Assembly: GCF_001761545.1 (NCBI RefSeq)
Contig: NZ_CP017326.1
Location: 372,001-436,000, forward strand
Direction of reading: 5' to 3'
Length of the DNA stretch: 64,000 bases
From: Weissella soli
GTDB taxonomy: Bacteria > Bacillota > Bacilli > Lactobacillales > Lactobacillaceae
The notes below the pieces were generated by a model, which saw only the letters and a program-made list of their open reading frames with translations, was not told the DNA's origin and ran no database searches. Position 1 is the first letter of the stretch, and every line of letters begins with the position of its first letter. This document shows, in pieces, positions 1-64,000 of this stretch. The translations under genes were made by a program, and so were the position numbers.

Positions 1-228
1 TATGATGCGGATATTGATTTTGTTATCTCGGATACATCATTGGGTAATCCAACGGCCGTTGAAACTTTTGTGTGGCACACCATCCCCAATGAGGATGAAT
101 GGCAACGGTTTATCAAGCATGCTGTCAGTCGTTCAGTACTTAAATTTAATGTCACCTATGGGCACACTATTCAGCAAGAAGTGCCAGTCTGCACGATGAC
201 TGATGAATCTCCAGCTGAAGAGGCGTAA
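1..228 (+). CDS. C-terminal fragment of an unidentified protein (5' end outside window)
   Basis: Frame 1 is open from the first base of the window to a TAA at 226-228. It gives about 75 C-terminal residues that begin YDADIDFVISDTSLG and end in an acidic tail (DESPAEEA). No start codon can be assigned because the gene begins upstream. The pattern of a beta-strand ending in IS, followed by a later strand and a helix, loosely resembles the EIIB-like end of PRD/Mga-type transcription regulators, but that is only a guess. I do not recognise the family with confidence. It is followed by the purB promoter region, with no clear terminator between. Confidence 0.6.
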   Translation, partial: YDADIDFVISDTSLGNPTAVETFVWHTIPNEDEWQRFIKHAVSRSVLKFNVTYGHTIQQEVPVCTMTDESPAEEA

Positions 229-238
229 TAATTGATTT

Positions 239-251
239 AAAGTTCGGAAAT
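239..251 (-). promoter_or_regulatory. PurBox upstream of purB
   Basis: Read on the minus strand this is ATTTCCGAACTTT. It matches the Gram-positive PurR-binding PurBox consensus AWWWCCGAACWWT at every position. It lies about 107 bp upstream of the purB start. The same core occurs upstream of purE in this window, so purB and the pur operon probably share PurR control. No purR gene lies in the window. The assignment rests on motif and context. Confidence 0.65.
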
Positions 252-357
252 TGTGATTATTTTAAAGCGTTTCCTTTTTTTTATACGCATTTTAGGGTAA
301 ACTAGAGATAACGTCATGGATGTTATTAAGAATGTCCGTAATCAGAAAGGATCAATC

Positions 358-1656
358 ATGATTGAACGTTATACGCGCCCCGAGATGGCACAAATTTGGT
401 CAATGGAAAATCAATACCAGGCTTGGTTAGATGTTGAAATTGCGGTTACCGAAGGTTGGGTTAAAGAGGGGCTGGTTCCCGAAGCTGACCTGCAGGCCAT
501 TAAAGAGAAGGCATCATTTTCTGTTGAACGGATTGCCGAAATTGAAGAAGTTACGCACCATGATATCGTGGCATTTACACGTAATGTTTCAGAATCCTTG
601 GGTGACGAGCGTAAGTGGATACACTATGGTCTGACTAGTACCGATGTGGTGGATACTGCACAAGCTTTACGCTTACGAGATGCAAACAATATTATCAAAG
701 CTGATTTAGTCGCTTACCGTGACGCTTTGAAGGCAATGGCTTTGAAGTACAAAGATACAGTGATGATGGGACGGACGCATGGTGTCCACGCTGAACCGAC
801 CACGTTTGGCCTGGTCTTTGCACGTTACTACCAAGCAGCGGTCCGTGATATTGAACGCTTTGAACGGGTTGCAAAGGCGATGGCAACGGGTAAGTTATCT
901 GGTTCCGTGGGGACTTTTGCCAATGTCCCACCACGAGTTGAAGAAGCTGCCATGGCTAGTTTGGGGTTAGAACCACAACCCATTGGTTCCCAGGTATTGC
1001 CACGTGATTTGCATGCTGATTATCTGTCAACCATCGCATTGATTGGCGCGACTTTAGAAGAAGTGGCCGTCGAAATTCGTGGTTTGCAACGTTCAGAAAT
1101 TCATGAAGTTGAGGAAGGTTTCGCCAAGGGACAAAAGGGTTCTTCATCGATGCCCCACAAACGTAACCCCATTGGTTCTGAAAACGTTGTGGGCTTGACG
1201 CGCGTGTTACGTGGTTATGCAGTGACCGGACTAGAAAATGTGCCACTGTGGCATGAACGGGATATTTCACATTCATCAGCTGAGCGCATGATTTTGCCAG
1301 ATGCGACTGCGACCCTGGATTATATCTTGCATCGCTTGACGGGAATTATCACTCACTTGGGTGTCTTTCCGGAGACCATGAAACAAAATATGACGCGTAC
1401 CTATGGCTTGATTTACTCACAACGCTTGATGTATGCGTTGATGGATGGAGCTGGCTGGTCACGTGAACAAGCATATGACACTGTGCAACCTCTGACAGCA
1501 CGTTCATGGGATGAACAATTACAGTTCCGTGATTTGGTTGATGCGGAAGCAAAAATTACTGATGTCTTAACTAAGCAACAGATTGATGATGCCTTTGATT
1601 ATCACTGGCATTTACGGCATGTGGATGATATTTACAAGCGGATCGGCTTAGCCTAG
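358..1656 (+). CDS. purB: Adenylosuccinate lyase
   Basis: PurB catalyses two steps of purine synthesis: SAICAR to AICAR plus fumarate, and adenylosuccinate to AMP plus fumarate, in the cytoplasm as a homotetramer. The 432-residue product has the usual family length. It begins MIERYTRPEMAQIW and carries the fumarase/aspartase-superfamily signature SSSMPHKRNP at about residues 262-271, plus the HDIVAF and TSTDVVDTA regions. An in-frame ATG exists at 316, but the ATG at 358 has an AGAAAGGA ribosome site just upstream and gives the canonical N-terminus. The gene stands alone, separated from the pur operon by about 36 kb, with its own PurBox upstream and a terminator downstream. Confidence 0.95.
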   Translation: MIERYTRPEMAQIWSMENQYQAWLDVEIAVTEGWVKEGLVPEADLQAIKEKASFSVERIAEIEEVTHHDIVAFTRNVSESLGDERKWIHYGLTSTDVVDTAQALRLRDANNIIKADLVAYRDALKAMALKYKDTVMMGRTHGVHAEPTTFGLVFARYYQAAVRDIERFERVAKAMATGKLSGSVGTFANVPPRVEEAAMASLGLEPQPIGSQVLPRDLHADYLSTIALIGATLEEVAVEIRGLQRSEIHEVEEGFAKGQKGSSSMPHKRNPIGSENVVGLTRVLRGYAVTGLENVPLWHERDISHSSAERMILPDATATLDYILHRLTGIITHLGVFPETMKQNMTRTYGLIYSQRLMYALMDGAGWSREQAYDTVQPLTARSWDEQLQFRDLVDAEAKITDVLTKQQIDDAFDYHWHLRHVDDIYKRIGLA

Positions 1657-1672
1657 TTTATATAGAAGAAAA

Positions 1673-1706
1673 CAAAAAGCATGCTCATTGTGCGGCGTGC
1701 TTTTTT
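1673..1706 (+). terminator. Rho-independent terminator after purB
   Basis: The stem AAAAAGCATGC pairs with GCGTGCTTTTTT (one G-U), and the 3' arm supplies the T-run. It sits just after the purB stop and closes that single-gene unit. Confidence 0.8.
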
Positions 1707-1829
1707 GTGTCGTCATGAGAATGTAATATTTCATGATGTGCTGCAACCACAGCCCCATTGTTACGTCTGTCACAGGTAACGAAATGATTGCAAGGGTGGC
1801 TGGCTGAAGGGCATTTGTTGTTTGAAACG

Positions 1830-1858
1830 TTGACAAGATACTTCGAACGATTTAATAT
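1830..1858 (+). promoter_or_regulatory. Promoter of the fatty-acid synthesis cluster
   Basis: A perfect -35 TTGACA (1830-1835) is followed after 17 bp by a -10-like TAATAT (1853-1858). The predicted transcription start falls on the palindromic operator region immediately downstream. This fits a promoter repressed by an operator placed at the start site. Confidence 0.65.
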
Positions 1859-1863
1859 ACACT

Positions 1864-1888
1864 TATCGAATATTTCGATAATCGAAAT
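1864..1888. promoter_or_regulatory. Two overlapping palindromes, probable FabT operator
   Basis: Two perfect palindromes interlock. TATCGAA-TAT-TTCGATA occupies 1864-1880, and ATTTCGAT-A-ATCGAAAT occupies 1872-1888. The second has the layout of the FabT box known in streptococci (TTTGAT-N-ATCAAA), with CG replacing one dyad pair. They lie directly after the promoter and before the Shine-Dalgarno sequence of the fab cluster, which encodes a MarR-family FabT homologue as its second gene. FabT binding is inferred, not shown. Confidence 0.65.
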
Positions 1889-1909
1889 ACTTTTGAAAGG
1901 AGGTTACAC

Positions 1910-2350
1910 ATGACAGTTCTTTCAACTACAGAAATTATGGCATTGATTCCAAATCGTTATCCCATCCTTTACATGGATAAGGTGATTGATATGGTGCCAG
2001 GTGAGTCAATCACAGCTGTGAAAAATGTGACGATTAATGAACAATTCTTCCAAGGTCATTTTCCGGGCAATCCGGTGATGCCAGGTGTCTTGATTATTGA
2101 GTCACTGGCCCAAGCGGCATCAATTTTGATTTTGTCTTCACCCCAATTTAAGGGTAAGACAGCTTACATGACTGGTATTGATAACGCGAAGTTCCGTACC
2201 ATGGTACGCCCAGGCGATGTGCTTGAATTGCATGTTACTTTTGGTAATTTGCGCGAGAACATGGGGACAGTAAATGTCGAGGCACGTGTCGATGGTAAGG
2301 TGGCTACAAAGGCAGAATTGATGTTCGTTGTTTCACCAGATGAGAAGTAG
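1910..2350 (+). CDS. fabZ: 3-hydroxyacyl-ACP dehydratase, FabZ paralogue 1
   Basis: A hotdog-fold dehydratase acting on beta-hydroxyacyl-ACP in fatty-acid elongation. The 146-residue product shows the family active-site stretch GHFPGNPVMPGV with catalytic His at about residue 48, then the Glu of the LIIESLAQA helix. A strong AAAGGAGG ribosome site precedes the ATG. It is the first gene of the fab cluster, directly before fabT. Other lactic acid bacteria can place an unsaturated-acid isomerase here (FabM in streptococci). A second FabZ homologue lies at 8844, so one of the two may be a FabN-type dehydratase/isomerase; sequence alone does not decide which. Confidence 0.88.
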   Translation: MTVLSTTEIMALIPNRYPILYMDKVIDMVPGESITAVKNVTINEQFFQGHFPGNPVMPGVLIIESLAQAASILILSSPQFKGKTAYMTGIDNAKFRTMVRPGDVLELHVTFGNLRENMGTVNVEARVDGKVATKAELMFVVSPDEK

Positions 2351-2357
2351 AACAGTC

Positions 2358-2837
2358 ATGAAAACAATGATGAAGAATGAAAATAATCCGATTTTTGAAC
2401 GAACTAATATTGCATTGGTCGATGTATTCAATAATGTGATGTGGGTGGAAGAAGCGTACCTACAAAGTTCTGATTTTCGGGATATCACGATTAAAGATAT
2501 GCATACAATCGCTGCGATTCCCTTACACGGAGCGCGAACCGCTACAGAATTAGCGGGTATGGTCCACTTAACACCAAGTGCGATGACGAGTGCGATTGAT
2601 AAGTTAGTTCGTAAAGGTTATGTTGAACGTGAACGGGATGAAACGGATCGTCGGATGGTTTATATCAAATTGACCCATCGAGGCAAAGTTGTTTCTCGTG
2701 CCCATGAAGCTTTTCATCGTAGCATTACACACGCTCTGTTTGATACATTAGACGAAGTTGGCGCTGTCCAAGTTGAGCAAGTTGTTCTTCAATTACAAGA
2801 TTATTTACATCAAATCAAAGTGCGTGCGGATGAGTAA
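2358..2837 (+). CDS. fabT: MarR-family regulator of fatty-acid synthesis, FabT
   Basis: A winged helix-turn-helix MarR repressor of about 159 residues. The DNA-binding part is visible as TATELAGMVHLTPSAMTSAIDKLVRKGYVERERDETDRRMVYIKLT, shown here in pieces: the recognition helix TPSAMTSAIDKL is followed by the wing residues RDETDRR. Known FabT proteins repress fab genes with long-chain acyl-ACP as corepressor. The start is ambiguous: ATG codons occur at 2358, 2367 and 2370, and GAGAAG at 2342-2347 favours 2358. An in-frame ATG at 2328 inside fabZ is less likely. Its position between fabZ and fabH is the standard one for fabT. Confidence 0.85.
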   Translation: MKTMMKNENNPIFERTNIALVDVFNNVMWVEEAYLQSSDFRDITIKDMHTIAAIPLHGARTATELAGMVHLTPSAMTSAIDKLVRKGYVERERDETDRRMVYIKLTHRGKVVSRAHEAFHRSITHALFDTLDEVGAVQVEQVVLQLQDYLHQIKVRADE

Positions 2838-2873
2838 TCTGTGGCAATTCATGATTGTAATCGGAGAGGTAGA

Positions 2874-3842
2874 ATGGAACAACTAAAAATTATCAGCGCC
2901 ATGAAATATGTCCCTGAGCGGGTGGTGACCAATGATGAGTTGGCAACCATGATGGATACCAATGATGAGTGGATTTTTTCACGAACAGGGATTCATCGTA
3001 GGCATGTTGTTACGGATGAAAACACGAGTGATTTAGCAATTATGGTCGCCAAGCGTTTGCTTGAGCAAACACACATAGCTGCGGAATCCTTGGATTTTAT
3101 TATCGTAGGTACGATGTCACCGGATACATTGTCGCCGAGCGTGGCTGCACGCGTACAAGGTGCCATCGGGGCAACTAATGCGTTTGCAACTGATCTTAAT
3201 GCCGCTTGTACCGGTTTGGTCTACAGCATGAGTTTCGCAAGTGCCTTGTTAGCAACGCGCTATCAACGCGGTATGGTCATCGGTGCAGAAGTATTAAGTA
3301 AGTTACTTGACTGGCAAGATCGTACGGTGTCAGTGTTGTTTGGGGATGGCGCCGCTGGTGTCATCGTTGAACGCACGACGGAAGCAATCGGGTATCTTGG
3401 TGAATCATTGCGGACCTATGGTGCCCAAGGAGATGCCTTGACGGCAGGTGCGTTTGCCAATACTAATTTAACGGGCGAAATTACGCCAGCTGACCCCTAT
3501 TTCCATATGGATGGTCGAGCGGTCTATAATTTTGCGACCCGTGAAGTCCCAGTTGTTTTGAACGAAGCAATGGAGCAGAGTGGGGTGACCGCTGATGAGG
3601 TGGACTTGTTCCTCTTACATCAGGCGAATTCACGCATTATCGATTCGATTGCCAAGCGTATGAAGCAACCTATTGAAAAATTCCCAATGAATATGGTCGA
3701 ATATGGCAACACGAGTGCAGCATCAATCGGGCTTCTCTTAGCAGAGCTATGGGAAGCAGGCCGTATTCAACCAGGTATGAAGATTGCAATCGCCGGCTTT
3801 GGCGGTGGTCTAACGGCTGGTGCCAGTGTGCTGCAATTCTAA
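2874..3842 (+). CDS. fabH: 3-oxoacyl-ACP synthase III
   Basis: FabH starts each fatty-acid chain by condensing acetyl-CoA or another short acyl-CoA with malonyl-ACP. The 322-residue product has the full catalytic triad: Cys112 in NAACTGLVY, His249 in LLHQANSRI and Asn279 in YGNTSAAS. It also has the C-terminal GFGGGLTAGA loop. The ATG at 2874 is preceded by GGAGAGGT; an in-frame ATG at 2841 would add 11 unconserved residues and has no ribosome site. It follows fabT by about 36 bp in the same transcript. Confidence 0.95.
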   Translation: MEQLKIISAMKYVPERVVTNDELATMMDTNDEWIFSRTGIHRRHVVTDENTSDLAIMVAKRLLEQTHIAAESLDFIIVGTMSPDTLSPSVAARVQGAIGATNAFATDLNAACTGLVYSMSFASALLATRYQRGMVIGAEVLSKLLDWQDRTVSVLFGDGAAGVIVERTTEAIGYLGESLRTYGAQGDALTAGAFANTNLTGEITPADPYFHMDGRAVYNFATREVPVVLNEAMEQSGVTADEVDLFLLHQANSRIIDSIAKRMKQPIEKFPMNMVEYGNTSAASIGLLLAELWEAGRIQPGMKIAIAGFGGGLTAGASVLQF

Positions 3843-3906
3843 GATGTTGTTAAACACATTAACTAAATTGATAAACACATAACAAGGAAAAATAGAGGAA
3901 AAAAAC

Positions 3907-4146
3907 ATGACTAACGCAGAAATTTTTAACAAGTTGCAAGCAATTTTGATGGATCAATTTGATTTGGAAGCCACTGAAGTTGAATTGAAGACTAACTTAT
4001 CAGATGACATCGATGCTGATTCATTGGACCTATTCGAAGTGTTGAACCGGGTTGAAGACGAATTTGATATCAAGTTGGATGTTGCTGACAATATCGCAAC
4101 GGTACAAGATTTAGTGACTAAGATTGACGAGCAAGTTAACGCGTAA
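3907..4146 (+). CDS. acpP: Acyl carrier protein
   Basis: A 79-residue acidic four-helix carrier that holds the growing acyl chain on phosphopantetheine. The attachment serine is Ser39 in the motif DADSLDLFEV, followed by the recognition helix VEDEFDIKL. A GAGG ribosome site precedes the ATG. The gene sits between fabH and fabK, the usual order in this cluster type. The helix I/II loop and the length are normal. Confidence 0.95.
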   Translation: MTNAEIFNKLQAILMDQFDLEATEVELKTNLSDDIDADSLDLFEVLNRVEDEFDIKLDVADNIATVQDLVTKIDEQVNA

Positions 4147-4199
4147 TTAACTCGTTAACCGCTCATTTTGAGTTGTTTAAGAGAGGAGATACGCGAGAG

Positions 4200-5162
4200 A
4201 TGGCAGTAAATATTAGCAACCCGTTGTTTGAAAAATTGGGCATGAAGTATCCAATTATTCAAGGCGGTATGGCTTGGGCTGGTACGGGACACTTAGCTGG
4301 ATCAGTTTCTGAAGCCGGTGGTCTAGGGATCATTGGCACGGGCTACTGGCACGCTGAGCAAGTTCGTGCCGAAATTCATCGGGCCCGTGAAGTGACGGAT
4401 AAGCCTTTTGGCGTCAATGTGATGCTGATGTCACGGCACATTCGTGAAGTTTTTGATGTCATTATCGAAGAAGGCATTAAAGTTGTGGCAACTGGTGCTG
4501 GTGATCCATCACCTTTCCTTGAGGAATTGCACCAACATGACATTATCGTAATTCCCGTGGTTCCTTCGGTCGCCATGGCTCGCATGATGGAGAAAAAAGG
4601 AGTCGATGCGGTCGTCGCTGAAGGGATGGAGTCTGGTGGTCACATTGGTATGTTGACGACGATGACACTTGTACCACAGGTAGTTGACGCCGTGTCCATT
4701 CCAGTGATTGCCGCCGGTGGTATGGCTGATGGTCGCGGAGTCGCGGCCGCCTATATGCTTGGTGCCAGTGGTGTCCAAATGGGTACCCGGTTCTTGGCGT
4801 CTGAAGAATCAGAAATTCACCAAAATTTCAAAGACGCTGTCATTAAGGCAAAGGACGTTGATACTTTAGTGACCGGTGAACTGATTGGGAATCGGGCCCG
4901 GGTTTTGAAGACTAAAATGTCAAAGGCTTTTGTTAAGCAAGAACGTGAATTGGTTATGCAACCTGTCATGGATGCAGATGCACGGGAAAAGCTTGAAAAT
5001 GGGTCATTGCGTAACGCAGTGATCGATGGTGACAAGGAAAACGGTGCCTTCATGGCTGGTCAAATTTCAGGTTTAGTGCATGAAATTAAGCCAGTGGCAC
5101 AAATTCTGGATGATATCTGGACAGAGGCTTATGAGCTGCTAGATAGTGGTATCCAGAAGTAA
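4200..5162 (+). CDS. fabK: Enoyl-ACP reductase II, FMN-dependent
   Basis: FabK performs the last reduction of the elongation cycle with FMN and NAD(P)H. It is a TIM-barrel flavoprotein of the nitronate monooxygenase superfamily, unrelated to FabI. The 320-residue product shows PIIQGGMAWA near the N-terminus, the FMN phosphate region ESGGHIGMLTTMTLVPQV, and IPVIAAGGMADGRG. The ATG at 4200 has GAGAGGAGA upstream; an earlier in-frame ATG at 4173 lacks support. FabK enzymes are known to resist triclosan. No FabI homologue is seen in the window. Confidence 0.94.
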   Translation: MAVNISNPLFEKLGMKYPIIQGGMAWAGTGHLAGSVSEAGGLGIIGTGYWHAEQVRAEIHRAREVTDKPFGVNVMLMSRHIREVFDVIIEEGIKVVATGAGDPSPFLEELHQHDIIVIPVVPSVAMARMMEKKGVDAVVAEGMESGGHIGMLTTMTLVPQVVDAVSIPVIAAGGMADGRGVAAAYMLGASGVQMGTRFLASEESEIHQNFKDAVIKAKDVDTLVTGELIGNRARVLKTKMSKAFVKQERELVMQPVMDADAREKLENGSLRNAVIDGDKENGAFMAGQISGLVHEIKPVAQILDDIWTEAYELLDSGIQK

Positions 5163-5171
5163 GGGGACAAC

Positions 5172-6101
5172 ATGAAAATTGGAATTTTAATGAGTGGTCA
5201 GGGTGCTCAATCAGTTGGTATGGGTCAAGATTTGTATGAACAAGTACCGGCCTATCGTGAAACAATTGATCAAGCTAGTGCAGTGCTTGGCTATGATTTA
5301 ATGACCGAAGTCATTCAAAATGATGCAAAGTTGCAACAAACGCGGTTTGCGCAACCAGCCATCTTTGCCATGAGTATGGGCATTCACCGTGCGTTAGCTG
5401 ACAAGCTGGGCGACGTTAATAGTTACCTAGGGTTGAGTTTGGGTGAGTATTCAGCACTGACAGCTGCGGGCGCCTTTGATTTTGAGCAAGCCGTCGCACT
5501 TTTGAAAGATCGTGGTGCATACATGCAAACTGCCGGGGACCAAAATCCAGGGAAAATGGTAGCGGTGATGCATGATGATCAGGGACTAGTCGCAGAAGTA
5601 CTTGCATCTTTGCGTGCCCAAGGTAAACGTGTTTATCCGGCAAATTATAATACATTTGCCCAACTTGTCATTGGTGGTATCGCAGCCGATGTTGATGAAG
5701 CGGTTGCAAAGTTGACTGAGGCGGGTGTAACACGCATGATTCCACTACCAGTATCGGGTGCCTTCCATACACCGCTTTTGGATCAAGCAGCGGTTTCATT
5801 ACAGGCACGGTTGGCCGACGAACCAATTGGTACTTTACAAAAGACGGTTTATTCAAATACAACTGGTCAGGCATTTACAGATGTGAAGGCAACTTTGGGT
5901 GAACAAATTACGCATCCTACGTATTTTGCGCAGGCTTTACAAGGCATGCTCAATGACGGGGTTGATGTTTTGATCGAATTTGGTCCAAGCAACACGTTGA
6001 TTAAATTTTCAAAGAAAATTGGTGGTAAGGACATCAAACGTTACAACGTTTCTGATGTCGCCTCATATGTAGCTGTTTTGAACATGTTGAAGGGAGAATA
6101 G
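5172..6101 (+). CDS. fabD: Malonyl-CoA:ACP transacylase
   Basis: FabD loads malonyl from CoA to ACP. The 309-residue product has the N-terminal SGQGAQSVGMG oxyanion motif, the nucleophile Ser89 in GLSLGEYSAL, and the catalytic His199 in SGAFHTPLL. It lies 9 bp after fabK, with a GGGGACA ribosome site inside the gap, and 1 bp before fabG, so it is translationally linked to both. Length and order are typical of the family. Confidence 0.95.
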   Translation: MKIGILMSGQGAQSVGMGQDLYEQVPAYRETIDQASAVLGYDLMTEVIQNDAKLQQTRFAQPAIFAMSMGIHRALADKLGDVNSYLGLSLGEYSALTAAGAFDFEQAVALLKDRGAYMQTAGDQNPGKMVAVMHDDQGLVAEVLASLRAQGKRVYPANYNTFAQLVIGGIAADVDEAVAKLTEAGVTRMIPLPVSGAFHTPLLDQAAVSLQARLADEPIGTLQKTVYSNTTGQAFTDVKATLGEQITHPTYFAQALQGMLNDGVDVLIEFGPSNTLIKFSKKIGGKDIKRYNVSDVASYVAVLNMLKGE

Positions 6102-6102
6102 C

Positions 6103-6828
6103 ATGGATTTAATCGGGAAAGTCGTTTTAGTGACCGGATCGGTTCGTGGCATTGGCTTAGCAATCGCCAAAGCCTTTGACGCAGCTGGCGCTCGTGTGAT
6201 TTTGCATAGCCGTAAAGGTGCTTCACCAGAATTATTAGCGGAGTTCTCAGAAGGAACGCTATCAATCGCAGCTGATGTTGCAGATGCTGCGGCAGTGAAT
6301 ACTGCTTTAGAAGAAGTCTATGAACAGGTTGAGCAGATTGATGTATTGGTTAACAATGCCGGTATTACCAAGGATACTTTGGCGGTACGTATGAGCACGG
6401 CTGATTTTGCTGAAGTCGTGAACACAAATCTGATTGGCACGTTCAATGTCACCCAACCGGTGTTTACCAAGATGTTGAAGGCGAAGAAAGGGGGTGCCAT
6501 CATTAATATGGCCTCCGTCGTTGGTTTGATGGGTAATGCTGGTCAAGCAAACTACGCTGCCTCGAAGGCGGGTGTGGTTGGCTTAACCAAGTCATTAGCG
6601 AAAGAAGGCGCCAAACGTCACGTGCGGGTTAACGCCATCGCACCAGGTATGATTACTTCTGATATGACCGCTGTTTTGTCAGAGAAGCAAACAGAAGCCA
6701 TTCTAAGCAACACCCCACTGGGCCGTTTTGGCGAACCAGCTGAAATTGCACAAACTGCCTTGTTTTTGGTACAAAATGAGTACATTACTGGCCAAACAAT
6801 CACGGTTGATGGTGGTCTTTATATCTAG
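6103..6828 (+). CDS. fabG: 3-oxoacyl-ACP reductase
   Basis: A short-chain dehydrogenase/reductase that reduces beta-ketoacyl-ACP with NADPH. The 241-residue product has the nucleotide-binding motif VTGSVRGIGLAIA, NNAGITKD, the catalytic Ser in NMASVVG and the YAASKAG motif with Tyr and Lys. The first glycine motif reads GSVRGIG where GASRGIG is more common; all key glycines are kept. It starts 1 bp after fabD and is the last gene before a 166-bp gap preceding fabF. Confidence 0.95.
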   Translation: MDLIGKVVLVTGSVRGIGLAIAKAFDAAGARVILHSRKGASPELLAEFSEGTLSIAADVADAAAVNTALEEVYEQVEQIDVLVNNAGITKDTLAVRMSTADFAEVVNTNLIGTFNVTQPVFTKMLKAKKGGAIINMASVVGLMGNAGQANYAASKAGVVGLTKSLAKEGAKRHVRVNAIAPGMITSDMTAVLSEKQTEAILSNTPLGRFGEPAEIAQTALFLVQNEYITGQTITVDGGLYI

Positions 6829-6881
6829 GCCTGACATGATTTACATGACGTAATTGACAATATTTCACGCGAGTACGAAAC

Positions 6882-6944
6882 GGTTACACATTTATTTTTA
6901 TATTTAGCATTTATTCCGTTTGGTGATTTTTCATCAGTGTAACC
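6882..6944 (+). promoter_or_regulatory. Long-range inverted repeat in the fabG-fabF gap
   Basis: GGTTACAC at 6882-6889 is perfectly complementary to GTGTAACC at 6937-6944, with an AT-rich 47-nt interval that can form a small internal hairpin (GAT-TTTTC-ATC). The gap between fabG and fabF holds no convincing terminator and no well-spaced promoter. The repeat could be an RNA leader fold affecting fabF, or paired operator half-sites. The function is unknown. Confidence 0.4.
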
Positions 6945-6994
6945 AATTCAAAAAACGTGTACAGCCAATTTGCTGAAAAGAAATGGAGAATTTT

Positions 6995-8230
6995 ATGACA
7001 CGAGTAGTCATTACAGGAATGGGCGCAATTACCCCCGTTGGTAACAACGTTAACGAATTTTTGGATGGTATTTATAACGGCCAAGTGGGCTTAGGACCAA
7101 TCACACACTTCGATGCCACTGAAACAGGTATCTCTGTTGCCGGTGAAGTTAAGAACTATGATCCAGCAGAACGTGTTGGTAAGCGTGAAGCTCGTAAGAT
7201 GGACTTATTTTCTCAATACGGGGTCCACGCGGCTAGTGAAGCCTTAGAAAATGCTGGCTTGGCTGTTGGCTTCCCAAACCCTGAGCGGGTGGGTGTCGTG
7301 CTTGGTAACGGTATTGGTGGTTTGACGACAATCCAAGACAACGTTATCAAAATGAATGAAAAAGGTCCTCGTCGGGTGAGTCCACTCTTCGTGCCAAATG
7401 GTATTCCCAATATGGCTTCAGGTAATATTTCATTACGTTTTGGAGCCCGGGGCATTAACTACACGATTTCAACTGCCTGTGCCTCAGCGACGAACGCTAT
7501 TGGTGAAGCCTACCTCCGGATTAAGGCTGGGATGGCTGATATCATGATTAGCGGTGGTGCAGAAGCCACCGTCAATGCCATTGGAATTTCAGGATTCGCT
7601 GCTTTAACGGCCTTATCAACTGAATCTGATCCATTGAAGGCTTCAACGCCGTTTGACGTGAATCGCCATGGTTTTGTCATGGGTGAAGGTGCCGGTGTTT
7701 TGATCCTGGAATCACTTGAAAGTGCTCAAGCCCGGGGTGCCGAGATTTTAGCTGAAGTCGTTGGTTATGGTGCTAATTCAGACGCCTACCATTTGACTAG
7801 TCCAACGCCTGACGGTAGCGGCCCTGCTGGTTCAATGAAGTTGGCGCTAGCTGATGCTGGTTTGCAACCAAGTGACATTGATTATGTCAACGCCCATGGT
7901 ACTGCAACTGGAGCAAATGATGCTGCCGAAGCCAAGGCCTTGGAGTTGGTCTTTGGCAAGCAGGGTGTCTTGGCGTCTTCAACCAAAGGGATGACTGGTC
8001 ACCTGTTAGGTGCCGCGGGTGCGATCGAAGCGATCGCCTCGATTGGAGCATTTACACGGGGACAAGTACCTGTTAATGTTGGTATGACGGAGCAAGATCC
8101 TGCAACTGAAGGTGTATTATTGGTTAATGATGATAACAAATACATTAATGCCGAATATGTGCTTTCAGCTAATTATGGCTTTGGTGGTCACAATGCTGCC
8201 GTTGTCTTTAAGAAGTGGAGCAATGATTAA
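6995..8230 (+). CDS. fabF: 3-oxoacyl-ACP synthase II
   Basis: FabF elongates acyl-ACP by condensation with malonyl-ACP. The 411-residue thiolase-fold protein has Cys162 in STACASATNA, His301 in NAHGTATGAND and His336 in GHLLGAAGA, the complete Cys-His-His set. The ATG at 6995 is preceded by TGGAGAA; the in-frame ATG at 6983 would place that ribosome site inside the gene. Its stop codon overlaps the accB start by one base (TAATG), so the two are translationally coupled. Confidence 0.95.
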   Translation: MTRVVITGMGAITPVGNNVNEFLDGIYNGQVGLGPITHFDATETGISVAGEVKNYDPAERVGKREARKMDLFSQYGVHAASEALENAGLAVGFPNPERVGVVLGNGIGGLTTIQDNVIKMNEKGPRRVSPLFVPNGIPNMASGNISLRFGARGINYTISTACASATNAIGEAYLRIKAGMADIMISGGAEATVNAIGISGFAALTALSTESDPLKASTPFDVNRHGFVMGEGAGVLILESLESAQARGAEILAEVVGYGANSDAYHLTSPTPDGSGPAGSMKLALADAGLQPSDIDYVNAHGTATGANDAAEAKALELVFGKQGVLASSTKGMTGHLLGAAGAIEAIASIGAFTRGQVPVNVGMTEQDPATEGVLLVNDDNKYINAEYVLSANYGFGGHNAAVVFKKWSND

Positions 8231-8697
8231 TGGGATTAAGTTATGACGAAGTTCGCGCTTTAATGGATGAATTAGAAAACTCATCCATTCGTGAATTTGA
8301 GATTTCAGAAGAAAATTTTCACTTGCGTATGAGCAAGAATGAAGCCGCACCGGTTATTGCAGCAGCACCAGCTCTTGCAAATAATAACGGTGCTGGTAAC
8401 AACGCGGCTGCAGTTGAAGAAGCAGCTGTCAATCCGCTAGATAAGGTCGCCAAGCCAGGAGTGGCCATCAAAGCCCCTTTGGTTGGTACCGTTTATCTTA
8501 AGCCCAAGCCAGATGCAGCCCCATTCAAAAAGGTTGGGGATACGGTCACTGTCGGCGAACAAGTGGCCATCATCGAAGCAATGAAGCTGATGACACCAGT
8601 CAAGAGTGAAGTTGCCGGCAAAATCGTCAAAATATTAGTCGAGGACGAACAAGTGGTTGATTTTGATAAGCCACTTTACATCGTTGAAGAGGGCTAG
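8230..8697 (+). CDS. accB: Biotin carboxyl carrier protein of acetyl-CoA carboxylase
   Basis: AccB carries biotin between the biotin carboxylase and the transcarboxylase. The 155-residue protein has an N-terminal helix, an Ala/Pro/Asn-rich linker at about residues 36-70, and a C-terminal biotinyl domain with the biotinylated Lys119 in the motif EAMKLM. The domain includes the protruding-thumb segment typical of BCCP. It starts in the fabF stop codon and is followed by a hairpin terminator before fabZ2. Confidence 0.93.
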   Translation: MGLSYDEVRALMDELENSSIREFEISEENFHLRMSKNEAAPVIAAAPALANNNGAGNNAAAVEEAAVNPLDKVAKPGVAIKAPLVGTVYLKPKPDAAPFKKVGDTVTVGEQVAIIEAMKLMTPVKSEVAGKIVKILVEDEQVVDFDKPLYIVEEG

Positions 8698-8716
8698 CCG
8701 ATTCTTGAGGCGGAAC

Positions 8717-8755
8717 AAGAACCTTAAAATCGGATTGGTTTTAGGGTTCTTTTCT
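8717..8755 (+). terminator. Terminator or attenuator between accB and fabZ2
   Basis: A 13-bp stem (8717-8729 with 8739-8751, one G-U pair) encloses a 9-nt loop and is followed by a short T-rich stretch (TTCTT). Its place inside an otherwise continuous fab/acc gene order suggests partial termination. Confidence 0.55.
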
Positions 8756-8788
8756 TATAGAAATAATTAGGCGTCTAGTAGGTGTGCG

Positions 8789-8804
8789 CTTGTTTGCAAA
8801 CAAG
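8789..8804. repeat. Perfect 16-bp palindrome upstream of fabZ2
   Basis: CTTGTTTG-CAAACAAG is a perfect dyad located 40 bp before the fabZ2 start. It differs from the FabT-like palindromes at 1864-1888. It may be an operator for a second promoter of the fabZ2-acc part, or a hairpin in the leader. No protein can be assigned to it. Confidence 0.4.
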
Positions 8805-8843
8805 GGGGCACGTCTGATTTTGCAGGATATAAGGGGACATAAA

Positions 8844-9275
8844 ATGTCATTACTAAACACAACTGAAATTATGGAAATCTTGCCACACCGTTACCCAATG
8901 TTAATGTTGGATACAGTGGAGGAGTTAGAGCCAGGCGTGCGCGCAGTGGCGAAAAAGAATATTACGATTAATGAAGAAATCTTCCAGGGCCACTTTCCCG
9001 GTGACCCAACTTTTCCCGGTGCTTTGACAATTGAAGCCCTAGCCCAAACTGGGGCGGTTGCCTTATTGACACTGCCTGAATTTAAGGGCAAGACGGCCTA
9101 TTTTGGTGGAATTAAGAAAGCCCGTTACCGTAAAATGATTCGTCCAGGCGACACCTTGACACTTGAAGTAACATTAGATAAGTTACGTGGCGCAATCGGT
9201 TCAGGAAAGGGTGTTGTTTACGTTGATGGTAAGAAAGCTACCACTGCGGAACTAACATTTATTATTGGTGACTAA
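8844..9275 (+). CDS. fabZ: 3-hydroxyacyl-ACP dehydratase, FabZ paralogue 2
   Basis: Second hotdog-fold dehydratase of the cluster, 143 residues from the ATG at 8844, which has AAGGGGA upstream. An in-frame ATG at 8784 would add 20 unconserved residues. The active-site stretch is GHFPGDPTFPGALTIEALAQTG, with the catalytic His and Glu in place. It differs from paralogue 1 at GDPTFPGAL versus GNPVMPGVL and in the strand after KGKTAY. It lies between accB and accC, where lactobacilli and streptococci usually keep fabZ, so this copy is the likelier housekeeping dehydratase. That is inference from position. Confidence 0.9.
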   Translation: MSLLNTTEIMEILPHRYPMLMLDTVEELEPGVRAVAKKNITINEEIFQGHFPGDPTFPGALTIEALAQTGAVALLTLPEFKGKTAYFGGIKKARYRKMIRPGDTLTLEVTLDKLRGAIGSGKGVVYVDGKKATTAELTFIIGD

Positions 9276-10679
9276 ATGTTTAAAAAAGTATTAGTAGCAA
9301 ATCGTGGTGAAATCGCGGTCCGTATTATCCGAACATTAAGGGAAATGGGGATCAAGTCAGTGGCTGTTTATTCAACTGCTGATAAGGATAGCTTGCATGT
9401 GAAGTTAGCTGATGAAGCCATTGCGATCGGTGGACCGCGGTCAAAAGATAGTTATTTAAATATGAAGAATATCTTGAGTGCGGCATTGTTAACTGGCTCA
9501 GAAGCAATCCACCCGGGTTACGGTTTTTTGGCCGAAAACGAATTATTTGTCGAAATGGTTGAAGCCGTTGGTATCAAGTGGATTGGCCCAAGCCCTAAGG
9601 TCATCGAGTTAATGGGTAATAAAGCCAATGCGCGTGAATCGATGCGTCAGGCGGGGGTGCCGGTTATTCCGGGGTCAGACGGGTTTATTATGAATCCAGA
9701 TGAAGCCAAGGCGATTGGTGATCGTATCGGGTACCCCTTGTTGATTAAAGCGGCTGCCGGTGGTGGTGGTAAAGGGATGCGTTTTGTCTACACTGAAGCT
9801 GAATTAGTTGACAAATTTGCGGATGCCCAAAATGAAGCCCGGGCGTCATTTGGGGATGATCATATGTATATCGAAAAGGTGATGGAACACGTCCGTCACA
9901 TCGAGATGCAGGTAATCCGTGATCAAGCGGGACATGTGGTCTATTTTCCCGAGCGTAATTGTTCATTGCAACGTAACAACCAAAAGGTGCTTGAAGAATC
10001 ACCAGCTTTGGGGGTGACGCAGACGATGCGCGATGGTCTCGGCGAAGTTGCTAAGCGAGCCGTTGAAGCAATTGATTATGAAAATACGGGAACACTAGAA
10101 TTTTTGCAAGACTACGATGGTAATTTCTATTTCATGGAAATGAATACGCGAATTCAGGTTGAACATCCTGTGACTGAAATGGTAACCGGGTTAGACTTGA
10201 TTAAGTTGCAGATTCAGGTCGCTGCTGGTGAAGATTTGCCGGTTAAACAAGCTGACGTGAAGGTCAACGGATTTTCAATGGAAGTGCGATTGAATGCTGA
10301 AGCGCCAGAACGTAACTTTGCTCCTTCAGCTGGTCAAATTGATTTTGTCTTTTTGCCCACTGGTGGTCCAGGTATTCGCATCGACAGTGGTATCTATCAA
10401 GGAGCCAAGGTCGCACCGTTCTACGATTCAATGATTGCTAAGTTATTAGTCCATGCTGATTCACGCGCGGAAGTTTTGGCTAAGATGGAACGGATTCTCG
10501 ATGAGATGGTAATTAATGGTGTTGATACCAATGCGCACTTTCAAGCAGCCTTATTGCAGGATTCTGCAGTGATGCGGGGTGAGTTTGATACACAATACCT
10601 AGAAAAAGAATTTTTGCCACGTTGGCAAAAGAAGCTACCGTTGGCTGAGTTAGGAGGCGGAGATGGATTTATTCAATAA
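9276..10679 (+). CDS. accC: Biotin carboxylase subunit of acetyl-CoA carboxylase
   Basis: AccC carboxylates biotin on AccB with ATP and bicarbonate. The 467-residue ATP-grasp enzyme opens with KVLVANRGEIAVRIIRTLRE, then HPGYGFLAEN, the glycine-rich KAAAGGGGKGMR loop at about residue 160, and EMNTRIQVEHPVTEM. The length is normal to slightly long, with a C-terminal extension. The ATG abuts the fabZ2 stop with no gap. Its end overlaps accD by 17 bp. Confidence 0.96.
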   Translation: MFKKVLVANRGEIAVRIIRTLREMGIKSVAVYSTADKDSLHVKLADEAIAIGGPRSKDSYLNMKNILSAALLTGSEAIHPGYGFLAENELFVEMVEAVGIKWIGPSPKVIELMGNKANARESMRQAGVPVIPGSDGFIMNPDEAKAIGDRIGYPLLIKAAAGGGGKGMRFVYTEAELVDKFADAQNEARASFGDDHMYIEKVMEHVRHIEMQVIRDQAGHVVYFPERNCSLQRNNQKVLEESPALGVTQTMRDGLGEVAKRAVEAIDYENTGTLEFLQDYDGNFYFMEMNTRIQVEHPVTEMVTGLDLIKLQIQVAAGEDLPVKQADVKVNGFSMEVRLNAEAPERNFAPSAGQIDFVFLPTGGPGIRIDSGIYQGAKVAPFYDSMIAKLLVHADSRAEVLAKMERILDEMVINGVDTNAHFQAALLQDSAVMRGEFDTQYLEKEFLPRWQKKLPLAELGGGDGFIQ

Positions 10680-11505
10680 GGACCCTAAACCAGCTCCCAC
10701 CATTATGCGTGATCGCTCAATTAATGATCGCATACCAGATGGTTTGTTTTTAGCCTGTCCATATTGTGGTGCGCAGAGTTACTCCAAACAGTTAGGTCCA
10801 TTCCGGGTTTGTCAGAATTGTGGTTATGGTTTTCGCTTGCAAGCGCATGAACGGGTCGACTTGTTGACTGATAGCTTTGATGAAACGAATGCGGATTTGA
10901 AGTTAGGTGCAGTGACTTTTCCTGGCTATCAAGAAAAATTGGATCGTGCGCGTCAACAAACTGATTTGCAAGATTCCATCTTAACGGGAATTGCGACCAT
11001 TGGTGAATACCGGTTTGCCTTGGGCGTGATGGACTCATATTTCATCATGGGTTCATTGGGTACTATTACTGGTGAAAAAATCACACTGATGTTTGAACAA
11101 GCAACACGTGACCGGTTACCAGTAGTCTTGTTTACTGCGTCTGGTGGTGCCCGGATGCAAGAAGGTATTAATTCTTTGATGCAGATGGCAAAAGTATCAG
11201 CTGCGGTTGCTGAACACAGTGAAGCAGGGTTACTTTTCATTGTGGTCTTAACTGATCCAACGACTGGTGGCGTATCTGCGTCATTCGCCAATCAAGGTGA
11301 TATCACTTTGGCAGAGCCACATGCTTTGATTGGGTTTGCTGGTAAGCGGGTGATCGAACAAACGATTCATGAGAAGTTACCAGACGATTTTCAACGCGCC
11401 GAAACGGTACTTGAACATGGGTTTATTGATGCCATTATTGATCGGCGTGCGTTGAAGGAGACTTTGGCACAGCTGATTGGATTACATGCTCAGGAGGTGC
11501 GCTAA
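10663..11505 (+). CDS. accD: Acetyl-CoA carboxylase carboxyltransferase beta subunit
   Basis: AccD with AccA transfers carboxyl from biotin to acetyl-CoA to form malonyl-CoA. The 280-residue protein starts with a zinc ribbon (CPYCG ... CQNCGYGF at about residues 26-48), followed by the crotonase-fold carboxyltransferase domain with FTASGGARMQEG and the acyl-CoA region TDPTTGGVSASFA. The start is supported by TTAGGAGGCGGAG inside the accC end. Its stop overlaps the accA start codon (TAATG). Confidence 0.96.
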   Translation: MDLFNKDPKPAPTIMRDRSINDRIPDGLFLACPYCGAQSYSKQLGPFRVCQNCGYGFRLQAHERVDLLTDSFDETNADLKLGAVTFPGYQEKLDRARQQTDLQDSILTGIATIGEYRFALGVMDSYFIMGSLGTITGEKITLMFEQATRDRLPVVLFTASGGARMQEGINSLMQMAKVSAAVAEHSEAGLLFIVVLTDPTTGGVSASFANQGDITLAEPHALIGFAGKRVIEQTIHEKLPDDFQRAETVLEHGFIDAIIDRRALKETLAQLIGLHAQEVR

Positions 11506-12287
11506 TGGCTCTATTTAAGCGTGAAATGACCGCAGCACAGGTCGTCAAAAAATCACGTGAAGACCGTTTTGATGCTAATGAGATCATTAATGGCGTTTTC
11601 ACTGACTTCTTTGAACAACATGGTGATCGTTACTACGGTGATGATGAGGCGATCATTGGTGGGGTTGCCCGTTTGAACGGCCAACCGGTGACGGTCATTG
11701 CAATCAATAAGGGACGCACACTGGATGAAAAGCTAACCACACGTAATGGCTCACCACAACCTTGGGGCTATCGCAAGGCACAGCGTTTGATGGCTCAGGC
11801 GGAAAAGTTTGGTCGGCCAGTTATTACTTTTATCAACACCCCTGGTGCCTTTCCGGGTAAGACGGCTGAAGATCTTGGACAAGGTGAAGCGATTGCCAAG
11901 AGTATTTTGCAAAGTATTTCCTTAAAGGTACCCATGATTGCGATTATCTATGGTGAAGGTGGTTCAGGTGGTGCATTGGCTTTGGCTGCTGCTGATAAAG
12001 TTTGGATGTTTCAGCATGCGACTTATTCTGTTTTGTCACCCGAGGGTTTTGCGGCCATTCTTTGGAAGGATGCTAAGCGGGCTGACGAAGCAGCTGAATT
12101 ACTTGGTTTGACACCAAAGATTTTATTAGACAAGCAGATCATCGATGCGATTATACCCGAAAGTGGTAATCATCGACGTGTTTTTGATGTCTTGCGTGCT
12201 CGGTTAGTTGCTCAATTAGACGAGTTAGCAGAGCTCACGCCTGATGAAATTGTGGCGCAAAGACGGGCCCGTTTCCGTGCTTTTTAA
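11505..12287 (+). CDS. accA: Acetyl-CoA carboxylase carboxyltransferase alpha subunit
   Basis: AccA is the partner of AccD. The 260-residue protein keeps NKGRTLDEKLTTRNGSPQPWGYRKAQRL in shortened form, FINTPGAFPGKTAEDLGQGEAIA and GEGGSGGALALAAADKVWM, the crotonase-fold oxyanion segments. It is shorter than the E. coli protein at the N-terminus, as is usual in lactic acid bacteria. It begins in the accD stop codon and ends the fab/acc cluster before a terminator. Confidence 0.96.
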   Translation: MALFKREMTAAQVVKKSREDRFDANEIINGVFTDFFEQHGDRYYGDDEAIIGGVARLNGQPVTVIAINKGRTLDEKLTTRNGSPQPWGYRKAQRLMAQAEKFGRPVITFINTPGAFPGKTAEDLGQGEAIAKSILQSISLKVPMIAIIYGEGGSGGALALAAADKVWMFQHATYSVLSPEGFAAILWKDAKRADEAAELLGLTPKILLDKQIIDAIIPESGNHRRVFDVLRARLVAQLDELAELTPDEIVAQRRARFRAF

Positions 12288-12302
12288 GCTAGATGTATTC
12301 GC

Positions 12303-12336
12303 ACAGGTCTCTCGTAACTGAGGGGCCTGTTTTTTT
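12303..12336 (+). terminator. Terminator of the fab/acc cluster
   Basis: ACAGG and CCTGT close a hairpin with additional CTC/GGG pairing. The hairpin is followed by an uninterrupted T-run. It separates the fab cluster from the rRNA promoters. Confidence 0.75.
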
Positions 12337-12372
12337 GACACCATTAAAATTTAAAGAAAAAGTAAAGGAGGG

Positions 12373-12401
12373 TTGTGTTCAATATCGGCTCGCGGTATTA
12401 T
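12373..12401 (+). promoter_or_regulatory. rRNA operon promoter P1
   Basis: TTGTGT (12373-12378) and TATTAT (12396-12401) are separated by 17 bp. This is the upstream member of a tandem pair, as is common for rrn operons. Confidence 0.6.
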
Positions 12402-12456
12402 ATACAAGTTGTTTCAAACGAACGACGACTTATCAAAAATTAAATTCGAAAAGGTG

Positions 12457-12485
12457 TTGACAAAATAGCTTAACGTGCGTAATAT
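12457..12485 (+). promoter_or_regulatory. rRNA operon promoter P2
   Basis: A consensus TTGACA (12457-12462) is followed after 17 bp by TAATAT (12480-12485). It lies about 180 bp before mature 16S rRNA and just ahead of the processing-stem sequence, so it is probably the main rrn promoter. Confidence 0.7.
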
Positions 12486-12520
12486 AGATTAAGTTGTCAG
12501 CGAGACAATGTAGGACATTG

Positions 12521-12538
12521 AAAACTGAATAACGTTTC
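12521..12538 (+). other. 16S precursor processing stem, 5' arm
   Basis: These 18 nt are perfectly complementary to 14273-14290 downstream of 16S. The two would form the long stem that brings the 16S ends together for RNase III-type cleavage. A leader hairpin (CTTCAAATT-TTAG-AATTTGAAG, about 12559-12580) lies between this arm and the mature 5' end. Confidence 0.75.
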
Positions 12539-12666
12539 GATGATCAAATGTGTAGGGTCTTCAAATTTTAGAATTTGAAGCAAAAAACATTTGCGAAGTC
12601 AATTCGCTAGTAAATTCGTTTAACATTGGTTAAACACAACAAAGATTGAGTTATACTCAAGCTTTC

Positions 12667-14249
<1,583 letters not shown>

Positions 14250-14272
14250 AAATCGGAAACCTACACAGCGTT

Positions 14273-14290
14273 GAAACGTTATTCAGTTTT
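14273..14290 (+). other. 16S precursor processing stem, 3' arm
   Basis: This is the exact reverse complement of 12521-12538. It lies between the 16S 3' end and tRNA-Ala. Confidence 0.75.
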
Positions 14291-14322
14291 GAGTGTCTTA
14301 CACTCACAATATATTATCCCAT

Positions 14323-14395
14323 GGGGAATTAGCTCAGCTGGGAGAGCACCTGCTTTGCAAGCAGGGGGTCATCGGTTCGATCCCGATATTCTCCA
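14323..14395 (+). tRNA. tRNA-Ala (anticodon TGC) in the 16S-23S spacer
   Basis: A 73-nt cloverleaf. The acceptor GGGGAAT pairs with ATTCTCC, the D-arm is AGCTCAGCTGGGAGAGC, the anticodon loop is TTTGCAA, and the T-arm is GGTTCGATCCC. The 3' CCA is not encoded. It is the single spacer tRNA of this operon. Confidence 0.96.
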
Positions 14396-14420
14396 TTGGC
14401 CCACGTGAGTGGACCACTTA

Positions 14421-14458
14421 TTAGTTCTTTGAAAACTGAATCATATTAATGTAAATTT
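14421..14458 (+). other. 23S precursor processing stem, 5' arm
   Basis: The segment from TTAGTTCTTTG to GTAAATT pairs over nearly its whole length with 17561-17597 beyond the 23S 3' end. The core GAAAACTGAATCATAT echoes the core of the 16S stem, GAAAACTGAAT. Confidence 0.7.
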
Positions 14459-14608
14459 TTAAATTTCAATTTAAATTAAATTGAACCGAGAAATACACCG
14501 CGTTATTTTTTTTGAGTTTTAAAACAAGTTCATTACTTTAATTAGTAATAATCGCAAGTGACCTTTATGGTCACATACTCGAACTTGAATCATCAGCGTA
14601 AGCTGATA

Positions 14609-17524
<2,916 letters not shown>

Positions 17525-17560
17525 AGTAGTAACAGATAACGTGGTTTCAAAGTTCAATGT

Positions 17561-17597
17561 AATTTACAGAGATATGATTCAGTTTTGAGAGAACTAA
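17561..17597 (+). other. 23S precursor processing stem, 3' arm
   Basis: This segment is complementary to 14421-14458 with a few mismatches near the middle. It lies in the 23S-5S spacer. Confidence 0.7.
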
Positions 17598-17617
17598 ACT
17601 CTCACTAATTAAATACC

Positions 17618-17735
17618 GTGTCGTGATGATGGCACTGAGGTCACACCTGTTCCCATACCGAACACAGCAGTTAAGCTCAGTAGCGCCGAAAGTAGTTGGA
17701 GGATCGCTTCCTGCGAGGATAGGACGTCGCGATGC
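17618..17735 (+). rRNA. 5S ribosomal RNA
   Basis: About 118 nt, with the conserved CCCATACCGAACACAGCAGT loop and the terminal helix formed by GTGTCGTGA at the 5' end and TCGCGATGC at the 3' end. Ends are set by that helix. Confidence 0.92.
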
Positions 17736-17741
17736 ATTTAT

Positions 17742-17814
17742 GGACGTTTAGCTCAGCTGGGAGAGCACCTGCCTTACAAGCAGGGGGTCACAGGTTCGAT
17801 CCCTGTAACGTCCA
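17742..17814 (+). tRNA. tRNA-Val (anticodon TAC)
   Basis: A 73-nt cloverleaf with acceptor GGACGTT/AACGTCC, anticodon loop CTTACAA and T-arm AGGTTCGATCCCT. It begins 6 bp after 5S rRNA and is part of the rrn transcript. Confidence 0.96.
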
Positions 17815-17835
17815 TTTCATATTGATTAATATGAT

Positions 17836-17919
17836 GCCGTTGTGGCGGAATTGGCAGACGCGCGGGACTCAAAATCCCGTTCCCGCAAGGGAGTGTGGGT
17901 TCGACCCCCACCGACGGCA
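17836..17919 (+). tRNA. tRNA-Leu (anticodon CAA)
   Basis: An 84-nt class II tRNA with a long variable arm (TTCCCGCAAGGGAG). The anticodon stem-loop CGGGA-CTCAAAA-TCCCG gives anticodon CAA, reading UUG. The acceptor GCCGTTG pairs with CGACGGC. Confidence 0.95.
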
Positions 17920-17930
17920 TTGCAAACATG

Positions 17931-17951
17931 AAGCTCAATTTTGAGCTTTTT
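17931..17951 (+). terminator. Terminator between tRNA-Leu and tRNA-Pro
   Basis: AAGCTCAA-TT-TTGAGCTT is a perfect 8-bp stem followed by TTTT. It lies only about 20 bp before tRNA-Pro, so it may be leaky, or the tRNA-Pro may need its own promoter, which is not obvious. Confidence 0.65.
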
Positions 17952-17970
17952 GTTTTGTAAATTAAATTTT

Positions 17971-18044
17971 CGGGACGTAGCTCAGCTTGGTAGAGCACCT
18001 GGTTTGGGACCAGGGGGTCGCAGGTTCGAATCCTGTCGTCCCGA
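17971..18044 (+). tRNA. tRNA-Pro (anticodon TGG)
   Basis: A 74-nt cloverleaf with acceptor CGGGACG/CGTCCCG, anticodon stem-loop CCTGG-TTTGGGA-CCAGG (anticodon TGG) and T-arm AGGTTCGAATCCT. It follows a terminator-like hairpin and is itself followed by another terminator. Confidence 0.95.
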
Positions 18045-18051
18045 TATATGG

Positions 18052-18082
18052 AAGATGTAGCTTAATTGTTACATCTTTTTTT
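18052..18082 (+). terminator. Terminator of the rrn-tRNA operon
   Basis: AAGATGTA pairs with TACATCTT across a 10-nt loop and is followed by a long T-run. Confidence 0.8.
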
Positions 18083-18139
18083 ATTGGAAAAAACTACGCT
18101 GAGTTGCTAGTTTGATGTGAGTTCTGATCGTAATTCAAG

Positions 18140-18145
18140 TATAAT
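18140..18145 (+). promoter_or_regulatory. -10 box of the small gene at 18165
   Basis: A perfect TATAAT lies 19 bp before the start codon. I find no convincing -35 at normal spacing; TTGATG at 18112 is too far (22 bp). Confidence 0.45.
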
Positions 18146-18164
18146 AGTCCTAGAGGGGTATGTC

Positions 18165-18473
18165 ATGAAAAATAAATATGAACAGATTTCTGGTGAAACA
18201 TTTGTGGACTTAATTAATAATTTAGGGGTGAGTCCATTAGTGGGTGAAAAAACATTTAATATTCAACCAGGTTTTGAAGTTCGTGATGCATCAGGGACAA
18301 CTTACACCCTGCCATACTGGGATGTAATTCGTCGCGCTGATGATACATATTGGTCACCGCTTGATGACGAAGCGCGTAAGACAGTTTATAACGTCACTGA
18401 TTTTCAAGTTTTTTCAAAGAGCACCAATGAATGGTTACCGATGGTTGCATGGTTTGAGCTGGCAGAGATGTAG
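18165..18473 (+). CDS. Small acidic protein of unknown function (102 aa)
   Basis: The product is 102 residues starting MKNKYEQISGETFVDLINN. The start at 18165 is backed by AGAGGGG 5 bp upstream; the longer in-frame ATG at 18117 would overlap the promoter. It is acidic and soluble with no signal peptide or membrane span. It is rich in aromatic residues toward the C-terminus (YWDVIRR, YWSPLDD, EWLPMVAWFEL). I do not recognise a family. It is a single-gene unit between the tRNA cluster and a convergent membrane-protein gene. Confidence 0.7.
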   Translation: MKNKYEQISGETFVDLINNLGVSPLVGEKTFNIQPGFEVRDASGTTYTLPYWDVIRRADDTYWSPLDDEARKTVYNVTDFQVFSKSTNEWLPMVAWFELAEM

Positions 18474-18490
18474 CGACTGACATCTTTTTT
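18466..18490 (+). terminator. Short terminator overlapping the end of the 102-aa gene
   Basis: AGATGT and ACATCT flank an 8-nt loop and run into TTTTTT. The 5' arm overlaps the stop codon. Confidence 0.6.
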
Positions 18491-18520
18491 CATTAAGCCC
18501 ACAAATTGATAACGACACAT

Positions 18521-18575
18521 CGTAAAATAAACAACGGCCAAGTAGCTATACTACTTGGCCGTTGTTCATTTTACG
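18521..18575. terminator. Long bidirectional terminator hairpin
   Basis: The arms 18521-18545 and 18551-18575 pair at 24 of 25 positions around the loop CTATA; the outer part is CGTAAAAT/ATTTTACG and the inner part AACAACGGCCAAGTAG with its complement. It stands between convergent genes and probably ends transcription of the minus-strand YfhO gene and any read-through from the left. The stem is unusually long. Confidence 0.7.
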
Positions 18576-18578
18576 ATA

Positions 18579-21335
18579 TTAATGCTTGTGCTGTGACTTG
18601 TATTGCCAAAATATGAAACTAATCAGGATGACTGCACCGATGACAGCGCTCCATAGGCCTAAATAGACATTCGGTGATGTGTAGGTGACCTTAATCTGAT
18701 TGGTACCGCGATGCAATTTAATACCCAAGAAACCATCATCGATCTCAACTAATTGATTGGTTTTAGAGTGCCAACCGTGGTTGTAGGGAATTGAGCTTGC
18801 TAAAATACGTGACTTTTTAACCGTGACGTTACCAGTGATGGCATCCTTTTTAAGCTGCACTGATTTTGGCGCAGTCGCGATGGCGGTTTGAGCAACTTTA
18901 TCAAAACTAGCGCCAACTGGAATAGCCTGGACAGAAATATCAAACGAATATGTCCCAGGTTGACTAAAGTTCAGTGCGACCAGGTCGGCCAGCTTAATTG
19001 TTTGGGCCGTCCCTAAATTAATGGTCAGGTGATCACGTTTTTGATAAAAGGATAAATTACTTTGACTCGTTTGGGTCACCGTATTTTCATTAGTTCCATA
19101 GGTTGTTGTCATTGTATAACCAGTATTTTGATCAAAAGCGTTGACCGCATGTTGTTTAAGCCAGGTATACGTATACGCATGTGGATTGAACTGATTATTA
19201 ACGGTGCTTTGCGGATTGGCTAAGGTTTGGTTTTGCGTGAAGCGATAATCAGCCAGCGCTTGTTGCTTTTGTCGTCTGAATGAATAGGGCACGTACTTGA
19301 TATTGGTTAGTTCTAAATGTAACTCAGTCTGTTTTTGAGCCTTGGCCAACTTAATATAGAAACCATCGGGTAAGGTTGAGGCATGCGTGGCATACCGATA
19401 ATGAATTTTGTCTTGCCACTTGCCGGTACTGTCAGTAGCCACTGCGACGGCACTCACCTGTTTGGCGAATGCCGAACGTTGCTTTGAAGGCTTACTGGTA
19501 ACCACACTATCGGCCAACGTTGCTTCACGTTGCGTGGCTGATAACTTACGGTAATTAGCCAGCGAAACCTGATACTTAGGTAAGGTGAACAAGGGGTAAC
19601 TGTTGGCCGAGACATAACTCGTATAGTTTGCGATGTTTAGGCCATTTTTGTTGATGTACGAAGCCGGTTGTGGCGCCCCAAGGGTATCAATCCGTGTCTT
19701 GATACCTAGCACATTTGAAAGGACATTACGATTGTCAAGGGTGTTAATCGCATCATTAGGGGTGCTAGTTTGCGTGGCTACTAAACGCAGCGCATTCGAA
19801 GTGCTCACTGGTTGTAGTGACCAGTAACTGCCAACACTATTTAGTTTGAGCGCATTTGGCAAATTAGAAGAGGCATCATCAGTGTTTAAGTTCGACAATA
19901 AATTGCCACTCACGAGCGTCCGCATGGAACGATCAGTGAGGGCGGTGAGCATATGAATTTGCTTAGTGATTGCCTTCAAATTTGCACTACTAATTAATTC
20001 TGATTTCGTCGCCTTCAAATCGTTTGCATGCGTATGATTAAACAACACCAATAGGCTGATAACAGATATAACAGACACAATCAGGCGCCGTTGTCGTTCG
20101 GATAGCCGCGTTGCCAACAATAAAATGGTTATGAAATATAAACCGTAGATGAGGTTTGAGGAGTTATTCAGTGAGAAGCCATTACCCAAGAGGAGCCCAA
20201 GGTAGCCAAATACGCCGATGCCACCAGCCACCAGTAGCGTACGGTTCTGGAGCGCGCTCAATGCATCGAGCATCTTCCCCGTTAATAGTGCCACTGGGAA
20301 AATGGCTAGCATCGTCCAGCGATTGGACGGCGCGGAAAAGCCATTAAACACCGCAGCACCCGTTGGTAGTAATAATAGAAGGGTTGGTAACACTAAATGC
20401 CACTTGTGCGGCAATTGAGTGACATAATGAACCAGTGCGACGATACTCAGGGCCAGCAAACCACCGTTGAACCAAAATTGCGGTGCGGTGCTGACGTTTA
20501 TCAGTTGATCGCCGAAAGTTAAGTAATAGGAAATTGGATAAAATAGCAAACCATTGGCGAAAGTGGAGGCCGAGCGGGTTGCTTGAAAGAACTGAGTGAT
20601 TGTTGGTATCAAAAGGGGTGCACTCAGTAAGGCACCAATGCCAACGCTGAGAATGGTCAGGCCTTGTTGGCGCCATGTTTTGTGCAAATGATTCATGGAC
20701 AACCAATAAATCAATGCACCGAGACCTAAAATAAACGCAAAATAAAAGTTGTTCCATAGGGTCCACCAGGTCATCAAGATCAGGCCACCATATTTTTTGT
20801 GAATCGTTGCTTGGTGAACTGCTAAAATTAACAACGGAAAAATGATGAGTGGATTCAGAAAAAATGAATGCCGAAAAGCTGCAAAGTTCGCATAACCTGA
20901 AAATGTGTAGACGAGTGCGCCTAATAGGACACCATGATTTGAAATCGTGATTGGTAATCGCCGGATCACGAAGATAAAGCTTAAACCAGCCAAGATTAAG
21001 CGGATGATCACGCTCACCGAATAATAGGTGGCTAATGCGCTTTCCTTAAATAATAAACTTGGATAAGTAAAAATGTCCCCCATCACATAGTAAGCATAGG
21101 TTTGAAAATAATCTTGGCCAAACCCCTGGTGGGCTTGCCAAAAATTTGGCCACTGATGGTCAAAGACTAAATGACGGAGAGTCTCATGCCAAGTAATCAA
21201 AGCTGGTAAATGTTGCTTCAACCCATCATGTGACCAAATGAGGGTGGTATCTGTCAGCCAGTATGGCAAAAAGATCGCGCCACCGATCACGATGAATAAT
21301 AATAGATAGTATAGGTATAAATTTCTTTTAAGCAT
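18579..21335 (-). CDS. yfhO: YfhO-family polytopic membrane protein
   Basis: The 918-residue protein has about a dozen hydrophobic spans in its first half (from YLYYLLLFIVIGGAIFLPYW) and a large extracytoplasmic region at about residues 430-880. A final span (LGLWSAVIGAVILISFIFWQ) and a Lys/His-rich tail close it. The N-terminal acidic/aromatic loop SHDGLKQHLPALITWHE and YTFSGYANF are typical of YfhO proteins. The family belongs to the GT-C-like membrane glycosyltransferases; in other Gram-positives, members add sugars to lipoteichoic acid. That role here is inference. A GGGGAAATT ribosome site precedes the ATG. Confidence 0.85.
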   Translation of the reverse strand: MLKRNLYLYYLLLFIVIGGAIFLPYWLTDTTLIWSHDGLKQHLPALITWHETLRHLVFDHQWPNFWQAHQGFGQDYFQTYAYYVMGDIFTYPSLLFKESALATYYSVSVIIRLILAGLSFIFVIRRLPITISNHGVLLGALVYTFSGYANFAAFRHSFFLNPLIIFPLLILAVHQATIHKKYGGLILMTWWTLWNNFYFAFILGLGALIYWLSMNHLHKTWRQQGLTILSVGIGALLSAPLLIPTITQFFQATRSASTFANGLLFYPISYYLTFGDQLINVSTAPQFWFNGGLLALSIVALVHYVTQLPHKWHLVLPTLLLLLPTGAAVFNGFSAPSNRWTMLAIFPVALLTGKMLDALSALQNRTLLVAGGIGVFGYLGLLLGNGFSLNNSSNLIYGLYFITILLLATRLSERQRRLIVSVISVISLLVLFNHTHANDLKATKSELISSANLKAITKQIHMLTALTDRSMRTLVSGNLLSNLNTDDASSNLPNALKLNSVGSYWSLQPVSTSNALRLVATQTSTPNDAINTLDNRNVLSNVLGIKTRIDTLGAPQPASYINKNGLNIANYTSYVSANSYPLFTLPKYQVSLANYRKLSATQREATLADSVVTSKPSKQRSAFAKQVSAVAVATDSTGKWQDKIHYRYATHASTLPDGFYIKLAKAQKQTELHLELTNIKYVPYSFRRQKQQALADYRFTQNQTLANPQSTVNNQFNPHAYTYTWLKQHAVNAFDQNTGYTMTTTYGTNENTVTQTSQSNLSFYQKRDHLTINLGTAQTIKLADLVALNFSQPGTYSFDISVQAIPVGASFDKVAQTAIATAPKSVQLKKDAITGNVTVKKSRILASSIPYNHGWHSKTNQLVEIDDGFLGIKLHRGTNQIKVTYTSPNVYLGLWSAVIGAVILISFIFWQYKSQHKH

Positions 21336-21536
21336 AATTTCCCCGCATCATGGCAATCTCTAAAGATTTACTAGTTTCCATTATAGCAAACTGACATTTT
21401 AGCGTGCTAAGCCGGGATAAATTGACGATAAAATTGGGCTTACAGCGCAGAAATCATATTTGTATCAAGCAAAAACAAGGTCAGATCAGGTGCACTTGAC
21501 TGAAAAATGTAAGTGATCAGCCAGATCGAAATTGGT

Positions 21537-21568
21537 TTTTCACAGTCGTTTTTTTTCACAGTCGTTTT
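21537..21568. repeat. Perfect 16-bp tandem repeat upstream of the man operon
   Basis: TTTTCACAGTCGTTTT occurs twice head to tail (21537-21552 and 21553-21568). It lies about 260 bp upstream of manX in a 494-bp gap. Elsewhere this gap holds three scattered GATCAG repeats (near 21484, 21514 and 21631), a TATAAT at 21671-21676 and the cre site. I see no gene in the gap. Confidence 0.7.
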
Positions 21569-21734
21569 AAAGAGGCAAAATACCGCAAAGACTTGCTTGA
21601 TGGATCATTTTTAAAGCTACAAAATCGATCGGATCAGCCCTTTTAACGCCTAATAGTTAACGGGGTGGGCTATAATTAAGCAGAATCCTTTAAGGTGGAT
21701 GGCGCCGTTTTGTTAAGAAAATGTGACAAAATTC

Positions 21735-21748
21735 TGGAAGCGTTTACA
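21735..21748. promoter_or_regulatory. cre site (CcpA) upstream of the man operon
   Basis: TGGAAGCGTTTACA follows the catabolite-responsive element pattern TGNAANCGNTNNCA. A -10-like TATAGT lies at 21796-21801, so the cre is about 48 bp upstream of it. CcpA could activate or repress from there. ccpA itself is in this window. Confidence 0.65.
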
Positions 21749-21829
21749 TTTAAAGTAAGAAAGCGTATTATTATTATTGACCACAGATACTCTTGTATAG
21801 TGGATGAATGAATTTAAGGAGCGCGACAC

Positions 21830-22792
21830 ATGGTTAATTTTATTATTGCCAGTCACGGAGAATTTGCAGCCGGCATTCATATGTCAGGTGGAATGATTTT
21901 CGGTGAGCAAGAAAACGTTGAAGTCGTCACTTTCATGCCGAGTGAAGGTCCAGATGATTTGAAGCGTAAATATCAAGAGGCGCTTGCCAAGTTTGGCGAG
22001 GATGAACAAGTATTGTTCCTTGTTGATTTATGGGGTGGCTCACCGTTCAACCAAGCAAGTCCATTTGTTGCTGAAAATCCCGATCAAATGGCATTGATCG
22101 CCGGATTAAACTTACCTATGTTAGTCGAAGCTTATGGGGCTCGATTCACAATGGACAAAGCTGCAGATATCGCACATTATCTTGTATCAGTTGCTCGTGA
22201 TGGGGTTCGCACAATCCCTGAAACTGAAGAACCTGAGACAACTGCGACTGCTAACAAGTCATCAATGGCCGGACTCAAAGAAGGTCAGTTGAAGATTAAC
22301 TTGGTTCGTATCGATTCACGTCTATTGCATGGTCAAGTGGCCACTGCATGGACCCCTGAATCAAAGGCAAACCGTATTATCGTCGTTTCAGACGTCGTTG
22401 CTAAGGATGAATTGCGTAAGGGCTTGATTGAACAAGCTGCGCCAAACGGTATCAACGCAAATATCGTACCAATTAGCAAGATGGCTGAAGTGATGAAGGA
22501 TAACCGTATGGGTGGTGTTGAGGCATTTTTGCTCTTCGAAACTCCTGAAGATGCTTTACGCGCAATTGAAGCTGGCGTTCCTATTAAGGAAATTAATGTT
22601 GGTTCAATGGCTCACTCAACGGGTAAGACAATGCTCAACAACGTTTTGTCAGTAGATAAGACAGACGTTGAGACATTTGATAAGTTACGCGAATTGGGCG
22701 TATCATTTGACGTTCGTAAGGTGCCAAATGATTCAAACGTCGACTTGTTTAAGTTGATTGATAATAAGCGTAGCGAAATTGAAAGCAAGTAA
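21830..22792 (+). CDS. manX: Mannose-family PTS EIIAB component
   Basis: EIIAB of the mannose/glucose PTS phosphorylates the sugar during uptake. In the 320-residue protein the EIIA domain (residues 1-130) has phospho-His9 in ASHGEF. An acidic Thr/Ala linker (ETEEPETTATANKS) leads to the EIIB domain, with phospho-His167 in RIDSRLLHGQV. A TAAGGAG site precedes the ATG. It leads the operon manX-manY-manZ-manO. Substrate range in such systems usually covers glucose, mannose and amino sugars; the sequence does not set it. Confidence 0.94.
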   Translation: MVNFIIASHGEFAAGIHMSGGMIFGEQENVEVVTFMPSEGPDDLKRKYQEALAKFGEDEQVLFLVDLWGGSPFNQASPFVAENPDQMALIAGLNLPMLVEAYGARFTMDKAADIAHYLVSVARDGVRTIPETEEPETTATANKSSMAGLKEGQLKINLVRIDSRLLHGQVATAWTPESKANRIIVVSDVVAKDELRKGLIEQAAPNGINANIVPISKMAEVMKDNRMGGVEAFLLFETPEDALRAIEAGVPIKEINVGSMAHSTGKTMLNNVLSVDKTDVETFDKLRELGVSFDVRKVPNDSNVDLFKLIDNKRSEIESK

Positions 22793-22852
22793 GTTGCTTT
22801 TAGATATTATTTGAAATTATTCATATAATGTGAATTATATAAGGAGAATGAC

Positions 22853-23662
22853 ATGTCGGTTATTTCTATGATTTTAGTCGTCATCATCGCTTTCTTCGCA
22901 GGTATCGAAGGAATCCTTGATGAATTTGAAATTCACCAACCATTGGTCGCTGTCACATTGATTGGTTTGGTTACTGGTCACTTAGTGCCAGCGTTGATCC
23001 TTGGTGGTACATTACAAATGATGGCCTTGGGATGGGCTAATATCGGTGCCGCTGTTGCGCCGGACGTTGCTTTGGCATCTGTTGCCTCAGCAATCATCTT
23101 GATTAAGGGTGGTGTCTTTGACTCAGGTCACATCGCCTTAGCTTATGGTTCTGCTATTCCATTGGCTGTTGGTGGATTGTTCTTGACAATGATTGTTCGT
23201 ACAATCTCTGTTGGGTTGATTCACGGGGCTGATGCCGCCGCCAAGAATGGTGACATCAAGAAGATGGAGTATGTGCATTTGTTTGCTTTGTCATTGCAAG
23301 GTTTGCGTATTGCTATTCCAGCTCTTGCATTGTTGTTGGTTCCTTCATCAGTCGTTTCAGACGCTTTGAACGCTGTGCCAACTTGGTTGTCAGATGGTAT
23401 GACAATCGGTGGTGGAATGGTCGTTGCCGTAGGTTATGCGCTTGTTTTGAACATGATGGCAACACGTGAAGTTTGGCCATTCTTTGCTATCGGATTTGCT
23501 TTAGCAGCCGTTAGCCAATTGACATTGATCGCATTAGGTACTATTGGTGTGGCCATTGCCTTGATTTACATTAACTTGTCAAAGCAAGGTGGTAACAACA
23601 ACGGTGGTAACAATGGCGGTGGTTCAGGTGACCCTGTCGGCGACATCTTGAACGAGTACTAG
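22853..23662 (+). CDS. manY: Mannose-family PTS EIIC component
   Basis: EIIC is one half of the membrane channel. The 269-residue protein is highly hydrophobic, with the family motif GLVTGHLVPALILGGTLQMMALGWANIGAAVAPD in its first third (residues about 40-75). The C-terminal tail is Gly/Asn-rich (NNNGGNNGGGSGD), as in other lactic acid bacterial ManY proteins. TAAGGAG precedes the start. It lies 60 bp after manX and 16 bp before manZ. Confidence 0.94.
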   Translation: MSVISMILVVIIAFFAGIEGILDEFEIHQPLVAVTLIGLVTGHLVPALILGGTLQMMALGWANIGAAVAPDVALASVASAIILIKGGVFDSGHIALAYGSAIPLAVGGLFLTMIVRTISVGLIHGADAAAKNGDIKKMEYVHLFALSLQGLRIAIPALALLLVPSSVVSDALNAVPTWLSDGMTIGGGMVVAVGYALVLNMMATREVWPFFAIGFALAAVSQLTLIALGTIGVAIALIYINLSKQGGNNNGGNNGGGSGDPVGDILNEY

Positions 23663-23678
23663 GAAGGGGCTGAACATA

Positions 23679-24593
23679 ATGGCTGAAGAGAAAATTCGAC
23701 TTTCAAAGTCTGACCGTCTGTCAGTAGCATGGCGTTCGACATTCTTACAAGCTTCATGGAATTATGAGCGTATGCAAAACTTAGGCTTTGCTTATGCAAT
23801 GATCCCTGCTTTGAAGAAGCTTTACACAAATAAGGAAGACCGTGCCGCTGCTTTGACGCGCCACATGGAATTCTTTAACACTCACCCATACTTAGCATCA
23901 CCTATTTTGGGTGTGACTTTGGCACTTGAAGAAGAGCGTGCCAATGGAGCAGCCATCGATGACACCGCCGTACAAGGTGTTAAGATCGGTATGATGGGAC
24001 CACTTGCTGGTATCGGAGATCCTGTCTTCTGGTTTACCGTACGTCCAATTTTGGGTGCCTTGGGTGCCTCATTGGCTAGTGCTGGTAACATCATGGGGCC
24101 AATTATTTTCTTCGTTGCCTGGAACCTCATCCGTTGGGGCTTCATGTGGTATACTCAAGAATTTGGTTACCGCGCCGGATCAGAAATCACAAAGGACTTG
24201 TCTGGTGGTTTGTTGAAGGATGTTACTAAGGGTGCTTCGATCCTTGGAATGTTCATCCTGGCCGTTCTGGTTGAGCGATGGGTTTCGATTAAGTTTGCTG
24301 TTGAATTGCCAGCTAAGAAATTGGCTGAAGGAGCTTACATCCAATTCCCAACTGGTGAAGTTACCGGTGGTAAGCTACAAGAAATTCTGAGCCAACAAGC
24401 ATCAGGATTGAGCTTGACTAAGGAAGCTGCAAACTCATTGCAATCAAACATTGATTCATTGATACCTGGTTTGATGGGATTGTTGTTGACATTATTCATG
24501 ATGTACTTATTGAAGAAGAAGATTTCTCCAATCTACTTGATTGTCGGTTTGTTCGTACTTGGTGTCGTTGCCCACGTACTTGGCATTTTGTAA
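23679..24593 (+). CDS. manZ: Mannose-family PTS EIID component
   Basis: EIID completes the membrane part of the transporter with EIIC. The 304-residue protein has the N-terminal QASWNYERMQNLGFAYAMIPAL motif, the conserved GMMGPLAGIGDPVFWFTVRPILG segment, and C-terminal membrane spans. The system of this family is also the known receptor for class IIa bacteriocins in relatives. It is followed by a hairpin and then manO. Confidence 0.94.
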   Translation: MAEEKIRLSKSDRLSVAWRSTFLQASWNYERMQNLGFAYAMIPALKKLYTNKEDRAAALTRHMEFFNTHPYLASPILGVTLALEEERANGAAIDDTAVQGVKIGMMGPLAGIGDPVFWFTVRPILGALGASLASAGNIMGPIIFFVAWNLIRWGFMWYTQEFGYRAGSEITKDLSGGLLKDVTKGASILGMFILAVLVERWVSIKFAVELPAKKLAEGAYIQFPTGEVTGGKLQEILSQQASGLSLTKEAANSLQSNIDSLIPGLMGLLLTLFMMYLLKKKISPIYLIVGLFVLGVVAHVLGIL

Positions 24594-24606
24594 GATTTGG
24601 ATTTTA

Positions 24607-24638
24607 GAAAGTCTGTCCGCTTGGCGGAGAGACTTTCT
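24607..24638 (+). terminator. Intercistronic hairpin between manZ and manO
   Basis: GAAAGTCT-g-TCCG pairs with CGGA-g-AGACTTTC around a short loop. No T-run follows, so it is more likely an RNA-stability or processing element that lowers manO relative to manXYZ than a full terminator. Confidence 0.5.
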
Positions 24639-24667
24639 AATACATATAGAGATAATTGGGAGAGAAT

Positions 24668-25054
24668 ATGGTTGAATCATTAAATACCCGAGCAGACCTC
24701 ACGACGGATGGCATTTCGTTTTTAGGCATTGGCGCCCGATATGGCAAAATTTTGATCGGTGACCGTGCTTTTGAATTTTTCAACGAAAAGAACATCCAAG
24801 ACTACATCCAAATTCCATGGAGTGAAGTGAATTATGTTCAAGCCCAAGTTTCACATAATAAAATTGGTCGTCGTTTTAAGTTCAACACAACAATTGGTGA
24901 ATTGGATTTTTCATCAAAAGATGCTGGCAAGATTTTGAAGGGTATCCGCGAATATATCGGTAATGATAAGGTTGTTCGGGCACCAACACTTTGGCAACGA
25001 ATTAAGAATCTATTCCTCAAGTTGAAGTTCAAGTTGAAACGTAACAAAAAGTAA
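24668..25054 (+). CDS. manO: DUF956 family protein of the mannose PTS operon
   Basis: The 128-residue basic, soluble protein begins MVESLNTRADLTTDGISFLG and ends in a Lys-rich helix (LKLKFKLKRNKK). DUF956 proteins accompany ManXYZ-type PTS operons in Lactobacillales and are called ManO; a regulatory role has been suggested but is not settled. The ATG at 24668 has GGGAGAG upstream; a TTG at 24656 is a less likely start. Confidence 0.85.
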   Translation: MVESLNTRADLTTDGISFLGIGARYGKILIGDRAFEFFNEKNIQDYIQIPWSEVNYVQAQVSHNKIGRRFKFNTTIGELDFSSKDAGKILKGIREYIGNDKVVRAPTLWQRIKNLFLKLKFKLKRNKK

Positions 25055-25060
25055 AGCTCA

Positions 25061-25096
25061 ACCGACACCACGTCAATTGACGTGGTGTCGGTTTTT
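25061..25096 (+). terminator. Terminator of the man operon
   Basis: A 32-nt perfect palindrome, ACCGACACCACGTCAA with its complement, is followed by TTTT. It is a very strong stem directly after manO. Confidence 0.88.
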
Positions 25097-25137
25097 ATCT
25101 ATGCTAGGTATATTGGAAAAGGGGGATGAAATCTGCA

Positions 25138-25935
25138 ATGCCAAAAGTGACGAAAACAACGCGCACACGTACCCCAGGACGCTATAATATCTATCTTGAT
25201 GATGAATTTGCGTTCGCGGTTGATGAAAAAGTTTTGATTAAGTATAATCTTTTTCCAGAAACAGCCTTCACGTCTGATGAAATCGAAACCATCAAAGCAG
25301 CTGAATTTGAACAAAAAGCCTATCAAACTGCTTTGAAATATGCCACTGGGCAAATGCGGACCAAAATGCAGGTGATCATGAAACTCAAAGAAAAGGACTT
25401 TCCTAATCAAGTCATTGGGCAAGTCATTACCCGCTTAGCACAGGCGAATGTGTTAGATGACCGCCTCTATGCTGAAATGTATGTGCAGAGTGCTGTGCGC
25501 TCGGGTAAATTGGGACCGAAAGGTGTGGCACAGAAACTCAAACAAATGGGGGTTGACCGTTTCTTGATTGAAGATGCATTGGTTCAGTATCCTGCTGAAG
25601 ATCAGGCAGATGCGATTGATCGGCAAGTTGAAAAGTTAATGGCAAAGTACCATCATCAATCGCATTTTATGGCCCAGCGGAAAACAACGCAAAAGCTGAT
25701 GCAACTGGGTTTTGACCAAGGGGTTATCAAACGCGCCCTGACCCAATATCTCAGTGATCATCCCGTTGACCAAGACGACGAATTGGAAAAGCTGGGTAGT
25801 GAAGCTGAGAAAGTCGCTGCTCGCTACCAACAATATGATGGCTGGGATTTCAAAAATAAGGTCAAGGCAGCACTTTATCGTAAGGGCTATGACTTGAATC
25901 GTGTGGATCAATGGCTCAAAGAAAATCCTAAATAG
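25138..25935 (+). CDS. recX: Regulatory protein RecX
   Basis: RecX binds RecA filaments and limits recombination and the SOS response. The 265-residue product opens MPKVTKTTRTRTPGRYNIYLDDEFAFAV, as Lactobacillales RecX does. It has repeated three-helix RecX modules (QVIMKLKEKDFPNQVI; VAQKLKQMGVDRFLIEDAL; TQKLMQLGFDQGVIKRAL). The start at 25138 matches the family and has AAGGGGG 12 bp upstream; an ATG at 25126 lies directly on that site. It is a single gene after the man terminator. Confidence 0.9.
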   Translation: MPKVTKTTRTRTPGRYNIYLDDEFAFAVDEKVLIKYNLFPETAFTSDEIETIKAAEFEQKAYQTALKYATGQMRTKMQVIMKLKEKDFPNQVIGQVITRLAQANVLDDRLYAEMYVQSAVRSGKLGPKGVAQKLKQMGVDRFLIEDALVQYPAEDQADAIDRQVEKLMAKYHHQSHFMAQRKTTQKLMQLGFDQGVIKRALTQYLSDHPVDQDDELEKLGSEAEKVAARYQQYDGWDFKNKVKAALYRKGYDLNRVDQWLKENPK

Positions 25936-25999
25936 GGCGCAATCTGTGGCGTGACATGCTTGCATAAAAATTCTCACATGTACTCACCTTAAAACATGG

Positions 26000-26005
26000 T
26001 ATACT
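26000..26005 (+). promoter_or_regulatory. -10 box upstream of ntdP
   Basis: TATACT lies 44 bp before the ntdP start. A -35 at normal distance is not clear. Confidence 0.4.
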
Positions 26006-26049
26006 TATTAGGAAATAGTTGGTGGGATACTACCTAGAGGAAGGCAGTT

Positions 26050-26601
26050 ATGAAAGACAGTCGCTTGCCACGCGAGGGCGATTTCATAACGATCAAGAGT
26101 TACAAACACGATGGTAGTCTACACCGAACTTGGCGCGATACAATGGTTCTCAAAACAAGTGAAAATGCTATTATCGGCCTCAATGATCACACCTTAGTGA
26201 TTGAGGACGATGGGCGTCGTTGGGTCACACGTGAACCAGCAATCGTTTATTTTCATCGTAAATATTGGTTTAACATTGTTGCTATGATTCGTGATAATGG
26301 GGTGTCTTATTATTGTAATCTTGCATCGCCGTTTGTCCTGGATCGGGAAGCCTTGAAGTACATCGATTACGATTTAGATGTGAAGGTTTTCCCGGATGGT
26401 GAAAAACGGCTGCTCGATGCTGATGAATATGAGGCACATAAAACTAAATGGCAATATCCAGCTGACATTGATTTTATTGTGAAAGAACACGTTAAAATTT
26501 TAGTTGATTGGATAAATGAGAATAAAGGACCATTTTCACAAGATTATGTTGATCTATGGTACCGTCGTTATCTGGAGATTCAGCATCGTTCAGATCGTTA
26601 A
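26050..26601 (+). CDS. ntdP: Nucleoside tri-/diphosphate phosphatase, DUF402 family
   Basis: The 183-residue protein is very close in layout to the DUF402/UPF0374 proteins of Firmicutes: [23 protein letters not shown], then [44 protein letters not shown] and [18 protein letters not shown]. Characterised members hydrolyse nucleoside tri- and diphosphates with a metal ion; the conserved Asp/Glu/Tyr residues of the beta-barrel are kept. A GAGGAAGG site precedes the ATG. It is a single gene with its own terminator. Confidence 0.88.
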
Positions 26602-26627
26602 GAAACGCTCTGCATAAATAGATGGAG

Positions 26628-26662
26628 GAAACGTGTCATATTCGTGACGCGTTTCTTTTTTA
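26628..26662 (+). terminator. Terminator after ntdP
   Basis: GAAACGTGTCA pairs with TGACGCGTTTC (one G-U) around a 6-nt loop and is followed by TTTTTT. Confidence 0.85.
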
Positions 26663-26721
26663 TCCTTCATGTAGGATGATGGTAAAATAAACTTGGATCA
26701 GTATTTTCAGCGGAATTCTTG

Positions 26722-26727
26722 TATAAT
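26722..26727 (+). promoter_or_regulatory. -10 box of the membrane-anchored protein gene
   Basis: A perfect TATAAT lies 27 bp before the ribosome-site-supported start. TTGGAT at 26693 is the nearest -35-like hexamer but is 23 bp away. Confidence 0.45.
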
Positions 26728-26753
26728 GTAAGAGGGAAAATATAGGAGTTTAT

Positions 26754-27620
26754 ATGATGGCAAAATCGAGATTAGAAAAGAATCGACGTGTAAAAAAGCA
26801 TCATCCAATTTTACGCTTTTTTGGTATTTTCATTTTATTGCTGGTATTGGCGGGCGGCGGTGCTTGGTTGTATCAACGTCATCAGGAGAGTAGTGCCGTT
26901 GCTAGTACGTTGAGCTCGGCACATCAGGCAATTGATGACCATGCTTGGCAACGTGCCAAGACAGAGTACTTAGCTGCACAGAAGCAAACACCAAATGTTG
27001 AGTCACGTACGGCGCTTGAGCAACTTAAGTATGTGCTACGTGGTCGCAAGTTAGAACAGGCCAAAGAGTATGATTTGGCGCTTGCTCAGTACCAACGAGC
27101 ATTAGCGGTGGATGGCGCGCTGGACAGAATCAATCAAGCGGTCAATGAAGTGATGGCTACGACCAAGAAAAGTGCTAGTTCATCATCAAAGGCCGCTGTC
27201 GCCTCTGAATCACGGGCCCTTGCGTCCTCAAAGGCAAAAGATGCATCCGTGGCATCCTCAGCCAAACGGGCAGCAGAATCTTATCTAGCGTCTTCAAAGA
27301 AGGCCGCTAAGAATAAAAGTAGTAAAGCTAAGAAATCGTCAAAGAATTCTTCTAGTACGAAGAACACAGCTAGTTCTAAGACCGATTGGACTGATGCCAG
27401 TTCAACGCATACAACCGTAAGTACGGCTAACCTGGCTAATTTGTACAAGTTTTCAAAGACTGAAATCGCGGCGGCCCGGGCTGATTTAACCAAAAAAGTG
27501 ACCAACGTTGCCAATTATGATGATGAGACCATTAAGAAGGTCATGGCGTTGCAATTAATCAATCATGACAGTGAAATTGCTGATACGTATGTCCAGAATG
27601 GTTGGGGCCAATACAAATAA
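26754..27620 (+). CDS. Membrane-anchored protein with Ser/Lys/Ala-rich region, function unknown
   Basis: The 288-residue protein has a short basic cytoplasmic start (KSRLEKNRRVKKHH), one membrane span (residues about 22-42, FFGIFILLLVLAGGGAWLY), and an extracytoplasmic part. That part first shows TPR-like helices (HAWQRAKTEYLAAQKQ; AKEYDLALAQYQRALAVDG). A low-complexity Ser/Ala/Lys stretch follows at about residues 140-220, then a small C-terminal helical domain ending VQNGWGQYK. The start may instead be the next ATG at 26757. I do not know its function; cell-surface or septal scaffolding is only a guess. Confidence 0.8.
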   Translation: MMAKSRLEKNRRVKKHHPILRFFGIFILLLVLAGGGAWLYQRHQESSAVASTLSSAHQAIDDHAWQRAKTEYLAAQKQTPNVESRTALEQLKYVLRGRKLEQAKEYDLALAQYQRALAVDGALDRINQAVNEVMATTKKSASSSSKAAVASESRALASSKAKDASVASSAKRAAESYLASSKKAAKNKSSKAKKSSKNSSSTKNTASSKTDWTDASSTHTTVSTANLANLYKFSKTEIAAARADLTKKVTNVANYDDETIKKVMALQLINHDSEIADTYVQNGWGQYK

Positions 27621-27635
27621 GCTTAACAAAAGATG

Positions 27636-27661
27636 AACGCGCAATGATTGCGCGTTTTTTT
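27636..27661 (+). terminator. Terminator after the membrane-anchored protein gene
   Basis: AACGCGCAA-TGA-TTGCGCGTT is followed by a T-run. The remaining 250 bp up to the ABC transporter gene hold no gene and no clear promoter that I can see. Confidence 0.85.
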
Positions 27662-27912
27662 GTCTCCTGGGACATGTGCTGTCGCTGCGGTCGTGAGGAC
27701 GGGGCATCGTCAGACGGGTGCAGTGACAGTGAACTTGAGTTAAAATCGAAGTTCTCAGACGTGCAAATTTTGATAAATTAAAGTAAAATGATAGATGCAT
27801 TTAATTTTGATGAGTTCTTAAAGAATTGATCTTACCAAGTTGGGGTAGGGCAGTAAGGATAGGACCAGCGCAATCAGCGCATGTGAAAAACAGAAAAAAA
27901 GGGAGACGAATA

Positions 27913-29673
27913 ATGCGCATTTTTTGGCGACTCGCTTGGTTTATTAAAGACGAGTGGAAGGCTTATGTATTAGGGATTTTAGCGTTGCTGGGAGTGGCAC
28001 TAATGGGGTTGATTCCGCCGGTGATGATTGGTCGGTTTGCGAATTTATTAGCGACGCACCAATTAAATTGGCAAAACATTTGGCCAATCATTGGCTTCAT
28101 TGCCTTTGCAACTATTGGCCAATATTTTTTACGATTCGGGTGGTCATATTTTATCTGGGGCACGGCGGCCCGTTTAGAAAAAACATTACGTGAACGATTA
28201 TTTAGGCATTATTTGGCAATGGACGCGCCCTTCTTCCAAAAACACCGGACGGGGGATTTATTGGCACACGCGACCAATGACATTTCGCAAATGCAGCGCG
28301 TGGCTGGTAATGCGGTGTTACAGATGTTTGATGCGGTTATTACCGGCCTGTCAGTCATCATTGCCATGGTTTGGTTTGTGAATGGTGAAATGACTTTTTG
28401 GGCGGTGTTACCACTCTTTGGGATTACACTAGTGGCCACCGTTTTAGGACGTCATATTCATAGTGCCTTCATGAAGGCCCAAGAGGCTTTCTCAACGTTG
28501 AATAATAAAACACAAGAATCCATCATGGGGATTAAGGCTTTAAAGACCTTGGGACAGGCGCGAGAAGATATTCAAGATTTTTCGCATCAGGTGGATGATA
28601 CCATTGCGGCCAATCGCCGGGCACAGTTCTTTGACTCCCTCTTTGATCCATCAATTACCATTCTGATTGGGGTTTCATACGTGGTCACGATCATCTTAGG
28701 TGGGACAAATGTGATGACTGGTAAGATGAATATCGGGCAATTAATTACCTTTGTGACGTACCTTTCGCAATTAATTTGGCCATTTATGGGCTTGGGGTTC
28801 ATGTTTAATAATTTCCAGCGAGGCAATGCATCGTATGACCGCATTGAATCCTTAATGGCGGAACAATCGGCCATTAAAGATGATACGGCCGGTGTGAATC
28901 AGGTACCGGTTGGGGATCTGGATATTGCCATCACGCAATTTCAATACCCGGAAGCAGATGAAGTGGTTTTACATGATATTGACGTTCACCTACCAGCTGG
29001 CCAAGTCCTGGGGATTGTTGGTGCTGTCGGGGCGGGTAAAACCACCCTGCTACGTCTTTTATTGCGTGAGTTTGACAATTACACTGGTTACATTAACGTG
29101 GGGGGGATCGATATTCGGCATTATCGTTTGAATAAGTATTTACCAGCCATTGGGTATGTCCCACAGGATAATTTCCTGTTTTCAACGACAGTGCGCGAAA
29201 ATATTCGCTTTTCAGATCCAACCTTGATGGATGAGCAGGTCGAACGCGCCGCAAGATGGGCTGGCTTGCATGATGATATCTTGCAGCTGCCAGCTGGATA
29301 TGACACTCAAGTTGGTGAACAGGGCATTAGTTTGTCAGGGGGACAACGCCAACGCCTGGCGATTGCACGGGCCTTAATTATTAATCCAGAGATCTTGATC
29401 TTGGATGATGCTTTATCTGCCGTCGATGCTAAGACCGAAAAGACGATTTTGGAGACGTTGCATACCCAACGTGCTGGCAAGACAACCTTAATTGCGACCC
29501 ATCGTTTGAGTTCCGTCGTGAATGCCTATGAGACAATCGTCTTGGCTGAGGGGGCGATTACTGAACGGGGCACGCATCCGGCATTGCTTGCAGCGAATGG
29601 CTGGTATGCCACGATGTATGCAGCACAACAAATTGAGGCGAAGTTAGATGAGGAGGTGGCTCACCATGGATAA
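27913..29673 (+). CDS. Heterodimeric ABC exporter, subunit with degenerate catalytic site
   Basis: The 586-residue half-transporter has six N-terminal spans (residues about 15-300) fused to an ATPase domain. Walker A is GAVGAGKTT with Lys376, and the signature LSGGQ is at 474-478. Walker B is LILDDALSAVD, where Asp499 stands in place of the catalytic Glu. An Asp here marks the degenerate half of heterodimeric exporters such as BmrC/BmrD and LmrC/LmrD. GGGAGA precedes the ATG at 27913; an in-frame ATG at 27826 is unsupported. It overlaps the partner gene by 8 bp. The substrate is unknown; multidrug export is the usual family role. Confidence 0.88.
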   Translation: MRIFWRLAWFIKDEWKAYVLGILALLGVALMGLIPPVMIGRFANLLATHQLNWQNIWPIIGFIAFATIGQYFLRFGWSYFIWGTAARLEKTLRERLFRHYLAMDAPFFQKHRTGDLLAHATNDISQMQRVAGNAVLQMFDAVITGLSVIIAMVWFVNGEMTFWAVLPLFGITLVATVLGRHIHSAFMKAQEAFSTLNNKTQESIMGIKALKTLGQAREDIQDFSHQVDDTIAANRRAQFFDSLFDPSITILIGVSYVVTIILGGTNVMTGKMNIGQLITFVTYLSQLIWPFMGLGFMFNNFQRGNASYDRIESLMAEQSAIKDDTAGVNQVPVGDLDIAITQFQYPEADEVVLHDIDVHLPAGQVLGIVGAVGAGKTTLLRLLLREFDNYTGYINVGGIDIRHYRLNKYLPAIGYVPQDNFLFSTTVRENIRFSDPTLMDEQVERAARWAGLHDDILQLPAGYDTQVGEQGISLSGGQRQRLAIARALIINPEILILDDALSAVDAKTEKTILETLHTQRAGKTTLIATHRLSSVVNAYETIVLAEGAITERGTHPALLAANGWYATMYAAQQIEAKLDEEVAHHG

Positions 29674-31456
29674 CGATAAGCAATCGATTTGGTCACGCCA
29701 GCTTTCAGTTAAGGAACAAATGCATATTATTTGGGAGCTGATGAAGTTCGCCAAACCGTATCGATGGTACTTTATTGGGGCAATTGGCTTATCAATTTTA
29801 ATTTCAGCCATTAATGTCGTGCTACCGAAAATCATGTCGATCTTAATGAATGAATATTTGACCAAACAGACGACGGGCATCAAAATTTTGGTGATTTTTG
29901 CAGCAACCTACATGGGCATCACTGTCATTAAAGCGATTGCTGAGTTCTTTGAGTTTTTTTGGTTTACAATGGGTGCAGAACGGATGTTAGAGCGGGTCCG
30001 GGTCATTCTTTTCGCCAAATTACATTCACTCGGGATGCGGTATTTTGACCAGACACCAGGTGGCACATTAGTCTCACGGGTGACAAATGATACCGCATCA
30101 TTTTCTGATTTTTGGACGTTGTTTTTGCAACTGAGTGGCGCCGTGATTTCAATCATCACCGCGTTTATCGCAATGTGGTTAACGAATGTAAAAATCATGA
30201 CCGTCGCTTTACTTTTTGTGCCCCTTTTGTTTGTGGTCATCTGGTTCTATCAGCGCTTTGCGATCCAAGTCTACCGGCGCATGCGGGAACGGTTATCGGA
30301 ATTAAATGGCCAACTAGCTGAAGCCATCACGGGGATGTCTGTTATCCAACAATTTCGGCAGGAAGCGCGCATTAATCGGGCCTTCGTTGCGACAAATGAA
30401 GCGTACTATCAAACCCGGGTGCGCATGGTGAAGACCAATTCACTCTTGTTGTCCCCAGCGATTGATTTACTATATGGCGCTGCCATTATTGTGGTCTTGC
30501 TGATGTTTGGTTGGACGAATGATTCCCAAATTGTCGCTGCTGGAACCGTATATGCTTTCTTGTCATATGTGGCGGCCTTTTACAATCCCATTGATGCAGC
30601 GATGGATTCGTTGGCCAGCTTCCAGGATGGTATTGTGTCCGGGTCACGCGTCTTGCGCATCTTAAATGACGATACGTTGGAACCCCAGCAAAATTCCAAT
30701 GCCACTGGTAAAATCACCGCGGGTGAGATTGAATTTAAGCACGTCAATTTTGCTTACGACGGTGAAAATACCGTGTTGCACGATTTGAGTTTCACTGCAA
30801 AACCAGGGCAAACTGTCGCCCTGGTGGGGCATACCGGATCTGGCAAGAGTTCAACCATTAACACATTGCTCCGGTTCTACGATTTCCAATCTGGTCAAAT
30901 TTTGATTGATGGTCAGGATATTCGTGATATTGAGATGCGCGATTTACGCCAACAAATTGGGCTTGTCTTACAAGATCCATTTCTATTCTTTGGCGATATC
31001 GCCTCGAATATTCGCATGTATGATGCCACGATTACGGATGCACAAATTGAGGCAGCGGCCAAGTTCGTGCATGCCGCTGATTTCATAGAAAGTTTGCCGA
31101 ACCAATACCATGAGCAAGTCATCGAAAAGGGCGCGGCCTTCTCCAGTGGTCAACGGCAGTTAATTTCGTTTGCTAGAACCATTGTCCGGAACCCAAAGAT
31201 TTTGGTATTGGATGAAGCAACGGCTAATGTGGATACGGAAACAGAAACCGTCATCCAAGCATCCCTAGCGAAGATGCGCGAGAATCGGACAACGATTGCG
31301 ATTGCTCATCGGCTTTCCACCATCAAGGATGCCGATTTAATTCTGGTCTTAGATCAGGGACGGGTTGTGGAACGGGGTACGCATGAGAGCCTTTTGGCGT
31401 TAAATGGTCGGTATGCCGACTTGTACAAGATGCAGTCTGGTATGGGACAATCATAA
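29666..31456 (+). CDS. Heterodimeric ABC exporter, subunit with canonical Walker B
   Basis: The 596-residue partner has six spans, then Walker A GHTGSGKSS with Lys394 and Walker B ILVLDEATANVD with catalytic Glu517. Its signature motif is FSSGQ (492-496) instead of LSGGQ. In heterodimeric exporters the deviant signature of one subunit faces the Walker A and B of the other, so the FSSGQ here and the Asp499 of the first subunit would form the same degenerate site. AGGAGGTGG precedes the ATG at 29666. A strong terminator follows. Confidence 0.88.
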   Translation: MDNDKQSIWSRQLSVKEQMHIIWELMKFAKPYRWYFIGAIGLSILISAINVVLPKIMSILMNEYLTKQTTGIKILVIFAATYMGITVIKAIAEFFEFFWFTMGAERMLERVRVILFAKLHSLGMRYFDQTPGGTLVSRVTNDTASFSDFWTLFLQLSGAVISIITAFIAMWLTNVKIMTVALLFVPLLFVVIWFYQRFAIQVYRRMRERLSELNGQLAEAITGMSVIQQFRQEARINRAFVATNEAYYQTRVRMVKTNSLLLSPAIDLLYGAAIIVVLLMFGWTNDSQIVAAGTVYAFLSYVAAFYNPIDAAMDSLASFQDGIVSGSRVLRILNDDTLEPQQNSNATGKITAGEIEFKHVNFAYDGENTVLHDLSFTAKPGQTVALVGHTGSGKSSTINTLLRFYDFQSGQILIDGQDIRDIEMRDLRQQIGLVLQDPFLFFGDIASNIRMYDATITDAQIEAAAKFVHAADFIESLPNQYHEQVIEKGAAFSSGQRQLISFARTIVRNPKILVLDEATANVDTETETVIQASLAKMRENRTTIAIAHRLSTIKDADLILVLDQGRVVERGTHESLLALNGRYADLYKMQSGMGQS

Positions 31457-31458
31457 AA

Positions 31459-31507
31459 CACCACTAAAAACACCTTAGTCAAATGACTGAGGTGTTTTTT
31501 AGTGGTG
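31459..31507 (+). terminator. Terminator of the ABC exporter operon
   Basis: A stem of about 22 bp (CACCACTAAAAACACC continuing to TTAGTCA, with its complement) flanks a 2-nt loop; the inner arm ends in a T-run. Confidence 0.85.
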
Positions 31508-31594
31508 GCGCGTGGCCTGGCTAGTGTGCAACAGCGCCGTTATCAGTCAGGGCGATTTGAGTAACCAAGAATTCGAGGTATATTTCGTAATTTG

Positions 31595-31623
31595 TTGCTT
31601 TTTATGGCGATTTATAGTTTAAT
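31595..31623 (+). promoter_or_regulatory. Promoter of the OFA-family transporter gene
   Basis: TTGCTT (31595-31600), a 17-bp spacer, and TTTAAT (31618-31623). Confidence 0.5.
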
Positions 31624-31634
31624 ATTCATGAATA
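31623..31634. promoter_or_regulatory. 12-bp palindrome at the expected transcription start
   Basis: TATTCATGAATA is a perfect dyad. It begins at the end of the -10 box and covers the likely start site, a position typical for a repressor operator. The binding protein is unknown. Confidence 0.4.
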
Positions 31635-31670
31635 CACGAACTATATATTTTATTTTCAAGGAGAATCATC

Positions 31671-32888
31671 GTGAATAATAAATGGATGCGTGCTGCTTTA
31701 CCAGCATTGTTGATTCATAGCAGTATCGGAACAGTTTATTGTTGGAGTATCTTTAAACAGGCGATTGCTGATTATACCGGGCAACCCACCGCGGATGTAG
31801 AGTGGGCTTTCTCATTGGCTATCTTTTTTTTAGGGATGTCAGCAGCGGTTTTAGGTCACTTTGTTGAACAAGACATCAAAAAATCAGCCTTACTTTCAAC
31901 CGTGTTTCTCGTGATCGGTATGGCTGGGACTGGTCTTAGTATTCACGCACATTCACTCGTGGGCATTTATCTTTTCTATGGTATCATCATGGGCATCGGG
32001 CTGGGGATTGGATACCTCACACCAGTGAAGACCTTAATGCTTTGGTTTAAGGACAACAAGGGGTTGGGCACGGGATTAGCAGTCGCCGGGTTTGGCTTGG
32101 CTAAGATGGTGTACTCACCAATTATGTTCAAATTACAACAGTCAATCGGTTTGTGGCAAATGTTTGTCATTTTGGCGGCGGTGTTCTTGGTAACAATGAC
32201 GCTAGGGATGGTGTTGATCAAGAAGCCAGATGATTGGATTGAGGAACCCTTGGTTAATAAATTTCAGCCCGTTGCTTTGTTGAAAAATCGTTCATTTATT
32301 GGTATCTGGTTGATGTTCTACTTGAATATTACCTGTGGATTAGCTGTGATTTCGCAGGAAAAAGATATTATGGGTTCGTTGGTCAACGGCAACGGTATCG
32401 CCATTTTCTCAGCGACGGCCATCACGACTGTTGTCAGTGTGGATGCTTTTTTCAATGCTGCTGGTCGGATCGGTTTTGCGACTTTATCAGATCATTTGCG
32501 GGATCGTAACACAGTTTATAAAATTATTTTTGTGCTGTCAGCCGCATTAGCATTGGCGACCTTTTTCATGCCAAGCACGGCGGCCTGGTTAGCCATCGTC
32601 TTAGTCATGACTTTCTTTACCATCAATGCCGGTTACGGTGGTGGGTTCTCGGCATTGCCACCACTATTGAGTGACCGCTTTGGGATGAAAGCTATCTCTA
32701 AAATTCATGGGTTGGCGTTGTCGGCCTGGGCAATTGCTGGTTTGTCAGGTAATCAGTTGGCGAGCTTCATCACGAATGGGCTGCATTTACAGTATCAATC
32801 AATGTTTATCGTGATTGCCATTCTATATGTTGTGGCGTTGGGAATCGCCTATGTGATGGTTAAGCCTCAGCAAACATTAGTTTATTAA
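31671..32888 (+). CDS. MFS transporter, OFA (oxalate/formate antiporter) family
   Basis: The 405-residue, 12-span transporter starts MNNKWMRAALPALLIHSSIGTVYCWSIF; the early GTVYCWSIF motif is typical of the OFA subfamily, which exchanges small carboxylates. Other family features are GIIMGIGLGIGYLTPVKTLMLWF and GYGGGFSALPPLLSDRFG near the end. Translation starts at a GTG with AAGGAGA upstream. It is a single gene convergent with pepF. The substrate is unknown. Confidence 0.85.
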   Translation: MNNKWMRAALPALLIHSSIGTVYCWSIFKQAIADYTGQPTADVEWAFSLAIFFLGMSAAVLGHFVEQDIKKSALLSTVFLVIGMAGTGLSIHAHSLVGIYLFYGIIMGIGLGIGYLTPVKTLMLWFKDNKGLGTGLAVAGFGLAKMVYSPIMFKLQQSIGLWQMFVILAAVFLVTMTLGMVLIKKPDDWIEEPLVNKFQPVALLKNRSFIGIWLMFYLNITCGLAVISQEKDIMGSLVNGNGIAIFSATAITTVVSVDAFFNAAGRIGFATLSDHLRDRNTVYKIIFVLSAALALATFFMPSTAAWLAIVLVMTFFTINAGYGGGFSALPPLLSDRFGMKAISKIHGLALSAWAIAGLSGNQLASFITNGLHLQYQSMFIVIAILYVVALGIAYVMVKPQQTLVY

Positions 32889-32891
32889 CAT

Positions 32892-32931
32892 AAAAAACGT
32901 CACAGATGAGGATAACATCTGTGACGTTTTT
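32892..32931. terminator. Bidirectional terminator between the OFA transporter gene and pepF
   Basis: AAAAACGTCACAGATG and its complement flank a 7-nt loop, with A-run and T-run at either side, so it can work for both convergent genes. Confidence 0.88.
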
Positions 32932-32941
32932 CAGTTGGTGA

Positions 32942-34744
32942 TTAATTTTCAATTTCAGCGGTGTAGGCGATAATTTGATCGACGGTATCGCTTAAAAATT
33001 TAATTGTATTACGGAGTGGTTCATCGGTCGTGACGTCTGCGCCAGTTAACTTAATCGTGTTAATCGGATCTAGTGAACCGCCAGACTTCAGAAACTTCAG
33101 CCAGTTTGCGACGCCTTCATCGGGATGGGACTTGACATTGATGAATCCTTGGGTCGCAACCACGAGACCGGCACTGTAGGTGTAGCTATATAAGCCCATG
33201 TAGTAATGGCTTTGACGCATCCAAGTTAACGCGGCATCTTCATCAATTTCAACGGCATCCCCCCAGAAAGTTTGGAGGACACCTTGCATGATGCTATTCA
33301 ACTTCTCAGCGCCGAAAGTTTCACCGGCCTCGATCAAATTATAGACCTCGCGTTGGAAAGCCGCTTCCAGCAAATGGGTGATAAAGTTGTGGAAGTAGGT
33401 GTCAGTTAGACGGTGCGCCAGGGCGAACCGTTTCGTGCGTGGGTCATCGGCTTGGTTTTCCAAGTAATCTGACAAGAGCAGCTCGTTAAAGGTTGATGGA
33501 GCTTCCACGAAGTAAGTTGACATACTAGCATTGAAGATTGAGTTGTTGTTGGCACTCAGGATGAATTGACCAGCATGGCCAATCTCGTGGACCAAGGTGT
33601 AGACATCTGATAAACGATTGGTCCAGCTCATCAAGATATACGGATGCTTGCGATAGGGGTCAGTAGCATAACCACCGCTCTCCTTACCAATGTTAGGGGC
33701 ATAGTCGACCCAACGTTCCTCCTTGAAAGGTTTAATTTCGCGCGTGTATTCCTCAGTTAAGGGACTAGTGGCCGCCAAGACCAAGTCATACGCTGATGCA
33801 AAATCAGCGGCGGGATTCAAGGCACCGTCGAGATCGATTTTCCAATCAGCAAAAGTCATCTTTTTAAGGCCGTTGACCTTGGCAACATGCTTCAAGTACC
33901 GTTGTGCGATTGGTCCGAAGTCGTTCATAATCAAATCAATCTGGCGGTCAAACATGGCGTGGGTGACCTCTTGTTTGTCGAGGAGATAATCAAAAACATT
34001 ATCGTAACCACGCAAATCAGCTAAATCCTTTTCTTTTTTTACCTGATTATAGTAAGCAGCGGCCGCTGCATGTTGATGGGCCCGCAAACCATCCGAAAAG
34101 CTTCGAAAGGCCTTTTCACGAATTTCAGCGTTCTCATGGTTTTGATAGAAATTTTCATATGTCACGAAGGCATTAGGATAGGTCACACCGGCGACCTCAA
34201 AGTCAGCCATTTTAAAATCACTCGCGCGCATGCGCACGTAGACATCCTCTGGTGCATGTTGAATTGAGCTTAGCTTGGTGAGCGCCCGTTCAACATCAGC
34301 ACCAAGATAGTGGGCTTTTAACCGGGTAATCCGGCGAATTTCTGCCGCCAGCTCAGGTTGCTCAGCTAAAGCAGCAAAAACATCAGCGGGTGCATTAATT
34401 AAGGCGGCTTCAAAGAAGGACAAATCCCCTTCAGCGCTAGTTAAGAACTGACCACCGCGGGCCGCAATTTGCGCAAATGATGCATTGGTGAAATCGGTCG
34501 TTTCGGGGATGAAACTATATTGACCAATATGATTAAGTTCAATTGTAATCGGGGCTAAATCGGTAAAAGCCGCTTGGAAATCAGCCAGTGTGTGCAAATT
34601 CCCAGTATATTTGGCCACGAAAGCCGCTACGTGTGTGGTAGCCGTTGCGATGGCAACCTCAAAGGCTGCTTGATCTTGATAAAGGGCCGTTAAGTCCCAG
34701 GTAGTTTCCGGAGCAAAAGTTGCTCGTGGTTGTTGTTCAGCCAT
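32942..34744 (-). CDS. pepF: Oligoendopeptidase F
   Basis: A zinc metallopeptidase of family M3 that cuts medium-length peptides inside the cell. The 600-residue product has the HEIGH zinc motif (HEXXH) starting at His386, followed by the downstream Glu in the STYFVEAPSTFNELL helix. The N-terminus WDLTALYQDQAAFE is typical for PepF. A GAGGTGATC ribosome site precedes the ATG on the minus strand. It lies downstream of pepQ on the same strand but is separated from it by a terminator. Confidence 0.93.
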   Translation of the reverse strand: MAEQQPRATFAPETTWDLTALYQDQAAFEVAIATATTHVAAFVAKYTGNLHTLADFQAAFTDLAPITIELNHIGQYSFIPETTDFTNASFAQIAARGGQFLTSAEGDLSFFEAALINAPADVFAALAEQPELAAEIRRITRLKAHYLGADVERALTKLSSIQHAPEDVYVRMRASDFKMADFEVAGVTYPNAFVTYENFYQNHENAEIREKAFRSFSDGLRAHQHAAAAAYYNQVKKEKDLADLRGYDNVFDYLLDKQEVTHAMFDRQIDLIMNDFGPIAQRYLKHVAKVNGLKKMTFADWKIDLDGALNPAADFASAYDLVLAATSPLTEEYTREIKPFKEERWVDYAPNIGKESGGYATDPYRKHPYILMSWTNRLSDVYTLVHEIGHAGQFILSANNNSIFNASMSTYFVEAPSTFNELLLSDYLENQADDPRTKRFALAHRLTDTYFHNFITHLLEAAFQREVYNLIEAGETFGAEKLNSIMQGVLQTFWGDAVEIDEDAALTWMRQSHYYMGLYSYTYSAGLVVATQGFINVKSHPDEGVANWLKFLKSGGSLDPINTIKLTGADVTTDEPLRNTIKFLSDTVDQIIAYTAEIEN

Positions 34745-34850
34745 GTAGTGATCACCTCAGTCATAAAATAAGATAATTAAATTATAGAACAATGATAAAA
34801 GATTAGCGATATTTAATTTAAAGTAGGCCGGGGTCAGCGGGCATTCAACT

Positions 34851-34880
34851 AAAAAACGATTGAAAAAATTTTCAATCGTT
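34851..34880 (-). terminator. Terminator of pepQ
   Basis: Read on the minus strand, AACGATTGAAAA pairs with TTTTCAATCGTT and runs into TTTTTT. Confidence 0.85.
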
Positions 34881-34890
34881 GGCGACCTAT

Positions 34891-35991
34891 TTAATCAATA
34901 ATTTGTAACTCTTTTGACAGGTGCGTGAATGAATCAGCACCAGTCTCTGTTAGGACAATTGAGTCTTCAATCCGGACGCCCATATCGCCTGGAATATAGA
35001 TACCTGGTTCAATGGAGAAGGCCATGTTGGGCTGCAAAACGAAATCGTTACCTTGGGCGATTTGAATGGATTCATGCACGGATGAACCGAGACCGTGGCC
35101 GAGACGGTGTACAAAGTATTCACCATAACCAGCCTTAGTAATGACATCGCGCGCAATCTTATCAAGTTCTCCAGCCGTCATGCCTGGTTTAACCGCATCT
35201 TGCGCGGCTAACTGTGCTTCTAGCACCACGTTGTAGACGTCTCGTTGGTGATCTGAAACGGACTTGTAGGCGACCGTACGGGTTGCGTCGGAAACATGTC
35301 CGCCGTAGATCGTTCCAAGGTCAAACAAGGCCATGTCACCAGGCTGCAAAATGGTGTTCCCCGTGTTGCCGTGGGGGTTAGCTGCATGGGCGCCAAATTG
35401 GACCAATGTCTCAAAGGACATCCCTGGAATTCCACGCTTCTTCGTTTCATATTCAAGATAAGCCGCGACCGCCAATTCTGAAACACCTTCGGCTAGTGCA
35501 GCGAACCCATACTGGAAAGCCTTGTCGGCATCATTACCGGCATGGTGCATTTCTTCAATTTCGGCAGCTGACTTGTGCAAACGGAATTCTTCAAGCATCG
35601 GCGTCAAATCAGCCGTAAACTTTATCTCAGGCAACGCAGTTTGCAAATAATTGGCCCGGGCAAGGGTTAATTGATTTTGCTCAACGGCCCAGTTAGTTAG
35701 ATGTTGACTATGGTCTTTGATGTGACCGGCCAGGATTGCCCAGCCATTTTCATGGTCTTGGTAACCATAAACAGGATGCGTCCAGCCAGTTTCCTTAACC
35801 GCCTCAACCTCTAATGCTGGCGCAAAGATGAAGGGCTCGTCTTGGGCAAAGATAATCAAGGCCAGGATGCGCTCAATTGGGTCAGACTCGAAACCAGTTA
35901 GGTATGAAATGGTATGGAAATCTGAGATGTAGGCAACATCAACTTGATGCTCGTTCAACCATTGCTTAATCGTATCGATTTTTTCTGACAT
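34891..35991 (-). CDS. pepQ: Xaa-Pro dipeptidase (prolidase)
   Basis: PepQ splits dipeptides with C-terminal proline, using two Mn ions, in the cytoplasm. The 366-residue M24-family protein has an N-terminal creatinase-like domain and a C-terminal pita-bread domain. The metal ligands are visible in FDLGTIYGGHVSDATRT, HRLGHGLG, SIEPGIY and GVRIEDS. The ATG at 35991 has GAGG nine bases upstream and gives the family start MSEKIDTIKQWL; a longer in-frame start at 36054 is unlikely. It is divergent from ccpA, a well-known arrangement in lactobacilli. Confidence 0.94.
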   Translation of the reverse strand: MSEKIDTIKQWLNEHQVDVAYISDFHTISYLTGFESDPIERILALIIFAQDEPFIFAPALEVEAVKETGWTHPVYGYQDHENGWAILAGHIKDHSQHLTNWAVEQNQLTLARANYLQTALPEIKFTADLTPMLEEFRLHKSAAEIEEMHHAGNDADKAFQYGFAALAEGVSELAVAAYLEYETKKRGIPGMSFETLVQFGAHAANPHGNTGNTILQPGDMALFDLGTIYGGHVSDATRTVAYKSVSDHQRDVYNVVLEAQLAAQDAVKPGMTAGELDKIARDVITKAGYGEYFVHRLGHGLGSSVHESIQIAQGNDFVLQPNMAFSIEPGIYIPGDMGVRIEDSIVLTETGADSFTHLSKELQIID

Positions 35992-36025
35992 GAAAATAAC
36001 CTCATTTGTTCTAGATTTACTTGTG

Positions 36026-36031
36026 ATTATA
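36026..36031 (-). promoter_or_regulatory. -10 box of pepQ
   Basis: TATAAT is read on the minus strand, which would start transcription about 28 nt before the pepQ ATG. The -35 region (ATGATG) is weak. Confidence 0.5.
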
Positions 36032-36118
36032 CTCCAATTAATGCTATCCATCATCGCTTGGCACGTCAGATTTGTAACAATTTATGAAAACCAACCTGAA
36101 AACTTATTAAAAAACACT

Positions 36119-36132
36119 TGTAAACGTTTGCA
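36119..36132. promoter_or_regulatory. cre site at the ccpA promoter
   Basis: TGTAAACGTTTGCA departs from the ideal cre (TGTAAACGTTTACA) at one base. It overlaps the -35 region (TTGCAA, 36128-36133) of ccpA, whose -10 TATACT is at 36152-36157. This placement predicts autorepression. It lies about 100 bp from the pepQ start site. Confidence 0.75.
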
Positions 36133-36157
36133 ATTAGAGCCAGATTTCGGGTATACT
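36128..36157 (+). promoter_or_regulatory. ccpA promoter
   Basis: TTGCAA, an 18-bp spacer and TATACT, with the cre covering the -35. The 5' UTR would be about 110 nt. Confidence 0.6.
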
Positions 36158-36272
36158 TAACCATAACAAACAGGTATGAAATCAGCGATTTATACGGTTT
36201 CGGATATGAATTTTATATATCTGATATTAAGAAAATTGAGCGAGACAGTACAAGCTCAGTGAGGAGAAAATT

Positions 36273-37274
36273 ATGGAGAAACAAACCATCACCATCTATG
36301 ACGTTGCGCGTGAAGCTAAGGTTTCAATGGCGACCGTTTCACGAGTTGTGAATGGTAACGCCAATGTTAAAAAAGAGACCAAGGACAAGGTTGAAGAGGT
36401 TATCGCACGTTTGGGATACCGTCCTAATGCAGTTGCCCGCGGGCTGGCTTCACGGCGTACCACAACGATTGGGGTGATTATCCCGGATGTGACCGACCAT
36501 TATTTCGCCGAGCTTGCGCGTGGGATTGATGACGTTGCCGCGATGTATCATTACCAGATTATTTTAGCGAACTCCGATGAATCTAATGCCAAGGAATTGC
36601 GTGTGTTGGATAGTTTGCTTGGCAAACAGGTAGATGGGATCATCTTCATGGGTAACTTGATTAACGAGCCCATTCGTGATGCATTTGCCAAGGCCGATGT
36701 GCCAATCGTCTTGGCAGGCTCAGTTGACGCTGAACAAGCCCAAGCCTCAGTGACGATTGATTACACGTTGGCAACGCAAGAAGCAACGACGCGTTTAATC
36801 AAGAGTGGTCACCAAGAAGTGGCCTTGATTATGGGACCCAGCGAGCACTCAATCAATCGTGATTATAAATTAGTGGGATACAAACAAGCCCTTGAAATTG
36901 CGGGAATTCCATTTGATGAGAACTTGGTCATCACAGCGGATTATGATTACCAAAGCGGTTATCAATTAGCCCATATTGTGAATGATTCTATGGCCACCGC
37001 GGCTGTTGTCGTTGATGATGAGATGGCAGCGGGCTTGCTAAATGGTCTTGTTGATATGGGAATTTCATTGCCAGAAGATTTTGAAATCATCACGAGCAAT
37101 AATTCACGTTTGACGGTTATGACGCGACCACAATTGAGTTCGATTACACAGCCAATCTATGATCTTGGGGCGGTTGCCATGCGGATGCTCACCAAGTTAA
37201 TGAATCATGAAAAACTTGATGTCAAGAATATTATCTTGCCACACGGTTATGCAGAACGAGATACCACAAAATAA
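36273..37274 (+). CDS. ccpA: Catabolite control protein A
   Basis: CcpA is the LacI-family regulator of carbon catabolite control; with HPr-Ser-P it binds cre sites. The 333-residue protein has the N-terminal helix-turn-helix TIYDVAREAKVSMATVSRVVNG, the hinge helix YRPNAVARGLASRRTTTIGVI, and the periplasmic-binding-like core. GTGAGGAGA precedes the ATG. It is divergent from pepQ and carries its own cre. Candidate cre sites at man and ackA lie in this window. Confidence 0.95.
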   Translation: MEKQTITIYDVAREAKVSMATVSRVVNGNANVKKETKDKVEEVIARLGYRPNAVARGLASRRTTTIGVIIPDVTDHYFAELARGIDDVAAMYHYQIILANSDESNAKELRVLDSLLGKQVDGIIFMGNLINEPIRDAFAKADVPIVLAGSVDAEQAQASVTIDYTLATQEATTRLIKSGHQEVALIMGPSEHSINRDYKLVGYKQALEIAGIPFDENLVITADYDYQSGYQLAHIVNDSMATAAVVVDDEMAAGLLNGLVDMGISLPEDFEIITSNNSRLTVMTRPQLSSITQPIYDLGAVAMRMLTKLMNHEKLDVKNIILPHGYAERDTTK

Positions 37275-37285
37275 TTGATGACGAC

Positions 37286-37319
37286 GTCCTATCGGCAGAT
37301 TGCCGGTAGGACTTTTTTT
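37286..37319 (+). terminator. Terminator of ccpA
   Basis: GTCCTATCGGCA pairs with TGCCGGTAGGAC and is followed by a seven-T run. Confidence 0.88.
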
Positions 37320-37408
37320 GTGTCTGACGGCAACCACAGCTGGTTGGTGATGCTGAAAGTTGGTGGCTAAGTGCCGCTAGCATGCCATTTAAGCCGTCAT
37401 TATATGGA

Positions 37409-37421
37409 AAATACGAACTTT
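37409..37421 (+). promoter_or_regulatory. PurBox-like site 1 upstream of purE
   Basis: AAATACGAACTTT fits AWWWCCGAACWWT with one mismatch, A for the first C. A near copy lies at 37616. The 384-bp ccpA-purE gap holds no gene; it carries these boxes and the pur promoter. Confidence 0.5.
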
Positions 37422-37501
37422 AATCCCATGAAATGACGTAAAAAAGAACCATCGCTAGCAAATTTATCCATTTTGCCACTATTTTTTCATCTAAATTTAA
37501 T

Positions 37502-37510
37502 CGTTCGGTT
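37502..37510 (-). promoter_or_regulatory. PurBox-like site 2 upstream of purE
   Basis: Contains the core GTTCGG on the plus strand (CCGAAC on minus) at 37503-37508. The flanks fit less well (about 10 of 13 positions). It is oriented toward site 3, giving an inverted pair as in other PurR-controlled promoters. Confidence 0.55.
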
Positions 37511-37530
37511 CGTGTTTTTGATAAAACGTT

Positions 37531-37543
37531 AAAATCCGAACAA
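37531..37543 (+). promoter_or_regulatory. PurBox site 3 upstream of purE
   Basis: AAATCCGAACAAA matches 12 of 13 positions of AWWWCCGAACWWT. It lies just upstream of the probable pur promoter (TTGGTT 37557-37562, 16 bp, TATACA 37579-37584), a position that fits PurR acting near the promoter. Confidence 0.65.
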
Positions 37544-37615
37544 AAATGATGTATTTTTGGTTAATTTACGAATTACTATATACAAAAATAGCTATAACCG
37601 GTTTAATCTATATTA

Positions 37616-37628
37616 AAAGACGAACTTT
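37616..37628 (+). promoter_or_regulatory. PurBox-like site 4 close to the purE start
   Basis: AAAGACGAACTTT, with the same ACGAACTTT core as site 1 and a similar following sequence (AATGAC). It lies about 30 bp before purE, inside the presumed 5' UTR. Its role is uncertain. Confidence 0.4.
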
Positions 37629-37658
37629 AACGTCAATAAATGACATGGAGACCTAACA

Positions 37659-38147
37659 ATGACGAAAGTAGCTGTAGTCATGGGGTCAATTTCGGATTGG
37701 CCAACCATGCAACTTGCGACCGATATTTTAACCGACTTGGGCATCGAGATTGAAAAACACATCATTTCAGCACATCGGATGCCAAAAACGTTGGCCCAAT
37801 TTGCTGAGAACGCCCGCGAAAATGGCGTGTCAGTCATTATTGCTGGTGCGGGTGGTGCCGCACATCTACCTGGTATGTTGGCAGCTAGTACGACCTTACC
37901 GGTGATTGGGGTGCCAATTCAATCAAAAGCATTGAACGGACTCGATTCGTTATTGAGTATCGTGCAGATGCCGGCTGGCGTACCAGTGGCCACCGTGGCA
38001 ATCGGTACAGCCGGTGCGAAAAATGCCGCCTATTTAGCCGCTCAAATTATTGGTATCAGTGATGTTAAGATGGCTGAAGCAGTCGCGCACTTCCGTGAAG
38101 CACAAACGCAAGCAGCAATTGATAGTGAGGCAGCATTAAATGAGTAA
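37659..38147 (+). CDS. purE: N5-carboxyaminoimidazole ribonucleotide mutase
   Basis: PurE class I converts N5-CAIR to CAIR. The 162-residue protein has [12 protein letters not shown] at the phosphate-binding start, SAHRMPKTL with the catalytic His, and [23 protein letters not shown] precedes the ATG. It opens the pur operon and overlaps purK by 8 bp. The presence of PurK confirms the N5-CAIR route. Confidence 0.96.
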
Positions 38148-39270
38148 GGTTATTTTACCGCCAGCCACGATCGGCATCGTCGGTGGCGGCCAATTAGGAC
38201 GCATGATTGCTTTAGCAGCCAAGCCAATGGGTTACCGTGTCGGGGTGCTGGATCCCACGCCAGATAGTCCTGCTGGTCAGGTAGCGGATTTTCAAATTAC
38301 CGCTGACTATGATGACGAAGCCGCGATATTGGAATTGGCACGTCGAGCAGATGTGTTGACATACGAATTTGAAAACGTCGATTTAACCACGTTGGCACAC
38401 GCCAGTCAAATCACAGAGTTGCCCCAAGGTACCGATTTGCTCTATATCACCAAGAATCGTTTACGTGAAAAGCAATTCTTAGCCGATCATGGTATTCCAG
38501 TGGCACGCTTTGCTGAAGTGCAGTCAGTCGTCGAATTGGATGCTAAGGTCGCTGAAGAGGTCCCTTGCCCAGCCATCTTGAAGACGGCTGAGGGCGGTTA
38601 TGATGGGCATGGTCAGTGGGATATTCCTAACACTGATGCCTTAAACACATTGATTTCACATTGGCCCGTCGCTGAAACAGTCCCACTTATTTTGGAGCAA
38701 CAAATTGACTTTGACCGTGAAGTTAGTGTCATGGTCACACGGGATGGGTTTAATGAAGTACGTATCTGGCCAGTGGCTGAAAATGTACATCAACACCACA
38801 TCTTGAAGACGACCTTAGCACCAGCCCAAGTGAGCCCACTGTTGCAGGCGAAGATTACCCGAATTGCAACGGATATTGCCGAGGCATTGAATTTGCGCGG
38901 GGTCCTCGGGGTTGAAATGTTTGTCGCGGGTGATGACGTTTACGTCAACGAACTCGCCCCCCGACCACACAATTCAGGCCATTATACGATTGAGGGTTCT
39001 AACATCTCACAATTTGAAGCCCATGTGCGCAGCATTGTCGGCTTGCCAATTGCTGAGATTGAAACCGTGGATCAAGCACTGATGTTGAATCTGCTTGGTG
39101 ACGAATTGACCCAAGCACGTGAAGAGCTGCTGGCACATCCAGAATGGCACTTCCACGACTACGGCAAACTTGATATCAAACGAAATCGAAAAATGGGGCA
39201 CATCACTGTGGTGGGTGCCACAGCGATCGGACAATTAGAAACATGGAGTCAAACACATGAGCAACATTGA
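38140..39270 (+). CDS. purK: N5-carboxyaminoimidazole ribonucleotide synthase
   Basis: An ATP-grasp enzyme that carboxylates AIR at N5 with ATP and bicarbonate. The 376-residue product has [17 protein letters not shown] at the start, a glycine-rich ATP loop near [12 protein letters not shown], and [17 protein letters not shown]. It overlaps purE by 8 bp and purC by 14 bp. Confidence 0.96.
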
Positions 39271-39985
39271 GAAGCAGGACTTAATCATCGAAGGCAAGGC
39301 GAAGGCCGTTTACAATACGACCGATCCGGCATTAGTTTGGGTTCATAATCTTGACCAAGCCACGGCCTTGAATGGTAAGAAGAAGGAAGCAATTACCAAT
39401 AAGGCGCACTATACGAACGCTATTTCGGGTCTATTGTTCCAATACTTGGCGGAGCAAGGCATCGCCAACCACTTCGTCGAACGCTTGAATGACACCGACG
39501 TTTTGGTAAAAAAATTGACCATGGCTAAGGTAGAGGTCGTCACACGTAACTACGCATCAGGTAGTTTTGAGCGTAAGTATGCGGTGCCACATTTGCAAGA
39601 GCTGACACCAAAGGTCCAGGAATTCTATTATAAAAATGATCAATTAGACGACCCCAGCTTAAACGACTCCCAAATTTTAGCACTTGGTCTGGCAAGCACC
39701 TCGGATATCGCAACTTTCCGCAGTACGGCTTTAGCGGTTAATGAAAAGCTGACCGCCTTATTCGCCGAAATCGGGATTATTTTGGTTGATTTCAAAGTTG
39801 AGTATGGTTATCAAGCCGATGGTAGCTTACTTTTGGCTGATGAATTATCACCTGATAACATGCGCCTGATTGATGCGACAACGCAGGTTTCTTTGGATAA
39901 AGATGTCTTCCGTCAGGGCACGGGTGAAATTACGGACGTCTATGAAATTGTCTTATCACGTTTGCAACATGCATTGCATTATTAG
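39257..39985 (+). CDS. purC: SAICAR synthetase
   Basis: PurC joins CAIR with aspartate using ATP. The 242-residue product has the N-terminal EGKAKAVYNT, the motif EVVTRNYASGSFERKY, and the ADELSPDNMRL metal/ATP segment. It starts inside the end of purK and is followed by purS after 9 bp. The length is normal. Confidence 0.96.
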   Translation: MSNIEKQDLIIEGKAKAVYNTTDPALVWVHNLDQATALNGKKKEAITNKAHYTNAISGLLFQYLAEQGIANHFVERLNDTDVLVKKLTMAKVEVVTRNYASGSFERKYAVPHLQELTPKVQEFYYKNDQLDDPSLNDSQILALGLASTSDIATFRSTALAVNEKLTALFAEIGIILVDFKVEYGYQADGSLLLADELSPDNMRLIDATTQVSLDKDVFRQGTGEITDVYEIVLSRLQHALHY

Positions 39986-39994
39986 GAGAAAATT

Positions 39995-40246
39995 ATGTTG
40001 TACCTTGCTAAAATCTACGTTACTTACAAGCCATCAATTTTGGATCCTCAAGGGGAAGTCATTAAAGCCGCATTACATCGTTTGGATTTCAACACAGTTG
40101 AAGGTGTGAACCAAGGTAAGTATTTTGAAATTAAGTTGACCGCCGCAGATGAAGCAGCCGCTAGTGAATTGGTGAAAGCCTTTACCACTGAGTTGCTTAT
40201 CAACCACAACACTGAAACTTACCGCTTCGATTTGGAGGAGGCTTAA
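39995..40246 (+). CDS. purS: FGAM synthase subunit PurS
   Basis: PurS is a small structural subunit that joins PurQ and PurL into the FGAR amidotransferase complex. The 83-residue protein begins MLYLAKIYVTYKPSILDPQGEVIKAALHRL, the family N-terminus. TTAGGAG precedes the ATG. The purS-purQ-purL order and the short PurL match the Bacillus-type multisubunit enzyme. Confidence 0.94.
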   Translation: MLYLAKIYVTYKPSILDPQGEVIKAALHRLDFNTVEGVNQGKYFEIKLTAADEAAASELVKAFTTELLINHNTETYRFDLEEA

Positions 40247-40247
40247 C

Positions 40248-40931
40248 ATGAAAGCAGCCGTGATTCGTTTCCCAGGCTCAAACTGTGACTTTGACATGTA
40301 TTATGCTTTACAAGATTTTGGGGTTGATGCGGACATCGTCACGAAAGACCAAGCTGATTTTGATGACTATGACGCCATTTTCCTACCCGGTGGGTTCGCT
40401 TATGGTGATTACCTACGTACCGGGGCGGTGGCCCGTTTTTCACCTGCGATGAAAGCTGTGACACAAGCCGCTGATGCCGGTAAGTTGGTGGTGGGCGTTT
40501 GCAACGGTTTCCAAATTTTGACGGAAGCTGGTTTGCTACCCGGTCAACTCATGCGTAATGCCGTTGATGGTAAGGCGCCGGGCTTTATTAATGATGATGT
40601 CCCTTTGCAGGTCGTGAATGCTGACACGCCATTTTCAAGCGAGTATGGTGCGGGTGCCACACTGACCATTCCAGTGGCGCACGGTGAAGGTCGTTACTAT
40701 GCTGACGCAGAGACAATCGCCAACTTGTACGCTAACCACCAGGTTGTGTTTACTTACCAAGAGAACATTAACGGCTCAGTGGACAACATTGCCGGGATTA
40801 CCAATAAGGCGGGGAATGTGTTTGGCATGATGCCCCACCCGGAGCGGGCAGTTGATGAATTGTTGGGTAACACGGATGGACGCGCTTTCTTCAAAGGAAT
40901 TGTGGCGAACATCTTGGCAAAAGTAAAGTAG
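40248..40931 (+). CDS. purQ: FGAM synthase glutaminase subunit PurQ
   Basis: PurQ hydrolyses glutamine and passes ammonia to PurL. The 227-residue class I glutamine amidotransferase has [25 protein letters not shown], the nucleophile Cys in [10 protein letters not shown], and the His-Glu pair in [10 protein letters not shown]. It starts 1 bp after purS, with GGAGGAGG just upstream. Confidence 0.96.
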
Positions 40932-40938
40932 GTTAATC

Positions 40939-43173
40939 ATGATTGAAACAGTGACAAATCCGATGGCTAACGAGCCAACCGCTGAGCAAGTTCGCGACGC
41001 AAAGCTCTATCTTGAGTGGGGCTTGACTGAGCAAGAATATCAATTGATTGTCGATACAATTGGGCGTTTGCCAAATTATACTGAAGCCGGCATCTTCTCA
41101 GCCATGTGGTCAGAACATGTATCATACAAGAAATCTAAGCCGGTTTTGCGTAAGTTCTGGTCGGAAAATGAACGTGTCCTACAAGGGCCTGGTGAAGGGG
41201 CCGGTATTTTGGATATCGGTGATGGCCAAGCGGTAGTCTTTAAGGCAGAATCACATAACCATCCCTCAGCTGTTGAACCCTATGAAGGGGCTGCGACGGG
41301 TATTGGCGGTATTTTGCGTGATATTTTCTCAATGGGTGCCCAACCCATCGCTGCCTTAGACAGTTTGCGGTTCGGTGAATTAGATAACCCCCATACGCAA
41401 GCACTCGTCGAAGGCGTTGTGGCCGGTATCGCCGGTTATGGTAATGCGATTGGAATTCCGACGGTTGGTGGAGACATAGCCTTTGATGCTTCTTATCAAG
41501 GTAATCCCTTAGTTAATGCCATGGCAGTTGGTATTTTAGATCAACGCGCCATGCAAGTTGGTAAGGCCGAAGGTGTGGGTAATTCAGTCATTTATGTCGG
41601 CGCTAAGACTGGGCGTGATGGTATTCATGGTGCGACCTTTGCCTCAGCTGAATTCAACACCGATGAAGAACAGAATCGTTCCGCCGTGCAAGTGGGCGAT
41701 CCATTTATGGAGAAGTTAGTGATGGACGCCACCCTCAAGGTTATCAATGAACATGGTGATGTGATTATCGGGGTACAAGACATGGGTGCTGCCGGTATCT
41801 TATCTTCGTCATCTGAAATGGCCGGCAAGGCCGGCATGGGTATCTTGTTGCATTTGGATGCGGTGCCACAACGTGAGACGAACATGACGCCATACGAATT
41901 GATGCTGTCAGAATCACAAGAACGGATGCTGTTGGTTGTGGCCAAGGGTCATGAACAAGAAGTCATTGCGGTCTTTGAAGAAGCTGAATTAGAAGCGGTC
42001 ATCGTGGGTGAAGTCACTGACGACGGGCGTTACCGACTGGAATTTCACGGTGACATTGTCACTGATTTGGATGTTGAATTTTTAACGAAGGCACCTAAAC
42101 AAGACATGCCTTCAAAGAAGCCGGCTTATTTAGAAAATGTTGACGAAGCACAATATCAACCAACTGCGACTGACGTTACTGAAACGTTCTTAGCGTTGTT
42201 AGCGCAGCCAACGAGTGCGTCGAAGGCGGATCTATTCCGTCACTACGATGCACAAGTGCGGGCTGATACAGTGATCAAGCCTGGTGGTGATGCCGCGGTG
42301 GTCCGAATTCGAGGTACGAAGAAGGCCTTGGCCATGACAACGGATGTTAATGGTCGGTTTGTTTATCTTGATCCATATAACGGCGGTAAGATGGCTATTG
42401 CCGAAGCTGCCCGTAATATTGTGGCCACCGGTGCTTTGCCAATCGGCATCACCGATTGCCTGAACTTCGGTAACCCGGATGATCCAGAAATCTATTGGAC
42501 CTTGGACCAATCGGTGATGGGGATTAATGACTTTGCCAAGAAGTTGAACACACCGATCATTTCAGGAAATGTGTCATTGTACAACGAGACCAATGGTGAA
42601 GCAATTTACCCAACGCCAATGGTGGGGATGGTTGGTTTGCACGAAGATAACAAAGATATCACGACCATTAAGTTTAAAAATGCCGATGACATCATTTATC
42701 TGGTTGGTGACTTCCAAGCAGCCTTTAATGGTTCAGAATTGCAAAAAATGGAAACTGGTCACATTCAAGGTCAGTTATTTGCCTTTGATGATGAAGCTGA
42801 GTTACGTAGCCAACAAATCGTTTTGGATGGCATCAAGGCCGGCTTGATTGTCTCAGCCCATGACATCGCCGAGGGTGGGATCGCCGTGGCACTTGCAGAA
42901 TCAGCCTTTAAAACACCATTTGGTTTGGATGTATCCGCTGAGGTTCCTACGTCAATGTACTTTGCAGAAGCCCCATCACAATTTATTGTCTCAGTACCAG
43001 CTCAGCAAGCTAGTGCATTTGAGGAATTAGCTGGCGCGGATGCGCGTCGTTTAGGCACGGTGTCTCAAGATACAGCCTTAAAGATGGCTGGAATTGATGC
43101 CCAAATTAATGTCGACAAGACGATTGCCGAGAAGAAGTATATGGAGGCTATCTCATGGCTTTTGAGCAAGTAG
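40939..43173 (+). CDS. purL: FGAM synthase large subunit PurL
   Basis: PurL performs the ATP-dependent conversion of FGAR to FGAM. At 744 residues it is the small type, lacking the PurS and PurQ domains. It has [16 protein letters not shown], the ATP site [22 protein letters not shown], and [18 protein letters not shown]. The start at 40939 has AGTAGG upstream; a second ATG eight codons in has no ribosome site. Its end overlaps purF by 19 bp. Confidence 0.96.
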
Positions 43174-44687
43174 AAAATCAAAATTCACTAAACGAGGAAT
43201 GCGGTATTTTCGGCGTTTGGGGCTGTGATGATGCGGCTAACTTGACCTACTATGGTTTGCATGCCTTGCAACACCGTGGTCAAGAAGGGGCAGGCATCGT
43301 CGCTAATAATAATCAGCACTTGTGGCAAGAGCGTGGGTTAGGTTTATTGGGGGACGTCTTCCGTGATCCACAACGCATCAAGAGCCTGGTTGGGACAGCA
43401 GCCATTGGGCATGTCCGCTATGCTACGGCCGGTTCAAATGGTATTGAAAACATCCAACCGTTGATGGTGAATTTTTCCAATGAGCAATATGCTTTGGCAC
43501 ACAATGGTAATTTGACCAATGCCAAAACTTTGCGCAAAGAACTCGAGGAGAGCGGTTCGATTTTTCAATCATCATCAGATACAGAAGTTTTGTTGCACTT
43601 GATTCGTCGCTCGAAGGCTGAGACCTTCAAGGAAAAGTTGATTGAAGCTTTGAATACAGTTCGTGGTGGCTTTGCCTTCCTTTTGATGACCCCAACCGCC
43701 ATGTATGCAGCACTAGATCCGCATGGTTTCCGGCCGTTTGTCGTTGGTCAAATGCCAGATGGCCAATATATCGTCACTTCAGAAACAGCCGCTTTAGCCG
43801 TTGTCGGCGCCCGCTTTGTCCGGGATGTCCAACCGGGAGAGTTGATTAAAATTGATGATAATGGCATTGCGATTGAACGTTACACTGAAAATACGACCTT
43901 GAATATCGATGCCATGGAATATGTCTACTTTGCTCGGCCAGATTCAAACATCTATGGGGTGAATGTACATAATGCTCGCAAGCGCATGGGCCGGACCTTA
44001 TTTCAAGAGCACGCAGTTGCAGCTGATATTGTCGTTGGGGTACCAAATTCAGCCCTATCGGCAACGGCTGGTTATGCCGAGGCGGCTGGTTTGCCAAATG
44101 AAATGGGGTTGGTGAAAAATCAGTATGTCGCCCGTACTTTTATTGAACCTACGCAAGAACGCCGTGAGCGGGCGGTGCGAATGAAGTTAACCGCGGTACC
44201 TGATGTCGTCGGGGGCAAGCGGGTTGTGTTAGTAGATGATTCAATTGTCCGCGGTACCACGTCAAAGTTCATCATTAGAATGTTGCGCGAAGCTGGGGCC
44301 AAGGAAGTGCACGTCCGCGTAGCAAGTCCGGCATTTAGGTTTCCATCATTTTATGGGGTGGATATGCAAACAACTGAAGAGTTGATGGCGGCCAACCACA
44401 CTAAGGAAGAAATGCGTCAGATTATCGGGGCTGATTCGTTAGAATTTTTGTCAACGGAGGGATTGGTAGCCGCAATTAACTTGCCATATCAAGGTGCAGG
44501 AACTGGTTTGACGACGGCTTATTTTGACGGCCACTATCCTAGCCCAATTTATGATTTCCAAGCAAGTTTAAGTGCTTGGGAAGCACGGGGTGAAGTTGAT
44601 TTTGCACCAGAACCTACGACCACATACTCACCAACACAAGTCCGGACATTGGCTAAGCAAGATTTGCATTTAGAAGGAGAGCAATAA
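43155..44687 (+). CDS. purF: Amidophosphoribosyltransferase
   Basis: PurF commits PRPP to purine synthesis using glutamine. The 510-residue product carries a 15-residue propeptide ([15 protein letters not shown]) before Cys16 of CGIFGVWG, the Ntn nucleophile; propeptide removal is known for the Bacillus enzyme. It also has [10 protein letters not shown] and the PRPP loop [14 protein letters not shown]. It overlaps purL and shares its stop with the purM start (TAATG). Confidence 0.96.
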
Positions 44688-45718
44688 TGGCAGAAACAAA
44701 CGCTTATGCTGCTGCTGGCGTTGACGTTGAAGCAGGTAACCAAGCTGTGGCACAGATGGCAACGGCGGTTAAAGACACATACAACGACCATGTGCTCGCC
44801 GGATTGGGCGGCTTTGGCGCAGCCTTTGCGATCGGTGCGGGTTACAAGGATCCGGTCCTAGTGGCTGGGGCGGATGGTGTTGGGACAAAGCTACTCTTAG
44901 CGATTGCGGCGAATAAGCACGACACCATTGGTCAAGATTTGGTCGCCATGACCATGAACGATATCTTGGCGCAGGGCGCCAAGCCGTTGTTCTTATTGGA
45001 CTATTTGGCGGTTGATAAGATGCGTCCGGCAGTGGTTGCGGAGATCGTAGGGGGCATTGCGGCAGCCACGAAGGCAGTCGGTGCGGCGTTGATTGGCGGT
45101 GAATCGGCTGAACTGCCTGGCTTGTATGCGCATAATCACTATGATTTGGCCTCATTTGGCGTCGGGATCGTTGAACGTGATGCGATGTTAGTTGGCGATC
45201 GTGTCCAAGCGGGTGACGTCCTGATTGGCTTAGCTTCATCAGGTATTCACTCAAATGGGTACTCATTGGTCCGCCAGGTGTTGGGAATCAACGATGGTGC
45301 CGGTTGGGAAGACTTAGATCCGACCCTACAAACGGCCTTGTTGGAACCAACCAAGCTATATGCAGCACAAGTTTTGCCTTTGCTACAACAAAAACTCGTT
45401 ACGGGTATTGCCCATATCACTGGTGGGGGAATTATCGAGAACTTGCCTCGGGCATATGGGACTGACCTGACCGCTGAAATTAACTGGGGTACTTGGCCGA
45501 TTTTGCCGATTTTTGATACCTTGCAAACGGCCGGTACCTTGTCATTGCATGATATGTTACTGACATTCAACAATGGCCTGGGCATGATTTTGACGGTTCG
45601 TCCGGAAGATGCTGCCGCAGTTTTGCACCAACTGGGTGATGATGCTTATGTTGTTGGCAAGATGACGGCATGGCAAACAGAAGCGGTTGTTTTTAGGGGG
45701 GAAGCGCCATGGCAGTAA
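44687..45718 (+). CDS. purM: AIR synthetase
   Basis: PurM cyclises FGAM to AIR with ATP. The 343-residue protein has the start YAAAGVDVEAGNQAV, GADGVGTKLLLA, the DLVAMTMNDILAQGAKPLFLLDY segment and GGESAELPG. It starts in the purF stop codon (TAATG) and overlaps purN by 10 bp. Confidence 0.96.
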   Translation: MAETNAYAAAGVDVEAGNQAVAQMATAVKDTYNDHVLAGLGGFGAAFAIGAGYKDPVLVAGADGVGTKLLLAIAANKHDTIGQDLVAMTMNDILAQGAKPLFLLDYLAVDKMRPAVVAEIVGGIAAATKAVGAALIGGESAELPGLYAHNHYDLASFGVGIVERDAMLVGDRVQAGDVLIGLASSGIHSNGYSLVRQVLGINDGAGWEDLDPTLQTALLEPTKLYAAQVLPLLQQKLVTGIAHITGGGIIENLPRAYGTDLTAEINWGTWPILPIFDTLQTAGTLSLHDMLLTFNNGLGMILTVRPEDAAAVLHQLGDDAYVVGKMTAWQTEAVVFRGEAPWQ

Positions 45719-46293
45719 CGCGCTTAGCCATTTTTGCTTCTGGTCACGGCACCAATTTTGAAGCACTGCAAACAGCGATGATGGCCCGCAAATTGGATGC
45801 CGAATTTGTCCAGTTGATCGTCGATCATGCCAATATCGGGGCAATTGCGTTAGCTGAGAAATTTGGTATTCCTTATCGGGTAATGAGCTATAAAGCATTT
45901 GAAAATCGCCAAGCGGCCGAAGTTTCCATCGTTGAGACGCTCACGGCGGCCCGCGTAGACGGGATTATCTTGGCTGGTTATATGCGTTTGTTGACGCCGA
46001 CGCTCCTCGATGCTTTCCCCAATAAGGTGATCAATATTCATCCGGCGCTCTTACCGAGCTTTCCCGGCACCCATGCGATTGAAGATGCATTCAATTATGG
46101 GGTGAAGATCACCGGGGTGACGGTCCACTATGTGGATGCGGGGATGGATACGGGTAAGATCATCGCGCAGGCGCCCGTTGCAGTCATGGCCGATGACACA
46201 TTAGCGTCATTGGAAACAAAAATTCATGATGTTGAGCATCAATTATACCCAGATACATTGGAATGGTTATTAAAAGAAGGAGTATTTAACTAA
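45709..46293 (+). CDS. purN: GAR transformylase
   Basis: PurN formylates GAR with 10-formyl-THF. The 194-residue protein has [12 protein letters not shown], the catalytic Asn/His in [13 protein letters not shown], and the Asp in [21 protein letters not shown] ribosome site lies in the purM end. It couples to purH through a shared TAATG. Confidence 0.96.
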
Positions 46294-47822
46294 TGGCACG
46301 TGCACTATTAAGTGTTTCAGATAAGAATGGCCTGGTGCCATTCGCGCAAGGATTGGCCGAATTAGGCTATGAGTTGGTATCGACTGGTGGGACTTTGAAG
46401 GTTTTGGCTGAGGCTGGTCTGGCACCAATCGCAATTGATGAAGTTACCGGTTTTTCTGAAATGTTGGATGGTCGTGTGAAAACATTACATCCACGTGTTC
46501 ACGGCGGGTTATTGGCCCGTCGTGATTTGCCAGAACATATGGCAAAATTAGCAGAATTTAATATCACACCAATCGATTTAGTCGTGGTTAATTTGTATCC
46601 ATTCAAAGCAACGATTCAAAAGGAAGGCGTTTCTGAAGCGGAGGCCATTGAAAATATCGATATCGGTGGTCCTTCAATGTTGCGTTCAGCCGCAAAGAAC
46701 TTTGCCAGTGTGTTGGCGGTTACCGATCCAGCTGACTACGACCTCGTGTTGGAAAAGTTGCGTCATGATGAAATTGATGGGGCCTTTCGCAAAAGTTTGG
46801 CAGCCAAAGTTTTCCGTCAAACCGCTGCCTATGATGCCTTGATTGCCAACTACTTGACGGAAGAGACTTTCCCCGCACAACTCACCCCAACCTTTGAGTT
46901 GTTTGAGGAGCTCCGTTACGGGGAGAACCCCTTCCAAAAGGCAGCTGCCTATAAGACAGCTTTGCCTGAGCCATACTCTGTTTTGTCAGCTAACATTTTG
47001 CACGGTAAGCAGTTGTCATATAACAATATTCGTGATGCCGATGCTGCATTGCGTATTATCGCTGAGTTCTCAGAGCCAACAGTGGTCACGGTTAAGCACA
47101 TGAACCCAGCCGGTATTGGTCAGGGTCCTGACATTGAAACTGCCTGGGATAAGGCATTTGCTGCTGATCCAGTATCAATTTTTGGTGGTATCGTGGCCTT
47201 GAATCGTGAGGTTGACCTGGATACAGCCATGAAGTTAAAGGCTATCTTCTTGGAAATTATTATCGCACCAAGCTTCACTGATGAAGCTTATGCCGCCTTA
47301 GCTAAGAAGAAGAACTTACGTCTATTGACACTACCATTCACGACTGATGTACCACAAAGTTATGAACTAACGTCAGTATTTGGGGGCGTCGTCGTACAAG
47401 ACCGTGACTTGGTTAATGAAGAACTGGCAGATTTCGAAGTGGTTACTGAAGTGAAGCCAACCCAAGCACAGCTTGAAACGATGGTCTTTGCACAAAAGGC
47501 CGTTAAGCACGTGAAGTCAAATGCCATTGTGGTGGCCCGACATGGTCAAACGCTCGGTGTGGGTGCCGGTCAACCAAACCGCATCGACTCAGTGACATAT
47601 GCGATTAAGAACGCTAAGAAAATTACTGATGATTTGTCAGATGCTGTTTTGGCCTCGGATGCGTTCTTCCCATTCTCAGATTCAGTGGCGTATGCGGCTG
47701 AACATGGGATCAAAGCGGTTGTGCAACCAGGTGGCTCAATCCGCGACCAAGAATCAATCGATAAAGCTAACGAGCTTGGTATTGCAATGGTTTTGAGTGG
47801 CAATCGTCATTTCCGTCACTAA
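46293..47822 (+). CDS. purH: Bifunctional AICAR transformylase/IMP cyclohydrolase
   Basis: PurH performs the last two steps to IMP. The 509-residue protein has the cyclohydrolase domain first (ISTGG-type region [32 protein letters not shown]). The transformylase domain follows, with the Lys-His pair in [15 protein letters not shown] and the ending [16 protein letters not shown] precedes the ATG. It is followed by a 147-bp structured gap before purD. Confidence 0.96.
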
Positions 47823-47878
47823 AAGTAAATCTAGGAAGCCAGTGCGCTTGCTAAGGAATACTCAATATTAAATAGATT

Positions 47879-47947
47879 ACGAGACTCATTGAAAAATGAG
47901 CCTCGTAGTAGACAGCTGGTTACAGGGGTTGTCTAGTGCGAGGCTCA
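47879..47947 (+). promoter_or_regulatory. Structured RNA element with alternative pairings in the purH-purD gap
   Basis: Hairpin A is ACGAG-a-CTCATT (47879-47890), loop GAAA, AATGAG-c-CTCGT (47895-47906). Its 3' arm contains TGAGCCTCG (47897-47905), which is also perfectly complementary to CGAGGCTCA (47939-47947). Inside that second fold, TAGACA (47909-47914) pairs with TGTCTA (47930-47935). The two folds exclude each other, as in a regulatory switch. No T-run follows, so it is not a plain terminator. It matches no riboswitch class I know. Confidence 0.5.
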
Positions 47948-47969
47948 CAAGTTAGAAAGGGAAATTATT

Positions 47970-49238
47970 ATGGCTCAAGTATTGGTGATTGGTTCCGGTG
48001 CCCGTGAACATGCCATTGCTCAGACATTATTACGTAGTCCGCAAGTTGATCAAGTCGTCATTGCACCAGGCAATGACGGTATGACCGACCCAGGATTAGT
48101 TATCAAGCCGATTGCGGCCACCGCGATTGCAGAGCTTATTGCCTTTGTTCAAGGGGCCAAGATTGATTTGACGATTGTTGGTTCAGAAGAGCCGTTAACA
48201 TTAGGAATCGTCGATGCCTTCCAGCAAGCGGGCTTACCTATTTTTGGACCGACAGCCTACGCAGCTCAGTTAGAGGGTTCAAAGGCTTTCTCCAAACAAG
48301 TATTAGCGGCCAATCATATTCCCACTGCAGCATCCGATGTGGCGACATCACTGACTGATGCTTATGCCAAAGCCACGCAATTCGGTTTCCCCGTTGTCGT
48401 CAAACAAGATGGGTTAGCGTTGGGCAAGGGTGTCACCATTGTCAAAAACACGGCGCAATTAACCGCATTATTAACGGCCATTTATGCAAAAGATGCTGCC
48501 CAAAAACTCGTGATCGAAGAGTATTTGGCGGGGGTTGAATTCTCAATTTTCTCATTTGTCGGCGAGCTTGGCGTGGTACACGCGCCGATTGCCCAAGATC
48601 ACAAACGGTTGTTGGACCAAAATGCCGGTCCTAATACGGGCGGTATGGGGGCCTATAGTCCTGTGCGGTGGTTGAGCAACGCCATTCGAGAAGAGGCAAT
48701 TCAAACATTGGTCGAACCTGTCTTGGCAGGTATGCAGGCGAGTGGACATCCCTTTACTGGCATTCTGTATACCGGGGTCATGTTGACTGAAAAGGGTCCA
48801 AAAGTGATTGAATTTAACGTGCGGTTAGGTGATCCTGAGGCCCAAATTGTCCTGCCACAATTAGAGTCAGATTTTTATCAAATGTTGCTCGATTTGCTGG
48901 CTGGCCAGCAACCTGAAGTTGTTTGGCAAGATGCAGATATTTATTTAGGCGTTGTTTTGGCCGCCCCTGGTTATCCGGTAAAGCCCGAAAAAGGCTTACC
49001 AGTCCCAGTAATTACCGGTGACGATCTGCATATGAACTATGCTGGGGTGATCCAGCAAGATGATGCGCTAGTCGTCAATGGTGGCCGGGTCGTGACCGTG
49101 GTAGGTCGGGCACAGAGCGCTACCGCAGCGGCCGCCAAAATCTATGCAGCCTTGGATGCGTTAGATACGCGCCTGCAATATCGGCATGATATTGGCTATC
49201 AAGCTGTGCAAGCCGAAAATGAAACAAAAGCGTTATAA
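47970..49238 (+). CDS. purD: GAR synthetase
   Basis: PurD joins phosphoribosylamine and glycine with ATP. The 422-residue ATP-grasp protein has VLVIGSGAREHAIAQ, VVKQDGLALGKGVTIV, PNTGGMGAYSPV and EFNVRLGDPEAQ. AGAAAGGGA precedes the ATG. It is set apart from purH by a structured 147-bp gap but stays in the same order and strand. Confidence 0.96.
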   Translation: MAQVLVIGSGAREHAIAQTLLRSPQVDQVVIAPGNDGMTDPGLVIKPIAATAIAELIAFVQGAKIDLTIVGSEEPLTLGIVDAFQQAGLPIFGPTAYAAQLEGSKAFSKQVLAANHIPTAASDVATSLTDAYAKATQFGFPVVVKQDGLALGKGVTIVKNTAQLTALLTAIYAKDAAQKLVIEEYLAGVEFSIFSFVGELGVVHAPIAQDHKRLLDQNAGPNTGGMGAYSPVRWLSNAIREEAIQTLVEPVLAGMQASGHPFTGILYTGVMLTEKGPKVIEFNVRLGDPEAQIVLPQLESDFYQMLLDLLAGQQPEVVWQDADIYLGVVLAAPGYPVKPEKGLPVPVITGDDLHMNYAGVIQQDDALVVNGGRVVTVVGRAQSATAAAAKIYAALDALDTRLQYRHDIGYQAVQAENETKAL

Positions 49239-49268
49239 TAAATTTATTAAGATTTAAGGGGATCAAAC

Positions 49269-50933
49269 ATGCAATCAGATATTGAAATCGCACAAGCGGC
49301 CGAAGTCTGGCCCATCGATGATATTGCGGCCAAGGTTGGTTTGCAAAAACACGAAGTTGAACCATATGGCCGTGATAAGGCCAAGATTAACATTGATCCA
49401 ACCGTCGCACGTAAGACAGCGTTGGGTAAATTGATTTTAGTGACCTCAATCAACCCAACACCAGCCGGCGAAGGTAAGTCAACCGTTACGGTTGGTTTGT
49501 CTGATGCCTTGGCTTTGGCCGGCAAAAATGTGATGATTGCGTTGCGTGAACCATCACTTGGTCCAGTGATGGGCATGAAGGGTGGAGCGACTGGTGGTGG
49601 TTACTCACAAGTGGTCCCAATGGCAGATATCAATCTGCACTTTACGGGGGATTTTCATGCCTTGACGTCAGCGCACAATACATTGGCGGCGGTGATTGAT
49701 AATTCAATTTATCAAGGAAATCCACTCAATATCGATCCACGCCGCATGATTTGGAAGCGCGCGTTGGACGTCAACGACCGAGCATTGCGACACACAGTGA
49801 TCGGCCTTGGTGGGCCAACTTCTGGTGTGCCGCGTGAAGATGGGTTCGATATCACCGTTGCTTCCGAGTTGATGGCCATCCTAACTTTGTCACATGACTT
49901 GATGGATTTGAAGGCGCGTATCGAAAAAATCGTCATTGGTTATACATATGATCGTGAACCAGTTACCGTCAAAGAGCTAGGTGTTGCCGGTGCTTTGACG
50001 ACTTTGTTAAAGGATGCCATTAAGCCTAACTTGGTGCAAACACTTGCCCACACCCCAACTTTGATTCATGGAGGCCCTTTTGCAAATATTGCCCAAGGTA
50101 CCAATTCAATTCGTGCGACCAAGACGGCATTGCAATTAGCAGACTACGTCGTTACTGAAGCTGGCTTCGGTGCTGATTTGGGTGGCGAAAAGTTCTTAGA
50201 CTTTAAAGTCCCATTGTTAGGGAAGACCCCGGATGCAATCGTCATCGTAGCCACCGTTCGTGCGTTGAAGATGCACGGTGGTAAAGCCAAGGATGATTTA
50301 AAGACCCCAGATGTCGAGGCCTTAAAGCGTGGTTTGGCTAACTTGGGGCAACATCTGAACGCAATGATGCGCTACGGCGTGCCGGTAGTCGTTGCTGTGA
50401 ACCGTTTCGTCACTGATACACCTGAAGAAATTGAAACGGTGGCAGCCTATGCGCGTGAGCATGGGGCCGAAGCTTATTTAGCTAACGTTTGGGAGCAAGG
50501 TGGTGCTGGTGCACCTGAACTTGCGCAAGCAGTGATCGAAGCAGTTGAGCGACCATCAGTATTTAAGCCCCTGTATGATTTCGAAGATGAAGCCATGGAC
50601 AAGTTGAATAAGATTGTCACCACGATTTACGGTGGTGCCGGTGTTGAATTGTCAGACAAGGCGGCCAAGCAGTTGAAGCAATTTGCCAAGTATGGTTGGG
50701 ACAAGTTGCCAATTATCATGGCTAAGACGCAATATTCATTGTCAGATGATGCGAAGAAGCTCGGCGCACCTAAGGACTTCAAGATTCATGTCCGTGAATT
50801 TGTACCTAAGCTCGGTGCTGGCTTCTTAGTTGCCATGACCGGTTCCATTTTAACGATGCCTGGTTTGCCAAAGCATCCAGCAGCTTACGATATTGATATT
50901 GACGAAAATGGCCACATTACTGGTTTGTTTTAA
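49269..50933 (+). CDS. fhs: Formate--tetrahydrofolate ligase
   Basis: Fhs makes 10-formyl-THF from formate, THF and ATP, the cofactor used by PurN and PurH. The 554-residue protein has the nucleotide-binding [18 protein letters not shown] at about residue 62, [22 protein letters not shown], and [24 protein letters not shown] precedes the ATG. Its place at the end of the pur operon fits cofactor supply. Confidence 0.95.
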
Positions 50934-51038
50934 ATTTTTAGATTAAAAAGCAACAAGACGGTCATCAACTGCTGCTTAATTTGATAAAAATTGCGTAGAA
51001 TAACAGTTTTTAAACGCCTAAATGATTGATATATAGGC

Positions 51039-51080
51039 AATTCTCACCAGATTTTTAATATTCTGGTGAGAATTTTTAGT
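51039..51080 (+). terminator. Terminator of the pur operon
   Basis: AATTCTCACCAGA pairs with TCTGGTGAGAATT around a 10-nt loop, followed by TTT and further T-rich sequence. Confidence 0.85.
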
Positions 51081-51098
51081 TATTTTTAAAGTTAGTAG

Positions 51099-51127
51099 TT
51101 GACGAAAAAAATGAATGCGTCTATAAT
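51099..51127 (+). promoter_or_regulatory. Promoter of the T-box operon
   Basis: TTGACG (51099-51104), a 17-bp spacer, and perfect TATAAT (51122-51127). Transcription would start near 51134, directly before the T-box leader. Confidence 0.8.
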
Positions 51128-51129
51128 TC

Positions 51130-51442
51130 AATTCAACAAATAAATCGTTCAAAAACCGATGAGATGGAGATCAAGTTAGTTGTGCGCGCAAAGAGAGTCC
51201 GGGAGGGTGTGAGCCGGGTCGAACGCAGACTAATAAATGGACCATTGAGGGCTAAGCTGAAAGTTTACAAGTATGCTTAGACGTGAGACATACGTCAGTT
51301 GTCAGTGTATTGTTTGATACATGTGGTTAAAGTGCGAGTTTTATGGAGGTTTTTTAGAGATACTCTATAAAATTCGAATTAAGGTGGCACCGCGGGAAAC
51401 CGTCCTTAACTATCGACTTGGTAGTTTTTGGACGGTTTTTTT
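51130..51442 (+). promoter_or_regulatory. T-box riboswitch, probable tRNA-Trp specificity
   Basis: The leader holds the T-box AAGGTGGCACCGCG (51381-51394). An antiterminator helix, TTAAGG (51379-51384) with CCTTAA (51404-51409), competes with a terminator (51397-51405 with 51430-51438, then T-run). Stem I pairs TTAGT/ACTAA and TGCG/CGCA, and its base pairs ATGG (51164-51167) with CCAT (51242-51245). The 3' side of the specifier loop reads TAAATGGA, giving TGG (51238-51240) followed by a purine. The bulge UGGC would pair its C (51388) with discriminator G73, which bacterial tRNA-Trp has and elongator tRNA-Met lacks. ATG is a weaker alternative specifier. Confidence 0.85.
51397..51442 (+). terminator. 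Regulated terminator of the T-box leader
   Basis: AAACCGTCC (51397-51405) pairs with GGACGGTTT (51430-51438) and is followed by TTTT. It is exclusive with the antiterminator fold. Confidence 0.85.
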
Positions 51443-51468
51443 GTATTAATTTTTTTAGGAGCTTTCTT

Positions 51469-53082
51469 ATGAATAAAGGTACAGGTATCATCGCAGGTGT
51501 TTTGGTTTCATCCGTTTTGTTTGGCGGCACAAGCGTGCAGGCGGCAACAAAAAACAAGGCTATCAATTACACAGTCACTTCAGAGTTGCAAACGCTCAAT
51601 CAGGCAACGGCCGCTGACACTGTATCAGAATCCATTTTGTATAGTACAGGTCAGGGATTGTATCGCATGAATGGTAAGAGCAAAGTGGTTTTGGCCGATG
51701 CCAAGTCGGTTGATATTAGCAAGGATGGTAAAACCTATACCTTCCACTTGAAGTCAGGGTTGCAGTATTCAAATGGTACCAAGGTCACTGCACAGGATTA
51801 CGTTTATGGTTTTCAGCAAACGTTGACGCCAAAGAACCAATCAACCGCGGCCTCATCCGTTTTGGATATTGTCGGTGCCGCAGACTTCTACAATGGTAAG
51901 ACAACGGATTTTAGCACGGTTGGTGTGAAGGCGTTGGATAGCAAGACAGTCCAAATTAAGTTGACAGTGGCTAATCCCGATTTGCCAAAGATTTTGACAG
52001 GTAGTGGTTTCTATCCTGAAAACAAGGCCTTTATTGATAGCACCGATGGCAAGTACGGTTCAACGGCGGCAACCTCGCTTTCTAACGGACCCTACATTTT
52101 GAAGGACTTCAATGGTTCTAGCACCACTTTCAAATTAGTGAAGAATCCAAACTACGTGGATGCAGCAAAGGTGAAGACACCCCAAGTGAACTACACGGTG
52201 GTTAAGGATAATACGACTGGTTACAATTTGTTCCAGAGCGGTAAGGTTGACTACACGACCTTAAATGCCACCCAAGTTAAGTCATTGAAGAAGAGCAAGG
52301 AATATCGTGCTGACAAGACAGAATACACAACGTACATGCAATTTAATTTGAAGCGGAGTGTCTTGAATAACAAGAAGATTCGCCAGGCCATGGAAATTGG
52401 GGTCAATAAGAAGGAATTAGCCAACGACGTTTTGACGGGTAGTTCAACACCAGCAACCACTTTCGCCCCAGCTAATATCCAAACTGATCACAAATCAGGC
52501 AAGGATTTCTCAAAGGCCTACCAAACGACTTATAACCAATACAATGCGAAAAAAGCCGCTAAACTGTTTGCTGCAGGTATGAAGGAAGAGGGTAAGCAGA
52601 CAGCTACCGTCACGATTCTAGCGGCTGATACCAGTGAAGCTAAGGATGTCTCAGTATATTTGAAGGCCCAACTAGAAAAGAACTTGAAGGGGCTCACGGT
52701 AAATATTAAAAACGTGCCCAAGCCAACGTTAATCGCTGATATGCGTGCTGGTAATTTCGACATCGTGTACATCGGATGGGAAGGGGATGCCTCTGGGGTT
52801 ATGAGCTATGAACAGGTGTTCACTTCAGACGGTATTTTCTCATTTGGAAACTATAAGTCAGCTACTTATGATGCTTTAATTAAGAAAGCAAAGACTACCG
52901 ATGCAACCAAAGAAAAGGAACGAGTTGCTGATTTAGGTAAGGCTGACCAAATGTTGCAAAAGGATGCAGCCCTGGCACCACTAGGCTACACCACAACGTC
53001 TGCGTTGCTATCAAAGCAAGTTAAGAATTTGCAAATCAATGCGTATGGCGATGTTGACTTCATGCATGCAGTTAAGAAGTAA
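51469..53082 (+). CDS. Oligopeptide-type substrate-binding protein (SBP family 5) without lipobox
   Basis: The 537-residue extracytoplasmic protein is of the OppA/DppA cluster: SESILYSTGQGLYRM, KDGKTYTFHLKSGLQYSNGTKVTAQDYVYGFQQTL, LSNGPYILKDFN, and the late YIGWEGDASG segment. The signal peptide (residues 1-25, MNKGTGIIAGVLVSSV then GGTSVQA) ends in V-Q-A before Ala26, a type I peptidase site. It has no cysteine, so no lipid anchor, unlike most Gram-positive binding proteins. TAGGAG precedes the ATG at 51469. It is controlled by the T-box and followed after 17 bp by an amidohydrolase. No permease or ATPase is adjacent. Confidence 0.9.
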   Translation: MNKGTGIIAGVLVSSVLFGGTSVQAATKNKAINYTVTSELQTLNQATAADTVSESILYSTGQGLYRMNGKSKVVLADAKSVDISKDGKTYTFHLKSGLQYSNGTKVTAQDYVYGFQQTLTPKNQSTAASSVLDIVGAADFYNGKTTDFSTVGVKALDSKTVQIKLTVANPDLPKILTGSGFYPENKAFIDSTDGKYGSTAATSLSNGPYILKDFNGSSTTFKLVKNPNYVDAAKVKTPQVNYTVVKDNTTGYNLFQSGKVDYTTLNATQVKSLKKSKEYRADKTEYTTYMQFNLKRSVLNNKKIRQAMEIGVNKKELANDVLTGSSTPATTFAPANIQTDHKSGKDFSKAYQTTYNQYNAKKAAKLFAAGMKEEGKQTATVTILAADTSEAKDVSVYLKAQLEKNLKGLTVNIKNVPKPTLIADMRAGNFDIVYIGWEGDASGVMSYEQVFTSDGIFSFGNYKSATYDALIKKAKTTDATKEKERVADLGKADQMLQKDAALAPLGYTTTSALLSKQVKNLQINAYGDVDFMHAVKK

Positions 53083-53099
53083 GCAATGGAGGACCTAAG

Positions 53100-54263
53100 A
53101 TGACAGTAATTCGATATACAAATGCCCGGGTTTTCACGGGTAGTGATAGTGATTATGATGCGACTGAATTAGTCATTGATGATCTCACCGGACGCGTCTT
53201 GCCAAACGATGTGGTCAGTGATCAGACCATTAATTTGAGTAATAAGTATGTTGTGCCGGGTTTGATCAATGCACATACACATATTGTGATGAATCCATTT
53301 GAGCTCACCTCACCGACTGCGAATGTAGTTGTCAGCACCCATCATGCACTGAAGAATTTAAAGCGTAGTTTGATGGCAGGTGTGACCACCATTCGTGATG
53401 TGGGTTCAGCCTTTGATATCGATATTGAGTTAGCAAAATTGGAAGCAGCGGGTGAACTAAGCGCACCGACGATTTTACCATCTGGTGGTGCCATCTCGAT
53501 GACTGGTGGGCATGGTTCAGCCATGGGGATTGAGGTAGATGGACCGGATGAAGCCCGCAAAGCTGCCCGGACTAATTTTGCTAAGGGTGCCAAAAACTTA
53601 AAGCTAATGGTCACCGGTGGAATTAGTAAAGATGGTGAAAAGGAAACGGATATTCAATTGAATGCTGATGAAATAAAAGCGGCTGTCACTGAGGCCCATC
53701 ATAAAGGCTATCCTGTGGCTGCCCATGCGCAAGGAAATGCTGGTATTAAGTTGGCGGTCAAGGCAGGAGTGGACTCAATTGAACATGCGATTTACATGGA
53801 TGAAGAAGCGGTTACGTTGATGTTAACGCACGGCACAGTCATTGTGCCTACATTTAGCGCCCCACTAGCGATTAGCCAACACCGAGAATTACCAACCTGG
53901 TTACATGCCAAAAATGATCCAGTAATTAAGATTCATCGGCAAAGTATTCAGCAAGCGCATGCAGCAGGAATTCCGATTGCCATGGGAACGGATGCGGGGA
54001 CCCCATTTAATGATTTTGCGACCGGGGTCTTTGAGGAATTGCAAATCATGCAAGACATCGGGTTCAAGCCAATTGAAATCCTAGAAGCTGCAACAAAAAA
54101 CGCTGCAAAACTTTTACATTTAGATCAGGTCGTCGGCACTTTGGAAGTGGGTAAATTTGCTGATTTCATTGTGCTAAACCAGAATCCCTTGGTTGATGTG
54201 GCAGCGTACCACGGGGATCGACAAGTATACAAGAAGGGCCGCTTGGTTTACGAACAATCTTAA
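53100..54263 (+). CDS. Metal-dependent amidohydrolase, prolidase/imidazolonepropionase-like group
   Basis: The 387-residue TIM-barrel amidohydrolase has His59-X-His61 in NAHTHIV, a likely carboxylated bridging Lys168 in NLKLMVTGG, His209 in AAHAQGN, His229 in SIEHAIY, and the catalytic Asp298 in GTDAGTP, a complete binuclear metal set. There is no signal peptide. The group includes enzymes splitting Xaa-Pro and other dipeptides as well as ring amides, so the substrate is open. It is co-transcribed with the T-box-controlled binding protein (GGAGG before the ATG), which suggests a peptide or peptide-like substrate. Confidence 0.85.
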   Translation: MTVIRYTNARVFTGSDSDYDATELVIDDLTGRVLPNDVVSDQTINLSNKYVVPGLINAHTHIVMNPFELTSPTANVVVSTHHALKNLKRSLMAGVTTIRDVGSAFDIDIELAKLEAAGELSAPTILPSGGAISMTGGHGSAMGIEVDGPDEARKAARTNFAKGAKNLKLMVTGGISKDGEKETDIQLNADEIKAAVTEAHHKGYPVAAHAQGNAGIKLAVKAGVDSIEHAIYMDEEAVTLMLTHGTVIVPTFSAPLAISQHRELPTWLHAKNDPVIKIHRQSIQQAHAAGIPIAMGTDAGTPFNDFATGVFEELQIMQDIGFKPIEILEAATKNAAKLLHLDQVVGTLEVGKFADFIVLNQNPLVDVAAYHGDRQVYKKGRLVYEQS

Positions 54264-54274
54264 TTCATGTCGCA

Positions 54275-54305
54275 AAGTGCTAGTGAGCTTCACTAGCACT
54301 TTTTT
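54275..54305 (+). terminator. Terminator of the T-box operon
   Basis: AAGTGCTAGTGA-GCT-TCACTAGCACTT is followed by TTTT. Confidence 0.88.
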
Positions 54306-54403
54306 AGTAAATAATCGGGTGGATCATTGAAATTTCAGATTCGTTTTTGGTCTTCATGATACAATTGAAAGATAATTATTCACGAAAAGGACCGTAGCCA
54401 ATC

Positions 54404-55654
54404 ATGTACACATTTTCAGAAATTGATGAAGCGAGTTTTGATGCATTTGAACAAGCCCATCCTCAAGGTACATTCATGCAGTCAGTCGCTCAAAAGCATG
54501 TCCTTGAACAACGTGGCACCAAGGTCGCACTAGTCGGCGTGCGCGATGCGGCGAATACAGTCGTTGCCGCTGCCATGGTTACCTGGGCGCCGGTGAAGTT
54601 TGGTCAATTATTTACGGTTGACCGTGGTCCCTTATTGGACTTCGAAGATACAGTTGTGTTTAATACATTTGTAGATGGTCTCAAGGCGTTTGCCAAGGCA
54701 CGCGGGGGCTTGTACTTGAAGTTTTTCCCAAATGTGGTCTACCAAAATTTTGACGATCATGGTGAAGCCATCTCCGAACCTAATGAGGCATTTGTGACCA
54801 GAATGCAGGCAGCCGGGTTCATTCATGAACAGTTTGCTTCTGGCTTTACAACGGCCGCGACGCCACAATGGCAATATGTTAAGGATTTACGTGCGGTTGA
54901 TCCTACCAAGGTCAGTGCGGCCTACACCAAGGATGCAACCTATTATCTGAAGAAGAATGCGCAATTTGGCACCAAGGTACGTGAACTCACGTACGCGGAC
55001 TTAGCGGCATTCAAGACATTGACGCAAACGACGGCAGATCGATTGCACTATCATGATAAGGATCTCGACTTCTATGAGAAGACTTTTGCAGCATATGGTG
55101 ATAATGCACACTTCTTGTTTGCGGAAATTTCGTTTAGTGAGTACATTGCTGAGGAACAACATAAAGTGGCGGAGTTGGATGCAAAGTTGACCAACATTCA
55201 AGATCGCATCAATCGTTACCCAGACAATAAGAAGTTTCCGCGTCAATTTGCGGAGTTTGATGACCAAAAACAGCATCATTTAGCACGTATCGAAAAAGCG
55301 GCGCAGCAAGCGGCTGCAGCGGGTCAGGATGTTGTGGTGGTTGCGGGAGCATTGTTTATCAAGCAACCCCAAGAAATGACGTACTTGTATTCAGGCACAT
55401 ATGAAGAGTACATGGATTTCTATGGCCCCTATCAGATTCAAGACAAGATGATCACCGAAGCAGTGCAAGCGGGGATTCCTCAGTTCAATTTCTTTGGAAT
55501 TAGTGGTACCTTTGATGGTTCTGACGGTGTTTTGCGGTTTAAGACATCCTTTAATGGGCATGCGCAACAATTAGTAGGTGCCTTCGAATTGCCGGTCAAT
55601 CCACTTAAATACAAAGTGTACCGGGCGTTGAAGAAGTTATTAGGGCGTAGTTAG
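54404..55654 (+). CDS. FemAB-family peptidoglycan-bridge aminoacyltransferase
   Basis: The FemABX/MurMN family adds amino acids from aminoacyl-tRNA to the lysine side chain of peptidoglycan precursors. The 416-residue protein has two GNAT-like domains and a coiled-coil insertion (about residues 245-310, EEQHKVAELDAKLTNIQDRINR on to HLARIEKAAQQAAA). The insertion is typical of FemA/MurM types and absent from the shorter W. viridescens FemX. The end segment TYLYSGTYEEYMDFYGPYQIQDKMI and FNFFGISGTFDGSDGVLRFKTSFNG is diagnostic. AAGGACCG precedes the ATG. The amino acid used cannot be read from sequence. Confidence 0.9.
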   Translation: MYTFSEIDEASFDAFEQAHPQGTFMQSVAQKHVLEQRGTKVALVGVRDAANTVVAAAMVTWAPVKFGQLFTVDRGPLLDFEDTVVFNTFVDGLKAFAKARGGLYLKFFPNVVYQNFDDHGEAISEPNEAFVTRMQAAGFIHEQFASGFTTAATPQWQYVKDLRAVDPTKVSAAYTKDATYYLKKNAQFGTKVRELTYADLAAFKTLTQTTADRLHYHDKDLDFYEKTFAAYGDNAHFLFAEISFSEYIAEEQHKVAELDAKLTNIQDRINRYPDNKKFPRQFAEFDDQKQHHLARIEKAAQQAAAAGQDVVVVAGALFIKQPQEMTYLYSGTYEEYMDFYGPYQIQDKMITEAVQAGIPQFNFFGISGTFDGSDGVLRFKTSFNGHAQQLVGAFELPVNPLKYKVYRALKKLLGRS

Positions 55655-55684
55655 TTCTGACGGCATTTGTATACACGGTTTATA

Positions 55685-55732
55685 AACCCCATGACGCTGC
55701 TGAATTGCCGCTGTCATGGGGGTTATTTTTTT
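55685..55732 (+). terminator. Terminator of the FemAB-family gene
   Basis: AACCCCATGAC pairs with GTCATGGGGTT around a 17-nt loop, followed by ATTTTTTT. Confidence 0.85.
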
Positions 55733-55795
55733 CGGCGAAGGTGCTATTTAGATGAGGGATCATCAATAACATTGGCGTGTGATCAAATCATTGAA

Positions 55796-55825
55796 TTGTC
55801 AGACCGTATGGCAATAGTCTATACT
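55796..55825 (+). promoter_or_regulatory. Possible promoter for the MFS transporter gene
   Basis: TTGTCA (55796-55801), an 18-bp spacer and TATACT (55820-55825). It predicts a 5' UTR of about 230 nt. Confidence 0.5.
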
Positions 55826-55839
55826 GTTAACTAGACTGT

Positions 55840-55995
55840 TTAGATTATTTTAGAAACATGGTGCGTTTTGGGAAGGCTCGCCATGGCTTCTTAAAAAATA
55901 AGTTAAAATATTTACATTTTGTACATTATATTAATTGACTACGGAAGCTAGCAATCTAGTGAGCTCTTTTCAAGAAATTGAAAGGGCTCTTTATG
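55840..55995 (+). promoter_or_regulatory. Structured leader of the MFS transporter gene
   Basis: The 406-bp gap before the transporter gene holds no ORF but several foldable segments. CATGGTG pairs with CGCCATG around 55857-55885, and CTAG-caat-CTAG lies at about 55948-55959. A hairpin, GAGCTCTTTTC with GAAAGGGCTC (55961-55989), runs into TTTATGTTT and resembles a weak terminator. It could be an attenuator or riboswitch-like leader. I match it to no known class. Confidence 0.35.
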
Positions 55996-56060
55996 TTTGC
56001 CAGCATCAAGCTTAATTGCATACAGTTATGTCATTTCGGAGCGTATTAAGGAGAAGTTAT

Positions 56061-57248
56061 ATGAAGAAAGTTAGTGTCGTATTTACACTAAGCATCCTCT
56101 TTTTGGGGATGATTATGCGGGCACCATTTACCACGATACCAACGGTGTTGCCAGAGATCGCGCAAACCTTCCACATGCAGATTGGCGCATTAGGGATTTT
56201 GACCACGATTCCATTATTAATCTTTGCAGGATTGTCGTCATTTGCCGGTAAAATCATGCAACGGTTTGGCTTGGAACGTGTCTTATTAGCAGCGATCCTT
56301 TTTATCTTTATTGGTTCCATTTCACGGATTGTCGGCTATGGGCCAATGCTTGTTGGTACAGTCTTGATTGGGCTTGGGATTACCTTCATCAACGTTCTTT
56401 TACCAGCAACCTTGATCAAGTACGTACCAGCACAAATTGGGCAATATACGGGCTTATATAGTACGACGATGACGGTCTCAACGGCCTTGTTTCAAATGAT
56501 TGCGGTGCCCATTGTAGCGATTGCTAGTTGGCAAGTCTTGATCGTGATTTTGTCGATTGTCGTTGGTTTAGCAGGCATCATCTGGCTGTTAAATATGCGT
56601 GAGGTGGCTGCAGCGGCCCATGCCATCCAAACACCACAGGTCACTCCTGAATTTGCCAAGGTTAATCCATGGTCAAATAAGTATGCCTGGGCCATTCTAG
56701 TCGCGGCTGGGGTGCAATCAGCCTTATTTTATACGACGATCGCTTGGGTACCAACCATGGCACAAGATGCCGGGTTGTCAGGCTCTGAAGCCGGTATCAT
56801 TATTGGCTGGATGTCCTTGATCGGCTTGCCGATCTCAGTGATTTTGCCAAGTTACTATGCCCGGGTCGATTATAAAAAACGGCGGTTGGCCGTTGTGATT
56901 GCAGTTTTGGCCTGGCTCGTTGGGGTGTTAATGATGTTTAACCAAAGTAGTTCATTTATTTGGTGGTTCATCATCATGACCTTGGCAGGCATTGGTGCCA
57001 CAGCTGTCTTTATGTACATCGTGATTGCTTACGCCATTCGGACACGAAATCATATTGAATCAGCTGTATTATCAGGCATGGCCCAATCAGGGGGTTACTT
57101 GATTGCTGCCTTTACGCCAACGGGGGCCGGGTTGATTTACACGACCACCCATTCTTGGGATTTATTAATTGTGGGGATGATTATTTTGCTCGTGATTTTT
57201 GGGGCAGTCGTCTGGTTTTCAGAGCGCGAAGCAACTATTTTTGAGTAA
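56061..57248 (+). CDS. MFS transporter, CynX/NimT-like family
   Basis: The 395-residue, 12-span major facilitator protein starts MKKVSVVFTLSILFLGMIMRAPFTTIPTVLPEI; the RAPFT-IP-VLPEI pattern in span 1 is typical of the CynX/NimT group. GLERVLLAA and VDYKKRRLAVV are the cytoplasmic loops. AAGGAGAAG precedes the ATG at 56061; an earlier in-frame ATG at 56016 is not supported. Substrates in this family range from cyanate to nitroimidazole export, so none is assigned. Confidence 0.85.
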   Translation: MKKVSVVFTLSILFLGMIMRAPFTTIPTVLPEIAQTFHMQIGALGILTTIPLLIFAGLSSFAGKIMQRFGLERVLLAAILFIFIGSISRIVGYGPMLVGTVLIGLGITFINVLLPATLIKYVPAQIGQYTGLYSTTMTVSTALFQMIAVPIVAIASWQVLIVILSIVVGLAGIIWLLNMREVAAAAHAIQTPQVTPEFAKVNPWSNKYAWAILVAAGVQSALFYTTIAWVPTMAQDAGLSGSEAGIIIGWMSLIGLPISVILPSYYARVDYKKRRLAVVIAVLAWLVGVLMMFNQSSSFIWWFIIMTLAGIGATAVFMYIVIAYAIRTRNHIESAVLSGMAQSGGYLIAAFTPTGAGLIYTTTHSWDLLIVGMIILLVIFGAVVWFSEREATIFE

Positions 57249-57258
57249 TCGAATGAGT

Positions 57259-57290
57259 AACAAAGGTCGGGTCTACCCGACCTTTGTTGT
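57259..57290 (+). terminator. Terminator of the CynX-like transporter gene
   Basis: AACAAAGGTCGGGT-CT-ACCCGACCTTTGTT is a perfect 14-bp stem. The T-run is short (TTTGTTGT). Confidence 0.75.
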
Positions 57291-57381
57291 CGACGTAGAT
57301 TGAAAGTACCGTGATGGGTTGGTTTGCGTACAAGAAGCGGTGCTTTGGTGATAGCAGTGGTTAGGTACCCCGATTATTTGC

Positions 57382-57387
57382 TATACT
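57382..57387 (+). promoter_or_regulatory. -10 box of truB
   Basis: TATACT lies 35 bp before the truB start. The -35 is weak. Confidence 0.45.
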
Positions 57388-57421
57388 AAGAGTGATAATC
57401 AAACAGATATGAGGAACAAGC

Positions 57422-58336
57422 ATGAATGGAATTATTCCAGTCCACAAGCCTGCGGGCATGACTTCACACGACGTGGTGTACCACCTGCGCAAAATTTTGC
57501 AGATGAAAAAAATTGGGCATGCGGGGACTTTGGACCCTAGTGTCGATGGGGTGTTGCCGATTGCGGTTGGTCGTGCCACGAAAGCAATCGAATTCTTGCA
57601 AGAATCAGGCAAGATCTATACAGGCGAAGTCACGTTTGGGTTTGCCACGGAGACTGAAGATTTAGACGGTGCGGTGATCGCCCGTGAACCATTGACGGCA
57701 CCATTTACCACCACTGACATTGACAATGCCATGGCGACTTTACGGGGCACGATCACGCAGATTCCGCCAATGTATTCGGCTGTGAAGGTCAATGGGCGGC
57801 GTTTATATGATTACGCGCGTGCTGGTGAAACGGTGGCACGGCCCGAGCGCCAAGTTACCATCTACCGCTTTGAACGTACCTCAGAACCGCTTTTTGATCC
57901 CGCGACTGGTACACAAAAATTTAAGTTTGTCGCAGAGGTTTCTAAGGGAACCTATATTCGCACGCTGGCTGTCGATTTGGGGGCCAAACTCGGTGTGCCG
58001 TCCGTGATGAGCCAATTGACTAGGCAAAAAGCGGGTGGCTTCATGTTGGACGAAGCATTTACCATTGAACAATTAGCTGATAAAATGGCAACTGACCACG
58101 ATTTAGGGGATTGGGTGAAGACCTTGAATGCCGCTTTGGCTGACTATCCCCAGATCGAACTAAGTGATGCCGAATGGTCGTATGCCAAAGATGGTGTGGG
58201 ACTAGATGCCACGGTGGCACCTGGCCAACCAGCCCGGTTTGTGTCATTAAGGCATGGGCAAGTCAAGGCAGTTTATGATTGGTCTAACGCCAAACAAAAA
58301 TATCGACCATATCGGACCTTCAGTAATGAAGATTAG
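57422..58336 (+). CDS. truB: tRNA pseudouridine-55 synthase
   Basis: TruB makes pseudouridine 55 in the T-loop of tRNAs. The 304-residue protein has the start GIIPVHKPAGMTSHDVV, the catalytic Asp38 in GHAGTLDPSVDGVLPIAVG, and KGTYIRTLAVDLG. It is usually next to rbfA and ribF; here it stands between an MFS transporter gene and ackA with no ribF after it. GAGGAACAAGC precedes the ATG. Confidence 0.95.
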   Translation: MNGIIPVHKPAGMTSHDVVYHLRKILQMKKIGHAGTLDPSVDGVLPIAVGRATKAIEFLQESGKIYTGEVTFGFATETEDLDGAVIAREPLTAPFTTTDIDNAMATLRGTITQIPPMYSAVKVNGRRLYDYARAGETVARPERQVTIYRFERTSEPLFDPATGTQKFKFVAEVSKGTYIRTLAVDLGAKLGVPSVMSQLTRQKAGGFMLDEAFTIEQLADKMATDHDLGDWVKTLNAALADYPQIELSDAEWSYAKDGVGLDATVAPGQPARFVSLRHGQVKAVYDWSNAKQKYRPYRTFSNED

Positions 58337-58391
58337 TTAAGTCATCAAAGTTAGCCAGTTTAGCTTGAAAATAAATAAAATGTGACCAGAT

Positions 58392-58460
58392 ATCACCGTG
58401 CTACAACGCACTACCGGCCTGGTTAGGTGGGGTGATTTGTGGGATAATTTTTTTTGGCAA
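58392..58460 (+). terminator. Possible terminator region after truB
   Basis: ATCACC and GGTGAT can close a long hairpin with an inner ACC-GGCCT-GGT pairing, and a T-run (TTTTTTTT) follows 15 nt later. The fold is imperfect, so it is only a candidate. Confidence 0.35.
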
Positions 58461-58479
58461 ACCACCAATAAATATTTAC

Positions 58480-58508
58480 TTTTCAATAGTGCTAAAAATT
58501 GGTATAGT
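58480..58508 (+). promoter_or_regulatory. ackA promoter
   Basis: TTTTCA (58480-58485), a 17-bp spacer, and TATAGT (58503-58508). Confidence 0.6.
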
Positions 58509-58517
58509 TAATAGAGT

Positions 58518-58531
58518 TGCAAGCGCTTACA
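58518..58531. promoter_or_regulatory. cre site downstream of the ackA promoter
   Basis: TGCAAGCGCTTACA matches the cre pattern with one mismatch at position 3. It lies at about +3 to +16 from the predicted start, a position where CcpA would block transcription. Confidence 0.65.
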
Positions 58532-58559
58532 GCGTATTACATATAATAGAGGTGAGAAA

Positions 58560-59747
58560 ATGGCTATTGTTATGGCTTTAAATGCTGGTTCTTCATCATT
58601 GAAGTTCCAACTAATTGAGATGCCCGCAGAAACAGAAATTGCTGCCGGAGTGATTGATCGTATCGGGTTGGAAAGTTCAACCATGACTGTTAAGTTCGAT
58701 GGTAACAAGCACAAAGCAGGTATTACTGCGCTTGATCATGGCGAAGCTTTGAAGGCTGCTTTGCAAGCTTTCTTGGACTTGAACATCATCCCTGCATTTG
58801 ACGTAATTGTGGCCGTTGGTCACCGTGTTGTGCAAGGTGCTGACCGTTACAAGGGAGCCACATTGGTGACTGATGCGGTTATCGCCGATATCGAAGACTT
58901 AGCAGAATTGGCACCATTACATAACCGGGCCAATGCTTTGGGGATGCGTGCTGTTATGGAATTGTTGCCAGGTGTACCACAGGTAGCAGTCTTTGATACT
59001 GCATTCCACCAAAGCATTCCAGCCAAGAACTACTTGTATGCATTGCCATATAAGTATTACGAAGAATTTGGTATCCGTAAGTACGGTTACCATGGAACTT
59101 CAGTTCAGTTCGTTAGTTCAGAGGCTGCTAAAGCGATTGATAAGCCTTTCGAAGAAGCTAAAGTTATCGTTGCACACTTGGGTGCCGGTTCATCAGTTAC
59201 AGCGGTTGATCACGGTAAGTCATTAGACACCTCAATGGGTATGAGCCCAGTGGCTGGTTTGATGATGGCGACGCGTGTCGGTGATATCGATCCTTCAGTG
59301 ACATACTTCTTGCAAGAGAAGACTGGCATGAGCAACGAAGAAGTTGTGCGGATGATGAACAAGGAATCAGGTTGGTACGGTGTATCAGAAATTTCTGAAG
59401 ATATGCGTGAAATTGAAGACACGATGAACACAAATCCTCGCGCTATGTTGACGATGGAAATGTTCGCTGAGCGTGCCATCAGCTACGTTGGATCATTTAT
59501 GGCCAAGTTGAATGGCGCTGATGTGATTGCATTTTCTGGTGGTGTTGGTGAAAATTCACCTATCGTCCGTGAGATGATCATGCGTCAATTCAAGTACATG
59601 GGTATTGAAATTGATGAAGAAGTTAACAACGCCACACATGGTAAGTTGAAGCGCATCTCAACAGATGCCTCAACAGTACCAGTTTACGTTGTACCAACAA
59701 ACGAAGAGTTAGCCATTGTGCGCGATACTTACCGTTTGACAAAGTAA
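58560..59747 (+). CDS. ackA: Acetate kinase
   Basis: AckA makes ATP and acetate from acetyl phosphate, an energy-yielding branch in heterofermenters. The 395-residue protein has the signature MALNAGSSSLKFQL, FDTAFHQSIP, the KYGYHGTSVQFVS motif, and AHLGAGSSVTAV. AGAGGTGAG precedes the ATG. It is monocistronic with its own promoter, cre and terminator. Confidence 0.96.
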   Translation: MAIVMALNAGSSSLKFQLIEMPAETEIAAGVIDRIGLESSTMTVKFDGNKHKAGITALDHGEALKAALQAFLDLNIIPAFDVIVAVGHRVVQGADRYKGATLVTDAVIADIEDLAELAPLHNRANALGMRAVMELLPGVPQVAVFDTAFHQSIPAKNYLYALPYKYYEEFGIRKYGYHGTSVQFVSSEAAKAIDKPFEEAKVIVAHLGAGSSVTAVDHGKSLDTSMGMSPVAGLMMATRVGDIDPSVTYFLQEKTGMSNEEVVRMMNKESGWYGVSEISEDMREIEDTMNTNPRAMLTMEMFAERAISYVGSFMAKLNGADVIAFSGGVGENSPIVREMIMRQFKYMGIEIDEEVNNATHGKLKRISTDASTVPVYVVPTNEELAIVRDTYRLTK

Positions 59748-59755
59748 GCCAAAGC

Positions 59756-59787
59756 AACACTTCTCGGTGACGAGAGGTGTTTTTTGT
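59756..59787 (+). terminator. Terminator of ackA
   Basis: AACACTTCTCG-GTGA-CGAGAGGTGTT (one G-U) is followed by TTTT. Confidence 0.85.
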
Positions 59788-59836
59788 TGCTAAGATTAAC
59801 TATTATACATTTCGTGTGCGGCAATCCCCGGTAATA

Positions 59837-59845
59837 TGGCATAAT
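59837..59845 (+). promoter_or_regulatory. Extended -10 promoter of the LacI-family gene
   Basis: TGG-CATAAT is an extended -10 (TGN plus hexamer) about 64 bp before the ATG. There is no good -35, as is allowed for extended -10 promoters. Confidence 0.4.
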
Positions 59846-59908
59846 GGTAATATTAATTTATACGATGATCACGGTAGTGCTAGATTACGCGTGTGCAAAG
59901 AGGGAAAG

Positions 59909-60886
59909 ATGCCAGAAAATAAAAAAGTAAATATAGATGATGTTGCCAAACGAGCCGGCGTTTCAATCGCAACGATTTCACGTTACTTAAATGGCCAACT
60001 GAATCGTATGTCAACGAAAACAGCTGATAAGATTGCCAAGATTATCGATGAAATGGAGTATGTCCCAAATGCAGCGGCCCGGCAGTTAGTGACCCAAAGT
60101 TCACATTTAATTGCGGTCATTGCGTTTGATATTGATGACTATTTCACCTCGGAATTCTTCAAAGGGATCAGCGAGATTTTAGCAACGGCTGGTTATACAC
60201 CGGTCTTGTTTGACTCTAATTCGGACGCCCAGCGTGAACGTGAGCTATTAAAAATTGTCAGTGAACAGAATTTTGACGGTTTGATTATGCAACCAATTTT
60301 GCATGATGCTGCCGAATTGAAGGAGCTGTTGAAACGCGAAATGCCGATGATTACGCTGGATCGTGAAATTGAGGGATTCCCCGCGGTAATCACCAATAAC
60401 GAGACCATCGCCACCCAAATGGCACAACACTTTCGTCAACAGGGCTATGAACGCATGATTATTGTCACGAATCCGATTGATCAGGCGTCAACGCGTGCAC
60501 AACGAATCCGGGGGATTGAAGCAGTCTTTTCGGATGCACCTATTTTGGAGGTACCGCAACACGGGCAACAGGATGCCTTTATGGTGAGTGGCATTCAGAA
60601 TTTAATTGCCAGGCGGACGGAAAAGGTGGTGGTGTTTGTGCTGAAGGAAAATCTGTTGATGAAATTATTGGGGGCCCCAGGGCGCGAAACCTTGTGGCAC
60701 AATCCCCAGATCACTTTTTCAGGATTTGCGGACACGAATGCTTTTTCACTGTTGACCAAGCCCTTGGCGCTCGTTAAGCAACAACCTTATCTGATGGGGG
60801 CTACGGCAGCGGAATTGTTATTAAAGAAATTTTCGGGTCAAGCCATTGAACCGAGGACAATTATTCCTGCATTATTTCATAAATAG
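59909..60886 (+). CDS. LacI-family transcriptional regulator (KdgR-like)
   Basis: The 325-residue regulator has the helix-turn-helix VNIDDVAKRAGVSIATISRYLNG, the hinge YVPNAAARQLVTQSSHLIAVI, and a sugar-binding core. AGAGGGA precedes the ATG at 59909; an upstream in-frame ATG at 59777 lies in the ackA terminator and is rejected. It stands just upstream of a sugar-acid operon with a PfkB kinase resembling KdgK, so it probably controls that operon through the two palindromes at 61017 and 61085. The effector is unknown. Confidence 0.85.
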   Translation: MPENKKVNIDDVAKRAGVSIATISRYLNGQLNRMSTKTADKIAKIIDEMEYVPNAAARQLVTQSSHLIAVIAFDIDDYFTSEFFKGISEILATAGYTPVLFDSNSDAQRERELLKIVSEQNFDGLIMQPILHDAAELKELLKREMPMITLDREIEGFPAVITNNETIATQMAQHFRQQGYERMIIVTNPIDQASTRAQRIRGIEAVFSDAPILEVPQHGQQDAFMVSGIQNLIARRTEKVVVFVLKENLLMKLLGAPGRETLWHNPQITFSGFADTNAFSLLTKPLALVKQQPYLMGATAAELLLKKFSGQAIEPRTIIPALFHK

Positions 60887-60893
60887 ACTTGGC

Positions 60894-60930
60894 AAAGGGA
60901 TTCGACAAGATTGGCGTCGAGTCCCTTTTT
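60894..60930 (+). terminator. Terminator of the LacI-family gene
   Basis: AAGGGATTCGAC pairs with GTCGAGTCCCTT (one G-T wobble) and runs into TTTTT. Confidence 0.85.
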
Positions 60931-60971
60931 GATTGCAGGAGTAACTTTGAAAAAGTCAGTAAAGATCATGA

Positions 60972-61000
60972 TTGACAGATGCATTGCTTAGATATATTAT
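60972..61000 (+). promoter_or_regulatory. Promoter of the sugar-acid operon
   Basis: Perfect TTGACA (60972-60977), a 17-bp spacer, and TATTAT (60995-61000). Confidence 0.75.
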
Positions 61001-61016
61001 AGTCATGTAAAACAAA

Positions 61017-61030
61017 GGTAAGCGCTTACC
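61017..61030. promoter_or_regulatory. LacI-type operator 1
   Basis: GGTAAGCGCTTACC is a perfect 14-bp palindrome with the central CG typical of LacI-family sites. It lies at about +10 from the predicted start, so binding would repress. Confidence 0.75.
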
Positions 61031-61084
61031 CTTGTTTTGATCATCATAAAATAACGCTCGATGCGTTTTTTATTTTCATATTTA

Positions 61085-61098
61085 GGTAAGCGTTTACC
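61085..61098. promoter_or_regulatory. LacI-type operator 2
   Basis: GGTAAGCGTTTACC differs from operator 1 at one base. The centres of the two are 68 bp apart, allowing a repression loop. Confidence 0.72.
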
Positions 61099-61141
61099 AA
61101 ACAAAAAAATGGGACGCTTGTAGTAGGGATAGGAGTCAATG

Positions 61142-61876
61142 ATGCAGTACATTTTGAATACATGGATTTTTGTTGACCGTGTTTTAAACGGGGAATCCCA
61201 AGTCGCTTTTTTGGATGATGCCAATGAACTGGGCGCCGACGGGGTGGAAGTACGTTATGAATATTTCACTGACCGTGCCACCGAGGCGACAGCCATTCGC
61301 GTGAAAGCGGCCAATTTAGGGCTCACCATCAATCTTAGCGTGCCTGATGAAGTTTTTGTGCAGGGTCAAGTCAATCAAAAATTAGATGAATACTTTAACT
61401 TTGCCAAGCAATTAGGCGTGACCAAAATTAAGTTTAATCTGGGTGATTTCACACAATATACCGGCGACTTAGCCCATGATTTGCTGATTCCAGCGGGCTT
61501 AACCGTTAATATTGAAAACGATCAGACAGTGATCAGCGGTCATTCAGCCCCCATCTTGGAATTTTTGGCAGCCGCTCAAGGTGCTCAAGTACCCGTCGGC
61601 TATGTCTATGATATTGGTAACTGGGCCGTCATGGGTGAGGATGCAACTGAGACAGCTAGACTATTAGCACCATATGTTGATTACATTCACTTGAAAAACA
61701 TGCAGGGTGCCGAGAACGCTGTGACGACTGATTTAAATGTTGGCAAATTAGATTGGCACCAGGTTTTGGATATATTGCCAAAGGATATCGACATCGCGAT
61801 TGAATTTCCAATTACCGAAACACAACACATTGCCCAGCAATTAGCGCTGGTTAAAGCATATAAGGGAGACTTCTAA
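61142..61876 (+). CDS. Sugar phosphate isomerase/epimerase-like TIM barrel protein
   Basis: The 244-residue protein belongs to the AP-endonuclease-2-type xylose isomerase-like barrels: LGADGVEVRYEYFTD, the mid strand LTVNIENDQ, GYVYDIGNWAVMGED, YIHLKNMQG, and DIAIEFPIT at the end. The His/Glu/Asp metal ligands of the family are partly visible (Glu in VEVR and NIEND, Asp in DIGN, His in YIHLK). It is shorter than most relatives (270-300 residues). The start may be the ATG at 61139 or 61142; AGGAG spacing favours 61142. It shares its last base with the next gene's ATG (TAATG). Confidence 0.8.
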   Translation: MQYILNTWIFVDRVLNGESQVAFLDDANELGADGVEVRYEYFTDRATEATAIRVKAANLGLTINLSVPDEVFVQGQVNQKLDEYFNFAKQLGVTKIKFNLGDFTQYTGDLAHDLLIPAGLTVNIENDQTVISGHSAPILEFLAAAQGAQVPVGYVYDIGNWAVMGEDATETARLLAPYVDYIHLKNMQGAENAVTTDLNVGKLDWHQVLDILPKDIDIAIEFPITETQHIAQQLALVKAYKGDF

Positions 61877-63171
61877 TGTCAATGACTGTTGCATTACTCT
61901 TACTCACATTTATCATCTTCATCGTGTACATCTTCAAAGGTGGTAACATGATGATCGGTTTCTTCGTGATGGCCTTACTATGGACGGTCATTGGCCGTAT
62001 TTCATTACATACGGCCGTTAACGACATCTTCTCACAGTCAGTTTTGGATTATGGGGCGACAATTGTTCAGATCGTCTTTGGTTCCTGGTTTGGCCGGGTA
62101 CTCGTTGATTCAGGTATTGCGGCTTCGATATCACGGGCAGCGGCCAAATTCGGCCGTGGTCGGATAATGTTGACAGCCATCGCCGTGGTCTTGGTGACGG
62201 CCGTCATCTTCTCATCAGCCTATGGTGCTGGTTCAGTCTTAGCGGTTGGAGTGATTATCCTACCAATTTTGCTGGAGCTGGGGATGCCCAAGCAAGTGGC
62301 CTTGACGACCTTTTTGCTCTCAGTTGGGTCAACGCTGTATATTAATTTAGTGCTCTTCAAGCAAATTCAAGGGTTCTTTCCCAAGGCAGACTACGCTGGG
62401 AGCTATCTGATTTTTGCCGGCACGGCTGTTGCCGTGCAATTGATCGCCATTGTGATTTATCTGTTGATCAATCAACATAAGTTTACCCCTGAACAGGCTG
62501 AACTAAACCGCATTGAATTTAAGTTGGATCAAGGCGGGGAGCAAGCGGTCGAAAAAGTCGTTAACCCGATTTCATGGCTGGTACCCCTGGTGCCCGTGGT
62601 TCTATCAATTGCTTTCCAAATGCCAGCGGTGCCGGCACTAACGATTGCTGGTTTGTTGGCTATGTTATTAACGGGTGAGTTTACCCGCGGTTATGATCGC
62701 TTTCAAAACTTCTTAGATAACTCAATCAAACGTGGGGTTGGTGATATCTCTGGTTTGATCATGTTCTTGTTGGTCCTGATGATGTTCCAAGGTGCAGCCA
62801 AAGCGAATGCGGCGGCGTTCGTGCCACTGTTTGAAGCGATTGTGCCACATAGCACGTTGGTATTAGCACTAGCTTTAGGTATTTTGGCACCACTAGCATT
62901 AGCGCGCGGCCCATTAATGGTCTTTGGAGCTGGTGCCGCCACGGTGGCCGTGCTATCAGGATTGAATATTTTCCCAGATAGCGTCTTGCTACCATTATTG
63001 TATGTCCCAACGGTCATGGCGATGTCAACCGATATTACCCAATCATGGAATGTTTGGGGGATGGGTTATCTGGATGTGAAGCCTAATGAATTGATTAAAA
63101 ATGGGGTGCCCGTCATGTGGGTGGTCACGATTATCAATGAAGTTTTGGTTTGGTTTATTATCGGAAAGTAG
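61876..63171 (+). CDS. GntP/CitM-like sugar-acid permease
   Basis: The 431-residue protein has about 12 spans: TVALLLLTFIIFIVYIF, then FGSWFGRVLVDSGIAASISRAAAKFGRGR, SSAYGAGSVLAVGVIILPILLELG, and a second repeat with ALARGPLMVFGAGAATVAVL. The two-repeat layout resembles the gluconate:H+ symporter (GntP) and related ion-transporter superfamily. Neighbours (isomerase-like barrel, PfkB kinase) suggest a sugar acid such as 2-keto-3-deoxygluconate or a hexonate. The substrate is inference. Confidence 0.75.
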   Translation: MSMTVALLLLTFIIFIVYIFKGGNMMIGFFVMALLWTVIGRISLHTAVNDIFSQSVLDYGATIVQIVFGSWFGRVLVDSGIAASISRAAAKFGRGRIMLTAIAVVLVTAVIFSSAYGAGSVLAVGVIILPILLELGMPKQVALTTFLLSVGSTLYINLVLFKQIQGFFPKADYAGSYLIFAGTAVAVQLIAIVIYLLINQHKFTPEQAELNRIEFKLDQGGEQAVEKVVNPISWLVPLVPVVLSIAFQMPAVPALTIAGLLAMLLTGEFTRGYDRFQNFLDNSIKRGVGDISGLIMFLLVLMMFQGAAKANAAAFVPLFEAIVPHSTLVLALALGILAPLALARGPLMVFGAGAATVAVLSGLNIFPDSVLLPLLYVPTVMAMSTDITQSWNVWGMGYLDVKPNELIKNGVPVMWVVTIINEVLVWFIIGK

Positions 63172-63179
63172 GCAAAAAG

Positions 63180-64000
63180 ATGGCAGAATTTTTGACAATT
63201 GGCGAACCAGTCGTTACCTTCATGGCAACAGATGCCGATGCAAGTTTGGCAGACGCCATTAACTATTATAAGTTACTGGGTGGTGCGGAGTTGAACGTCG
63301 CAATTGGGGTGCAACGTTTGGGTCACAGCACCGAATATGTATCCCGCGTGGGCACTGATCCACTAGGTGAATACGCGCTTAAAATGATCGCTGAGCACCA
63401 AGTTGGGACAAATTATGTTTCTCGTGATGAAGCATTTTGGACGGGTTTCCAATTAAAGCAATTGGTAACGACGGGCGATCCACAAACGTTTAACTACCGT
63501 CGTGGGTCAGCGGCTTCACATTTGACAGCAGAAGTTATTGATCAAATTGATTTGCGTGATGTCAAAATTGCCCATATGTCGGGTATTTTTCCAGCGCTCT
63601 CGACGACTTCACGGGCGGCTTTTCAGCGTTTGATGGCGCGTTTGGTAGAAAATGATATTCTAATTACGTTCGACCCTAATTTACGGCCAGCTTTGTGGGG
63701 GGATCACGACTTGATGATTGAAAACATCAATGAACTAGCCCAGTATGCCAATATTGTGTTGCCAGGGATCGGTGAGGGTGAAATTTTGATGGGTTCGCGT
63801 GACCCCGAAACCATCGCTGATTTCTACTTGCAAGGCACGCGCACACAGGCAGTGATCGTCAAAGTCGGACCGGCGGGTGCGTTTGTGAAGACCAAACAAG
63901 GCGCCGCCTACACAGTACCCGGCTTCAAAGTTGACCAGGTGATCGATACCGTTGGTGCTGGTGATGGGTTTGCGTTAGGTGTCATCACTGCCTTGTTGGA
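63180..64000 (+). CDS. kdgK: PfkB-family sugar kinase, probable 2-keto-3-deoxygluconate kinase (3' end outside window)
   Basis: The frame is open from ATG 63180 to the window end, giving 273 residues without a stop. It begins MAEFLTIGEPVVTFMA and has LLGGAELNVAIGVQRLG (sugar site), RVGTDPLGEYALKMI, ITFDPNLRPALW, and the PfkB signature DTVGAGDGF with catalytic Asp262. PNLRPALW with the GAELNVA pattern is typical of KdgK-like kinases. TAGG 6-9 bases upstream is a weak ribosome site, 8 bp after the permease stop. The exact substrate is not proven. Confidence 0.82.
   Translation, partial: MAEFLTIGEPVVTFMATDADASLADAINYYKLLGGAELNVAIGVQRLGHSTEYVSRVGTDPLGEYALKMIAEHQVGTNYVSRDEAFWTGFQLKQLVTTGDPQTFNYRRGSAASHLTAEVIDQIDLRDVKIAHMSGIFPALSTTSRAAFQRLMARLVENDILITFDPNLRPALWGDHDLMIENINELAQYANIVLPGIGEGEILMGSRDPETIADFYLQGTRTQAVIVKVGPAGAFVKTKQGAAYTVPGFKVDQVIDTVGAGDGFALGVITALL

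Follow-up and report, generated by a model that had tools for sequence, protein, structure and literature searches.

T-box leaders that read tRNA-Trp are known from trp operons, trpS and the TrpXYZ transporter, for example trpX of Streptococcus suis (PMC9382623), and thus govern Trp synthesis, charging and the uptake of free Trp. In Lactobacillales, T-boxes of the Met class have expanded, and T-box specificity has been used to guide the annotation of transporters (PMC2494555). The present analysis likewise assigns uptake genes from the specificity of their T-boxes, and Met T-boxes are the commonest class in the genome studied here, which matches the Lactobacillales expansion; a search of the main text of that work gave no peptide-binding protein paired with an amidohydrolase (PMC2494555). 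Such a combination with a different enzyme occurs in the HDC island of Lactobacillus parabuchneri, where a His T-box precedes the genes of a peptide ABC substrate-binding protein and of an M20 peptidase, and where the authors propose that His-containing peptides are transported and degraded (PMC5313534). As for the cog1228/M38 amidohydrolases, characterised members have been reported to release C-terminal Arg/Lys, Pro, or the hydrophobic residues Ile, Leu, Val, Met, Phe, Tyr and Trp (PMC11342369).

The locus described here lies in a 64,000-nt stretch of the Weissella soli chromosome (hereafter the window), in which a Trp T-box derived from the leader of a trp operon quite probably governs a pair of peptide-scavenging genes in a Trp auxotroph. 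Its regulation is well supported; its substrate we infer. The nearest precedent is the His T-box of L. parabuchneri with its binding protein and M20 peptidase (PMC5313534). Both systems join a T-box to an orphan peptide-binding protein and a peptidase, but the L. parabuchneri system has a CAC (His) specifier and an M20 peptidase where the window has UGG and an M38 amidohydrolase. The window leader, moreover, is tied to a lost biosynthesis operon, and the passages that describe the L. parabuchneri system make no such link. With the known Trp T-boxes the window leader has in common the sensing of tRNA-Trp, and trp-operon leaders carry the octamer TAAATGGA and UGGC; the difference lies in the genes governed, which in the window encode a peptide-binding protein and a hydrolase. 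T-box control and cog1228 enzymes are each already known, and the finding is in that sense of a known kind, while the main texts of the papers searched describe neither the M38 version nor a Trp case. The initial annotation had gone further in stating that no system with this pairing is described. This was too strong, because the T-box/OppA/amidohydrolase arrangement recurs in Lactobacillaceae with other specifiers and the His T-box/M20 case is published (PMC5313534).

All features of the unit lie on the plus strand. The preceding formyltetrahydrofolate ligase-like gene ends in its own terminator at 51034-51080 (hairpin and T run, -18.9 kcal/mol, z -6.3), so the unit is taken to be transcribed separately. 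The best sigma-70 promoter match of the region (TTGACG-17-TATAAT, 11/12 matches) follows at 51099-51127, and a second terminator at 54272-54308 (-18.0 kcal/mol, z -5.0) closes the two-gene unit. Between them, the Rfam T-box model RF00230 matches the leader at 51150-51410 over its full length (1-219) with 94.2 bits, above the gathering score of 93, and E 2.3e-19. The specifier loop and its flanking helices occupy 51163-51246, with 51163-51167 paired to 51242-51246 and an upper helix formed by GTTAGTT and GACTAAT. The antiterminator at 51379-51409 has the canonical fold with a 7-nt bulge, UGGCACC, and an intrinsic terminator follows at 51394-51442 (-23.9 kcal/mol, z -4.0; T run 51436-51442). Antiterminator and terminator have 51394-51409 in common and are mutually exclusive. 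When Stem I was folded without constraints, no T-box structure was obtained (z +0.74). Plain folding was therefore set aside as evidence for Stem I, which is assigned from the covariance model and from comparison with related leaders.

The codon read by the leader was called from the columns of the Rfam alignment, from covariation in the helices and by visual reading, since the first automatic specifier caller was unreliable on divergent leaders. The Rfam alignment (GAAauuca against AAA-UGGA) places the TGG at 51238-51240 in the specifier columns. In the same genome, which holds 19 convincing T-boxes, identical columns read GUA in the valS leader, UUC in the pheS leader and AUG in the leaders of several Met-related genes. 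The T-box bulge UGGC (51385-51388) would pair with a tRNA 3' end GCCA; tRNA-Trp of this genome has the anticodon CCA and carries G73 after its acceptor stem, and among the own-genome leaders compared the UGGC bulge is unique to the window leader. Several proposals of the initial annotation have stood up: that the leader is a T-box, that it offers TGG in the right register, that CCAT (51242-51245) pairs with ATGG just below the specifier, and that the bulge fits G73. Register calibration, G73 of the tRNA and homology to trpDCFBA leaders together strongly support a firm assignment of the leader to tRNA-Trp, as judged from sequence.

That homology emerged from a DNA search of the genus, in which 2 of 28 genomes (G201 and G217) carry homologous leaders, with 72% identity to the window leader over Stem I and 79-80% over the T-box. 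Both precede trpD-trpC-trpF-trpB-trpA, and these two genomes are the only ones of the 28 with trpA. The specifier loop TAAATGGACCA is unchanged in all three leaders, and between the window and the G201 leader four double-sided compensatory changes in the flanking helices keep the pairing. The trpD/trpE leaders of other Lactobacillaceae genera (genes named by inspection) show the same octamer together with UGGC, a bulge that is also present in trpS leaders. Given the homology to trpDCFBA leaders and the recurrence of the octamer, the window leader is a trp-operon leader that has come to precede other genes, a point beyond the reach of the initial annotation; the genes adjoining the leaders do differ between the window locus and G201/G217. 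Both trpA and trpC are absent from the 1.68-Mb genome (99.96% complete), so the organism is a Trp auxotroph in which a trp-operon T-box now precedes a scavenging pair. Regulation has thus outlived the pathway: the cell has kept its sensor for an amino acid it no longer makes, and the response was switched from synthesis to scavenging.

The genes downstream are the pair initially annotated, an OppA-like protein and an amidohydrolase. The first (51469-53082) encodes an OppA-type extracytoplasmic peptide-binding protein of 537 aa that matches PF00496 (SBP_bac_5) at 3e-68, with 231 bits against a gathering score of 32.4, and whose closest solved structure by sequence is 6npo (4e-81). Its structural model (pLDDT 71.6) is too weak to interpret. 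The protein has a signal peptide without a lipobox, as no Cys occurs in the first 35 residues. Six SBP_bac_5 proteins (L149-L154) are encoded in the genome and none has a lipobox, one having a Cys only at position 3; the Levilactobacillus binding proteins, unlike these, do have one (LSGCG motif). Two pairs of Opp-type ATPases are also encoded, and the binding protein, being an orphan, would depend on a shared transporter, for which either pair could serve.

The second gene (53100-54263) encodes an M38/cog1228 amidohydrolase of 387 aa that matches PF01979 (Amidohydro_1) at 1e-42 and, having no signal peptide, should act on imported substrates. The binuclear signature of the family is complete (HxH, bridging Lys, two His, Asp), and the metal ligands H59, H61, K168, H209, H229 and D298 as well as the oxyanion His138 are invariant in 85 homologs. 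The model (pLDDT 92.5) has the amidohydrolase fold, with 3mtw as its best PDB match (Z 51.5, rmsd 2.0 over 377 residues), followed by 3be7 (Z 50.4), 2qs8 (49.9) and 3n2c (48.9). Fold, binuclear ligands and oxyanion His are thus common to the window enzyme and the cog1228/M38 carboxypeptidases Cc2672 (3mtw), Sgx9359b (3be7/3dug), 2qs8, Sgx9260c (3n2c) and ochratoxinase, at DALI-like Z of 43-51 and about 30% identity; one difference is Gln211, which is His in 3be7 and 2qs8. That the nearest structural match, 3mtw, is an Arg/Lys carboxypeptidase counts against a Trp preference, although Z is close among Arg, hydrophobic and Pro enzymes. The score against the Xaa-Pro dipeptidase model NF051886 (236.7) is below the 500-bit NCBIfam cut-off. 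The residues that separate Lys-type from Ile/Leu-type enzymes track the tree, and no tie to the pocket was found for them. The predicted capture and cleavage of a Trp-containing peptide, as the initial annotation proposed, is the best reading and fits the enzyme family, and the conserved active site and carboxypeptidase-type relatives favour release of a C-terminal Trp over cyclic dipeptides as substrates.

T-boxes also stand on related amidohydrolase genes elsewhere in the family. A T-box core with a T run on the same strand, at most 2.7 kb upstream, was found for 49 of 128 distinct Lactobacillaceae relatives of the amidohydrolase, where about 2 of 128 would be expected from the T-box density of the own genome, an estimate to be read with the non-independence of related genes in mind. 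An OppA-like gene likewise lies directly upstream of 49 of the 128, and the order is often T-box, OppA, amidohydrolase. All ten T-boxes tested with Rfam, from eight loci, were confirmed at E 2e-13 or better. From register and helix, an Ile specifier (AUC) was called in Levilactobacillus, Lentilactobacillus, Secundilactobacillus and others, a Leu specifier (CUC) in the first of two tandem Levilactobacillus units, Val (GUA) at L131, Met (AUG) at L138 and Lys (AAA) in 12 leaders; L198 is left out of these calls. For the 12 Lys-read leaders the Rfam register would give GUU, GUC, GCC or GCU, but the bases in question are paired to the other strand and covary, whereas AAA never varies, and Lys is therefore preferred to the alternative of Val or Ala. 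At L140 and L141, a leader read as Lys stands directly ahead of the amidohydrolase with no binding protein. In Levilactobacillus-type genomes (L032, L038, L041, L044, L045 and L199), two units stand in tandem, the first under a Leu T-box and the second under an Ile T-box, and each has a binding protein and an amidohydrolase of its own.

In a tree of the amidohydrolases (one tree, quick method), there are at least seven changes of specifier label and at least eight changes in T-box presence or absence. The window enzyme falls among those of T-box-free congeners, as would fit a separate recruitment of the window T-box. Each specifier seen (Ile, Leu, Lys, Val and Met) stands for an amino acid that characterised relatives remove from the C terminus of their substrates, and the recurrence of this arrangement with differing specifiers points to a family of scavenging units, each specific to one amino acid. 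The balance of this evidence leans, by a narrow margin, toward a broader view in which the specifier of an OppA-amidohydrolase pair would report the amino acid released, T-boxes would have been recruited or re-specified repeatedly, and the leader of the lost trp operon would have been reused here for the same amino acid. Although peptide-binding proteins and cog1228 amidohydrolases abound, the specificity of individual members has rarely been established; here the adjacent RNA element would predict it codon by codon.

In the window, the system probably works as follows. Uncharged tRNA-Trp would form pairs at two places, the UGG of the specifier loop and, by means of GCCA, the UGGC bulge, stabilising the antiterminator so that transcription could read through. 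The binding protein would capture peptides outside the cell, a shared OppBCDF would import them, and the cytosolic amidohydrolase would free C-terminal Trp, which would recharge tRNA-Trp and close the loop.

It is very improbable that the specifier is instead GGA (Gly), AUG (Met), AAU (Asn) or GAC (Asp). Since AAU and GAC fall outside the calibrated register, they carry little weight, and the only register rival is Gly: in a helix scan the GGA register, one G-U pair apart, scores almost as well as UGG. The bulge speaks against it, because UGGC requires G73, whereas the own-genome glyQS leader has UGGA, as expected for U73, and the Met leaders have UGGU; in addition, the trpDCFBA leaders have exactly the loop of the window leader.

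With a Trp specifier accepted, the T-box could still be a stray relic of the lost trp operon, brought to this place by a rearrangement and of no adaptive use. The loss of the trp pathway would fit this, as would the fact that a Trp T-box with a binding protein and an amidohydrolase was seen in one genome only. Yet specifier, bulge, antiterminator, terminator and promoter are all intact and the helices kept pairing through compensatory changes, which makes a relic improbable. A less remote alternative, though still an unlikely one, grants that the T-box senses tRNA-Trp and holds that the pair is a general scavenger which, when induced by a shortage of Trp, takes in mixed peptides and whose amidohydrolase is not Trp-selective. 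OppA proteins are often promiscuous, and congeners carry the pair without any T-box, none having been detected by Rfam in the pair loci scanned. A characterised relative of the enzyme, moreover, takes many C-terminal hydrophobic residues (PMC11342369). Against this, the variety of specifiers on related pairs and the tandem Leu/Ile units within one genome suggest some specialisation.

Several other T-boxes were noticed in the course of this work. The Met elements that dominate the T-box set of the genome (L001, L004, L005, L007 and L009-L012) have as targets, named by inspection, MetQ-like binding proteins, a SAM hydrolase with an ECF-like transporter, a free-methionine sulfoxide reductase-like gene and a MetC-like enzyme. 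One of them, on the minus strand at 1764-1501 of L009 (C1:1074032-1077295), reads Met (AUG) and precedes an M20-like peptidase of 444 aa, also named by inspection, which makes it a second T-box-controlled hydrolase of this genome. At L013 of the same genome (C1:460386-463615), a T-box lies ahead of an amino-acid ABC permease; its specifier looks like CAC (His), and its bulge, UGGA, is a mismatch to C73 of tRNA-His. A T-box-like core at L232, in G215, has the bulge UGGG, which fits C73 (His), and belongs to another gene near a T-box-free pair. Finally, in other Lactobacillaceae, T-boxes with UGGC bulges stand in runs of two or three before binding proteins of the polar-amino-acid type (L259, L260, L261, L266, L267 and L270).
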